NCBI RefSeq assembly: GCF_002154375.1
Contig: NZ_MUND01000151.1
Location: 387-41,541 of the forward strand
DNA from: Streptomyces glaucescens
GTDB lineage: Bacteria > Actinomycetota > Actinomycetes > Streptomycetales > Streptomycetaceae
Direction of reading: 5' to 3'
DNA length: 41,155 nucleotides
Position 1 is the first letter of the stretch. Each line of letters begins with the position of its first letter. The notes under the pieces are model-generated. The model worked only from the letters and a program-made list of their open reading frames with translations, had not been told where the DNA came from and searched no databases. Positions 1 through 41,155 of this stretch are shown here, in pieces. Made by a program: the position numbers and the translations under genes.

Positions 1-508
1 CGATCTCGGCGTTGGTCAGCCCGTCGGCGACCGCGTCGAGGACGTCCGTCTCCCGGGCGGTCAGCGGGTCCTGCACCGGGCGGCGCATCCGGGCGACCAG
101 TTTCTCCGCGACGCGCGGCGCGAGCACCGTCTCCCCGCGCGCCGCCGCCCGGATCGCCTCGACCAGCTGCTCGCGGGTGGTGTCCTTGAGCAGATAACCG
201 ATCGCCCCGGCCTCCACCCCGCGCTCGATGTCCGCGTCGGTGTCGTAGGTGGTGAGGATCAGGACCCGGGTGCGCGGGTGCCGGGCGGTGATCTCGGTGG
301 TCGTCGCCACCCCGTCCAGCACCGGCATCCGCAGGTCCACCAGGGCCACGTCCGGGTCGTGCCGGGCGATCAGCTCCAGGGCCGCGCGGCCGTCCCCCGC
401 CTCGCCGACGATCTCGATGCCGTCCTCGCCGCCGAGCAGGGCGATCACCCCGGCCCGCATCACGGTGTGGTCGTCCACGACCACGACCCGCAGCGTTTCC
501 CCGCTCAT
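1..508 (-). CDS. NarL/FixJ-type response regulator (C-terminus cut by window edge)
   Basis: DNA-binding response regulator, partner of the kinase that ends at 505. The window holds 169 codons. The receiver domain (about residues 6-120) shows the acidic pair in VVVDDH near residues 12-13, the phospho-acceptor Asp58 in ALVDLRMP and the conserved Lys108 in GYLLKD. The LuxR-type helix-turn-helix begins near residue 146 (PLTARETDVL, then GLTNAEI) and is cut by the left edge. The ATG at 508-506 overlaps the kinase stop codon (ATGA), so the two are translationally coupled. The regulon is unknown; the upstream MMPL exporter in the same operon is the obvious candidate target. The family call is firm. 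Confidence 0.93.
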   Translation of the reverse strand, partial: MSGETLRVVVVDDHTVMRAGVIALLGGEDGIEIVGEAGDGRAALELIARHDPDVALVDLRMPVLDGVATTTEITARHPRTRVLILTTYDTDADIERGVEAGAIGYLLKDTTREQLVEAIRAAARGETVLAPRVAEKLVARMRRPVQDPLTARETDVLDAVADGLTNAEI

Positions 509-1710
509 CGCGTCCCCTCGCCGTCCGCCCGGCCGGCGACCGGAATCGTCGCCAGCACCCTCGTCCCGTCCCCGACCGAGCTGGTGACGGTGAGCCGTCC
601 GCCCAGTTCCGCCAGCCGCTTGCGCATCCCGTCGAGCCCGAAGCCCGCCGAGTCCTCCGCCGCGAACCCGATCCCGTCGTCGGTGATCTCCAGCTCCACC
701 CCGTACGGCCGCCGCGCCAGCACCACCCCGACCGTGGAGGCACGGGCGTGCTTGCGGACATTGGCCAGCGACTCCTGGGTGCAGCGCAGCAGCGCGATCC
801 GGGTCTGCTGGTCGCAGTCCAGTTCCGTCAGCTCCGCCTCCACGGTGAGCCCGGTGTCCTCCGCGAAGCGGTCCAGGATCCGCCGCAGGGTCAGGGCCAC
901 CGGCCCGGCCACCGCGCCGCCCCGCCGCTGCGCGGATCCGACCAGTTCCCGTGCCTCGGCGAGGTTCTCCCGGGCGGTCGACTCGATGGAGCGCAGCTGC
1001 TGGGCGCTGCGGGCGGGGTCCGTGGCCAGCCCGGCCCGGGCCGCCTCGGCGAGCACGACGATCGACGCGAACCCCTGCGCCAGGGTGTCGTGGATGTCCC
1101 GCGCCATGCGCTCCCGCTCGTCCGCCGCCCCCTGCCGCTGGTGCGCCTCGGACAGCTGCACCTGGGTCCGCTCCAGCTCGCCGATGAGCCGGGCCCGCTC
1201 GGCGCTCTGCGCGACCACCGCGTGCGCCCACAGCCCGATCAGCACACCCACGGCGACGACGATCAGCGTGGACACCGCCGTCTCGCCGAAGAACTCCGCC
1301 GACGGGCCCTGCCGCACCCAGCCGCCGGCCAGGGTCGCGCCGGTGGCCAGGCCCAGGAACGTCATCGAGGCGCGGGGGGTCCGTCCGAACATCCAGTAGT
1401 GCGGCAGCGTCACCATGAACAGGGCCGCGTAGCTGGTGCGCAGGAAGGCGAGCCCGCCGAGGCCGAGCACCAGCACGGTGAGATAGCCGTGCGGCCGTAC
1501 GACGGGGTTGTCCGGGAAGCGCACCAGGACCGCGAAGCTGATCGCCACGGACGCGAGGAACGCGAGCGCCGCGTAGGTCGCGCCGCCGGGCCGTCCCATG
1601 AGGACGATCCCGGCGGCCATCGCCGCGAACAGCACCCAGCACACCGCGTTCCAGCGGCGCAGCGAGGCGGCCCAGAAGGCGTCGGCCGGGGTTCCGGCGA
1701 GCGTGGTCAT
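505..1710 (-). CDS. NarL-family sensor histidine kinase (HisKA_3)
   Basis: Two-component sensor kinase of 401 residues. The N-terminal half has several hydrophobic segments (roughly residues 21-38, 45-63, 76-90, 93-107, 117-130 and 145-168), so it is a membrane sensor without a large extracellular domain. A short coiled linker leads to the HisKA_3 dimerisation box with phospho-acceptor His207 (ERMARDIHDTL). The HATPase domain follows, with an N-box (TQESLANVRKHA), DDGIGF and GFGLDGMRKRL. I chose the ATG at 1710: an upstream GTG-type extension would overlap the MMPL gene, and this start leaves a five-base gap after that gene's stop. It should phosphorylate the response regulator encoded immediately downstream. 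The signal is not visible. Confidence 0.93.
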   Translation of the reverse strand: MTTLAGTPADAFWAASLRRWNAVCWVLFAAMAAGIVLMGRPGGATYAALAFLASVAISFAVLVRFPDNPVVRPHGYLTVLVLGLGGLAFLRTSYAALFMVTLPHYWMFGRTPRASMTFLGLATGATLAGGWVRQGPSAEFFGETAVSTLIVVAVGVLIGLWAHAVVAQSAERARLIGELERTQVQLSEAHQRQGAADERERMARDIHDTLAQGFASIVVLAEAARAGLATDPARSAQQLRSIESTARENLAEARELVGSAQRRGGAVAGPVALTLRRILDRFAEDTGLTVEAELTELDCDQQTRIALLRCTQESLANVRKHARASTVGVVLARRPYGVELEITDDGIGFAAEDSAGFGLDGMRKRLAELGGRLTVTSSVGDGTRVLATIPVAGRADGEGTR

Positions 1711-1715
1711 GACGA

Positions 1716-3899
1716 TCAACGTACGCCGGCCAGCGGCGGCTCGGCGGGCTGTCGCACGGACCGGTCCGGACGCACCGGCCACCAGGTGCGCTCGCCCAGC
1801 AGCAGCAGTGCCGCCGGCAGCAGCAGGATCCGCACCACGAACGCGTCGATCAGCACGGCCGCGGCGAGCACGAACCCGATCTGCTTCATCTCGATGATGT
1901 GCAGGAAGACGAAGCTCACGAAGACGGTCGTCATGACCACCGCGGCGCTGGTCACCACGCTCGCGGAGCGGCGGATCCCGTCGAGGACGGCCTGCCGGGT
2001 CGGTACCCCGGCCAGCACCTCCTCACGGATCCGGCTGACCACGAACACCTGGTAGTCCATGGACAGTCCGAAGAGGATCACGAACAGGAAGAGCGGCACC
2101 CGCGACCCGATCGAGCCGGTGGAGTCGAAGGCCAGCAGGTCCTCGGCCCACGTGCCCTGGAAGACGAGCACGAGCAGCCCGAGGGCCGCCGCCGCGGACA
2201 GCAGGTTGAGGACGACCCCGAGCAGGGCGAGCACCGCCGAGCGGAACGCCCACAGCGTCATCGCGAAGGTCACCAGCAGCAAGGCGCCCAGCACCAGCGG
2301 GAGTTTGGCGTTCTGGTGGGCCGGATAGTCGGTGTAGCGGGCCACGTCGCCGGTCACGCCGTACGCGGCGCCGTCGATCCGGCCGACGGTGGCGGGCAGG
2401 TACGTCCCGCGCAGCCGATCCAGCGAGTCGTACGCCTGCTCCGAGTTGCCGAGGTGGGGCACCTTCAGCTCCAGGGCGCTGACCCGGCCGTCGGCGGAGG
2501 CGCGCACCGGGGACGAGCCGCTGAACAGCGGGTCCTGGGCGGCGCGCGCGGCGAGCCGGCGCAGTGCCTCGCCGACCTCGGCGGTGCGGCCGGCGTCGGC
2601 GCGGACGACGACCTGGTGGGTGACGCGCCGGTCCGGGAACTCGTCGTTGAGCCGGTCGTAGACCTGCATGGCGGGGATCTCGCGGGAGTGCGTGTCCCGG
2701 CTCATCTCCGTGATGTGCAGCCCGGTCAGCGGCAGGGCCAGGCCGAGCAGGGCGAGGACCGCGCCGCAGAGCGTGCCGAGCGGGTGCCGGGCGGCGGGCC
2801 GCAGCAGCGCGGTCCAGACCCGGCCGCCGCTCTCGCCGCGCGTCCGCCTGGGCGGCCTGCCGCGTTCCGTGCGCCGCCGGGCCCGCCGTTCGGCCCGCTT
2901 GCCGAGCACGGTCAGCAGGGCGGGGAGCGCCGTCAGCGAGCTGGCGACGGCGACCAGCACCACCACGACGGTGCCGGTGGCGAGCGAGGAGAAGATCACG
3001 TCGGAGGCCAGGTAGAGGGTGGCCGTGGAGGCGACGACGGCGAGTCCCGAGACCACCACGGCCCGGCCGGAGGTGGCCGCCGCCAGCTCGACCAGCGCCT
3101 CGGAGCCGAGCCGGCCTCCGTGCCGGGCCCGTTCCTCACGTTCCCGCTTGAGGTAGAAGAGGGTGTAGTCGACGCCGACCGCGAGGCCGATCATCAGGAT
3201 GACGTTCGTGCCCACCCCGGTGTCGGGGGAGAGGTGCGAGGCCACCATCGACAGCCCGACGGCCGCGGCGATCGACGACAGGGCCAGCAGCAGCGGCACG
3301 GCGGCCATGGTCAGCGAGCCGAAGACGAGCAGCAGGGTGATCAGCGTGACCGGCAGCGTGATCTTCTCCGACAGGGCCAGGTCCTCGCCGCGCTGCCGGT
3401 CGACTCCCTTGCTGATGGAGGGGGATCCGGTCTCCGCCAGCAGCAGCTCCGGGTGGGCCCGCTGGACGGCCCCGGTCTCGGCGAGCAGCGCGTCGACCTT
3501 GTCCTTGGCGTCCCGCTCCTCGCCCTTCAGGGCCACCTCGACCAGGAGGGTGCGGCCGTCGGCGGAGCGGACGGGGGCGGCGACGGCGGCCACCTCGGGC
3601 AGCCGCTCCATCCGCGCGGTCACCTCCCGCGCCGCCGTCCGGGCGGCCGCCTCGTCCAGGGCGCCGGAGCGGGCGGAGATCAGCACCTGTTCGGTCGGCC
3701 GGCGTTCGAGGCCGCCCTGCGCCGCCATCGCCTCCGCCCGGCCGGCCTCGCCGACCCGGTAGTCGGCCGTCCGGGCGCTGTCGAGGCCGACGGCGCTGCC
3801 GGCCGCCAGGCACAGCACGACGAACACCAGCCAGCCGGCGAGTGCCCGCCAGGGGTGCCGGGCGCTGGCCCGGGCCATGCGCACAGTGAGTGAGTTCAT
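1716..3899 (-). CDS. MMPL/RND-family transporter
   Basis: Integral membrane transporter of 727 residues and the first gene of an operon with the kinase and regulator. It has the two-fold MMPL layout: one N-terminal membrane helix, a soluble loop (about residues 40-180), a block of five helices, a charged linker rich in Arg, then the same arrangement again. Each helix block carries the family signature with an acidic residue in the membrane (VGVDYTLFYLKRERE and GLSMDYQVFVVSRIREE). Actinobacterial MMPL proteins export lipids, siderophores or drugs using the proton gradient. Here the substrate is unknown. Pairing with a two-component system suggests induction by an envelope or drug signal, which is inference. 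The ATG at 3899 fits the hydrophobic N-terminus. Confidence 0.9.
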   Translation of the reverse strand: MNSLTVRMARASARHPWRALAGWLVFVVLCLAAGSAVGLDSARTADYRVGEAGRAEAMAAQGGLERRPTEQVLISARSGALDEAAARTAAREVTARMERLPEVAAVAAPVRSADGRTLLVEVALKGEERDAKDKVDALLAETGAVQRAHPELLLAETGSPSISKGVDRQRGEDLALSEKITLPVTLITLLLVFGSLTMAAVPLLLALSSIAAAVGLSMVASHLSPDTGVGTNVILMIGLAVGVDYTLFYLKREREERARHGGRLGSEALVELAAATSGRAVVVSGLAVVASTATLYLASDVIFSSLATGTVVVVLVAVASSLTALPALLTVLGKRAERRARRRTERGRPPRRTRGESGGRVWTALLRPAARHPLGTLCGAVLALLGLALPLTGLHITEMSRDTHSREIPAMQVYDRLNDEFPDRRVTHQVVVRADAGRTAEVGEALRRLAARAAQDPLFSGSSPVRASADGRVSALELKVPHLGNSEQAYDSLDRLRGTYLPATVGRIDGAAYGVTGDVARYTDYPAHQNAKLPLVLGALLLVTFAMTLWAFRSAVLALLGVVLNLLSAAAALGLLVLVFQGTWAEDLLAFDSTGSIGSRVPLFLFVILFGLSMDYQVFVVSRIREEVLAGVPTRQAVLDGIRRSASVVTSAAVVMTTVFVSFVFLHIIEMKQIGFVLAAAVLIDAFVVRILLLPAALLLLGERTWWPVRPDRSVRQPAEPPLAGVR

Positions 3900-3945
3900 G
3901 CCCTGAAGCCTTGTCGACCAGGGCGGTCGGCGGACAGAGGCGCCC

Positions 3946-3972
3946 GGTGGAACCTCGCCTCCACCGATCGGT
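3946..3972. promoter_or_regulatory. Candidate operator upstream of the MMPL operon
   Basis: Two inverted repeats lie 47-73 bases before the MMPL start: GGTGGA-N8-TCCACC (3946-3965) and the perfect 10-base palindrome ACCGATCGGT (3963-3972), which share bases. This looks like a regulator site in the promoter region. The binding protein is unknown; the linked response regulator is one possibility. Confidence 0.3.
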
Positions 3973-3989
3973 TGACCGCGAGGGTACGG

Positions 3990-4102
3990 AAAACCCCCGT
4001 GAGTCAGGTCCTCACGGGGGTCTCCGCCCTACCGCCCGCCCGCGTGAAGGGTGAGAAGACGATCACGAGGCGGGACGTTCCAGGGGGTCAGGGGGCAGGG
4101 AG
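3990..4102 (-). ncRNA. Candidate s-SodF-like 3'-UTR small RNA
   Basis: In S. coelicolor a stable RNA of about 90 nucleotides is cut from the sodF mRNA 3' UTR and represses sodN, the nickel SOD gene. Here the sodF 3' UTR has the matching arrangement: about 80 bases of leader after the stop codon followed by a strong terminator hairpin (3993-4021) with a U-run. The call rests on position and architecture plus that precedent. The sodN target is not in the window, so complementarity could not be tested. Confidence 0.42.
3993..4021 (-). terminator. Intrinsic terminator of sodF
   Basis: An 11-base-pair stem (ACCCCCGTGAG with its complement) closes a 7-base loop. Read on the minus strand it is followed by TTTT. 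It lies about 80 bases past the sodF stop codon and ends the sodF transcript. Confidence 0.8.
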
Positions 4103-4744
4103 TCAGGGTGCCAGGAGCAGCGCGTTCGCGCGGGACGTGGCGGCCTCGTACCGGCGGGCGACGTCCTGCCAGTTGACGACCTGCCACATCGCCTCGATGA
4201 AGTCCACCTTCTGGTTCTTGTACTGCAGGTAGAAGGCGTGCTCCCAGGCGTCGAAGACCAGGATCGGCGTCGAGCCCTGGCCCACGTTGCCCTGGTGGTC
4301 GTAGACCTGCTCGACGATCAGCCGGCCGCTCAGCGGCTCGTACGCCAGCACGCCCCAGCCCGAGCCCTGGGTGGTGGCGGCGGCCTTGGACAGCTGGGCC
4401 TTGAAGGCCGCGAAGGAGCCGAACGACTCGGCGATGGCGTCGGCCAGTTCGCCCACGCCGTCCTTCTCCAGCGGCTCGCCCCCGCCCTCGCCGGTCATGT
4501 TGTGCCAGTAGATGGAGTGCAGGATGTGCCCGGACAGGTGGAAGGCCAGGTTCTTCTCCAGGCCGTTGAGCGACCCCCACTGCTCCTTGTCCCGCGCCTC
4601 GGCCAGCTGCTCCAGCGTGTCGTTGGCGCCCTTCACATAGGCCGCGTGGTGCTTGTCGTGGTGCAGCTCGATGATCTCCGGGCTGATCACGGGGGCGAGC
4701 GCGGAGTAGTCGTACGGCAGTTCAGGCAGCGTGTAGACGGGCAT
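4103..4744 (-). CDS. sodF: Superoxide dismutase, iron type
   Basis: Cytoplasmic enzyme of 213 residues that disproportionates superoxide; this is the usual length for streptomycete SodF. The metal ligands of the Fe/Mn family are visible: His in IELHHDKHH, His in HLSGHILH, and the DAWEHAFY motif. The ATG at 4744 begins [18 protein letters not shown], the canonical N-terminus, and has a strong GGAGGGG ribosome site. A longer frame upstream only reads through the intergenic region and the permease in another frame. A nickel-regulator box lies just upstream (4768-4784), so expression should be repressed when nickel is available and the cell uses SodN. The transcript ends at the hairpin 3993-4021. 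Confidence 0.97.
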
Positions 4745-4767
4745 GGCGGGTCCCCTCCGACCTCTTA

Positions 4768-4784
4768 TTGCAAAGAGCTTGCAA
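4768..4784. promoter_or_regulatory. Nur (nickel-responsive Fur-family) operator of sodF
   Basis: The sequence is TTGCAA, five bases (AGAGC), TTGCAA. This is exactly the published Nur box form (tTGCaa-N5-ttGCAA) found at the S. coelicolor sodF promoter. It lies 24-40 bases before the sodF start codon, where a nickel-bound repressor would block transcription. Confidence 0.88.
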
Positions 4785-4831
4785 CTACACGCTATCAACA
4801 ACAAGGGGCGCGGGCGGGACGAGGGCGACAA

Positions 4832-4865
4832 GAAGGCCCCCACGTGTCGCCACGTGGGGGCCTTC
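4832..4865 (-). terminator. Terminator hairpin after the amino-acid permease
   Basis: A perfect 15-base-pair stem (GAAGGCCCCCACGTG and its complement) closes a 4-base loop. It sits 20 bases past the permease stop codon and upstream of the sodF promoter, so it insulates the two. Confidence 0.8.
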
Positions 4866-4884
4866 AGGGAGGGACAAACCCGGC

Positions 4885-6282
4885 TCACGCCTCGGCCCGC
4901 TGCTCCCGCCTTCGCTGCCAGAGGTAGCCGACGGCCGCCAGGAACAGCGTCATGCCGCCCGTCGAGTACAACTGCACCCGGGTGTCCGGCTCCCGCGCCA
5001 TCAGCACGAAGATCGCCGCCATCCCGGCCAGCGCCACCCAGGTCAGCACCGGGAACGCCCACATCCGCACCACCAGCTTCTCCGGCGCCTCGCGCTCCAC
5101 CCGGCGGCGCAGCCGCAGCTGGGAGACCGCGATGAAGATCCAGACGACCAGGATCACCGCGCCGATCATGTTCAGCAGCCAGGGGAAGACGTCGTTGGGC
5201 CGCCAGTAGCTGAGCAGCACGCACACGAACCCGAACACCGAGGAGGCCAGCACCGCGATCCGCGGCACCCCGCCGGACACCCGGCCCAGCGCCTTCGGGC
5301 CCTGCCCGCGCTCCACCAGCGAGTAGGCGATGCGCGAGGCGCCGTAGATGTTGGCGTTCATCGCCGACAGCAGGGCGACCAGCACGACCACGTTCATCAG
5401 CTGGCCCGCGCCGGGAATGCCGAGGTGGTCGAGGGTGGCGACGTACGGGCCGGACTCGACGATCTCCTTCGAGTCCCACGGCACCAGCGTCACCACGACC
5501 GCCATCGAGCCGATGTAGAACAGAGCGATGCGCCACATCGCCGTACGGACCGCGCTCGCCACCCCGCGCACCGGGTCCTCGGACTCGGCCGCCGCGATGG
5601 TCACCGTCTCCAGGCCGCCGTACGCGAACACCGAGGCGAGCAGGCCGATGACCAGGCCCTCACCGCCGCCCGGCAGGAAGCCGCCCTCGCCGGTGAGGTT
5701 CGCGGTGCCCGGCGCGTCGGTGCCCGGCAGCACGCCCAGGATGGCGAGCACGCCCAGCACCAGGAACAGCGAGATCGCGAGCACCTTCAGCGCCGCGAAC
5801 CAGAACTCGAACTCGCCGAAGTTCTTCACGGCGGCCAGGTTCGCCCCGCAGAAGACCACCATGAACAGCGCCACCCACGCCCACTCGGGCGTCCCCGGCA
5901 GCCAGCCGCTGACGATCTTCGCGGCGCCGATGCCCTCCAGGCCGACCGCCGTGCACAGCAGCACCCAGAACGACCAGCCGGCGGTGAATCCGGCCCACGG
6001 GCCGATCGCCCGCTCGGCGTGCGCGGAGAAGGAACCCGACGACGGGTAGGCGGCGGACATCTCGCCCAGCATCCGCATCACCAGCATCACCAGGAGGCCG
6101 GAGAGGACGTAGGCGACGACGATCGACGGCCCGGCGGCGGCGATACCGGCGCCGGAACCGACGAACAGGCCCGCGCCGATCACACCGCCGAGGGCGATCA
6201 TCGACAGGTGGCGCTGCTTCAGGCCGTGGGAGAGGGAGGCGTCCGCCTGCGGCGGGGTCTCCTGAGCGGTAGGGCTGGGCAT
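4885..6282 (-). CDS. Amino-acid permease (APC superfamily, AAT/GabP-like)
   Basis: Membrane transporter of 465 residues that should import amino acids with protons. It has about 12 hydrophobic segments. The family signatures are [20 protein letters not shown] just before and in helix 1, VMRMLGEM after helix 2, and the ESEDP segment near helix 6. I chose the ATG at 6282 (MPSPTAQET) because the upstream extension has no permease-like sequence and the hydrophilic leader length then matches the family. A close paralogue lies at 8725-10194 and shares most signatures. Substrate cannot be told from sequence; GABA, proline, aromatic or branched-chain amino acids are all possible. Confidence 0.9.
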
Positions 6283-6658
6283 GGGCGCGGCTCGTCCATC
6301 CGTGAGCGGGGACAGGTAAAAGCGCCCACAGTCTGGGCGGCGGCCCCGGTGACAGGACACCACCGTTCACTATGCGGACGCGCGGAATACGGAGTGTACG
6401 GCCCCGCTCACCCGGCCCGGGAGAGCACGATTCCCGCCGGGTTGGCGAAAACCTACAGCCTGCCCCGCCCCGCCCCACGTGACGCACACGTCCCCACCTC
6501 AGTGACCGTAATCACGTCGCGGGGGGTGTGATCGGCACTCTTTGTGCGCACCCCACCACACCCGCGCTGCCGCCTTTGTCGACCGGTAACGGTGATCGGC
6601 CCGACCCCCCTGGGTTAGCGTCACGGTGTCCCGTACCGCCCTCACCCGCGGAGTCCCC
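6283..6658. other. Divergent intergenic region, permease / bioY
   Basis: These 376 bases separate two divergent genes and hold no credible coding sequence. They should contain both promoters. A TTAGCGT stretch about 40 bases before bioY could be its -10 region. A GTGA-N6-TCAC dyad is listed separately. Confidence 0.6.
6502..6515. promoter_or_regulatory. Possible Crp-like site
   Basis: GTGA, six bases (CCGTAA), TCAC forms a perfect dyad. It resembles the Crp site, and the streptomycete form GTG-N6-GNCAC with one mismatch. It lies between the divergent permease and bioY genes. A chance dyad is possible. Confidence 0.3.
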
Positions 6659-7246
6659 ATGAGCACCGCCACCGCCACCTCCCTCGCCCGTCCGGGCCAG
6701 GTCCTCGCCGACCTGCTCCCGGCCTCCCGCGTCCGCGACATCGCCCTCGTCGCCGGCGGTGCCGCGCTCACCGGCCTGGCGGCCCAGATCGCCGTGCCCG
6801 TGCCCGGCTCCCCGGTCCCGGTGACCGGCCAGACCTTCGCCGCGCTGCTCGTCGGCACCGCCCTCGGCGCCGGCCGCGGCTTCCTCTCGCTCGCGCTGTA
6901 CGCCCTGGCCGGCATCGCGGGCGTGCCGTGGTTCGCCGAGGGCGCCTCCGGCGCGGGCATGCCGTCCTTCGGTTACGTCCTCGGCATGCTGCTCGCCGCC
7001 ACCGTCGTCGGCGCCCTGGCCCGCCGCGGCGCCGACCGCTCCCCGTGGCGCATGGCGGGCGCGATGCTGCTCGGCGAGGCGGTCATCTACGCGGTCGGCG
7101 TGCCCTACCTCGCCCTGTCGCTCGACCTGTCCGCCTCCGCGGCGATCGCGGCCGGCCTCACCCCGTTCCTGATCGGCGACGCCCTCAAGGCCGCCCTGGC
7201 GATGGGCGCGCTGCCCGCCGCCTGGAAGCTCGCCGGCGAGCGGTGA
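6659..7246 (+). CDS. bioY: Biotin transporter BioY
   Basis: Substrate-binding (S) component of an energy-coupling-factor biotin transporter, 195 residues with about six membrane helices. The BioY pattern is seen in AQIAVPVPGSPVPVTGQTFA, then GRGFLSLALYALAGIAGVPWF and the GTALGAGRG segment. The ATG at 6659 follows a GGAG ribosome site by about six bases; an upstream GTG at 6626 is in frame but has no such site. No EcfA/EcfT genes are nearby, so it acts alone or with components encoded elsewhere. Its stop lies three bases from the stop of the convergent FAD oxidoreductase gene. Confidence 0.93.
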   Translation: MSTATATSLARPGQVLADLLPASRVRDIALVAGGAALTGLAAQIAVPVPGSPVPVTGQTFAALLVGTALGAGRGFLSLALYALAGIAGVPWFAEGASGAGMPSFGYVLGMLLAATVVGALARRGADRSPWRMAGAMLLGEAVIYAVGVPYLALSLDLSASAAIAAGLTPFLIGDALKAALAMGALPAAWKLAGER

Positions 7247-7249
7247 CCC

Positions 7250-8563
7250 TCAGCCGGTACCGAAGAGGTTCGCCGGGTCGTACGACGACCTCAGCCCGGC
7301 GAGCCTCTTCCGCGTCTCCGGGTCGTGCAGCCCCTCGGTGCGGTCCCCGGCCCCCAGGGCGAAGTTGACGGACCGCCCGAGGGCGTCCGGCGCGAGCAGC
7401 GCGAACACCGGGTCCAGCAGGGCGCGGGCCGGCTCCCGGCCGACCACGGTCAGCAGCCGCACCAGGAACCGCCCGTCACGGAACGGCACCGCGTTCGGCG
7501 CGGGCCGCGCCAGCGCCCCGCCCAGATGGTTGACCTGCACGACCACCATGGCGTCCGCGTCCGGCCCGGTGCGCCGCAGCACCTCCCCCGCCCGCTCCAC
7601 GTCCAGCTCGCGCACCACCACGCTGTCCCCGTAGTAGGAGTGCGGGAAGTCCGGGTCGCTGTGGACGGTGTGGCTCTCGGTGTACGGCATCTCCCGCAGC
7701 GAGTCGGCCAGGACCGGCCCGATCTCCCGCAGCGGCGCCACCAGCCGCTCCCCGTCCGTCCCGGTGTACGCCACACGCACGGACACCTCGTACCGGCCCC
7801 GCAGGTGCGGCGGCATCGCGGGCACGTCCGGGTACGGCAGAGCGGCGAAGGACGAGGTCAGCCCGTCCGGCACGGTCCGCGTCCACGCCTCGTACGCCGC
7901 GAGCGCCGCCGCCGGGTCGACGAGCCGCCCGTCGAAGGCCAGCGAACCGCCGTACAGCCGGGCCACCGGGACCAGCCCCATCTCCAGCTCGGTGACGATC
8001 CCGAGCCCGCCTCCGCCGCCGAGCAGCCCCCAGTACAGCTCGGAGTCCTCCCGCACGGCCCGGTGCGGGCGCCCGTCGCCGGTGACGACGTCCAGGGAGC
8101 GCACGTGGTCGGCGGCATAGCCGAACTCCCGGGCCAGCAGGCCCAGCCCGCCGCCCAGCGTGTAGCCCACGGCCCCGACGGAGGGCGCCGAGCCGCTGAG
8201 CGGCGCCAGCCCGTGCGGGGCGGCGGCCGCGACGACCTCGCTCCAGCGGACCCCCGCCTGCACCCGGGCGGTGCGGGCGACCGGGTCGACGGTGACGCGG
8301 TTCATGCGCCGCGTGCCGACCAGGACTCCGCCCTCGAAGTCACCGGGCGTGCCGTGGCCGGTCGCCTGGACGCCGAGCGGCAGGTTCCGTTCGGCCGCGT
8401 ACCGCACGGCGGCCACCACGTCCTCGGCCGAGGCGGCGCCGAAGACGACGGCGGGCCGCCGTACGAACCCGGTCTGGAAGCCGGCGGTCTCCTCCGTGTA
8501 CCCGGCGTCATCGGGGCGGAGGACGAGGGGAGCTGCGGTGATGTCGGTGCTGGTGAGATTCAT
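7250..8563 (-). CDS. FAD-linked oxidoreductase (BBE/VAO family)
   Basis: Flavoenzyme of 437 residues in the vanillyl-alcohol-oxidase/berberine-bridge group. The FAD-binding domain (about residues 35-205) has ATGHGTPGDFEGG, where His70 is the likely 8-alpha-histidyl FAD link, and VGAVGYTLGGGLGLLAREFG. The second link in bicovalent members is a cysteine before PSVG; here it is Ala (GSAPSVG), so a single covalent bond is predicted. The C-terminal BBE domain ends with YDPANLFG. The ATG at 8563 is preferred; the TTG at 8593 extends by ten residues with no domain support. Members oxidise sugars, alkaloids or polyketides; the substrate here is unknown. Confidence 0.88.
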   Translation of the reverse strand: MNLTSTDITAAPLVLRPDDAGYTEETAGFQTGFVRRPAVVFGAASAEDVVAAVRYAAERNLPLGVQATGHGTPGDFEGGVLVGTRRMNRVTVDPVARTARVQAGVRWSEVVAAAAPHGLAPLSGSAPSVGAVGYTLGGGLGLLAREFGYAADHVRSLDVVTGDGRPHRAVREDSELYWGLLGGGGGLGIVTELEMGLVPVARLYGGSLAFDGRLVDPAAALAAYEAWTRTVPDGLTSSFAALPYPDVPAMPPHLRGRYEVSVRVAYTGTDGERLVAPLREIGPVLADSLREMPYTESHTVHSDPDFPHSYYGDSVVVRELDVERAGEVLRRTGPDADAMVVVQVNHLGGALARPAPNAVPFRDGRFLVRLLTVVGREPARALLDPVFALLAPDALGRSVNFALGAGDRTEGLHDPETRKRLAGLRSSYDPANLFGTG

Positions 8564-8587
8564 GCCGCCGAGGATGGCGGCATAACC

Positions 8588-8602
8588 TGACAACTGCCGT
8601 CA
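8588..8602. promoter_or_regulatory. Possible operator before the FAD oxidoreductase gene
   Basis: TGAC-N7-GTCA lies 25-39 bases upstream of the ATG at 8563. It sits where a repressor could act. No regulator gene is adjacent, and the half-sites are short. Confidence 0.22.
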
Positions 8603-8646
8603 ACTTTTCAGCGCCGTGCTCGGTGTGCCGTGCCATGCCGTGCGAA

Positions 8647-8676
8647 AGGGCCCCGCGGCGCATGCCGCGAGGCCCT
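8647..8676 (-). terminator. Terminator after the second permease
   Basis: A 13-base-pair stem with one mismatch (GGGCCCCGCGGC against GCCGCGAGGCCC) closes a GCAT loop. On the minus strand it is followed by TTT. It lies about 50 bases past the permease stop codon. Confidence 0.72.
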
Positions 8677-8724
8677 CGAGGTGCCGGACGGGCCGCGGGC
8701 CCTCCGGGTGCCGGACGGCGGAGG

Positions 8725-10194
8725 TCAGCCGGCCGCGACCTCGTCCCGCTCCCGGTCCTGGCCGGACCCGAGCTTCTGCCGGACCACGGCGATGACCAGC
8801 ACCACCGCGGCCACCAGCAGCGACAGCAGGACGGTCTTGCGCCCGTCGTGCTCGGTGTCGGTGAGCATGTAGCCGAGGATGAAGACGATCATCGCGGCGG
8901 TCGCCCACGTCAGGTACGGGTACAGCCACATCTTCACGACGAGCTTCTCCGGCGCCTCGGCCTGGATGATCTTCCGCATGCGCAGCTGCGAGAAGCAGAT
9001 CACCAGCCAGACGAAGAGCGCGACGGCACCGCTGGAGCTGACCAGGAAGAGGAAGACGGAGTCCGGGAACTTGTAGTTGAAGAACACGGCCACGAACCCG
9101 AAGACCACGGAGACGAGGATCGCCGTACGCGGCACACCGCGCTCGGTGGTCCGGGCGAACGCCTTCGGGGCGTCCCCGCGCTGGCCGAGCGAGAAGGCCA
9201 TCCGGGAGGCGGTGTAGAGGCCGGAGTTGAGACAGGACAGCACCGAGGTCAGCACGATGAAGTTCATGATCTGACCGGCGTGCGCGATGCCCAGCGAGTC
9301 CAGCGCGGCGACGTAGGAGCCCTTGTCCTGGATGGACTTGGAGTCCCACGGCAGCAGCGAGACGACGACGAGGATCGAGCCGAGGTAGAAGACGCCGATC
9401 CGCCAGATGATGCTGTTGGTCGACTTGGTGACGGCCCGCTGCGGGTCCTCCGACTCACCGGCCGCGAGGGTCGCGATCTCGCTGCCCATGAAGGAGAAGA
9501 CGACCAGCAGCACACCGGTCAGGATGGCCCCTGGCCCGTTGGGCAGGAAGCCGCCGTGCTCGGTGAGGTTGGACAGGCCGGCCTGGTCGCTGTCGGCACC
9601 GGGCAGCAGGCCGAACACCGCGAGCCCGCCGATGACGATGAAGGCGCCGATGGCGACGACCTTGATGCCGGCGAACCAGAACTCGAACTCGCCGTAGGAG
9701 CCGACGGAGACCAGGTTGGTGCCGGTCAGCACCACCATCACGATGAGCGCCCAGGCCCACTGCGGTACGGCGGGGACCCAGCCCTCGAGGATCACGGCAC
9801 CGGCGGTCGCCTCGACCGCGAGCACCACGACCCAGAAGAACCAGTAGAGCCAGCCGATGGAGAACCCGGCCCAGCGGCCGAGCGCGCGGTCGGCGTGCGC
9901 GGAGAAGGAGCCGGAGGTCGGGTTGGCGGCCGACATCTCACCGAGCATGCGCATCACCAGCACCACGAGCGTGCCGACGAGCGCGTAGGAGAGGAGGATG
10001 CCGGGGCCGGCGGTGGCGATACCGGAGGAGGACCCCACGAAGAGTCCGGCTCCGATGACGCCGCCGATGGCGATCATCGACAGATGGCGGTTCTTGAGCC
10101 CTGCCTGGAGTCCGCTGCCGGAACCGGGATCGCCGGTCCCTCCGGGGCCTCCGTGGCCGTTGTCGGCCTTCGTCAGGGTCGGCTGCGAAGTCAT
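8725..10194 (-). CDS. Amino-acid permease (APC superfamily), paralogue
   Basis: Proton-coupled amino-acid importer of 489 residues with about 12 helices. It carries the same landmarks as the permease at 4885-6282: [57 protein letters not shown] and LPWDSKSIQ. Its N-terminus is longer and rich in Gly/Pro/Ser. The ATG at 10194 is preceded by AAAGGA at good spacing. The two permeases are clear duplicates separated only by bioY and the FAD oxidoreductase. Substrate is not readable from the sequence. Confidence 0.9.
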   Translation of the reverse strand: MTSQPTLTKADNGHGGPGGTGDPGSGSGLQAGLKNRHLSMIAIGGVIGAGLFVGSSSGIATAGPGILLSYALVGTLVVLVMRMLGEMSAANPTSGSFSAHADRALGRWAGFSIGWLYWFFWVVVLAVEATAGAVILEGWVPAVPQWAWALIVMVVLTGTNLVSVGSYGEFEFWFAGIKVVAIGAFIVIGGLAVFGLLPGADSDQAGLSNLTEHGGFLPNGPGAILTGVLLVVFSFMGSEIATLAAGESEDPQRAVTKSTNSIIWRIGVFYLGSILVVVSLLPWDSKSIQDKGSYVAALDSLGIAHAGQIMNFIVLTSVLSCLNSGLYTASRMAFSLGQRGDAPKAFARTTERGVPRTAILVSVVFGFVAVFFNYKFPDSVFLFLVSSSGAVALFVWLVICFSQLRMRKIIQAEAPEKLVVKMWLYPYLTWATAAMIVFILGYMLTDTEHDGRKTVLLSLLVAAVVLVIAVVRQKLGSGQDRERDEVAAG

Positions 10195-10399
10195 GGGACG
10201 GATTCCTTTGCGCCGGAATGATCAGTTCCCGTACAAGCGGCGTACGAGTCGGACCAGTGAATCCGAGGCGAACGAATTCTTGAACCTTTGAATCCGGATT
10301 GTTACTTGAGGTTTCCCTGAGGTTCAGTGGTCCTGCTCACAGTTCTCGGTGCCGACACCCCACCCTGCTGCCCGGCCGCGCGCATGTCACACTCATCCC

Positions 10400-10888
10400 A
10401 TGCGCGTGTATCTCGGCTCGGACCATGCCGGCTTCGAACTCAAGAACCACCTCGTCGAATGGCTCAAGGCAGCGGGCCACGACCCCGTGGACTGCGGCCC
10501 CCACATCTACGACGCCCAGGACGACTACCCGCCCTTCTGTCTCCGCGCCGCGGAGAAGACGGCCGCGGACCCCGGCTCCCTCGGCATCGTGATCGGCGGC
10601 TCCGGCAACGGCGAGCAGATCGCCGCCAACAAGGTCGAGGGCGTCCGTGCCGCCCTCGCCTGGAGCGAGGAGACGGCCGCGCTGGGCCGCCAGCACAACG
10701 ACGCCAACGTCGTGGCCGTCGGCGCGCGCATGCACACCCAGGAGGAGGCGACCAAGTTCGTCGAGGTCTTCCTGGGCACCCCCTTCACCGGCGACGAGCG
10801 CCACGTCCGCCGCATCGACATGCTCTCGGCGTACGAGACCACGGGCGACCTGCCGCCGATCCCGGCGCACCACCCGCAGCAGGACTGA
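10400..10888 (+). CDS. rpiB: Ribose-5-phosphate isomerase B (RpiB/LacAB family)
   Basis: Cytoplasmic isomerase of 162 residues linking ribulose-5-phosphate and ribose-5-phosphate in the pentose phosphate pathway. The N-terminus MRVYLGSDHAGFELK and the GGSGNGEQIAANK loop are diagnostic. In the E. coli type the catalytic base is a cysteine in that loop. Here that position is Gly and Glu72 is present, as in the mycobacterial type where a glutamate is the base. The ATG at 10400 starts directly at the conserved strand. It precedes a DNA glycosylase gene by 65 bases and the two may share a transcript. Confidence 0.93.
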   Translation: MRVYLGSDHAGFELKNHLVEWLKAAGHDPVDCGPHIYDAQDDYPPFCLRAAEKTAADPGSLGIVIGGSGNGEQIAANKVEGVRAALAWSEETAALGRQHNDANVVAVGARMHTQEEATKFVEVFLGTPFTGDERHVRRIDMLSAYETTGDLPPIPAHHPQQD

Positions 10889-10953
10889 CCCCGCTCCCCA
10901 GGGGGCGGACAGGGAGACGGTGCCCCTCGGGGGGCTGGAAGGACGCAGGAACC

Positions 10954-11763
10954 GTGCCAGAGGGGCACACGATTCACCGGCTGGCGCACGACTACGCCGC
11001 CCGCTTCTCCGGCACGGCCCCCCGGGTCACCAGCCCCCAGGGCAAGTTCTCCGACGCCGCCGACCTGCTCGACGGGGCCGTCCTCACCGCCACCGAGGCC
11101 CACGGCAAGCACCTCTTCCTGCGCTTCCGCGACGCCGACTGGGTCCACATCCACCTCGGCCTGTTCGGCAAGGTGGCCTTCGGCGACGCCCCGGCGCCCC
11201 CGCCCACCGACACGGTCCGGCTGCGCCTCGCGAACGACACCTCCTACGTCGACCTGCGCGGCCCCACCACCTGCGCGCTGATCACCACCGCCGAGAAGCG
11301 GGCCATACACGACCGCCTCGGCCCCGACCCGCTGCGCGAGGACGCCGACCCGTCCCTCGCCCACCGGCGGATCTCCCGCAGCCGCACCTCCATCGCCGCC
11401 CTGCTGATGGACCAGAAGGTCATCGCCGGCGTCGGCAACGTCTACCGCGCCGAAGTCCTCTTCCGGCACGGCATCGACCCCTACCGCGCCGGCAGGGACA
11501 TCACGCCCGCCGAGTGGACCGCGCTGTGGAACGACCTCGTCGCCCTGATGCGCGAGGGCGTACGCCTCAACCGCATCGACACCGTCCGCCCCGAACACAC
11601 ACCGGAGGCGATGGGCCGCCCGCCCCGCGTCGACGACCACGGCGGCGAGGTGTACGTGTACCGCAGGGCGAACCTGCCCTGCCACATCTGCGGCGGCGAG
11701 ATCCGCACCGCCGGTCTCGCCGCCCGCAACCTCTTCTGGTGCCCGGCCTGTCAGCGGACCTGA
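10954..11763 (+). CDS. Fpg/Nei-family DNA glycosylase/AP lyase
   Basis: Base-excision repair enzyme of 269 residues that removes oxidised bases and nicks the abasic site. After loss of the initiator Met, the N-terminal Pro is the Schiff-base nucleophile, followed by Glu (PEGHTIHRLA). That form matches actinobacterial Nei1-type enzymes rather than MutM. The helix-two-turn-helix is seen around LLMDQKVIAGVGNVYRAE. A C-terminal zinc finger has CHICGGEIRTAG then FWCPACQRT. The GTG at 10954 must be the start because it places Pro at position 2; AAGGA lies upstream. The stop is ten bases from the stop of the convergent acetyltransferase gene. Confidence 0.94.
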   Translation: MPEGHTIHRLAHDYAARFSGTAPRVTSPQGKFSDAADLLDGAVLTATEAHGKHLFLRFRDADWVHIHLGLFGKVAFGDAPAPPPTDTVRLRLANDTSYVDLRGPTTCALITTAEKRAIHDRLGPDPLREDADPSLAHRRISRSRTSIAALLMDQKVIAGVGNVYRAEVLFRHGIDPYRAGRDITPAEWTALWNDLVALMREGVRLNRIDTVRPEHTPEAMGRPPRVDDHGGEVYVYRRANLPCHICGGEIRTAGLAARNLFWCPACQRT

Positions 11764-11773
11764 GGCAGCCGGA

Positions 11774-13024
11774 TCAGAACCCGTGCGGCAGCCACGGCGC
11801 GGGACCCGCCGCCCCGAACGCCACCGACGCCTCCGTCAGCGCCCCGGCGCGCAGTTCCCGCACCCGCCCGGCCGCGGCAAGCGCCGCGAGGGACACCCCG
11901 CCGAGATAGGCCGAGCCCAACTCCCGGACGGACAGCGCCAGATCCGCCGCGTCCGTGGTCCGCCCGCAGGTCGCTCCCTTGGCGTCCCCGCTCAGCCGCC
12001 AACGCCCCGTGTTCCACGGGCAGAAGGCGTCCTCCACGTCCAGCACCACGTCCACCGGGGCGGCGTACGTCCGCGCCTCCAGCGCGGCCCCCACCTCCAC
12101 CGGCCGCAGATACAGCGAGTCCCGCAGCCGGGGCCGGCACCGCCGGGTGTCCGACACCAGGTACTGCCAGGTGTCGTCGACCGGCCGCCCCCGCGCCACC
12201 AGCGTGGAGGTCAGGTCGATGCCGAACAGGAACCGCCACAGCGCCGCGTCCACCGCGGGATCCGGCGCCGCCAGCTCCTCCAGGATCACCGTGCCGTCGT
12301 GGCCGCTCTCGCCCCAGCCGAGCTTCACCCGGTAGCGCGCGTACCCCACGATCCGGTCGCCGCGTTCGGCGACCACGCAGTGCAGCGGCGACGCGCCCTC
12401 CCGCTCGCTCTCCGGGTCCAGCAGCCCCACCCGCTCCCACTTGGGTAGCCGGGCCAGCATGCCGGGCCGCCGCGGCACCAGCTCGGCGTAGACCGCCTCG
12501 CACGCGCCGAGCACCTCGGCGGGCGCCGCGTACCGCAGCCGTACGTCATCGGTCCCGGCGGGCACCGACAGCCGCACCCGGCCGGTGTCGATCTCCGCGC
12601 CCAGCGCGTACGTCGCCACGCCGTACCCGAACCGGCCGTAGATGTCCGGCTCGGAGGCGGTCAGCACCGCCAGCGGCTCGCCCCACGAACGGACGTCGTC
12701 CAGCTGCCGCCGCATCATCGAGGTCAGCACCCCGCGCCGCCGGTGCGTGGCGGCCACGCCCACCATGGTGACGCCCGCCGCGGGCACCGACGCCCCGCCG
12801 GGCACGGTCAGCCGGAACGAGAACGCCCCGGCCGTCCCCACGCAGGCACTGCCGTCCCAGACGCCCAGGAAACGGTCGAACTCGGTCAGCTCCCGCCACA
12901 GTTCCCGCTCCTCGGCCGCCTCCGGCGCACCGCCGAAGGCGCGCAGCAGGGTGTCGTACCACACGTCCCAGTCGTCCGGCCGCAGGACGCGCAGTCCGTC
13001 CGGCCCCTCGCTCGCCATCGCCAT
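11774..13024 (-). CDS. Eis-like GNAT N-acetyltransferase
   Basis: Acetyltransferase of 416 residues with the three-part Eis fold: two GNAT domains and a sterol-carrier-like C-terminal domain. The acetyl-CoA loop is VGVAATHRRRGVLTSMM (about residues 88-104). Tyr129 in DIYGRFGYG matches the general acid of Eis, and the chain ends in ...HGF. In Eis the C-terminal Phe carboxylate is part of the active site, so that feature is intact. Eis proteins acetylate aminoglycosides and other amines; the natural substrate here is unknown. ATG codons at 13024 and 13018 are both possible starts. It diverges from the phosphatase gene at 13187. Confidence 0.87.
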   Translation of the reverse strand: MAMASEGPDGLRVLRPDDWDVWYDTLLRAFGGAPEAAEERELWRELTEFDRFLGVWDGSACVGTAGAFSFRLTVPGGASVPAAGVTMVGVAATHRRRGVLTSMMRRQLDDVRSWGEPLAVLTASEPDIYGRFGYGVATYALGAEIDTGRVRLSVPAGTDDVRLRYAAPAEVLGACEAVYAELVPRRPGMLARLPKWERVGLLDPESEREGASPLHCVVAERGDRIVGYARYRVKLGWGESGHDGTVILEELAAPDPAVDAALWRFLFGIDLTSTLVARGRPVDDTWQYLVSDTRRCRPRLRDSLYLRPVEVGAALEARTYAAPVDVVLDVEDAFCPWNTGRWRLSGDAKGATCGRTTDAADLALSVRELGSAYLGGVSLAALAAAGRVRELRAGALTEASVAFGAAGPAPWLPHGF

Positions 13025-13186
13025 GGTCCATGCCTATCAGGGCCTTGAGGGGCGAGCCACGGAATTTCCGGCAGGCGGCGCCACGGCGGCTTTCCGTGCA
13101 GTTCACTGTGAAGTCGAGCCTCGGACGGGGGACAAGTGGGACCTCCCGTGCCGGGCGACCGGTCCGATGGATAGGGTCCCGAACTA

Positions 13187-14407
13187 ATGGCAGCAGGACG
13201 AGGTCGGCGCGCGGCGGCCGAGAGGTTCCCGGCCCGGTGGAAGATGCAGTGGCACCGGGCCCGCGTCGCCCTGCGCAGAAGCGCCGTCGACTACTTCCGC
13301 GGCGACGGCTCCGACTGGGTCGCCCTCGCCGGACTGCTGCTCACCGTGCCGCTGATCGCGCTCACCACACTCGCCAACCCGGTGTGGTGCTCCCCGGCCG
13401 CGCTGGTCCTGCCGATCGTCGCGGGCGGCCTGCTGCTGCGCCCGGCGAGCCTGCTCGGCCTGTACGCGGCGGCGGCCACCGCGCTGATCGTGGAGTCCAT
13501 CCGGCTCGGCCCGTACACCGAGGGCCCCTCCCGGGTCACCCCGGGCGTGGTGCTCGTGGTCGCGGCCTGCGGCCTCTTCGGGCTGCTCATCGCCCAGTTC
13601 CGCAGCCGGGTCGGCGTGCCCTGGCGGCGCGGCGGCACCATGCTGTTCGACCTGCGCGAGCGCATCCGCACCCAGAGCCGGCTGCCCAAGCTGCCGGCCG
13701 GCTGGCACCGCGAGATGGCGCTGCGCCCGGCCGGCGGCCAGTCCTTCTCCGGCGACTTCGTCGTCGCGGCCCGCACCAACGGCGGCCGCACCCTGGAGGT
13801 CGTGCTCACCGACGTCTCCGGCAAGGGCATGGACGCGGGCTCCCGCGCCCTGCTGCTCTCCGGAGCCTTCGGCGGCCTGCTCGGCTCCCTGCCGCCGCAC
13901 GCCTTCCTCCCGGCCGCGAACGGCTACCTCCTCCGCCAGGACTGGGACGAGGGCTTCGCGACCTCCATCCACCTCGTCCTGGACCTGGACTCCGGGGACT
14001 ACGAGCTGTACTCGGCGGGCCACCCGCCGGGGCTCCAGCTCAGCGCGGGCAGCGGCCGCTGGGAGGAGAAGGCGGCCGAGGGCCCGCTGCTCGGTGTGTA
14101 CGAGGGCGCCCAGTTCGACCCGGTCAAGGGCTCGCTGCGACCCGGGGACGTGCTGATGCTGTTCACCGACGGACTGGTGGAGACCTCCGACCGGGACATC
14201 GTCGAGGGCATCGACCGGCTCACCGGCGAGGCCGACCGCTATGTCGCCGGCGGCTTCCACGGCGCCGCCTGGCACCTCATCGAGGCCGTCGCCAAGGACG
14301 TCAACGACGACCGGGCCCTGCTGCTGATCTGCCGCGAGGGCCCGACCGCCCAGGCCCAGATCCACGCGCAGACCCGGTCGTCGCAGGCGCAGCCGGCGGC
14401 CCGCTGA
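13187..14407 (+). CDS. Membrane-anchored PP2C/SpoIIE-type protein phosphatase
   Basis: Protein of 406 residues. Residues about 45-150 hold several hydrophobic helices. The SpoIIE/RsbU-type Ser/Thr phosphatase domain follows (about 170-390), with metal-binding Asp motifs in SGDFVVAAR, VLTDVSGKGMDAG, FTDGLVE and DDRALLLI. Such phosphatases usually dephosphorylate anti-sigma-factor antagonists, controlling stress or developmental sigma factors. No antagonist or kinase gene lies next to it, so the partner is unknown. A GATAGGGT -10-like element lies about ten bases before the ATG, suggesting a nearly leaderless transcript. The HD-domain gene follows after 12 bases and is probably cotranscribed. 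Confidence 0.88.
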   Translation: MAAGRGRRAAAERFPARWKMQWHRARVALRRSAVDYFRGDGSDWVALAGLLLTVPLIALTTLANPVWCSPAALVLPIVAGGLLLRPASLLGLYAAAATALIVESIRLGPYTEGPSRVTPGVVLVVAACGLFGLLIAQFRSRVGVPWRRGGTMLFDLRERIRTQSRLPKLPAGWHREMALRPAGGQSFSGDFVVAARTNGGRTLEVVLTDVSGKGMDAGSRALLLSGAFGGLLGSLPPHAFLPAANGYLLRQDWDEGFATSIHLVLDLDSGDYELYSAGHPPGLQLSAGSGRWEEKAAEGPLLGVYEGAQFDPVKGSLRPGDVLMLFTDGLVETSDRDIVEGIDRLTGEADRYVAGGFHGAAWHLIEAVAKDVNDDRALLLICREGPTAQAQIHAQTRSSQAQPAAR

Positions 14408-14413
14408 GACACT

Positions 14414-14450
14414 GGCGGGGTGACCGAGAACACCGGCGGGGTGACCGAGA
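14414..14450 (+). repeat. 21-base tandem repeat spanning the HD-gene start
   Basis: GGCGGGGTGACCGAGA occurs at 14414-14429 and 14435-14450, a period of 21 bases (seven codons). It duplicates both the ribosome-site-like GGCGGGG and the GTG, giving two in-frame starts. Confidence 0.75.
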
Positions 14451-14905
14451 CCCCGCACACCCTGCCCCTCGCCGAGGTGGAGGCCCTGGCCCGGGCCGCC
14501 CACCAGGGCCAGACCGACAAGGCCGGGCGGCCCTACGCCGAGCACCTCCAGGCCGTCGCGGAGGGCGTCCGGGCCCGCGGCGGCGACCCCGAGCAGATCG
14601 CCGCCGCCTGGCTGCACGACGCCGTCGAGGACGACGCGATGCCCGAGCGATGGCTCGACCAGGCCCCGCTGAGCGAACGTACGAAGGCCATCGTGCGGGC
14701 GCTCACCAAGCGGGCCGGGGAGCCGCCCGAGGCGTACGCCGCCCGGATCCTCGCCACGCCCGGCGCGCTGCTGGTGAAGGCGGCCGATCTGGCTCACAAC
14801 GCGGACCCGGCCCGCCTCGCCGCCCTGGACGAGCCGACCCGCACCCGGCTGACCGAGAAGTACACGCGGATGCGCGCGCTCCTCGGCCTGGAGGGCGACG
14901 CCTGA
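14420..14905 (+). CDS. Small HD-domain phosphohydrolase
   Basis: Protein of 161 residues related to the hydrolase domain of RelA/SpoT-type enzymes. Metal-binding residues are visible: His in AARAAHQG, the HD pair in AAWLHDAVED and the later Asp in VKAADLAHNADP. It has no synthetase, TGS or ACT domain, so it resembles stand-alone MESH1/small HD hydrolases. The substrate could be (p)ppGpp or another nucleotide; that is inference. Starts at GTG 14420 and GTG 14441 are both plausible because a 21-base duplication copied the start region. It lies 12 bases after the phosphatase gene and converges on the acyltransferase gene. Confidence 0.82.
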   Translation: MTENTGGVTETPHTLPLAEVEALARAAHQGQTDKAGRPYAEHLQAVAEGVRARGGDPEQIAAAWLHDAVEDDAMPERWLDQAPLSERTKAIVRALTKRAGEPPEAYAARILATPGALLVKAADLAHNADPARLAALDEPTRTRLTEKYTRMRALLGLEGDA

Positions 14906-14942
14906 AGGCCGGCGCCCGGCGGTACGAGGCCGGGAACGGGCC

Positions 14943-16169
14943 TCAGACGCGGGTGGTCTCGCGCCTGGCCCGGTCGTTCCGCTCGTTCTCCGGAACCGAC
15001 CCGCTCGTCTCGCTCTTCCCGCGGTCCCCGCTGCTCTCACCGGTCCGGCGTTCCCGGGCCGCCTCGGCGGCGTCCCGCCGGAAGGCCCAGTCCATCCCCG
15101 GCTCCACCGCGCACCGGAACACCCGCCGCACGGGCCCGGTGCACAGCAGCGTCACACCGGCCGCGGCCAGCGCGGTCACGAAGAGCCCGCCGAGCGGCCG
15201 GTGCAGCCACGCGTGGTCGAACCAGCCCAGGTAGACCCCGGCCTTGACCACGAATCCGTGCAGCAGATAGCCGTACAGCGTGCCCGCGCCCAGCGCCGTG
15301 AACCACATGCGGCGGCGCGGCACCCAGGCGAGGAAGCAGGCGGTCAGCACCAGCGAGCAGCCGAACATCGCCAGCACCATCACCGGCCCCACCCACCACG
15401 GCACGCCCAGTTCCTGCGCCGCGTCCCGGTGGTAGAACCAGGCGGTGTCCATCCGCGGCACGGCCCACCAGCCCATGGCCAGCGCGGTGGCGAAGACGGG
15501 AACCGACAGGATCCGCACCGAGCGCCGGCGCACCAGGTGGAAGTGCCGGGGCCGCAGGCACAGGCCGAGCACGAAGTACGGCAGGAACTGGAGCACCCGC
15601 TGGAGGTCCAGGTCGTCGCCGATCTCCGGGCTGACCGACGCCGCCATCGCGACACCGAGCGCGACCGGCAGCGGCCAGCGGATCATCCCCCAGACCGGAG
15701 TGCTGAGCCGCCACAGGAACAGCGCGCACAGGAACCAGGTGAGGTACCAGGGGTCGAGCAGGGTGATGTCATAGCCCGGGTCTTCGCCCACGACCCGCTT
15801 GAAGACCGGATATGCCGTCTCGAAGACGATGTACGGCACGGCGACACCGGTGATCAGCCGCTTGAGCCGGCCGGGGCGCAGATCGAAACCGCGCGAGAAG
15901 AAGCCGGAGATGATGATGAATGCCGGCATGTGGAAGGCGTACACGACGATGTACGCGCCTTCGAGGGCGCGGCTGCCGCCCTTCAGCGGATCCCAGGCGT
16001 GACCGATGGCCACCAGCACGATCGCCAGGTATTTGGCGTTGTCGAAGAACGCGTCGCGCTGCTTTCCGGACTGCGGACTCTGCGGTGCCCGCGGACCCGG
16101 CACTCCCGAGGCCGACGACTGTGCCGGGGGGAGCGGCGCCCTGCGGCGGGACGAGGCGGCGTGGAACAT
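14943..16169 (-). CDS. Membrane acyltransferase (acyltransferase 3 family)
   Basis: Integral membrane protein of 408 residues with about ten helices. The family N-terminal signature is present: RDAFFDNAKYLAIVLVAIGH, then YAFHMPAFIIISGFF. Relatives O-acylate polysaccharides, antibiotics or lipids in the membrane. The acceptor is unknown. The ATG at 16169 is preferred to the one at 16220 because TAGGGT lies seven bases upstream, a leaderless promoter pattern, and the extension would read through it. The C-terminal 40 residues are charged and rich in Arg/Glu/Ser, probably a disordered cytoplasmic tail. Confidence 0.88.
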   Translation of the reverse strand: MFHAASSRRRAPLPPAQSSASGVPGPRAPQSPQSGKQRDAFFDNAKYLAIVLVAIGHAWDPLKGGSRALEGAYIVVYAFHMPAFIIISGFFSRGFDLRPGRLKRLITGVAVPYIVFETAYPVFKRVVGEDPGYDITLLDPWYLTWFLCALFLWRLSTPVWGMIRWPLPVALGVAMAASVSPEIGDDLDLQRVLQFLPYFVLGLCLRPRHFHLVRRRSVRILSVPVFATALAMGWWAVPRMDTAWFYHRDAAQELGVPWWVGPVMVLAMFGCSLVLTACFLAWVPRRRMWFTALGAGTLYGYLLHGFVVKAGVYLGWFDHAWLHRPLGGLFVTALAAAGVTLLCTGPVRRVFRCAVEPGMDWAFRRDAAEAARERRTGESSGDRGKSETSGSVPENERNDRARRETTRV

Positions 16170-16176
16170 CTGAGGC

Positions 16177-16182
16177 ACCCTA
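16177..16182 (-). promoter_or_regulatory. -10 element of the acyltransferase gene
   Basis: TAGGGT on the minus strand lies seven bases before the ATG at 16169. The spacing suggests a leaderless transcript and decides the start codon. Confidence 0.5.
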
Positions 16183-16275
16183 GCGTCGTCCGCGGGGTCC
16201 CGTAAAACCCTCCACGTCATTCCTGGTTCAGCGCTCGGTCACCCCGTTTTTATGCAGGTGGAGTGTCCGGGTACG

Positions 16276-16379
16276 AGCAATTCGATTCACCTGTGCGGAT
16301 GGTGTGTGGACAGGAAACCGGCGCGTCGAATTCCTGTCGGGAGCATGTCTTCGAATTGCTGTGCGGATTGTCGTCCGGA
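16276..16379. repeat. Imperfect repeats around a TTCGA core
   Basis: AGCAATTCGA (16276-16285) and TCGAATTGCT (16351-16360) are perfect inverted copies. CTGTGCGGATGGT (16291) and CTGTGCGGATTGT (16360) are direct copies about 69 bases apart. A third partial copy, TCGAATTCCTGTCGG, begins near 16326. They could be regulator sites for either flanking gene, or remains of a duplication. Confidence 0.5.
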
Positions 16380-16566
16380 ATGCTGTACGAGGCTTCCGGA
16401 CGCGGGTGTTGACGGCAGCGGCCGGGCGCCTGCGGAGCGCCACTGTGACCGACGTTGCGTCATGGGCCGCATAGGGCGGCCAGGTTGGTGGCACGATGGT
16501 TCTGGCGGGGGCGCGCGGCTGCATGCCCCGGCCGGGTGAGCCGACCGACCGAGGGTGGGATCTGTT

Positions 16567-16761
16567 GTGGCCATTTCACTGTCCGTGGTGCTGCTGTTGG
16601 CGATCATCCTGGTCGTGATGATGCGCGGCGGTTCGATCAAGGCCGGGCCCGCCATCGTGGCGATCCTCTTCGGCTTCTTCCTCGCCTCGAGCGGCATGGC
16701 ACCGTCGATCAATCGTTTCCTCAACTCGATAGCGGAAACGATCAACTCCATCAGCTTCTGA
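16567..16761 (+). CDS. Small membrane protein, function unknown (64 aa)
   Basis: Two hydrophobic helices are visible (about residues 3-20 and 30-46), separated by a short loop RGGSIKAG and followed by the polar tail of a possible amphipathic helix (APSINRFLNSIAETINSISF). No catalytic motif is seen. The GTG at 16567 has AGGGTGGGA seven to fifteen bases upstream, which favours it over the GTG at 16555. I recall similar 60-70-residue proteins as widespread in streptomycetes, but no function is assigned. A strong terminator follows at 16806-16840. GC in the third codon position supports real coding. Confidence 0.75.
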   Translation: MAISLSVVLLLAIILVVMMRGGSIKAGPAIVAILFGFFLASSGMAPSINRFLNSIAETINSISF

Positions 16762-16805
16762 GCCGGAGCCGACCCGCACCGGCGGGCGGGCGCGCGAAAC
16801 GCGTC

Positions 16806-16840
16806 AGGGCCGGCCGGAGACATGATCTCCGGCCGGCCCT
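16806..16840. terminator. Perfect 15-base-pair hairpin
   Basis: AGGGCCGGCCGGAGA and its exact complement close a CATGA loop. It lies between the small membrane-protein gene (plus) and the tRNA-Gly gene (minus), so it can end transcription from both sides. Confidence 0.8.
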
Positions 16841-16851
16841 GAGCCGTAGAG

Positions 16852-16922
16852 AGCGGGCGACGGGAATCGAACCCGCGTAGCCAGTTTGGAAGACTGGGGC
16901 TCTACCATTGAGCTACGCCCGC
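16852..16922 (-). tRNA. tRNA-Gly (anticodon TCC)
   Basis: 71-base cloverleaf on the minus strand. The acceptor stem is GCGGGCG with CGCCCGC and discriminator T. The D-arm is GCTCAATGGTAGAGC. The anticodon stem CCAGT/ACTGG holds loop CTTCCAA with anticodon TCC. The T-arm is CGGGTTCGATTCCCG. CCA is not encoded. It decodes GGA/GGG glycine codons. Confidence 0.96.
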
Positions 16923-17090
16923 ACGCAAGGCGCCGCTGCTCGGATGGCCGCGGCACTGCAGGCATCGTAGCGGGTCGGCCCGCCTCGGCGCACACCCCTT
17001 CCGGCGCCGCGCCGACGCCCTCGCGCGGGCGTGCCCGAATACGGCGGCCGAGCGGGCCCCGGGCATGTACCCTACGTGTCGCACACCAGA

Positions 17091-17167
17091 CGGGGTGTGG
17101 CGCAGCTTGGTAGCGCGTCCGCTTTGGGAGCGGAAGGCCGTGGGTTCAAATCCCGCCACCCCGACCA
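17091..17167 (+). tRNA. tRNA-Pro (anticodon TGG), CCA encoded
   Basis: Cloverleaf with acceptor CGGGGTG/CACCCCG, D-arm GCGCAGCTTGGTAGCGC, anticodon stem TCCGC/GCGGA with loop TTTGGGA (anticodon TGG), and T-arm TGGGTTCAAATCCCG. Discriminator A at 17164 is followed by an encoded CCA (17165-17167). tRNA genes are common integration sites, but no integrase or second att copy is seen next to it. Confidence 0.96.
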
Positions 17168-17217
17168 CCGGCTGATCACCATGAGTGATCGACCCCGCCA
17201 TCGCGGATGATCGCCTT

Positions 17218-17246
17218 TTGGGCCGTGTACCCGCTGCCGTTACTAT
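17218..17246 (+). promoter_or_regulatory. Promoter of tig
   Basis: TTGGGC (17218-17223), 17 bases, TACTAT (17241-17246) fits a vegetative sigma-70-type promoter. It predicts a leader of about 110 bases before the tig GTG, containing a GGCGG/CCGCC hairpin near 17296. Confidence 0.55.
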
Positions 17247-17364
17247 GCAAGCTGCACGCCCGTGTGTCCGGCCTAGCGGCCTAAAACTCCTCCGGGCGGC
17301 GAAATCCGCCGGACCAGTCTGGCTCCGGCAGAACCCGAGCAGTCAGCCACAAGGAGACCGAACC

Positions 17365-18759
17365 GTGAAGAGCGCCGTGGAGAACCTGAACCCGACCCGG
17401 GTTCGGCTCACTGTCGAGGTGCCCTTCGAGGAGCTCAAGGACAGCCTCGACGCGGCGTACAAGAAGATCAACCAGCAGGTCACGGTGAAGGGCTTCCGCA
17501 AGGGCAAGATTCCCGCCCGGGTCATCGACCAGCGGTTCGGCCGTGGCGCCGTGCTGGAGGAGGCCGTCAACGACGCGCTTCCGAAGTTCTACACGGAGGC
17601 GGTCAACGAGGCCGAGCTGAACGTCCTCGGCCAGCCCGAGGTCGACATCACGGAGCTGAAGGACGGCGAGACGCTGAACTTCACCGCCGAGGTCGACGTC
17701 CGCCCGGCGATCGAGATCCCGGACTACTCCGGCATCGAGGTCGAGGTCGACGCGGTCGAGGTCACCGACGAGGACGTCGAGAAGTCGGTCGAGCAGCTGC
17801 GCGAGCGCTTCGCCTCCACCACCCCGGTGGAGCGTGCCGCCGAGGACGGCGACGTGGTCACCGTCGACCTGGAGGCCAAGGTCGAGGGCGAGGTCCTGGA
17901 GGACGGCGTCGCCAACGGCGTCTCCTACACCATCGGCTCCGGCGAGCTGCTGGACGGCATCGACGACGCCGTGAAGGGCCTGGAGGCCGGTGGCGAGGCC
18001 ACCTTCACCTCCGAGCTGAAGGGCGGCTCCGCGGCCGGCAAGGAGGCCGAGGTCACCGTCAAGGTCACCCAGGTCGCCAAGCGTGAACTGCCGGAGCTGG
18101 ACGACGAGTTCGCGCAGATGGCCTCCGAGTTCGACACCCTGGACGAGCTGAAGGCCGACAGCCGCAAGCGCCTGGAGAACATGAAGCAGTTCGACCAGGC
18201 CACCCAGGCGCAGGAGCGCGTCCTGGAGAAGCTCCTCGAGCTGGTCGAGGTCCCGGTCCCCGAGAAGCTGCTCGAGGACGAGATCAACACCCGCAAGCAC
18301 AACCTGGAGCACCACCAGCTCGGCCAGATGGGTCTGACCCTCGACAAGTACCTGGAGCTCCAGGGCAAGACCGCCGAGGAGTTCGAGAACGAGACCCGCG
18401 AGGCCGCGGTCAAGGGCATCAAGACCCAGTTCGTGCTCGACGAGCTCGTCAAGCAGGAGAAGCTGAACGTCAACCAGGAGGAGCTCACCGAGCACCTCAT
18501 GCGGCGTGCCGCCTCCTCCGGCATGTCCCCCGACCAGTTCGCCCAGGCCGTCGTCGAGCAGGGCCAGGTCCCGCTGCTCGTCGGTGAGGTCGCCCGCGGC
18601 AAGGCGCTGGCCGTCGTGGTCGAGAAGGCCACGGTCAAGGACACCAACGGCGAGATCATCGACCTCTCCGACGAGGACGAGGACGAGACCGAGGCCGCCG
18701 CCGGGCCGGCCGACGCCGAGACCTCCGAGGCCGCCGCCGAGGAGAAGTCCGAGGGCTGA
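17365..18759 (+). CDS. tig: Trigger factor
   Basis: Ribosome-associated chaperone of 464 residues that binds nascent chains at the exit tunnel. The N-terminal domain carries the ribosome-binding signature GFRKGKIP. The central FKBP-like prolyl-isomerase domain (about residues 160-245) includes [13 protein letters not shown] and [16 protein letters not shown]. The C-terminal arms hold the chaperone cavity. The tail (last 35 residues) is very acidic. The GTG at 17365 has AAGGAG about ten bases upstream; the longer frame upstream contains the promoter and leader. It stands just before clpP1, the usual tig-clpP-clpX order, linking folding to degradation. Confidence 0.97.
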
Positions 18760-18786
18760 GCCGTACGGCACCTCTGATGACACAGG

Positions 18787-18821
18787 ACGGGCCCCGGGTG
18801 CGTTGTGCCCCCGGGGCCCGT
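18787..18821 (+). terminator. Terminator of tig
   Basis: A perfect 12-base-pair stem, ACGGGCCCCGGG with its complement, closes an 11-base loop 28 bases after the tig stop codon. It separates tig from the clpP1 promoter. Confidence 0.8.
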
Positions 18822-18882
18822 TGTCATACCTCGGGGCCCTCAGGGACCCGGTCCGCCGTGCACCGCGACTCACACGGCGCTA

Positions 18883-18893
18883 CGCCCCCGGCG
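18883..18893. promoter_or_regulatory. Candidate ClgR operator of clpP1clpP2
   Basis: CGC-N5-GCG within CTACGCCCCCGGCGAAC matches the actinobacterial ClgR core (CGC, five bases, GCG, with flanking A/T and GAAC). It is centred about 50 bases upstream of the -10 hexamer at 18935, a normal place for an activator. ClgR is known to activate clpP1P2 in Streptomyces. Confidence 0.55.
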
Positions 18894-18934
18894 AACACTC
18901 CCATTACCGGGATTCCCCCGGGGGGACACGGCGT

Positions 18935-18940
18935 TAGGGT
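18935..18940 (+). promoter_or_regulatory. -10 element of clpP1
   Basis: TAGGGT lies 62 bases before the clpP1 GTG. No good -35 is seen 17-18 bases upstream, which suits an activator-dependent promoter with the ClgR-like site at 18883. Confidence 0.5.
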
Positions 18941-19001
18941 CCATGAATACGTAGTACACGTGAGACGGCCCGGCGCCGTCGTAAGACGAGCAGGTGGATA
19001 C

Positions 19002-19625
19002 GTGACGAATCTGATGCCCTCCGCCGCCGGCGAGCCTTCCATCGGTGGTGGCCTCGGCGACCAGGTCTACAACCGGCTGCTCGGCGAGCGGATCATCTTC
19101 CTCGGCCAGCCGGTCGACGACGACATCGCCAACAAGATCACCGCGCAGTTGCTGCTCCTTGCCGCCGATCCGGACAAGGACATCTTCCTCTACATCAACA
19201 GCCCCGGTGGTTCGATCACGGCGGGCATGGCGATCTACGACACCATGCAGTACATCAAGAACGACGTGGTGACGATCGCCATGGGCCTCGCGGCCTCCAT
19301 GGGCCAGTTCCTGCTCAGCGCGGGCACCCCCGGCAAGCGTTTCGCCCTGCCGAACGCCGAGATCCTGATCCACCAGCCCTCCGCCGGCCTGGCCGGCTCG
19401 GCCTCGGACATCAAGATCCACGCCGAGCGGCTGCTGCACACCAAGAAGCGCATGGCGGAGCTCACGGCGCAGCACACCGGCCAGTCGGTCGAGCAGATCA
19501 CCCGCGACTCGGACCGCGACCGCTGGTTCGACGCGTACGAGGCCAAGGCGTACGGCCTCATCGACGACGTCATCGCCACGGCCGCCGGCATGCCGGGCGG
19601 CGGCGGCACCGGGGCGGGCTCCTGA
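19002..19625 (+). CDS. clpP1: ATP-dependent Clp protease proteolytic subunit 1
   Basis: Serine peptidase of 207 residues forming part of the tetradecameric ClpP barrel that degrades proteins unfolded by ClpX or ClpC. The catalytic triad is readable: Ser99 in GLAASMGQ, His124 in ILIHQPS and Asp173 in DRDRW. The GTG at 19002 has AGGTGG upstream; an in-frame ATG at 19014 is also possible because ClpP is often processed. It is first in a clpP1-clpP2 operon, probably activated by ClgR at 18883. Actinobacterial ClpP1 and ClpP2 usually act as a mixed barrel. Confidence 0.97.
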
Positions 19626-19650
19626 GGGCCGTAGCGGCCCCTCACCGGCC

Positions 19651-19700
19651 CTGACGGCCCCCGGCGGGGCCCGACCCCCCGGCGGGGCCTGACGGCCCCC
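19651..19700. repeat. GC-rich direct repeats between clpP1 and clpP2
   Basis: CTGACGGCCCCC occurs at 19651-19662 and 19689-19700, and GGCGGGGCC(C/T)GAC at 19663-19675 and 19681-19693. The pieces can also pair as hairpins. They may slow or partly stop transcription between the two genes. Confidence 0.55.
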
Positions 19701-19742
19701 TCGCAGCCCAGCCACCGCCCCAGCCCCTTTCCAGGAGACACC

Positions 19743-20423
19743 GTGAACGACTTCCCCGGCAGCGGCCCCTACGGCCCCGCGCGCGCCGAGTACACCGGCC
19801 CCACGGCCGAGTCCCGCTACGTCATCCCGCGTTTCGTCGAGCGCACCTCCCAGGGCATCCGCGAGTACGACCCGTACGCGAAGCTCTTCGAGGAGCGGGT
19901 GATCTTCCTCGGCGTCCAGATCGACGACGCCTCCGCCAACGACGTCATGGCACAGCTGCTGTGCCTGGAGTCGATGGACCCCGACCGGGACATCTCGGTC
20001 TACATCAACAGCCCCGGCGGCTCCTTCACCGCGCTGACGGCGATCTACGACACCATGCAGTTCGTCAAGCCCGACATCCAGACGGTCTGCATGGGCCAGG
20101 CGGCCTCCGCCGCCGCCGTGCTGCTGGCCGCCGGCACGCCGGGCAAGCGCATGGCGCTGCCGAACGCCCGCGTGCTGATCCACCAGCCGTACAGCGAGAC
20201 CGGCCGCGGTCAGGTCTCCGACCTGGAGATCGCCGCCAACGAGATCCTGCGGATGCGCTCCCAGCTGGAGGAGATGCTGGCCAAGCACTCCACCCGGCCG
20301 ATCGAGAAGATCCGCGAGGACATCGAGCGCGACAAGATCCTCACGGCCGAGGACGCGCTGGAGTACGGGCTGATCGACCAGATCATCTCCACCCGCAAGA
20401 TGAACAACGCCGCGGTCCGCTGA
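19743..20423 (+). CDS. clpP2: ATP-dependent Clp protease proteolytic subunit 2
   Basis: Second ClpP subunit, 226 residues. The triad is Ser122 in [12 protein letters not shown], His147 in VLIHQPY and, most likely, Asp197 in DIERDK. The N-terminus is about 20 residues longer than ClpP1, consistent with a propeptide. The GTG at 19743 has CCAGGAGACACC just before it. It lies 117 bases after clpP1 and is followed by clpX, which supplies the unfolding ring. Confidence 0.97.
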
Positions 20424-20435
20424 CGCGGACACCGT

Positions 20436-20441
20436 TAGGAT
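20436..20441 (+). promoter_or_regulatory. Possible clpX promoter -10
   Basis: TAGGAT, a preferred streptomycete -10 hexamer, lies 12 bases after the clpP2 stop and about 150 bases before clpX. It would give clpX its own transcript with a structured leader. No clear -35 is seen. Confidence 0.4.
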
Positions 20442-20447
20442 GTGCCG

Positions 20448-20564
20448 CCCCTTGGCACAGTGCACGTCGAAGTGAACCGCGCCAAGGGGGGCCCGAACGG
20501 GGGGCTCGGCAAGGTACCGTCGGACATAAGGCAGCACGAGGAGCCGCTGGACGCCTGCGTCCAG
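20448..20564 (+). other. Structured clpX leader: two inverted repeats
   Basis: CCCCTTGGC (20448-20456) pairs perfectly with GCCAAGGGG (20481-20489) across 24 bases. CTGGACGC (20547-20554) pairs with GCGTCCAG (20557-20564). The first could partly end clpP2 transcription or bind a regulator; the second lies 30 bases before the clpX start. Confidence 0.5.
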
Positions 20565-20593
20565 ACGACTCCCAGGCGAAGGGGAAGCACACC

Positions 20594-21877
20594 GTGGCAC
20601 GCATCGGTGACGGCGGCGATCTGCTCAAGTGCTCGTTCTGCGGCAAGAGCCAGAAGCAGGTCAAGAAGCTCATCGCAGGCCCCGGTGTGTACATCTGCGA
20701 CGAGTGCATCGATCTCTGCAACGAGATCATCGAGGAAGAACTGGCGGAGACCAGTGAGGTCCGCTGGGAGGAACTCCCCAAGCCGCGCGAGATCTACGAG
20801 TTCCTCGAGGGATACGTCGTCGGCCAGGAGGCCGCGAAGAAGGCCCTCTCCGTCGCGGTCTACAACCACTACAAGCGCGTCCAGGCGGGCGAGAACGGCG
20901 GCAGCAGCCGCGAGGACGCCATCGAGCTGGCGAAGTCCAACATCCTGCTGCTGGGCCCCACGGGCTCCGGCAAGACGCTCCTCGCGCAGACCCTCGCCCG
21001 CATGCTGAACGTCCCGTTCGCGATCGCCGACGCCACGGCGCTCACGGAGGCGGGCTACGTCGGCGAGGACGTCGAGAACATCCTCCTGAAGCTGATCCAG
21101 GCCGCGGACTACGACGTCAAGAAGGCCGAGACCGGCATCATCTACATCGACGAGATCGACAAGGTCGCCCGGAAGAGCGAGAACCCGTCGATCACCCGCG
21201 ATGTCTCCGGCGAGGGCGTCCAGCAGGCCCTGCTGAAGATCCTCGAAGGCACCACGGCCTCCGTCCCGCCGCAGGGCGGCCGCAAGCATCCGCACCAGGA
21301 GTTCATCCAGATCGACACGACGAACGTCCTGTTTATCGTGGGCGGGGCCTTCGCCGGCCTGGAGAAGATCATCGAGTCCCGGGCAGGCGCCAAGGGCATC
21401 GGCTTCGGCGCGACGATCCGCTCCAAGCGCGAACTCGAGTCCAAGGACCAGTTCGAGGACGTCATGCCGGAGGACCTGGTCAAGTTCGGCATGATCCCCG
21501 AGTTCATCGGCCGCCTCCCGGTCATCACCTCGGTCCACAACCTCGACCGCGAAGCGCTCCTGAAGATCCTCGTCGAGCCCCGCAACGCGCTCGTCAAGCA
21601 GTACCAGCGCCTCTTCGAACTCGACGGCGTCGAGCTGGACTTCGAGCGCGAGGCCCTGGAAGCCATCGCCGACCAGGCCATCCTCCGCCAGACCGGCGCC
21701 CGCGGCCTGCGCGCCATCATGGAGGAAGTCCTCCAGGGCGTCATGTACGAGGTCCCCTCCCGCAAGGACGTGGCCCGCGTCGTCATCACCGCCGACGTGG
21801 TCCTCTCCAACGTCAACCCCACCCTGATCCCCCGGGATTCGCGGGGACGGGGGACGGGGGAGCAGAAGACGGCGTAA
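20594..21877 (+). CDS. clpX: ATP-dependent Clp protease ATP-binding subunit ClpX
   Basis: AAA+ unfoldase of 427 residues that delivers substrates to ClpP. The N-terminal zinc-binding domain uses Cys13, Cys16, Cys35 and Cys38. The AAA+ core has Walker A GPTGSGKT (121-128), pore loop GYVG (154-157), Walker B IIYIDEID (182-189), the RKH pore loop (230-232) and the sensor-2 motif TGARGLR. The GTG at 20594 starts [18 protein letters not shown], the conserved N-terminus. It lies 170 bases after clpP2 with a possible promoter of its own. A perfect terminator follows at 21906. Confidence 0.98.
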
Positions 21878-21905
21878 CGCTGCCGCGCGCACGAGAAGCA
21901 CACGA

Positions 21906-21939
21906 GAAGGGGCCCCGGTCGACCGACCGGGGCCCCTTC
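21906..21939 (+). terminator. Terminator of clpX
   Basis: A perfect 16-base-pair inverted repeat (GAAGGGGCCCCGGTCG and its complement) lies 29 bases past the clpX stop, with AGTTG following. It marks the end of the conserved clp cluster. Confidence 0.85.
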
Positions 21940-22036
21940 AGTTGCCTGTGGCGCGCCGAGACAAACCTTCTACGGACAACCGCCGGAAGGATCCAGACGG
22001 CTTGGAGTCCCTGTCTTGTGACGGGTACATGGCGTG

Positions 22037-22061
22037 TGCTTGGGTCGATGCGGACCAAGCA
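22037..22061. promoter_or_regulatory. Inverted repeat before the secreted four-Cys protein gene
   Basis: TGCTTGG-N11-CCAAGCA lies 21-45 bases before the ATG at 22082. It could be a repressor operator or a leader hairpin close to the ribosome site. Confidence 0.35.
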
Positions 22062-22081
22062 AATGATCAATGGGGGTTGCC

Positions 22082-22345
22082 ATGAAACGTGTCTTCGCGG
22101 CTGCCGGGCTTCTGATTGCGGTGGGCGTTGCGCCGGTTGTCACGGCTACGCCGGCCCAGGCCACACCTGTCGACTGTATGCAGTTTCTCGCCAACAGAGG
22201 GTACGTAGTCGGGGGCGGAGTCAGGCAGGCGTGTAATTACGACTCATGGGCTACAGAACACCTCTGTATCGCCACCCTTGCTGCCCTGGGGATTACCAAC
22301 ACGTCGCACATGAGCACGGCCTGCAGTTTGGCCAGAGCACAGTGA
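22082..22345 (+). CDS. Small secreted four-cysteine protein, function unknown
   Basis: Protein of 87 residues. An N-terminal signal peptide (MKR, then a hydrophobic stretch to about residue 20) ends in the signal-peptidase motif ATPAQA, with cleavage likely after residue 27. The mature part has about 60 residues with Cys32, Cys51, Cys62 and Cys81, enough for two disulfides. The GGGGGTT ribosome site favours the ATG at 22082 over the one at 22070. GC and third-position GC are clearly lower than in neighbouring genes, so it may have been acquired. I recall small Cys-containing secreted proteins of this style in streptomycetes, but no function. It lies alone between clpX and a convergent gene. 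Confidence 0.72.
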   Translation: MKRVFAAAGLLIAVGVAPVVTATPAQATPVDCMQFLANRGYVVGGGVRQACNYDSWATEHLCIATLAALGITNTSHMSTACSLARAQ

Positions 22346-22386
22346 TGACTGTGCTGCCCTTACTCAAGGCGTAACCGCCCGCCCAC

Positions 22387-22430
22387 GGCTGGGGTGGCAG
22401 AACCAGGTCGCTAGAGCGGCCACCCCAGCC
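22387..22430. terminator. Bidirectional terminator-like hairpin
   Basis: GGCTGGGGTGGC (22387-22398) and its perfect complement (22419-22430) flank a 20-base loop. It sits between two convergent genes and can serve both. Confidence 0.6.
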
Positions 22431-22448
22431 GGGTTCAAGTCTGCGTAG

Positions 22449-23384
22449 TCACTTGGCGGACACGCGGACTTCCTTGCGGAGCTTGGCGGCGACCTCGGCG
22501 CTGGCCGCCAGGTCGGCCGGCTTGCCGGACATCGCGTCGGCCATGTCGACGTGGATCACGATGCCCAGGGTGCTGTGGTCGCCCCAGATGCACACGGGCA
22601 TGCTGATCTCGCTCGGGCCGGTCGGGGTGTCGGAGGACGACGGGGAGTCGCTCTTGAGCTCGGTCGCCTGGCACTTGAGGATCGCGCCGTCGAGGCCGCT
22701 CGGGCTGTAGGCCTGCGGGGAGCCGACGAGCTGGCCCTCCTCCGGCTCCTCGGCGGCGCTCTTCTTCATCTCCGCGAACATCGCGTCGACGGTCTTCTCG
22801 GGGTCCTCGATCTCACCGTAGACACCGATGAAGTTGAGCATCTTCATGGCGAGCGGATTGTTCTTGTCCTCCACCTGGTAGGTGGCCTGGACGTCCTGGG
22901 CGTTCTTGACGCCGTGCTTCTCGGCCTCCTTGACGTCGCTCTCGTCGAACCCGCTGCCGCCGTCGCTCCCCTCGGACTTCTTGTACTCGCCGAGCACCGT
23001 CGCCGGTGTCGTCAGCTTGTGGGGGCCGTCGTCGGCGACGTCCGAGTTGCCGCCGCTGCCGCCGGCGAGGAGGAAGTACGCGCCGACCGCGATGGCCGCG
23101 ACGACCGCGACCGCGCCGATGACGAGGCCGGTCTTCTTCTTGCCGCCGGCCGGGACGGGGGGCTGGGGCGCGCCGTAGGGGGCCTGGCCGTAGGGCGGCT
23201 GCTGCGGCGGGACGCCCTGCGGGGCCTGCTGCGGGTAGCCGTAGCCGGGCTGGGCTGGGGCCTGCTGGGGGTAGCCGTAGCCGGGCTGGGGTGCCTGCGG
23301 CTGCTGGCCGTAGGGGCCCGGCTGACCGTACGGTCCGGGCTGCTGGGGCTGCCCGCCGTACGGGCCCGGCTGGTTGTAGCTCAT
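22449..23384 (-). CDS. Single-pass membrane protein with P/Q/G/Y-rich N-terminus
   Basis: Protein of 311 residues in three parts. Residues 1-80 are a low-complexity cytoplasmic tail of PGPYG and PGYGYPQQAP repeats. Residues about 86-107 form one membrane helix preceded by KKK, so the C-terminus should be outside. The extracellular domain (about 110-311) has two cysteines (in LKCQATE and MPVCIWGD) and no catalytic motif I recognise. Streptomycetes encode many such proteins, often next to signalling genes; no kinase or sigma gene is adjacent. The function is unknown. The ATG at 23384 has AGGAA upstream. Confidence 0.8.
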   Translation of the reverse strand: MSYNQPGPYGGQPQQPGPYGQPGPYGQQPQAPQPGYGYPQQAPAQPGYGYPQQAPQGVPPQQPPYGQAPYGAPQPPVPAGGKKKTGLVIGAVAVVAAIAVGAYFLLAGGSGGNSDVADDGPHKLTTPATVLGEYKKSEGSDGGSGFDESDVKEAEKHGVKNAQDVQATYQVEDKNNPLAMKMLNFIGVYGEIEDPEKTVDAMFAEMKKSAAEEPEEGQLVGSPQAYSPSGLDGAILKCQATELKSDSPSSSDTPTGPSEISMPVCIWGDHSTLGIVIHVDMADAMSGKPADLAASAEVAAKLRKEVRVSAK

Positions 23385-23412
23385 GGAAGTTCCTGTTCCA
23401 TCCGTTGTTTAT

Positions 23413-23425
23413 ATGTTCCGAACAT
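23413..23425. promoter_or_regulatory. Perfect palindrome in the promoter of the P/Q/Y-rich gene
   Basis: ATGTTC-C-GAACAT lies 29-41 bases before the start at 23384 and overlaps a TATAAA-like -10 on the minus strand. It looks like an operator. The orientation (GTTC then GAAC) differs from the LexA/SOS box. Confidence 0.35.
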
Positions 23426-23550
23426 CCTGACGGAGTGAGCGCCGACGTGGGCAGGCGGGGGTACATCGTTACGAACCTGGCCGTATTCAGTACGTCCCTG
23501 TGACGGGGGACCCCTGACCCGTGACCTGATGGGTGTGTGAGCCGTTAGAG

Positions 23551-23576
23551 GTGTTGTCGCAAATGCGTATCAACAC
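23551..23576 (+). repeat. Left-end subterminal hairpin of the tnpB element
   Basis: GTGTTG-T-CGCA-AA-TGCG-TAT-CAACAC forms an imperfect hairpin with unpaired T and TAT, the type recognised by TnpA of IS200/IS605 elements. It lies 28 bases before the tnpB start. Confidence 0.6.
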
Positions 23577-23603
23577 AGTTCTGATGTACGGGGGTGAAGG
23601 CGC

Positions 23604-25190
23604 GTGGGACGTGGTCGCCCAGACGGCACCCGGACGCGAGTCCTCACGGCCGTCGTACCGCTGTGGCTGAGCCGGTTGGATCACGCGCGGGCGCACGCGG
23701 CGTGCCACGCTTCAGCGCTGCTGTGGAACCGGACCGTCGCCTGGGTCCGGGAGGAGTGGCGTGCAGGCAGATCGCCCGGACGGGAGGATATTCGCCGTTA
23801 CGTCACCTCCCTACCCGCCGAGGCTCGTCCGGTTCATGCGCACACGGCTCAGGCTGTCGCCTACGACTTGGCCGATGCCATCGACCTGGCACGGGCCAGT
23901 AAGGCACGCGGCGTCAAGGGCGTGCGCTTTCCCTGGAGGGAGAAGCGCTACCGTCCCCTTGTCTTCACCGCGCACTTCGGGTGGAAGGTGAAGGATCATG
24001 GACGTCTGGTCCTCTCACTGGGGCGCTCCAGAGAACGACTCGTGGTGCCGGTGCCGGAGTTCACCGACAGATCCGGTCGCTCGGTCAGCCCGGACCGCTG
24101 GGGGGAGATGAAGCTGTGCTGGGACGTCTCGGCTCGCTGCTGGGCACTGCATGTCTCCTATCGCTCGACCGACGACGGCCTGCCGGGTGCCTCGGCCGAC
24201 CACAGAAAGGGCGGAAGCTCCCAGTCGGAGGCGCGTGTGCTGACGATCGCGGTCGACGAGGGCATCATCAACCCGATGACGCTGGCCACGGTCTCTCCGG
24301 AGGGCGCGTACCAGGTGCTCGTCATCAACGGACGGAGTGGGAGGGCAGCCAAACAGGCGCGGAACAAGGGCGTGGCGCAACTGCAGGCGAAGATGTCCCG
24401 TTGCCGGCCTGGTTCGCGTCGGCATCGCCGGCTGGGCGAGGCCAGGAGGAGGACGAAAGAGAGGGCCAGGCGACGGCTGCGTGACTTCAACCATCAGGTG
24501 ACCGCGAAGGCCAACAGCTTTGTCCGGGAGCAACTGGCGGCACACGAGCGCACCCTTCCCGACGGCGTGCGCATGGTGGTGCGGATCGTCGCAGGTGATG
24601 TCCGGGGCATCGAGAGGAACACCAAGAAGCGGCGCCGTGCCGCGCGGTCGACCCGACAACAACTTACGCAGTGGGAGCGCGGAGTCCAGGAACGACAACT
24701 CGCGTACAAGACCGGCGTGCCGGTTGAGTACATCAGCGAGGCGCACTCCTCGCAGACATGTCCGTACTGCCTGAGCCGTCGCAAGGTTCGAGGGCGTGCG
24801 TACCTCTGCGCGAACAAGGACTGTGCCCGGCTTTTGCACCGGGATGCGGTAGGCGGGGTGAACATTCACACCCTTGCTGTCAACGACGGGGCCTTTGCCT
24901 CGGTGGCACCCGACACTGACGTGCGGGTGAAGTATCTACGGGCCCAACCTGGCTGGTCACCTGACCAGCGGGAACGCCACGGCTTCCATCAGCGCGTGCG
25001 TAAACGCGCTGGTGAGGGACGAAGGCGCGAAGCGCGTAGTAGCGCCCGGAACCGGGCCGCTCGTAGCGACGCACAGTCGGTACGGGCGATGCTGCCGCCT
25101 GCGTGCAGTGCGAAGCGATCAACGACGACGGTACCGCTGCCCCATCGGGCACCGGCAGGGCTTTCGCCCGTGCCGCCGGAGGGGTCGTAG
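23604..25190 (+). CDS. tnpB: TnpB-family RNA-guided nuclease homologue (IS605 OrfB), altered RuvC site
   Basis: Protein of 528 residues, ancestor-type relative of Cas12. RuvC-I is at Asp218 (TIAVDEGIINP). RuvC-II should have a glutamate before Asp in the IVxED motif; here it reads RIVAGDVRGIE, with Gly331 at that place. RuvC-III Asp414 is present (HRDAVGGVNI). The zinc finger is Cys386/Cys389 and Cys402/Cys407. Glu379 in YISEAHSSQTC sits just before the finger, where some TnpB branches carry a relocated catalytic glutamate. So the protein is either a rearranged-site nuclease or inactive. The GTG at 23604 has GGTGAAGG upstream. The last 100 residues are basic low-complexity and probably overlap the guide-RNA gene. 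GC is lower than in core genes. Confidence 0.9.
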   Translation: MGRGRPDGTRTRVLTAVVPLWLSRLDHARAHAACHASALLWNRTVAWVREEWRAGRSPGREDIRRYVTSLPAEARPVHAHTAQAVAYDLADAIDLARASKARGVKGVRFPWREKRYRPLVFTAHFGWKVKDHGRLVLSLGRSRERLVVPVPEFTDRSGRSVSPDRWGEMKLCWDVSARCWALHVSYRSTDDGLPGASADHRKGGSSQSEARVLTIAVDEGIINPMTLATVSPEGAYQVLVINGRSGRAAKQARNKGVAQLQAKMSRCRPGSRRHRRLGEARRRTKERARRRLRDFNHQVTAKANSFVREQLAAHERTLPDGVRMVVRIVAGDVRGIERNTKKRRRAARSTRQQLTQWERGVQERQLAYKTGVPVEYISEAHSSQTCPYCLSRRKVRGRAYLCANKDCARLLHRDAVGGVNIHTLAVNDGAFASVAPDTDVRVKYLRAQPGWSPDQRERHGFHQRVRKRAGEGRRREARSSARNRAARSDAQSVRAMLPPACSAKRSTTTVPLPHRAPAGLSPVPPEGS

Positions 25191-25200
25191 AAGGCAGAGA

Positions 25201-25228
25201 CCCCGGTTTTTTCGCCGGGGAGGTTCAC
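25201..25228 (+). repeat. Right-end hairpin and terminus of the tnpB element
   Basis: CCCCGG, loop TTTTTTCG, CCGGGG, then AGGTTCAC. The hairpin plus AGGTTCA(A/C) tail is like the ISDra2 right end. With its U-rich loop it could also act as a weak terminator for tnpB. Confidence 0.6.
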
Positions 25229-25233
25229 ACCCC

Positions 25234-25239
25234 TAAACT
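25234..25239 (+). promoter_or_regulatory. -10 element of valS
   Basis: TAAACT lies six bases before the valS GTG, the leaderless pattern. A matching -35 (TTCGCC at 25211-25216, 17-base spacing) would fall inside the right-end hairpin of the tnpB element. Confidence 0.5.
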
Positions 25240-25245
25240 GAGCCC

Positions 25246-27870
25246 GTGACCGAGAACACTCAGCAGCAGCCGCCAGCGACCACCACCGAACTGCCGACCC
25301 AGTACACGCCGGCCGAGGTAGAGGGGACGCTGTACGAGCGCTGGGTAGAGCGGGGTTACTTCGAGGCGGACGCGAAGAGCGACAAGCCGCCGTTCACCGT
25401 CGTCATCCCGCCGCCGAACGTCACCGGCAGCCTGCACCTCGGGCACGCGTTCGAGCACACGCTCATCGACGCGCTGACCCGCCGCAAGCGGATGCAGGGC
25501 TACGAGACGCTGTGGCAGCCGGGCATGGACCACGCCGGCATCGCCACCCAGAACGTCGTCGAGCGCGAGCTGGCGAAGGAGGGCAAGTCGCGGCACGACC
25601 TCGGCCGGGAGGCCTTCGTCGAGCGCGTCTGGCAGTGGAAGGCCGAGTCCGGCGGGCAGATCTCCGGGCAGATGAAGCGCCTCGGTGACGGCGTCGCGTG
25701 GTCGCGCGAGCGGTTCACCATGGACGAGGGGCTGTCCCAGGCCGTCCAGACCATCTTCAAGCGGCTCTACGACGACGAGCTGATCTACCGCGCCGAGCGC
25801 ATCATCAACTGGTGCCCCCGCTGTCTGACCGCGATCTCCGACATCGAGGTCGAGTACCAGGACGACGACGGCGAGCTGGTCTCGATGAAGTACGGCGACG
25901 GGGACGACACCATCGTCGTCGCCACGACCCGGGCCGAGACCATGCTCGGTGACACGGCCGTGGCCGTTCACCCCGACGACGAGCGGTACAGGCACCTGAT
26001 CGGCAAGCTCGTCAAGCTGCCCCTCACCGACCGCTCCATCCCGGTCGTCGCCGACACCCACGTCGACCCCGAGTTCGGCACCGGCGCCGTCAAGGTGACC
26101 CCGGCGCACGACCCGAACGACTTCGAGATCGGCCAGCGGCACGACCTGCCGTCCATCACCGTCATGGACGAGCACGCCGTCATCACCGCCCACGGCCCCT
26201 TCCAGGGCCTGGACCGGCTGGAGGCCCGCTCCGCGATCGTCGCCGCGCTGCGCGCCGAGGGCCGGATCGTCGCCGAGAAGCGGCCGTACGTCCACTCCGT
26301 GGGCCACTGCTCGCGCTGCAAGACGACGATCGAGCCGCGCCTGTCGATGCAGTGGTGGGTCAAGGTCGGCCCGCTGGCGAAGGCCGCCGGCGACGCCGTC
26401 CGCGACGGCAAGGTGAAGATCCACCCGCAGGAGATGGAGAAGCGGTACTTCGACTGGGTGGACAACCTGCACGACTGGTGCATCTCGCGCCAGCTGTGGT
26501 GGGGCCACCGCATCCCGGTCTGGTACGGCCCGGACGGTGAGGTCGTCTGCGTCGGGCCCGACGAGGAGCCGCCGTCCGGTGAGGGCTGGCACCAGGACTC
26601 CGACGTCCTCGACACCTGGTTCTCCTCGGGCCTGTGGCCGTTCTCCACGCTCGGCTGGCCGGAGCGGACCGACTCGCTCGCGAAGTTCTACCCGAACTCC
26701 GTCCTGGTCACCGGCTACGACATCCTCTTCTTCTGGGTCGCCCGGATGATGATGTTCGGCCTCTACGCGATGGACGGCACCCCGCCGTTCCACACCATCG
26801 CCCTGCACGGCATGGTCCGTGACCAGAACGGCAAGAAGATGTCGAAGTCCTTCGGGAACGTCGTCAACCCGCTGGACTGGATGGACAAGTACGGCTCGGA
26901 CGCGCTCCGGTTCACCCTCGCGCGCGGCGCCAACCCGGGCGTGGACGTGCCGATCGGCGAGGACTGGGTCCAGGGTTCCCGCAACTTCGCCAACAAGATC
27001 TGGAACGCCACCCGTTTCGCGCTGATGAACGGTGCGACGGTCGAGGGCCCGCTGCCGGACGCGTCGAGGATGTCCTCGACGGACCGGTGGATCCTGTCCC
27101 GGCTGAACTCGGTGGTGGCCGAGGTCGACGCGTACTACGAGGACTACCAGTTCGCGAAGCTCTCCGACGCGCTGTTCCACTTCGCCTGGGACGAGGTCTT
27201 CGACTGGTACGTCGAGCTGTCCAAGACCACCTTCCAGGCGGGCGGCGAGCCGGCCGAGGTCAGCAAGCGGGTCCTCGGCGAGGTCCTGGACGTCACCCTG
27301 CGGCTCCTGCACCCGGTTGTGCCGTTCGTGACGGAGACCCTGTGGACCACGCTGACCGGCGGTGAGTCCGTCGTCATCGCCGAGTGGCCCGCGGACAGCG
27401 GCTTCCGTGACGCCGGCGCCGAGCGGGAGATCGAGACCCTCCAGTCCGTCATCACCGAGGTCCGCCGCTTCCGCGCCGACCAGGGCCTCCAGCCCGGCCA
27501 GCGGGTCCCGGCCCGCCTCTCCCTGGACGGCACGGCCCTCGCGCCGCACGAGGCCGCCATCCGCCAGTTGCTGCGCCTCCAGCCGGAGGGCGAGGGCTTC
27601 TCGGCGACGGCGACCCTGCCGGTGGCGGGCGTGGAGGTCGCGCTGGACCTGTCCGGTGTGATCGACGTGGCCGCCGAGCGCAAGCGGCTGGCCAAGGACC
27701 TGGCCGCCGCCGAGAAGGAGAAGGCCCAGGCCACGGCCAAGCTCGGCAACGAGGCGTTCCTCGGCAAGGCGCCCGAGCCGGTCGTGGAGAAGATCCGCAC
27801 CCGGCTCGCCAAGGCCGAGGAGGACATCGCCCGGATCACCGCCCAGCTGGAGAAGCTGCCGCCGGCGTAA
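25246..27870 (+). CDS. valS: Valyl-tRNA synthetase
   Basis: Class I synthetase of 874 residues that charges tRNA-Val and edits mischarged threonine. The HIGH motif is HLGH (64-67) within [14 protein letters not shown], and KMSKS is intact (531-535). The CP1 editing domain lies between them, with [13 protein letters not shown] and HPDDERY. The anticodon-binding domain follows, and a C-terminal coiled coil ([20 protein letters not shown]) contacts the tRNA. The GTG at 25246 gives the usual length and follows a TAAACT -10 by six bases, so no leader is expected. The tnpB element ends about 17 bases upstream. folC follows after a strong terminator. Confidence 0.97.
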
Positions 27871-27880
27871 GGGTTCGTCC

Positions 27881-27928
27881 GCAGGGGAAGGCCCCCGGTG
27901 CCGGAAGGCGCCGGGGGCCTTCCCCTGC
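27881..27928 (+). terminator. Terminator of valS
   Basis: A long stem (18 base pairs, GCAGGGGAAGGCCCCCGG with its complement) is topped by an inner GCC-GGAA-GGC hairpin. It starts 11 bases past the stop codon. Confidence 0.85.
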
Positions 27929-27934
27929 CTCGAA

Positions 27935-27986
27935 GGGGCGCGGGGAACCGCGCGACCAGCCGCACGCGAGCGGCACCGGCCCGACC
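27935..27986. repeat. Streptomyces-type dispersed intergenic repeat
   Basis: GGGGCGCGGGGAACCGCGCG followed by ACCAGCC and a CCGACC-like end resembles a sequence I recall as occurring very many times downstream of genes in streptomycete genomes. Only one copy is in this window, so repetition cannot be shown here. Its role is unknown. Confidence 0.4.
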
Positions 27987-28022
27987 GCACAAGCCGCCCC
28001 CGCCTTTGTCACCGACGCTCCG

Positions 28023-28028
28023 TAGACT
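28023..28028 (+). promoter_or_regulatory. -10 element of folC
   Basis: TAGACT lies six bases before the GTG at 28035, a leaderless arrangement that also supports this start. Confidence 0.5.
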
Positions 28029-28034
28029 GGCCCC

Positions 28035-29549
28035 GTGAGCGACATCCCCGGCAGCAACGAGCCCCACGACCCCCTGGACTCCTTCGACGAGATCATCGAG
28101 GCGGAGACCGAGCGCGACCCGGACCTCGCGGTGATCGAGGCCGGCAGCCGCACTCTGCGCACCCAGGGGGGCCCGCCGCAGGCGGACGTGCCCGCCCGGC
28201 CGGAGGACCCGGAGGTCGACAAGGCGCTGCGCGAGGTCGAGGCGGAGCTGGCGACCCGCTGGGGCGAGACCAAGCTGGAGCCGTCGGTCACCCGGATCGC
28301 CGCGCTGATGGACGTGCTGGGCGACCCGCAGCGGTCGTATCCGTCGATCCACATCACGGGCACGAACGGCAAGACGTCGACGGCCCGCATGATCGAGGCC
28401 CTGCTCGGCGCCTTCGAGCTGCGCACCGGCCGGTACACGAGCCCGCACGTGCAGTCGGTCACCGAGCGGATCAGCCTGGACGGCGCGCCGATCTCGGCGG
28501 AGCGGTTCATCGAGACGTACCAGGACATCAAGCCGTACGTGGAGATGGTCGACGGCTCGCAGGACTACCGGCTGTCGTTCTTCGAGGTGCTGACGGGCAT
28601 GGCGTACGCCGCGTTCGCGGACGCGCCGGTGGACGTGGCGGTGGTCGAGGTCGGCATGGGCGGCTCCTGGGACGCCACCAACGTCATCGACGGTGATGTC
28701 GCCGTGGTCACGCCGATCGACCTGGACCACACGGACCGGCTGGGCGACACGCCCGCCGCGATCGCCGGTGAGAAGTCGGGGATCATCAAGCAGGACGCGA
28801 CCGTGATCCTGGCGCAGCAGCCGGTGGACGCGGCGCAGGTGCTGCTGAAGAAGGCTGTCGACGTGGACGCCACGGTGGCCCGGGAGGGCCTGGAGTTCGG
28901 CGTGGTGGCCCGGCAGGTGGCCGTCGGCGGGCAGCTGCTGACGCTGCGCGGACTGGGCGGCGAGTACACCGAGGTGTACCTGCCGCTGCACGGCGCGCAC
29001 CAGGCGCACAACGCGGCCGTGGCGCTGGCCGCGGTGGAGGCGTTCTTCGGGGTGGGCGCGCAGCGCGCGGAGCCGCTGGACATCGACACGGTGCGCAAGG
29101 CGTTCGCGGCGGTGTCGTCGCCGGGCCGTCTGGAGGTCGTACGGCGGTCGCCGACGGTCGTGCTGGACGCCGCGCACAATCCGGCCGGGGCGCGGGTGAC
29201 GGCCGAGGCGCTCGGGGAGGCGTTCCAGTTCAGCCGGCTGATCGGTGTGGTGGGCGCGAGCGGTGACAAGAACGTGCGCGGGCTGCTGGAGGCGTTCGAG
29301 CCGGTGTTCGCCGAGGTCGTCGTCACGCAGAACTCCAGCCATCGCGCGATGGACGCCGACGAGCTGGCCGCGATCGCCGTGGAGGTGTTCGGCGAGGAGC
29401 GGGTGCAGGTGGAGCCGCGGCTGCCGGACGCGCTGGAGGCGGCGATCACGCTGGCCGAGGAGGAGGGCGAGTTCGCGGGCGGCGGGGTGCTGGTCACCGG
29501 GTCCGTGATCACCGTGGGCGAGGCCCGGCTGCTGCTGGGGAAGGGCTGA
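28035..29549 (+). CDS. folC: Folylpolyglutamate synthase / dihydrofolate synthase
   Basis: Mur-ligase-family enzyme of 504 residues that adds glutamate to folates and makes dihydrofolate. The ATP loop is ITGTNGKTST (GTNGKTS, 109-115). SPHVQSVTERI is the folate-binding loop, VVEVGMGGSWDATN and the HTDRLGDTP segment follow, and VLDAAHNPAGA marks the C-terminal glutamate-binding domain. An acidic N-terminal extension of about 65 residues precedes the catalytic core and is longer than in E. coli FolC. The GTG start is fixed by the TAGACT element just upstream. A DUF4233 gene follows after seven bases, as is usual in actinobacteria. Confidence 0.95.
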   Translation: MSDIPGSNEPHDPLDSFDEIIEAETERDPDLAVIEAGSRTLRTQGGPPQADVPARPEDPEVDKALREVEAELATRWGETKLEPSVTRIAALMDVLGDPQRSYPSIHITGTNGKTSTARMIEALLGAFELRTGRYTSPHVQSVTERISLDGAPISAERFIETYQDIKPYVEMVDGSQDYRLSFFEVLTGMAYAAFADAPVDVAVVEVGMGGSWDATNVIDGDVAVVTPIDLDHTDRLGDTPAAIAGEKSGIIKQDATVILAQQPVDAAQVLLKKAVDVDATVAREGLEFGVVARQVAVGGQLLTLRGLGGEYTEVYLPLHGAHQAHNAAVALAAVEAFFGVGAQRAEPLDIDTVRKAFAAVSSPGRLEVVRRSPTVVLDAAHNPAGARVTAEALGEAFQFSRLIGVVGASGDKNVRGLLEAFEPVFAEVVVTQNSSHRAMDADELAAIAVEVFGEERVQVEPRLPDALEAAITLAEEEGEFAGGGVLVTGSVITVGEARLLLGKG

Positions 29550-29556
29550 GTTTTCC

Positions 29557-29922
29557 GTGCGTACGCTGTGTTCTTCGACGCTGATCGGCGAGTTCTTCAT
29601 CATCGGCTTCGCGGGGCTGGTCGCGATGAAGGATCCCGACCTGTCCATGACGACGGTGTGGACGGTCAGCGGGATCGCGATGTTCCTGTGCCTGGTGCTG
29701 TGCGGGATGGTGACCCGGCCGGGCGGGGTGGCCCTCGGGTGGGCGCTGCAGATCGCGCTGATCGCGTCCGGCTTCGTGGTGCCGACGATGTTCTTCATGG
29801 GCGTACTGTTCGCCGCGCTGTGGTGGGCATCGGTGCATTTCGGGAGGAAGGTGGACGAGGCGAAGGCCCGATTTGCGGCGCAGGCGGAATCTTCCCAAGC
29901 TTCTCAGGCTGACGCTGTGTGA
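29557..29922 (+). CDS. DUF4233 membrane protein
   Basis: Protein of 121 residues with four hydrophobic helices (about residues 8-25, 33-52, 57-76 and 78-93) and a short charged tail (GRKVDEAKARFAAQAESS). This family is regularly found right after folC in actinobacteria; its function is unknown. The GTG at 29557 lies seven bases past the folC stop, with GGGGAAGGG inside the end of folC as ribosome site, so the two are probably coupled in one operon. ndk follows after 65 bases with its own -10 element. Confidence 0.85.
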   Translation: MRTLCSSTLIGEFFIIGFAGLVAMKDPDLSMTTVWTVSGIAMFLCLVLCGMVTRPGGVALGWALQIALIASGFVVPTMFFMGVLFAALWWASVHFGRKVDEAKARFAAQAESSQASQADAV

Positions 29923-29943
29923 CAGCGCCTCGGGGGCGCCCTG

Positions 29944-29949
29944 TAGCCT
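29944..29949 (+). promoter_or_regulatory. Possible ndk promoter -10
   Basis: TAGCCT lies about 39 bases before the ndk GTG. The -35 is poor. ndk may also be read from the folC operon. Confidence 0.35.
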
Positions 29950-29987
29950 CGATCCACCCCGCAGCATTTGATTCGAAGGAGTCCGTC

Positions 29988-30401
29988 GTGACCCAGCGCA
30001 CCCTCGTCCTCCTCAAGCCCGACGCCGTTCGTCGTGGCTTGACCGGCGAGATCATCAGCCGTATCGAGCGGAAGGCCGGCTGGCAGATCACCGCGCTGGA
30101 GCTGCGCACCCTGGACCAGGAGACGCTGGAGCAGCACTACGGCGAGCACAAGGGCAAGCCGTTCTACGAGCCGCTGGTCGCGTTCATGTCCTCCGGGCCG
30201 GTCGTGGCGATGATCGTCGAGGGTGAGCGGGTCATCGAGGGTGTGCGGCAGCTGGCCGGCCCGACCGACCCGATCGCCGCCGCGCCGGGCTCCATCCGTG
30301 GTGACTACGGTGTCATCGTCCGCGAGAACCTGATCCACGCCTCCGACTCCGAGGAGTCCGCCGAGCGCGAGGTGAAGATCTTCTTCCCCGGCCGCGCGTA
30401 G
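29988..30401 (+). CDS. ndk: Nucleoside diphosphate kinase
   Basis: Cytoplasmic enzyme of 137 residues that moves the gamma phosphate from ATP to other NDPs. The active-site His117 is in ENLIHASDS, and RTLVLLKPDAVRRG and GSIRGDYG are family signatures. The GTG at 29988 has GAAGGAG about eight bases upstream; the longer frame is upstream untranslated sequence. It ends at a clear terminator before mreB. Confidence 0.97.
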   Translation: MTQRTLVLLKPDAVRRGLTGEIISRIERKAGWQITALELRTLDQETLEQHYGEHKGKPFYEPLVAFMSSGPVVAMIVEGERVIEGVRQLAGPTDPIAAAPGSIRGDYGVIVRENLIHASDSEESAEREVKIFFPGRA

Positions 30402-30724
30402 CCCGCGGGCGCCTCGCCGCCTGTCCGGTTGCGAAAGTTCCAGGGAGTTTCCTGAGGGGGCGTCAGTTCGCCCGGCGCATCGATCCAGCCACGGCCGTAC
30501 GTTTTCGGCCGTGGCTTGGCATATGCCGTGGCGATCGGGGGAACGGTTGCCCCCGATGGACCGTCTCCACAAGCGAGGCCGCGCGCCATCTGCTGACAAT
30601 GGCGGAGACCCTCGCGCAGTTGCCGTGAAGGCGCGTCTACGATGGAAGCACTTCACGTCACAGCACCCACCATGCCGACCTGACAAGCACTCAAAAGCTC
30701 TGTGGGAAGGCCAGACGAATCCTG
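30402..30724 (+). other. Intergenic region ndk-mreB
   Basis: These 323 bases have no credible coding sequence. They contain the ndk terminator (30487-30516), a GGCATATGCC palindrome just after it, and the promoter region of mreB. A TACGAT stretch near 30637 is a possible -10. In S. coelicolor mreB has several promoters, so more than one is likely. Confidence 0.55.
30487..30516 (+). terminator. Terminator of ndk
   Basis: AGCCACGGCCG, loop TACGTTTT and CGGCCGTGGCT form a perfect 11-base-pair hairpin 86 bases past the ndk stop. Confidence 0.75.
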
Positions 30725-31756
30725 ATGGGGAACTCAATGTCGTTCATCGGCCGTGACATGGCTGTCGACCTCGGGACCGCCAACACGCTGGTGTACGTCA
30801 GGGGTCGCGGGATCGTACTCAACGAGCCGTCCGTCGTCGCGATCAACACCAATACCGGTGGCATCCTCGCGGTCGGTGCCGAAGCGAAGAAGATGATCGG
30901 GCGGACGCCGGGCAACATCGTCGCCGTGCGCCCTCTGAAGGACGGCGTGATCGCCGACTTCGAGATCACCGAGCGCATGCTCCGCTACTTCATCCTGAAG
31001 ATCCACAAGCGGCGGTATCTGGCTCGGCCGCGCGTCGTCGTCTGTGTGCCCTCCGGCATCACCGGCGTCGAGCGGCGCGCCGTCATCGAGGCGTCGTCCC
31101 AGGCCGGCGCCCGGCAGGTGCACATCATCGAGGAGCCCATGGCGGCGGCCATCGGCTCCGGTCTGCCGGTCCACGAGGCCACGGGCAACATGGTGGTGGA
31201 CATCGGCGGAGGCACGACGGAGGTCGCGGTCATCTCTCTCGGCGGCATCGTCACCGCCCAGTCCATCCGCGTCGCGGGCGACGAGCTGGACAACGCGATC
31301 ATCCAGCACGTCAAGAAGGAGTACTCGCTCCTGCTGGGTGAGCGCACGGCCGAGCAGATCAAGATCACGATCGGTTCGGCGTACGACCTGGACACCGACG
31401 AGCACACCGAAATCCGCGGCCGGGACCTCGTCTCCGGGCTGCCCAAGACGGTCGTCATCTCCGCCGCGGAGGTGCGCAAGGCGATCGAGGAACCGGTCAA
31501 CGCGATCGTCGACGCCGTGAAGACCACGCTCGACAAGTGCCCGCCGGAGCTGTCCGGCGACATCATGGACCGCGGGATCGTCCTGACCGGCGGCGGCGCG
31601 CTGCTGCGCGGTCTGGACGAGCGGCTGCGGCGCGAGACGGGTATGCCGATCCACATCGCCGAGGACCCGCTGGACAGCGTGGCGCTCGGCTCCGGCAAGT
31701 GCGTCGAGGAGTTCGAGGCGTTGCAGCAGGTGCTCGACGCCCAGCCCCGTCGCTGA
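30725..31756 (+). CDS. mreB: Rod-shape determining protein MreB
   Basis: Actin-like ATPase of 343 residues; membrane-associated filaments position wall synthesis. In Streptomyces, where growth is apical, MreB matters chiefly for the sporulation wall and spore integrity. Nucleotide-binding motifs are DLGTANT (15-21), [13 protein letters not shown] and [10 protein letters not shown]. The N-terminal [14 protein letters not shown] is the usual form. ATG at 30725 and ATG at 30737 are both possible; the first matches the S. coelicolor length as I recall it. It heads the mreB-mreC-mreD-pbp2-rodA cluster, with a hairpin before mreC that could reduce downstream reading. Confidence 0.97.
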
Positions 31757-31789
31757 CCCGCCATGGCGCCGATGCCCCGTCATGACGAT

Positions 31790-31825
31790 TCCGCCGTACG
31801 AGACGATCCCCTCTCGTGCGGCGGA
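31790..31825 (+). terminator. Hairpin between mreB and mreC, possible partial terminator
   Basis: TCCGCCGTACGAGA (31790-31803) pairs with TCTCGTGCGGCGGA (31812-31825), 14 pairs with one G-T, around an 8-base loop. It would let mreB be made in excess over mreC/mreD. No U-run follows. Confidence 0.55.
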
Positions 31826-31933
31826 TCGTTGGCATAGCGGCATAAGCTCACCCCCCAGTTCCTGTTCACACACCAGTTCCATCCATCAGTTCCTACCCAC
31901 CGGTTCCGACGAGGAAGGGCACGGCCGCCGCAC

Positions 31934-32884
31934 GTGAGGGACACACGAGAGAGCCGGCTGCTCCTGGTGCTGCTGATCGCCATCGCGTTCGCACTGATCA
32001 CGGTGGACATCCGCGGCGGGGAGGACTCACCGGTCGACGGTGCCCGGCGCGCCGCGGCCTCGGTCTTCGGCCCGATCGAGAACGGAGTGGCGTCCGCGGT
32101 CGACCCGGTCGGCAACGCGATCGCCGCCGTCCGCGACTCCGGTGAGCGGCACGACCGGATGGCCGAGCTGGAGCGCGAGAACGCGGCGCTGAAGGCGAAG
32201 CTCGGCAGCGACGACCGCAACCGCAGCAGGCTCCAGCAGCTCGACAAGATGCTGAAGATCGCCGGCCAGGGCCAGTACGGCATCAAGGGAGCCGAGGTCA
32301 TCGCCATCGGGGCGGCGCAGGGCTTCTCCTGGACCATCACCATCGACGTCGGCGCGAACGACGGCATCAAGCGCGACATGACCGTCCTCAACGGTGACGG
32401 GCTCGTCGGCCGTGTCACCACGGTCGGACCGAACATCTCCACCGTGCTGCTCGCCACCGACCCCGACTTCACCGTCGGCACCCGCATGGAGGGCAGCGAC
32501 GAGCTGGGCTTCGCCGCCGGCCAGGGCGACCGCCCGCTGCGCGTGGAACTCCTCAACGGCAAGGCGCAGATCAAGAAGGGCGACCGCTTGGTCACGTTCG
32601 GCTCGCAGGCCGACAAGCCGTTCGTACCGGGCGTCCCCGTCGGTGTGGTCTCCCGGGTCGACCCCTCCGGCGGCGATCTGACCCGCACCCTCTACGTCAC
32701 GCCGTTCGTCAGCTTCACCAAACTCGACGTCGTCGGCGTCGTCGTCCGGACGCCGGAGAAGGATCCGCGCGACACGGTCCTGCCCGCCAAGCCCAAGCCG
32801 ACCCCGCGGCCCACCGTGACCGTGACGGTCACGCCGTCCGCCGGGGCGCCCGCCGACGGCGAGTTCCAGCAGCAAGACCAGTAG
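31934..32884 (+). CDS. mreC: Rod-shape determining protein MreC
   Basis: Bitopic membrane protein of 316 residues that scaffolds MreB, MreD, PBP2 and RodA. It has a short cytoplasmic N-terminus, one membrane helix (about residues 8-24) and a coiled coil (about 72-110, RMAELERENAALKAKL). The extracellular beta-rich domain has GFSWTITIDVGANDGIKRDM and GLVGRV. The last 45 residues are rich in Pro/Thr/Val and probably lie in the wall. The GTG at 31934 begins MRDTRESRLLLVLL. An AGGAAGGG ribosome site is about 15 bases upstream, rather far. mreD follows 16 bases later. Confidence 0.95.
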   Translation: MRDTRESRLLLVLLIAIAFALITVDIRGGEDSPVDGARRAAASVFGPIENGVASAVDPVGNAIAAVRDSGERHDRMAELERENAALKAKLGSDDRNRSRLQQLDKMLKIAGQGQYGIKGAEVIAIGAAQGFSWTITIDVGANDGIKRDMTVLNGDGLVGRVTTVGPNISTVLLATDPDFTVGTRMEGSDELGFAAGQGDRPLRVELLNGKAQIKKGDRLVTFGSQADKPFVPGVPVGVVSRVDPSGGDLTRTLYVTPFVSFTKLDVVGVVVRTPEKDPRDTVLPAKPKPTPRPTVTVTVTPSAGAPADGEFQQQDQ

Positions 32885-32900
32885 GGGGAGCTGACCTGTC

Positions 32901-33572
32901 ATGCGCTTCAACCGGATCCTGCTCTCCTCCGCCCTGGTGGTCGTCGCCCTGGTCCTCCAGGTCAGCGTCCTCGCGCGGCTGCACCTCCCGGGTGCCGTCC
33001 CGGACGTGCTGCTGCTCACCGTGCTCGGCCTGGCGCTGGTCTACGGCCATGTCGGCGGCGCCCTCGTCGGCTTCGGCGCCGGACTGCTCGCCGACCTCGC
33101 CCCGCCCGCCGACCACGCCGCCGGGCGCTACGCGCTGGTGCTGTGCGTCGTCGGCTACCTCGCCGGGCTGGTCAAGCCGGAGAACGGCCGGCTGAAGTCG
33201 GCCACCGGCCCGCTGGCCGTGGTGGCCGCCGCCGCGATCGGCACGACCCTGCTGTACGCCGGGGTCGGCGCCCTCGTCGGCGACACCGCCGCCCGCCATG
33301 TCGGCCTCAGCAGCCTGCTGTTCACCGCCCTCCTCTACGACGTGCTGCTCGCGCCCTTCGTCGTGCCCGGCATCATGGCCCTCGCCCGCCGCGCCGAGAA
33401 CGACCCGCTCGCCGAGACCGGCTCCGCCGCCCAGGGCACCGACATCTCCGCCGGCTGGCTCGCCTCCGGCACCGGGCTGCGGATCGGGGGACAGCGCGGC
33501 GGCCTGAAGGTGAGGGCCGCCCGGGCCCGCAGCGCCCGCGCCGGGCGCATCAAGGGGGTCAAGCGGCTGTGA
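32901..33572 (+). CDS. mreD: Rod-shape determining protein MreD
   Basis: Polytopic membrane protein of 223 residues with about five helices, a partner of MreC. The hydrophobic pattern starts at MRFNRILLSSALVVVALVLQV; LPGAVPDVLLLTVLGLALVYG and GFGAGLLADLAPP are typical MreD segments. The C-terminal 50 residues are basic and rich in Arg/Ala, likely cytoplasmic. GGGGGAGC lies before the ATG. Its TGA stop overlaps a GTG that opens a possible 42-codon reading frame leading to pbp2. Confidence 0.93.
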   Translation: MRFNRILLSSALVVVALVLQVSVLARLHLPGAVPDVLLLTVLGLALVYGHVGGALVGFGAGLLADLAPPADHAAGRYALVLCVVGYLAGLVKPENGRLKSATGPLAVVAAAAIGTTLLYAGVGALVGDTAARHVGLSSLLFTALLYDVLLAPFVVPGIMALARRAENDPLAETGSAAQGTDISAGWLASGTGLRIGGQRGGLKVRAARARSARAGRIKGVKRL

Positions 33573-33697
33573 ATCCCGCGGAGTTCACCACAACGGGTGA
33601 ATATGCGAGGAACCGCAGCTCACAGGCCCTTCGTTCCTCACTCGTACCCGTCCGCACCGACCCGTCCGCGCACTGGGAGGGGGAGCAGCCGCAGTGA
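33569..33697 (+). CDS. Possible 42-residue micro-ORF coupling mreD and pbp2
   Basis: A frame of 42 codons starts at a GTG that overlaps the mreD stop (GTGA, 33569-33572) and ends at a TGA that overlaps the pbp2 GTG (33694-33697). It has an AAGGGGG ribosome-site match inside mreD about 12 bases upstream. The predicted peptide (MNPAEFTTTGEYARNRSS...) has no helix or known motif. Third-position GC is mixed, weaker than in real neighbours in its first half. It may be a translational-coupling leader rather than a stable protein, or chance. Confidence 0.35.
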   Translation: MNPAEFTTTGEYARNRSSQALRSSLVPVRTDPSAHWEGEQPQ

Positions 33698-36000
33698 CCA
33701 ACATCCCCGAGACCGGACGGACGCCACGCGTCCAGATCCGGCTCATCGTCATCCAGGTCCTCGTCCTCTCCCTGCTCGGCACCCTCGGCGGCCGGCTCTG
33801 GTACCTCCAGATCCGCGAGGGCGCGGAGTACGCCAAGGAGGCCTCCGGCAACCACGTCCAGCAGGTCGTCCAGCCCGCCGTGCGCGGCTCCATCCTGGAC
33901 GCCCGCGGGGTGCCCCTCGCCGACAACGAGACCCGGCTGGTGGTCTCCGCCTCCCGCACCGAGCTGATGAAGATGAAGGACGACGGAGAAGCCGTCCTCA
34001 CCAAGCTCGCGGGCGTGCTCGGGATGACGCCCAAGGAGGTCAAGGAGAAGGTCCGGCTCTGTGACGCCGAGACCCCCCAGCCCTGCTGGAACGGCTCGCC
34101 GTACCAGCCGATCCCCATCACCGACGAGGCCACCCCCCGCCAGGCCCTGCAGATCCGCGAGCGCGCCGAGGACTTCCCCGGCATCACCGCCGAACCGCAG
34201 GCCGTGCGCCGCTACCCGAGCCCCGGCAAGGCCAACACCGCCCAGGTGCTCGGCTATCTCTCCCCGGTCACCGACGAGGAGATCCAGCAGGCCCAGGACA
34301 CCGACTCGCCGTTCCTGCGCTCCGACCAGGTCGGCCGTTCCGGCCTGGAACGGCAGTACGACAAGGCGCTGCGCGGCAAGGCCGGCGTCACCCGCTACGA
34401 GGTCGACAACCTCGGCCGGGTCATCGGCCAGGCCGAGTCCGACGCCGCCCAGCCCGGCTCCAACCTCGTCACCAGCATCGACGCCCGCGTCCAGCGCGTC
34501 GCGGAGTACGAGCTGAACGAGGCGATGAAGGAGGCCCGCAAGGCCTGGGACCGCAACACCCAGGAGCGGTACAAGGCCGACGCCGGCGCGGTCGTGGTGA
34601 TGGAGGCGAAGACCGGCCGGATCGTCGCCATGGCCTCCAACCCGACGTACGACCCCAACGCCTGGGTCGGCGGCATCTCCGCCAAGGACTACAGGAAGCT
34701 CACCGGCAAGTCCTCCAACTACCCCCTGCTCAATCGGGCCATACAGGGTCAGGCCGCCCCCGGCTCCATCTTCAAGGTGGTCTCCACGGCCGCCGCGGTG
34801 CAGGCGGGCTACGACTTCGACGGCCGCTACGAGTGCTCCAGCGCGTACTCGGTCGGCGGCCAGGTCTTCAAGAACTTCGAGTCGCAGAACCACGGCGCGA
34901 TCGACCTCGGCCGCGCCCTGGAGGTCTCCTGCGACACCGTCTACTACCGCCTGGCGCACAGCGAGTGGAAGAAGGACGGCGGGATCGACCCCAAGGGCAG
35001 GCCCAACGACTGGTTCTACAAGGCCGCCCACCAGTTCGGCCTCGGCAAGGAGACCGGCATCGACCTGCCCAACGAGGTCACCGGCCGGGTCCCGGACCGC
35101 GAGTGGAAGCAGCGGTACTGGGAGGCCAACAAGGACGCCTGGTGCCGCACCGGAAAGAAGGACGGCGACTACGTCGAGCGGATCTCCTACGAGAACTGCC
35201 TCGAAGGCAACAAGATGCGCGCCGGTGACGAGATCAACTACTCCATCGGCCAGGGCGACACCCTCGTGACCCCGATCCAGATGGCCGGCATCTACGCGGC
35301 CATCTCCAACGGCGGCACCCTCTACGCCCCGACCGTCGGCAAGGCCGTCATCAGCCCCGACGGCAAGAAGGTCACGGAGATCAAGCCGAAGGCGAACGGC
35401 AGGCTCCCCGTGAGCGGGCAGACCCTCGCCCAGATGGACGAGGCGCTGGCCGGCGTCGCCACCCGGGGCACCGCCGCCTGGCGGTTCGGCGGCTGGCCGC
35501 AGGACGAGATCCCGATGCACGCCAAGACCGGCACCGCCGAGGTCTACGGCAAGCAGACCACCTCCTGGTTCGCCACCTACACCGACGACTACGCGATCGT
35601 GATGACCATCTCCCAGGGTGGTACGGGCTCCGGCGCGTCCGGCCCCGCCGTCCGCAACATCTACGACGCGCTGTACGGCGTCTCCGACGACGGCACCATC
35701 GAACCCAGGAACGCCCTCCTGCCCACCCCGCAGAAGGAGCTGCCGAAGATCCAGACCGACGGCTCCATCACCGCGCCCAAGCTCCCCAAGGACGTGGCGA
35801 AGGAGCAGAAGGCCAAGCAGAAGGCCCCCGGGGGCGCGACGGAGCAGCAGCAGGCCGCCGCGGCGACCGTCCCCTCACCGGAGACGGGCAACCGTCAGAC
35901 GCGCCGGCGCGGCCGAGCCGGCCGCCGCCGTGGTGGCCCTCGCCTGGGAAGCCGCCGTCCGGGAAGCAGTCGTCAGGAAAGCCGGAGGACCCAGTCATGA
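33694..36000 (+). CDS. mrdA: Penicillin-binding protein 2, class B transpeptidase
   Basis: Peptidoglycan transpeptidase of 768 residues acting with RodA. It has a short cytoplasmic tail, one membrane helix (about residues 15-33), a dimerisation/linker region from VVQPAVRGSILDARG, and the transpeptidase domain. Catalytic motifs are SIFK (358-361, Ser358 nucleophile), SCD (412-414) and KTGT from Lys611. The end is odd: the last 35 residues are Arg-rich (RRRGRAGRRRGG) and the two other frames there also look coding-like. The GTG at 33694 has GGAGGGGGAG upstream. Its stop overlaps the rodA ATG (ATGA), so the two are coupled. Confidence 0.95.
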   Translation: MTNIPETGRTPRVQIRLIVIQVLVLSLLGTLGGRLWYLQIREGAEYAKEASGNHVQQVVQPAVRGSILDARGVPLADNETRLVVSASRTELMKMKDDGEAVLTKLAGVLGMTPKEVKEKVRLCDAETPQPCWNGSPYQPIPITDEATPRQALQIRERAEDFPGITAEPQAVRRYPSPGKANTAQVLGYLSPVTDEEIQQAQDTDSPFLRSDQVGRSGLERQYDKALRGKAGVTRYEVDNLGRVIGQAESDAAQPGSNLVTSIDARVQRVAEYELNEAMKEARKAWDRNTQERYKADAGAVVVMEAKTGRIVAMASNPTYDPNAWVGGISAKDYRKLTGKSSNYPLLNRAIQGQAAPGSIFKVVSTAAAVQAGYDFDGRYECSSAYSVGGQVFKNFESQNHGAIDLGRALEVSCDTVYYRLAHSEWKKDGGIDPKGRPNDWFYKAAHQFGLGKETGIDLPNEVTGRVPDREWKQRYWEANKDAWCRTGKKDGDYVERISYENCLEGNKMRAGDEINYSIGQGDTLVTPIQMAGIYAAISNGGTLYAPTVGKAVISPDGKKVTEIKPKANGRLPVSGQTLAQMDEALAGVATRGTAAWRFGGWPQDEIPMHAKTGTAEVYGKQTTSWFATYTDDYAIVMTISQGGTGSGASGPAVRNIYDALYGVSDDGTIEPRNALLPTPQKELPKIQTDGSITAPKLPKDVAKEQKAKQKAPGGATEQQQAAAATVPSPETGNRQTRRRGRAGRRRGGPRLGSRRPGSSRQESRRTQS

Positions 36001-37196
36001 CCGGCGTCAACAGCTTCCAGGTCTCCGGGTACGGTCCCGAGCGCGCCGGCTGGGCGCGGCTGTTCGCCCGGGACGGCATGGCCCGCCGCCTCGACTGGCC
36101 GATACTGCTGGCGGCCCTCGCGCTGTCGCTGATCGGCTCGGTCCTGGTGTTCTCGGCGACCCGCAACCGCACCGACATCAACCAGGGCGACCCGTACTAC
36201 TTCTTCTTCCGGCACCTGCTGAACACCGGCATCGGCCTCGCCCTGATGGCCGGCACCGTCTGGCTCGGCCACCGCACCCTGCGCACCGCCGTGCCGTTCC
36301 TCTACGGCGCCTCGGTCTTCCTGATCCTCATGGTGCTCACCCCGCTGGGGTCCACCGTCAACGGTGCCCACTCCTGGATCGTGATCGGCGGCGGCTTCTC
36401 GCTCCAGCCGTCGGAGTTCGTGAAGGTCACGATCATCCTGGGCATGGCGATGCTGCTGGCCGCCCGGGTGGACGCGGGTGACAAGCAGTACCCGGACCAC
36501 CGCACCGTCCTCCAGGCCCTGGGCCTGGCCGCCGTGCCCGCGCTGATCGTGCTGCTCATGCCCGACCTCGGCTCGGTCATGGTGATGGTGGTGATCGTGC
36601 TGGGCGTGCTGCTCGCCTCCGGCGCCTCCAACCGCTGGATCTTCGGGCTGATCGGCACGGGCACCGCCGGGGCACTCGCCGTGTGGCAGCTGGGCATCCT
36701 GGACGAGTACCAGATCAACCGCTTCGCCGCCTTCGCCAACCCCGAGCTGGACCCGGCCGGCGTCGGCTACAACACCAACCAGGCCCGCATCGCCATCGGC
36801 TCCGGCGGGCTGACCGGCTCCGGGCTGTTCCAGGGCTCGCAGACCACCGGACAGTTCGTGCCCGAGCAGCAGACCGACTTCGTCTTCACCGTGGCGGGGG
36901 AGGAGCTGGGCTTCGTCGGCGGCGGACTCATCATCGTGCTGCTCGGCGTGGTGCTCTGGCGGGCCTGCCGGATCGCCCGGGAGACCAGCGATCTGTACGG
37001 CACGATCGTGGCCGCCGGGATCGTGGCCTGGTTCGCCTTCCAGGCCTTCGAGAACATCGGCATGACCCTCGGCATCATGCCGGTCACCGGCCTGCCGCTG
37101 CCGTTCGTGTCGTACGGCGGATCCTCCATGTTCGCGGTGTGGGTCGCGGTCGGGCTGTTGCAGTCGATCCGGGTGCAGCGGCCGATGTCGGCGTGA
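35997..37196 (+). CDS. rodA: RodA/FtsW-type peptidoglycan polymerase (SEDS family)
   Basis: Membrane glycosyltransferase of 399 residues with about ten helices that polymerises lipid II beside PBP2; the S. coelicolor orthologue is called Sfr. SEDS signatures are visible: GGGFSLQPSEFVKV, LMPDLGSVMVM, QARIAIGSGGLTGSG, FVPEQQTDFVFTVAGEELGF and the final LPLPFVSYGGSS. The catalytic Asp lies in the QTDF region. The ATG overlaps the pbp2 stop. It is the last gene of the mre cluster; the next gene has its own -10 element. Confidence 0.95.
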   Translation: MTGVNSFQVSGYGPERAGWARLFARDGMARRLDWPILLAALALSLIGSVLVFSATRNRTDINQGDPYYFFFRHLLNTGIGLALMAGTVWLGHRTLRTAVPFLYGASVFLILMVLTPLGSTVNGAHSWIVIGGGFSLQPSEFVKVTIILGMAMLLAARVDAGDKQYPDHRTVLQALGLAAVPALIVLLMPDLGSVMVMVVIVLGVLLASGASNRWIFGLIGTGTAGALAVWQLGILDEYQINRFAAFANPELDPAGVGYNTNQARIAIGSGGLTGSGLFQGSQTTGQFVPEQQTDFVFTVAGEELGFVGGGLIIVLLGVVLWRACRIARETSDLYGTIVAAGIVAWFAFQAFENIGMTLGIMPVTGLPLPFVSYGGSSMFAVWVAVGLLQSIRVQRPMSA

Positions 37197-37249
37197 GGTT
37201 CTCCCGGCGCGACCTCCCGGGCGCCCTGCCGTGCTCTCCCGGCTCCCAC

Positions 37250-37255
37250 TAGATT
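37250..37255 (+). promoter_or_regulatory. -10 element of the CYTH-CHAD gene
   Basis: TAGATT lies six bases before the ATG at 37262, again the leaderless pattern. Confidence 0.5.
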
Positions 37256-37261
37256 CGGTCC

Positions 37262-38764
37262 ATGGCGGATACCAAGCGTGAGATCGAGCGCAAGTACACG
37301 TCCGACGACGACGGGCTGCCCGACCTGAGAAGCGTCGCCGGTGTGGCGTCCGTCCTCGACCAGGGCGTCGCCGACCTGGACGCCACCTACTACGACACCG
37401 CCGACGAGCGGCTGGCGGCATCGTCGATCACCCTGCGCCGCCGCACCGGCGGGTCCGACGCCGGATGGCATCTCAAGCTGCCGGTCGCCGACGGGGAGCG
37501 CGACGAGATCCGTGAACCGCTGTCCGACCACGTGCCGTCCACGCTGGGCGCGCTCGTCCGCTCCCGCGTGCGCGACGCCGAGCTGACGCCCGTGATGCGG
37601 CTGCGCTCGACACGTGACGTGCGCCACCTGGTGGACGCCCGGGGGGACCTGCTCGCCGAGGTCAGCGTGGACGTCGTGCGCGCCGAGCGGCTCAGCGGGG
37701 GCGGGGGGAGTGCGGAGTGGACCGAGATCGAGGTGGAGCTGGCCGACGGCGGTGACCCGGCGTTCCTCGACGAGGTCGAGAAGCAGCTGCGCGAGGCCGG
37801 TGTGCGCCCCGCCGGGTTCCCGTCGAAGCTGGCACGGGCACTGTCCGAGACCGGCGGGAAGCGGCAGCCCCGCGGGGACGACCGGGCCGAGCCGGTCACC
37901 ACCGGCGACCATGTGCTGGCGTACGTGCGGGCGCAGCGGGACGCGATGGTCGAGCTGGATCCGGCAGTGCGCCGGGACCTGGAGGACTCGGTGCACCGCA
38001 TGCGGGTCGCGACCCGGCGGATGCGCAGCGCGTTCCGGGCGTACCGCACGGTTCTCGACCGGACCGTCACCGACCCGGTCCGCGCCGAGCTGAAGTGGCT
38101 GGCGGGCGAGCTGGGCGAGAGCCGCGACCACGAGGTGCTGGCCGAACGGATCAGCGGTGCCGTCGGCGAACTGCCGCCCGAGCTGGTGGTGGGGCCGGTC
38201 CGCGACCGGCTGCGCGCCTGGTCGCAGGCGAAGCGCGGGCAGGCGCGACGGCGGATCATCGACGTGCTGAACGGGCAGCGCTATCTCGCGCTGCTGACCT
38301 CGCTGGACGCCCTGCTCGCCGACCCGCCGCTGCGGGCGGCGGCGGCCGGGAAGCCGTCGAAGGTGTTCCCGAAGGCCCTGGACAAGGCGAATGACGTGGT
38401 GGCCGGACTGGTCGAGCGGGCCCTGGACACCCCGCCCGGGCGGGACCGCGACGTGGCGCTGCACGAGGCGCGCAAGAAGGCCAAGCGGGCGAGGTACGCG
38501 GCGGAGGTGGCGGCTCCCGCACTCGGCGAGGCGGTGTCGAAGCCGATGAAATCCATGAAGGACCTGCAGAAACTGCTCGGCGAGCACCAGGACAGCGTGA
38601 TGAGCCGGGCGGCGCTGAAGGAGCTGGCCGGGCAGGCGCACGAGGCCGGGGAGAACAGCTTCACCTACGGCCTGCTCCACGCCAGGGAGGAACAGCGGGC
38701 GGCCGGGACGGAGGAGGCCCTTCCGCGGGCGTGGGCGGTGGCCCGGCGGAAGGCGTCCGGCTGA
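37262..38764 (+). CDS. CYTH and CHAD domain protein
   Basis: Protein of 500 residues. The N-terminal CYTH domain (about 1-200) begins with the EIERKY triphosphate-tunnel signature (residues 7-12) and has alternating Arg/Lys/Glu strands such as ITLRRRTGG and LKLPVADGERDEIREPL. Tunnel enzymes of this type hydrolyse inorganic or nucleoside triphosphates with metal ions. The C-terminal CHAD domain (about 220-490) is helical with conserved His/Arg (DSVHRMRVATRRMRSAFRAY and LHEARKKAKRARYAAE) and is linked to polyphosphate binding. The pair suggests a role in polyphosphate metabolism, which is inference. No ppk gene is nearby. Confidence 0.92.
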   Translation: MADTKREIERKYTSDDDGLPDLRSVAGVASVLDQGVADLDATYYDTADERLAASSITLRRRTGGSDAGWHLKLPVADGERDEIREPLSDHVPSTLGALVRSRVRDAELTPVMRLRSTRDVRHLVDARGDLLAEVSVDVVRAERLSGGGGSAEWTEIEVELADGGDPAFLDEVEKQLREAGVRPAGFPSKLARALSETGGKRQPRGDDRAEPVTTGDHVLAYVRAQRDAMVELDPAVRRDLEDSVHRMRVATRRMRSAFRAYRTVLDRTVTDPVRAELKWLAGELGESRDHEVLAERISGAVGELPPELVVGPVRDRLRAWSQAKRGQARRRIIDVLNGQRYLALLTSLDALLADPPLRAAAAGKPSKVFPKALDKANDVVAGLVERALDTPPGRDRDVALHEARKKAKRARYAAEVAAPALGEAVSKPMKSMKDLQKLLGEHQDSVMSRAALKELAGQAHEAGENSFTYGLLHAREEQRAAGTEEALPRAWAVARRKASG

Positions 38765-38792
38765 GGCGTGCGGGGCACTGCGCGCGGCGCGT

Positions 38793-38798
38793 TAGGCT
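38793..38798 (+). promoter_or_regulatory. Possible -10 of the radical SAM gene
   Basis: TAGGCT lies about 50 bases before the ATG at 38848, giving a short leader. No strong -35 is visible. Confidence 0.35.
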
Positions 38799-38847
38799 TG
38801 ATGGTCACCCCTGCCAGCACCGTCAGCTCACGAATGGTAATCCCGCG

Positions 38848-40773
<1,926 letters not shown>

Positions 40774-40804
40774 CCGCACCGGCCGCGTAACACCTTGGTG
40801 ACAC

Positions 40805-40835
40805 GAGGGCCCCCGCCGCAACGGCGGGGGCCCTC
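40805..40835 (+). terminator. Terminator after the radical SAM gene
   Basis: A perfect 14-base-pair stem (GAGGGCCCCCGCCG and its complement) closes a CAA loop 31 bases past the stop codon. Confidence 0.82.
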
Positions 40836-40852
40836 GGCGTGTCCTGAACGGT

Positions 40853-41155
40853 ATGGATCTGGAAAAGCCGCAGGCCGATCGCCACAAGGCCCGGGAGGCC
40901 GGGGAACACGGTCGGGAGTCCGGCCGGGAGCCCGAGGGGTGTCTCGTCGTCGCGATCCGGCTGCCCGTGCGGATCATCGCGCTGGTCGTCGTGCTGCCCG
41001 TGCGGATGGTGTGGGACGCGCTGGCCGTCGTCGGGCGGATCCTGCGGGACACCGTGCTGCGGCCGCTCGGGCGGGCGCTGGCGTGGCTCGGGAAGGCGCT
41101 GTTCGTCTGGCCGTTCGTGGCCCTGTGGCGGTGGGTGCTGGTGCCGGCCGGCCGG
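40853..41155 (+). CDS. Membrane protein with repeated helix-RPLGRAL pattern (C-terminus cut by window edge)
   Basis: An open frame of 101 codons starts at the ATG at 40853 and has no stop before the right edge. After about 30 charged residues (EKPQADRHKAREAGEHGRE) it becomes a series of hydrophobic stretches separated by basic turns: IRLPVRIIALVVVLPVRMVWDAL, then LRPLGRALAWLGKALFVWP, then WRWVLVPAGR. The similar units suggest internal repeats. I recall streptomycete membrane proteins with this (R)PxGRxLxWxG pattern but no function. GC in the third codon position supports coding. The ribosome site is weak. Confidence 0.7.
   Translation, partial: MDLEKPQADRHKAREAGEHGRESGREPEGCLVVAIRLPVRIIALVVVLPVRMVWDALAVVGRILRDTVLRPLGRALAWLGKALFVWPFVALWRWVLVPAGR

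Follow-up and report, generated by a model that had tools for sequence, protein, structure and literature searches.

The best described counterpart of the RNA considered here is s-SodF of Streptomyces coelicolor. Kim et al. 2013 (PMC3919588) describe it as a nickel- and Nur-dependent RNA of ∼90 nt that shortens the half-life of the sodN mRNA, and loop mutants of it are inactive. The same paper gives 16-19 nt of complementarity for the 10 Streptomyces species examined and places sodX divergent to sodN in S. coelicolor. RyhB, PrrF, and FsrA are alike in that a Fur-family repressor controls an RNA silencing a metalloenzyme (PMC3919588), but they are encoded by separate genes, whereas s-SodF is processed out of the transcript that encodes the replacement enzyme. 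In Staphylococcus aureus, RsaC is likewise a 3′-end-derived RNA of a metal operon that silences a superoxide dismutase (PMC9438474). It differs from s-SodF in its release from mntABC by RNase III, its length of 584-1116 nt, its link to manganese rather than nickel, and its unrelated sequence.

The sodF 3′-untranslated region of S. glaucescens

The window analyzed here is a 41,155-nucleotide stretch of Streptomyces glaucescens DNA, and the features of its sodF locus are listed in Table 1. The sodF product shows strong homology to Fe superoxide dismutases (FeSODs) in the PDB, and its gene is the sole match to PF02777 in the genome, which points to one FeSOD. Behind sodF, the minus strand covers positions 1-90 of 90 of the Rfam model RF02790 (sodF_sRNA) with an E value of 8.9e-12 (whole window) and a score above the gathering score. 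This element begins 25 nt past the sodF stop codon on the same strand as the gene, and no second RF02790 match was reported across the 8.43-Mb genome. We place at roughly 0.93 the probability that the element at 3988-4078 in the sodF 3′-UTR is s-SodF as described by Kim et al. 2013 (PMC3919588). The layout of s-SodF that the first-pass annotation had recognized in this region is borne out by the full-length match. Its figure of ∼80 bases between the stop codon and a U-tailed hairpin compares well with the 77 nt measured to the terminator hairpin (4025-3989), but the U tail is only short because the T run partly forms G-U pairs inside the stem. The stretch that it had delimited, 3990-4102, is the whole 3′-UTR, and the RNA proper spans only ∼3988-4078.

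Table 1. Positions of the features of the sodF locus within the window
Feature	Position	Strand	Basis
sodF, encoding a 213-aa Fe superoxide dismutase; its mRNA is the parent of the small RNA	4103..4744	-	ORF and start; PDB FeSOD matches
Nur box TTGCAAAGAGCTTGCAA, perfect to TTGCAA-N5-TTGCAA	4768..4784	.	24 to 40 nt upstream of the sodF ATG
s-SodF small RNA (assigned)	3988..4078	-	RF02790, 83.5 bits, cut-off 46
5′ hairpin; anti-sodN segment within its 15-nt loop and the 5′ side of its stem	4033..4077	-	RNAfold
Anti-sodN segment CCTCGTGATCGTCTTCTCA, fully complementary to the sodN leader	4052..4070	-	sequence comparison
Terminator hairpin, 15 bp, 7-nt loop	3989..4025	-	RNAfold

As in S. coelicolor, the RNA lies behind sodF, measures ∼90 nt, and contains two hairpins, the first of which carries the anti-sodN segment with its 19 nt of complementarity. 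Also shared are the Nur box on sodF, Nur itself, and a sodN gene with a divergent peptidase-like gene, which in S. glaucescens is a peptidase-like ORF. The anti-sodN segment is positioned at +33 to +51 after the sodF stop codon versus +19 to +37 in S. coelicolor (PMC3919588), and thus the spacer is 14 nt longer, which counts against the assignment. The terminator stem reads GUGAG/CUCAC versus the more usual GCGAG/CUCGC.

Elsewhere in the window, the minus strand carries two amino-acid-permease-like ORFs similar to each other (4885-6363 and 8725-10194), which flank one BioY-like and one FAD-oxidase-like ORF, all of them named by eye. There are tRNA genes at 16852-16922 and 17091-17164, on opposite strands.

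Predicted pairing with sodN and parts of the nickel switch

The genome contains a single sodN gene, encoding one NiSOD (PF09055, E 2.9e-43), and the partner site in its leader is located outside the window on the minus strand (C673:47984-48002). The leader consists of TGAGAAGACGATCACGAGG followed by 12 nt and then the ATG. All 19 of these 19 nt are complementary to the anti-sodN segment, and the pairing reaches into the sodN ribosome-binding site, of which the last four paired nucleotides, GAGG, are a part. It begins one nucleotide before the leader position corresponding to the mapped +1 of S. coelicolor. In the genome, TGAGAAGACGATCACGAGG occurs exactly twice, namely in the sodF 3′-UTR (reverse strand) and in the sodN leader, and its reversed pattern has no site at all. 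An unpaired probability of at least 0.7 is predicted for 9 of the 19 anti-sodN nucleotides. The computed energy of the RNA with its own sodN leader, net of opening, is -21.1 kcal/mol, and against three foreign sodN leaders no qualifying pairing block was found.

A genome scan for the Nur box allowing one mismatch returned the sodF box and one other site. The neighbors of the latter (C524), judged by eye, are not recognizable nickel genes, and since the reversed control gives equally many sites, one per strand, it is likely due to chance and was set aside. Four Fur-family proteins are encoded in the genome. One of these (L006, 1423-1860, minus strand) matches PDB entry 3eyy, which we take to be S. 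coelicolor Nur, over all 145 residues with an E value of 6.9e-92.

Given the sodN gene, the complementarity of 19/19 nt, the perfect Nur box, and the Nur match, no part of the published nickel switch is missing. The first-pass annotation had anticipated a complementary stretch of about 18 bases in the leader of a resident sodN gene, and both are found. Its further suggestion that the full switch is conserved holds for the components that can be read from the sequence. In the absence of nickel, Nur would leave its box and sodF would be transcribed. The ∼90-nt 3′-end would then be cut out of the sodF mRNA, and s-SodF would pair with the sodN leader such that sodN would be silenced when nickel is scarce. 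By analogy with S. coelicolor, we infer that the RNA is made, excised, and active in this strain, and the nickel response, the processing, and the decay of the sodN mRNA would follow the same model.

Occurrence among Streptomyces relatives

In a survey of 295 genus genomes, run with stricter filters, RF02790 was matched at E values up to 0.001 in 258 and over the cut-off in 247, and thus the element in the window is a typical representative of a known kind. The sodN gene is present in 290 of the same genomes. Exact complementarity of 15 to 20 nt was observed in all 45 relatives for which both sequences were at hand (own genome included; taken from the top-ranked matches among the 295), with controls reaching at most 9. 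Within the anti-sodN segment, a run of 15 nt, GTGATCGTCTTCTCA, is identical in 60/60 RNAs.

The 37 genomes lacking an RF02790 match, which count against the s-SodF explanation, comprise 22 without an FeSOD match and 15 with one. Of these 15, three (G036, G270, and G185) keep the 13-nt core GATCGTCTTCTCA in the sodF 3′-UTR, six combine an FeSOD of 201-202 aa and a Nur-like box with no anti-sodN segment, and two (G271 and G287) have neither box nor segment. A further two (G112 and G134; loci L081 and L080) keep sodF and are without sodN, Nur-like box, and anti-sodN segment; their UTRs are similar, and they probably represent one event. The last two (G067 and G116) show fragmentary FeSOD matches. 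At the loci L078, L079, and L082 of G036, G270, and G185, the RF02790 match is sub-threshold or absent. The RNA is kept in G080 and G151, where sodN was not found; these assemblies consist of 700 and 1040 contigs, and thus a gap at sodN is possible. Weak RF02790 matches occur in genomes such as G013, which is without FeSOD, and the sodN loci of five such genomes contain none at E ≤ 1.

Among the 34 genomes with sodN and without an RF02790 match, the 18-nt leader GAGAAGACGATCACGAGG is unchanged in 27 and carries one mismatch in three, with G046, G049, G150, and G183 not read. For the 21 sodN genomes with neither RF02790 match nor FeSOD, the corresponding numbers are 16 unchanged, two with one mismatch, and three unread. 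Leader conservation alone is therefore no proof of pairing, and something besides s-SodF, or a recent loss of it, keeps the leader constant. Constancy of the initial 18 nt of the sodN mRNA (C673:47984-48002, L001, and relatives) is seen in most of the Streptomyces-like genomes read that are devoid of sodF and s-SodF. Orphan anti-sodN RNAs in sodF-less relatives were considered and dropped: when 51 genomes were scanned allowing up to two mismatches, the sodF-less genomes among the matches listed showed a single exact site, located at sodN wherever it was read. In other families, none of 29 sodN leaders (30 loci, one leader not found) has an element of the GAGAAGACGATCACGAGG type within six mismatches. 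A promoter-like GTA(A/G)-N-GTC upstream of sodN is common to many of them.

The sodN leaders of the genus, conserved in most of the read genomes without the RNA, together with the strong terminator hairpin in the 3′-UTR, would suit the view that the sodF 3′-UTR is a mere terminator plus degradation fragment whose match to sodN is fortuitous or inherited. We regard this as very improbable. A perfect 19-nt match was reached in 0/5000 shuffles, the anti-sodN segment is the invariant part of the RNA, and beyond the genus, loops with different sequences likewise match the start of the sodN mRNA. In addition, mutation of the anti-sodN segment abolishes silencing in S. coelicolor (PMC3919588). Less probable still is that s-SodF acts on other targets, in addition to sodN or in its place, for although a further genomic site matches the 19-mer with three mismatches (C704:3938-3956), sodN is the only perfect site, and the sodN-less G112 and G134 keep sodF with neither anti-sodN segment nor Nur-like box.

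Probable anti-sodN hairpins in Streptosporangiales

Thirty other-family genomes, from 253 with sodN, were tested, and seven contain an FeSOD. The sodF 3′-UTR fits the sodN leader of its own genome in three of the seven, namely G519 (Thermomonospora echinospora; 13-nt match, 0/5000 shuffles), G577 (Microbispora siamensis; 11 nt, 0/5000), and G601 (Streptosporangium pseudovulgare; 9 nt, 21/5000). In G601, a second 9-nt block lies against the sodN ribosome-binding site. Complementarity in G417 (Nonomuraea deserti), G310, G476, and G384 is 5 to 7 nt, the level of the shuffles. The names of G519, G577, G601, and G417 derive from the identity of 300 nt of sodF.

The G601 protein served as query to collect a wider set of 80 named FeSOD loci, the best of 356. 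The 3′-UTRs of these loci were set against 18 sodN leaders from the same family, in which the +1 was predicted from its spacing to the promoter-like motif, as mapped in S. coelicolor. In 20 UTRs, an exact complementary block of 9 nt or more begins at this predicted +1, and a second, flatter cluster occurs near the sodN ribosome-binding site; wrong-strand and reversed controls gave at most two at any position. With one G-U pair allowed, a block of ≥10 nt anchored at +1 is found in 47/80 UTRs versus 12/400 shuffled ones, and at 9 nt in 51/80 versus 42/400, the related loci not being independent in either count. The 47 include 12 Nonomuraea (AGCTTGGTCC), 2 Spongiactinospora (AGCATGGTCC), 3 Microbispora (AGCACTGTTCC), 1 Herbidospora (GAGTGGCTGC), and 28 Actinomadura plus 1 Thermomonospora, mostly with GGATC[AG]TGCTCAG. 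Except for the same-genome pairs, the matched leader belongs to another genome of the family, and none is certain to be from Actinomadura.

In many of these 3′-UTRs (Nonomuraea, Microbispora, Actinomadura, and others), the anti-sodN segment is located in the loop of one long hairpin. That of Actinomadura/Thermomonospora has an 18-bp stem around a nearly invariant loop. In an alignment of 27 of the 28 UTRs with GATC[AG]TGCTCAG (L263 left out), both sides have changed in 9/18 pairs and 97.5% of cells pair. The covariation score was reached by 0/500 shuffles, and slid versions of the stem pair at 38-50%. In Nonomuraea/Spongiactinospora, 4/18 pairs are compensated (12 of 14 UTRs; L244 and L248 left out).

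Plain nested cofolding of three Streptosporangiales pairs gave no gain (-1.1, -0.5, and -0.2 kcal/mol versus -28.3 for Streptomyces). Since such folding cannot represent loop-to-linear pairing, the duplex energy and the opening cost were computed instead, and the values are to be read as coming from a method adopted after that unfavorable result. For four RNAs, including s-SodF of the window, the own leader was best at -21.1, -8.7, -9.1, and -12.8 kcal/mol, whereas foreign leaders reached at most -6.7 kcal/mol.

Scanning 19 of the 80 loci for RF02790 at E values up to 1 detected no match. We infer that these hairpins work like s-SodF yet stand outside the Rfam family. A Nur-box-like site (≤2 mismatches, ≤150 nt upstream) is found for 46/47 sodF genes with an anti-sodN block and 28/32 without, and thus the box does not separate the two groups. 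This count covers 79 of the 80 loci, L249 being truncated, and a control stretch inside the gene gave 0/79. Shortly downstream of sodF in Nonomuraea corallina there is a cobalamin riboswitch (L240:2228-2433; RF00174, 92.9 bits).

On the basis of these data, we consider it likely that s-SodF-type control extends beyond Streptomyces. Throughout the Streptosporangiales, sodF genes with a Nur box would terminate in one long hairpin, and its apical loop would be antisense to the first nucleotides of the sodN mRNA, in many cases together with a further segment directed at the ribosome-binding site. Loop and target would have changed together, with the position at the mRNA +1 conserved and the sequence not. 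The s-SodF element in the window is of a known kind; new here are the Streptosporangiales anti-sodN segments of different sequence, and in the titles and abstract openings of the papers listed no report of an anti-sodN segment outside Streptomyces was found. The pattern is suggestive of an antisense control of sodN by sodF-derived RNA that is older, or has evolved more often, than recorded, with RNA and target co-varying. If true, this natural compensatory evolution would provide independent support for sodF-sodN RNA pairing and would extend it to genera beyond RF02790. It also yields exact testable predictions, for example, that the sodN mRNA of Actinomadura should start close to CTGAGCACGATCC.
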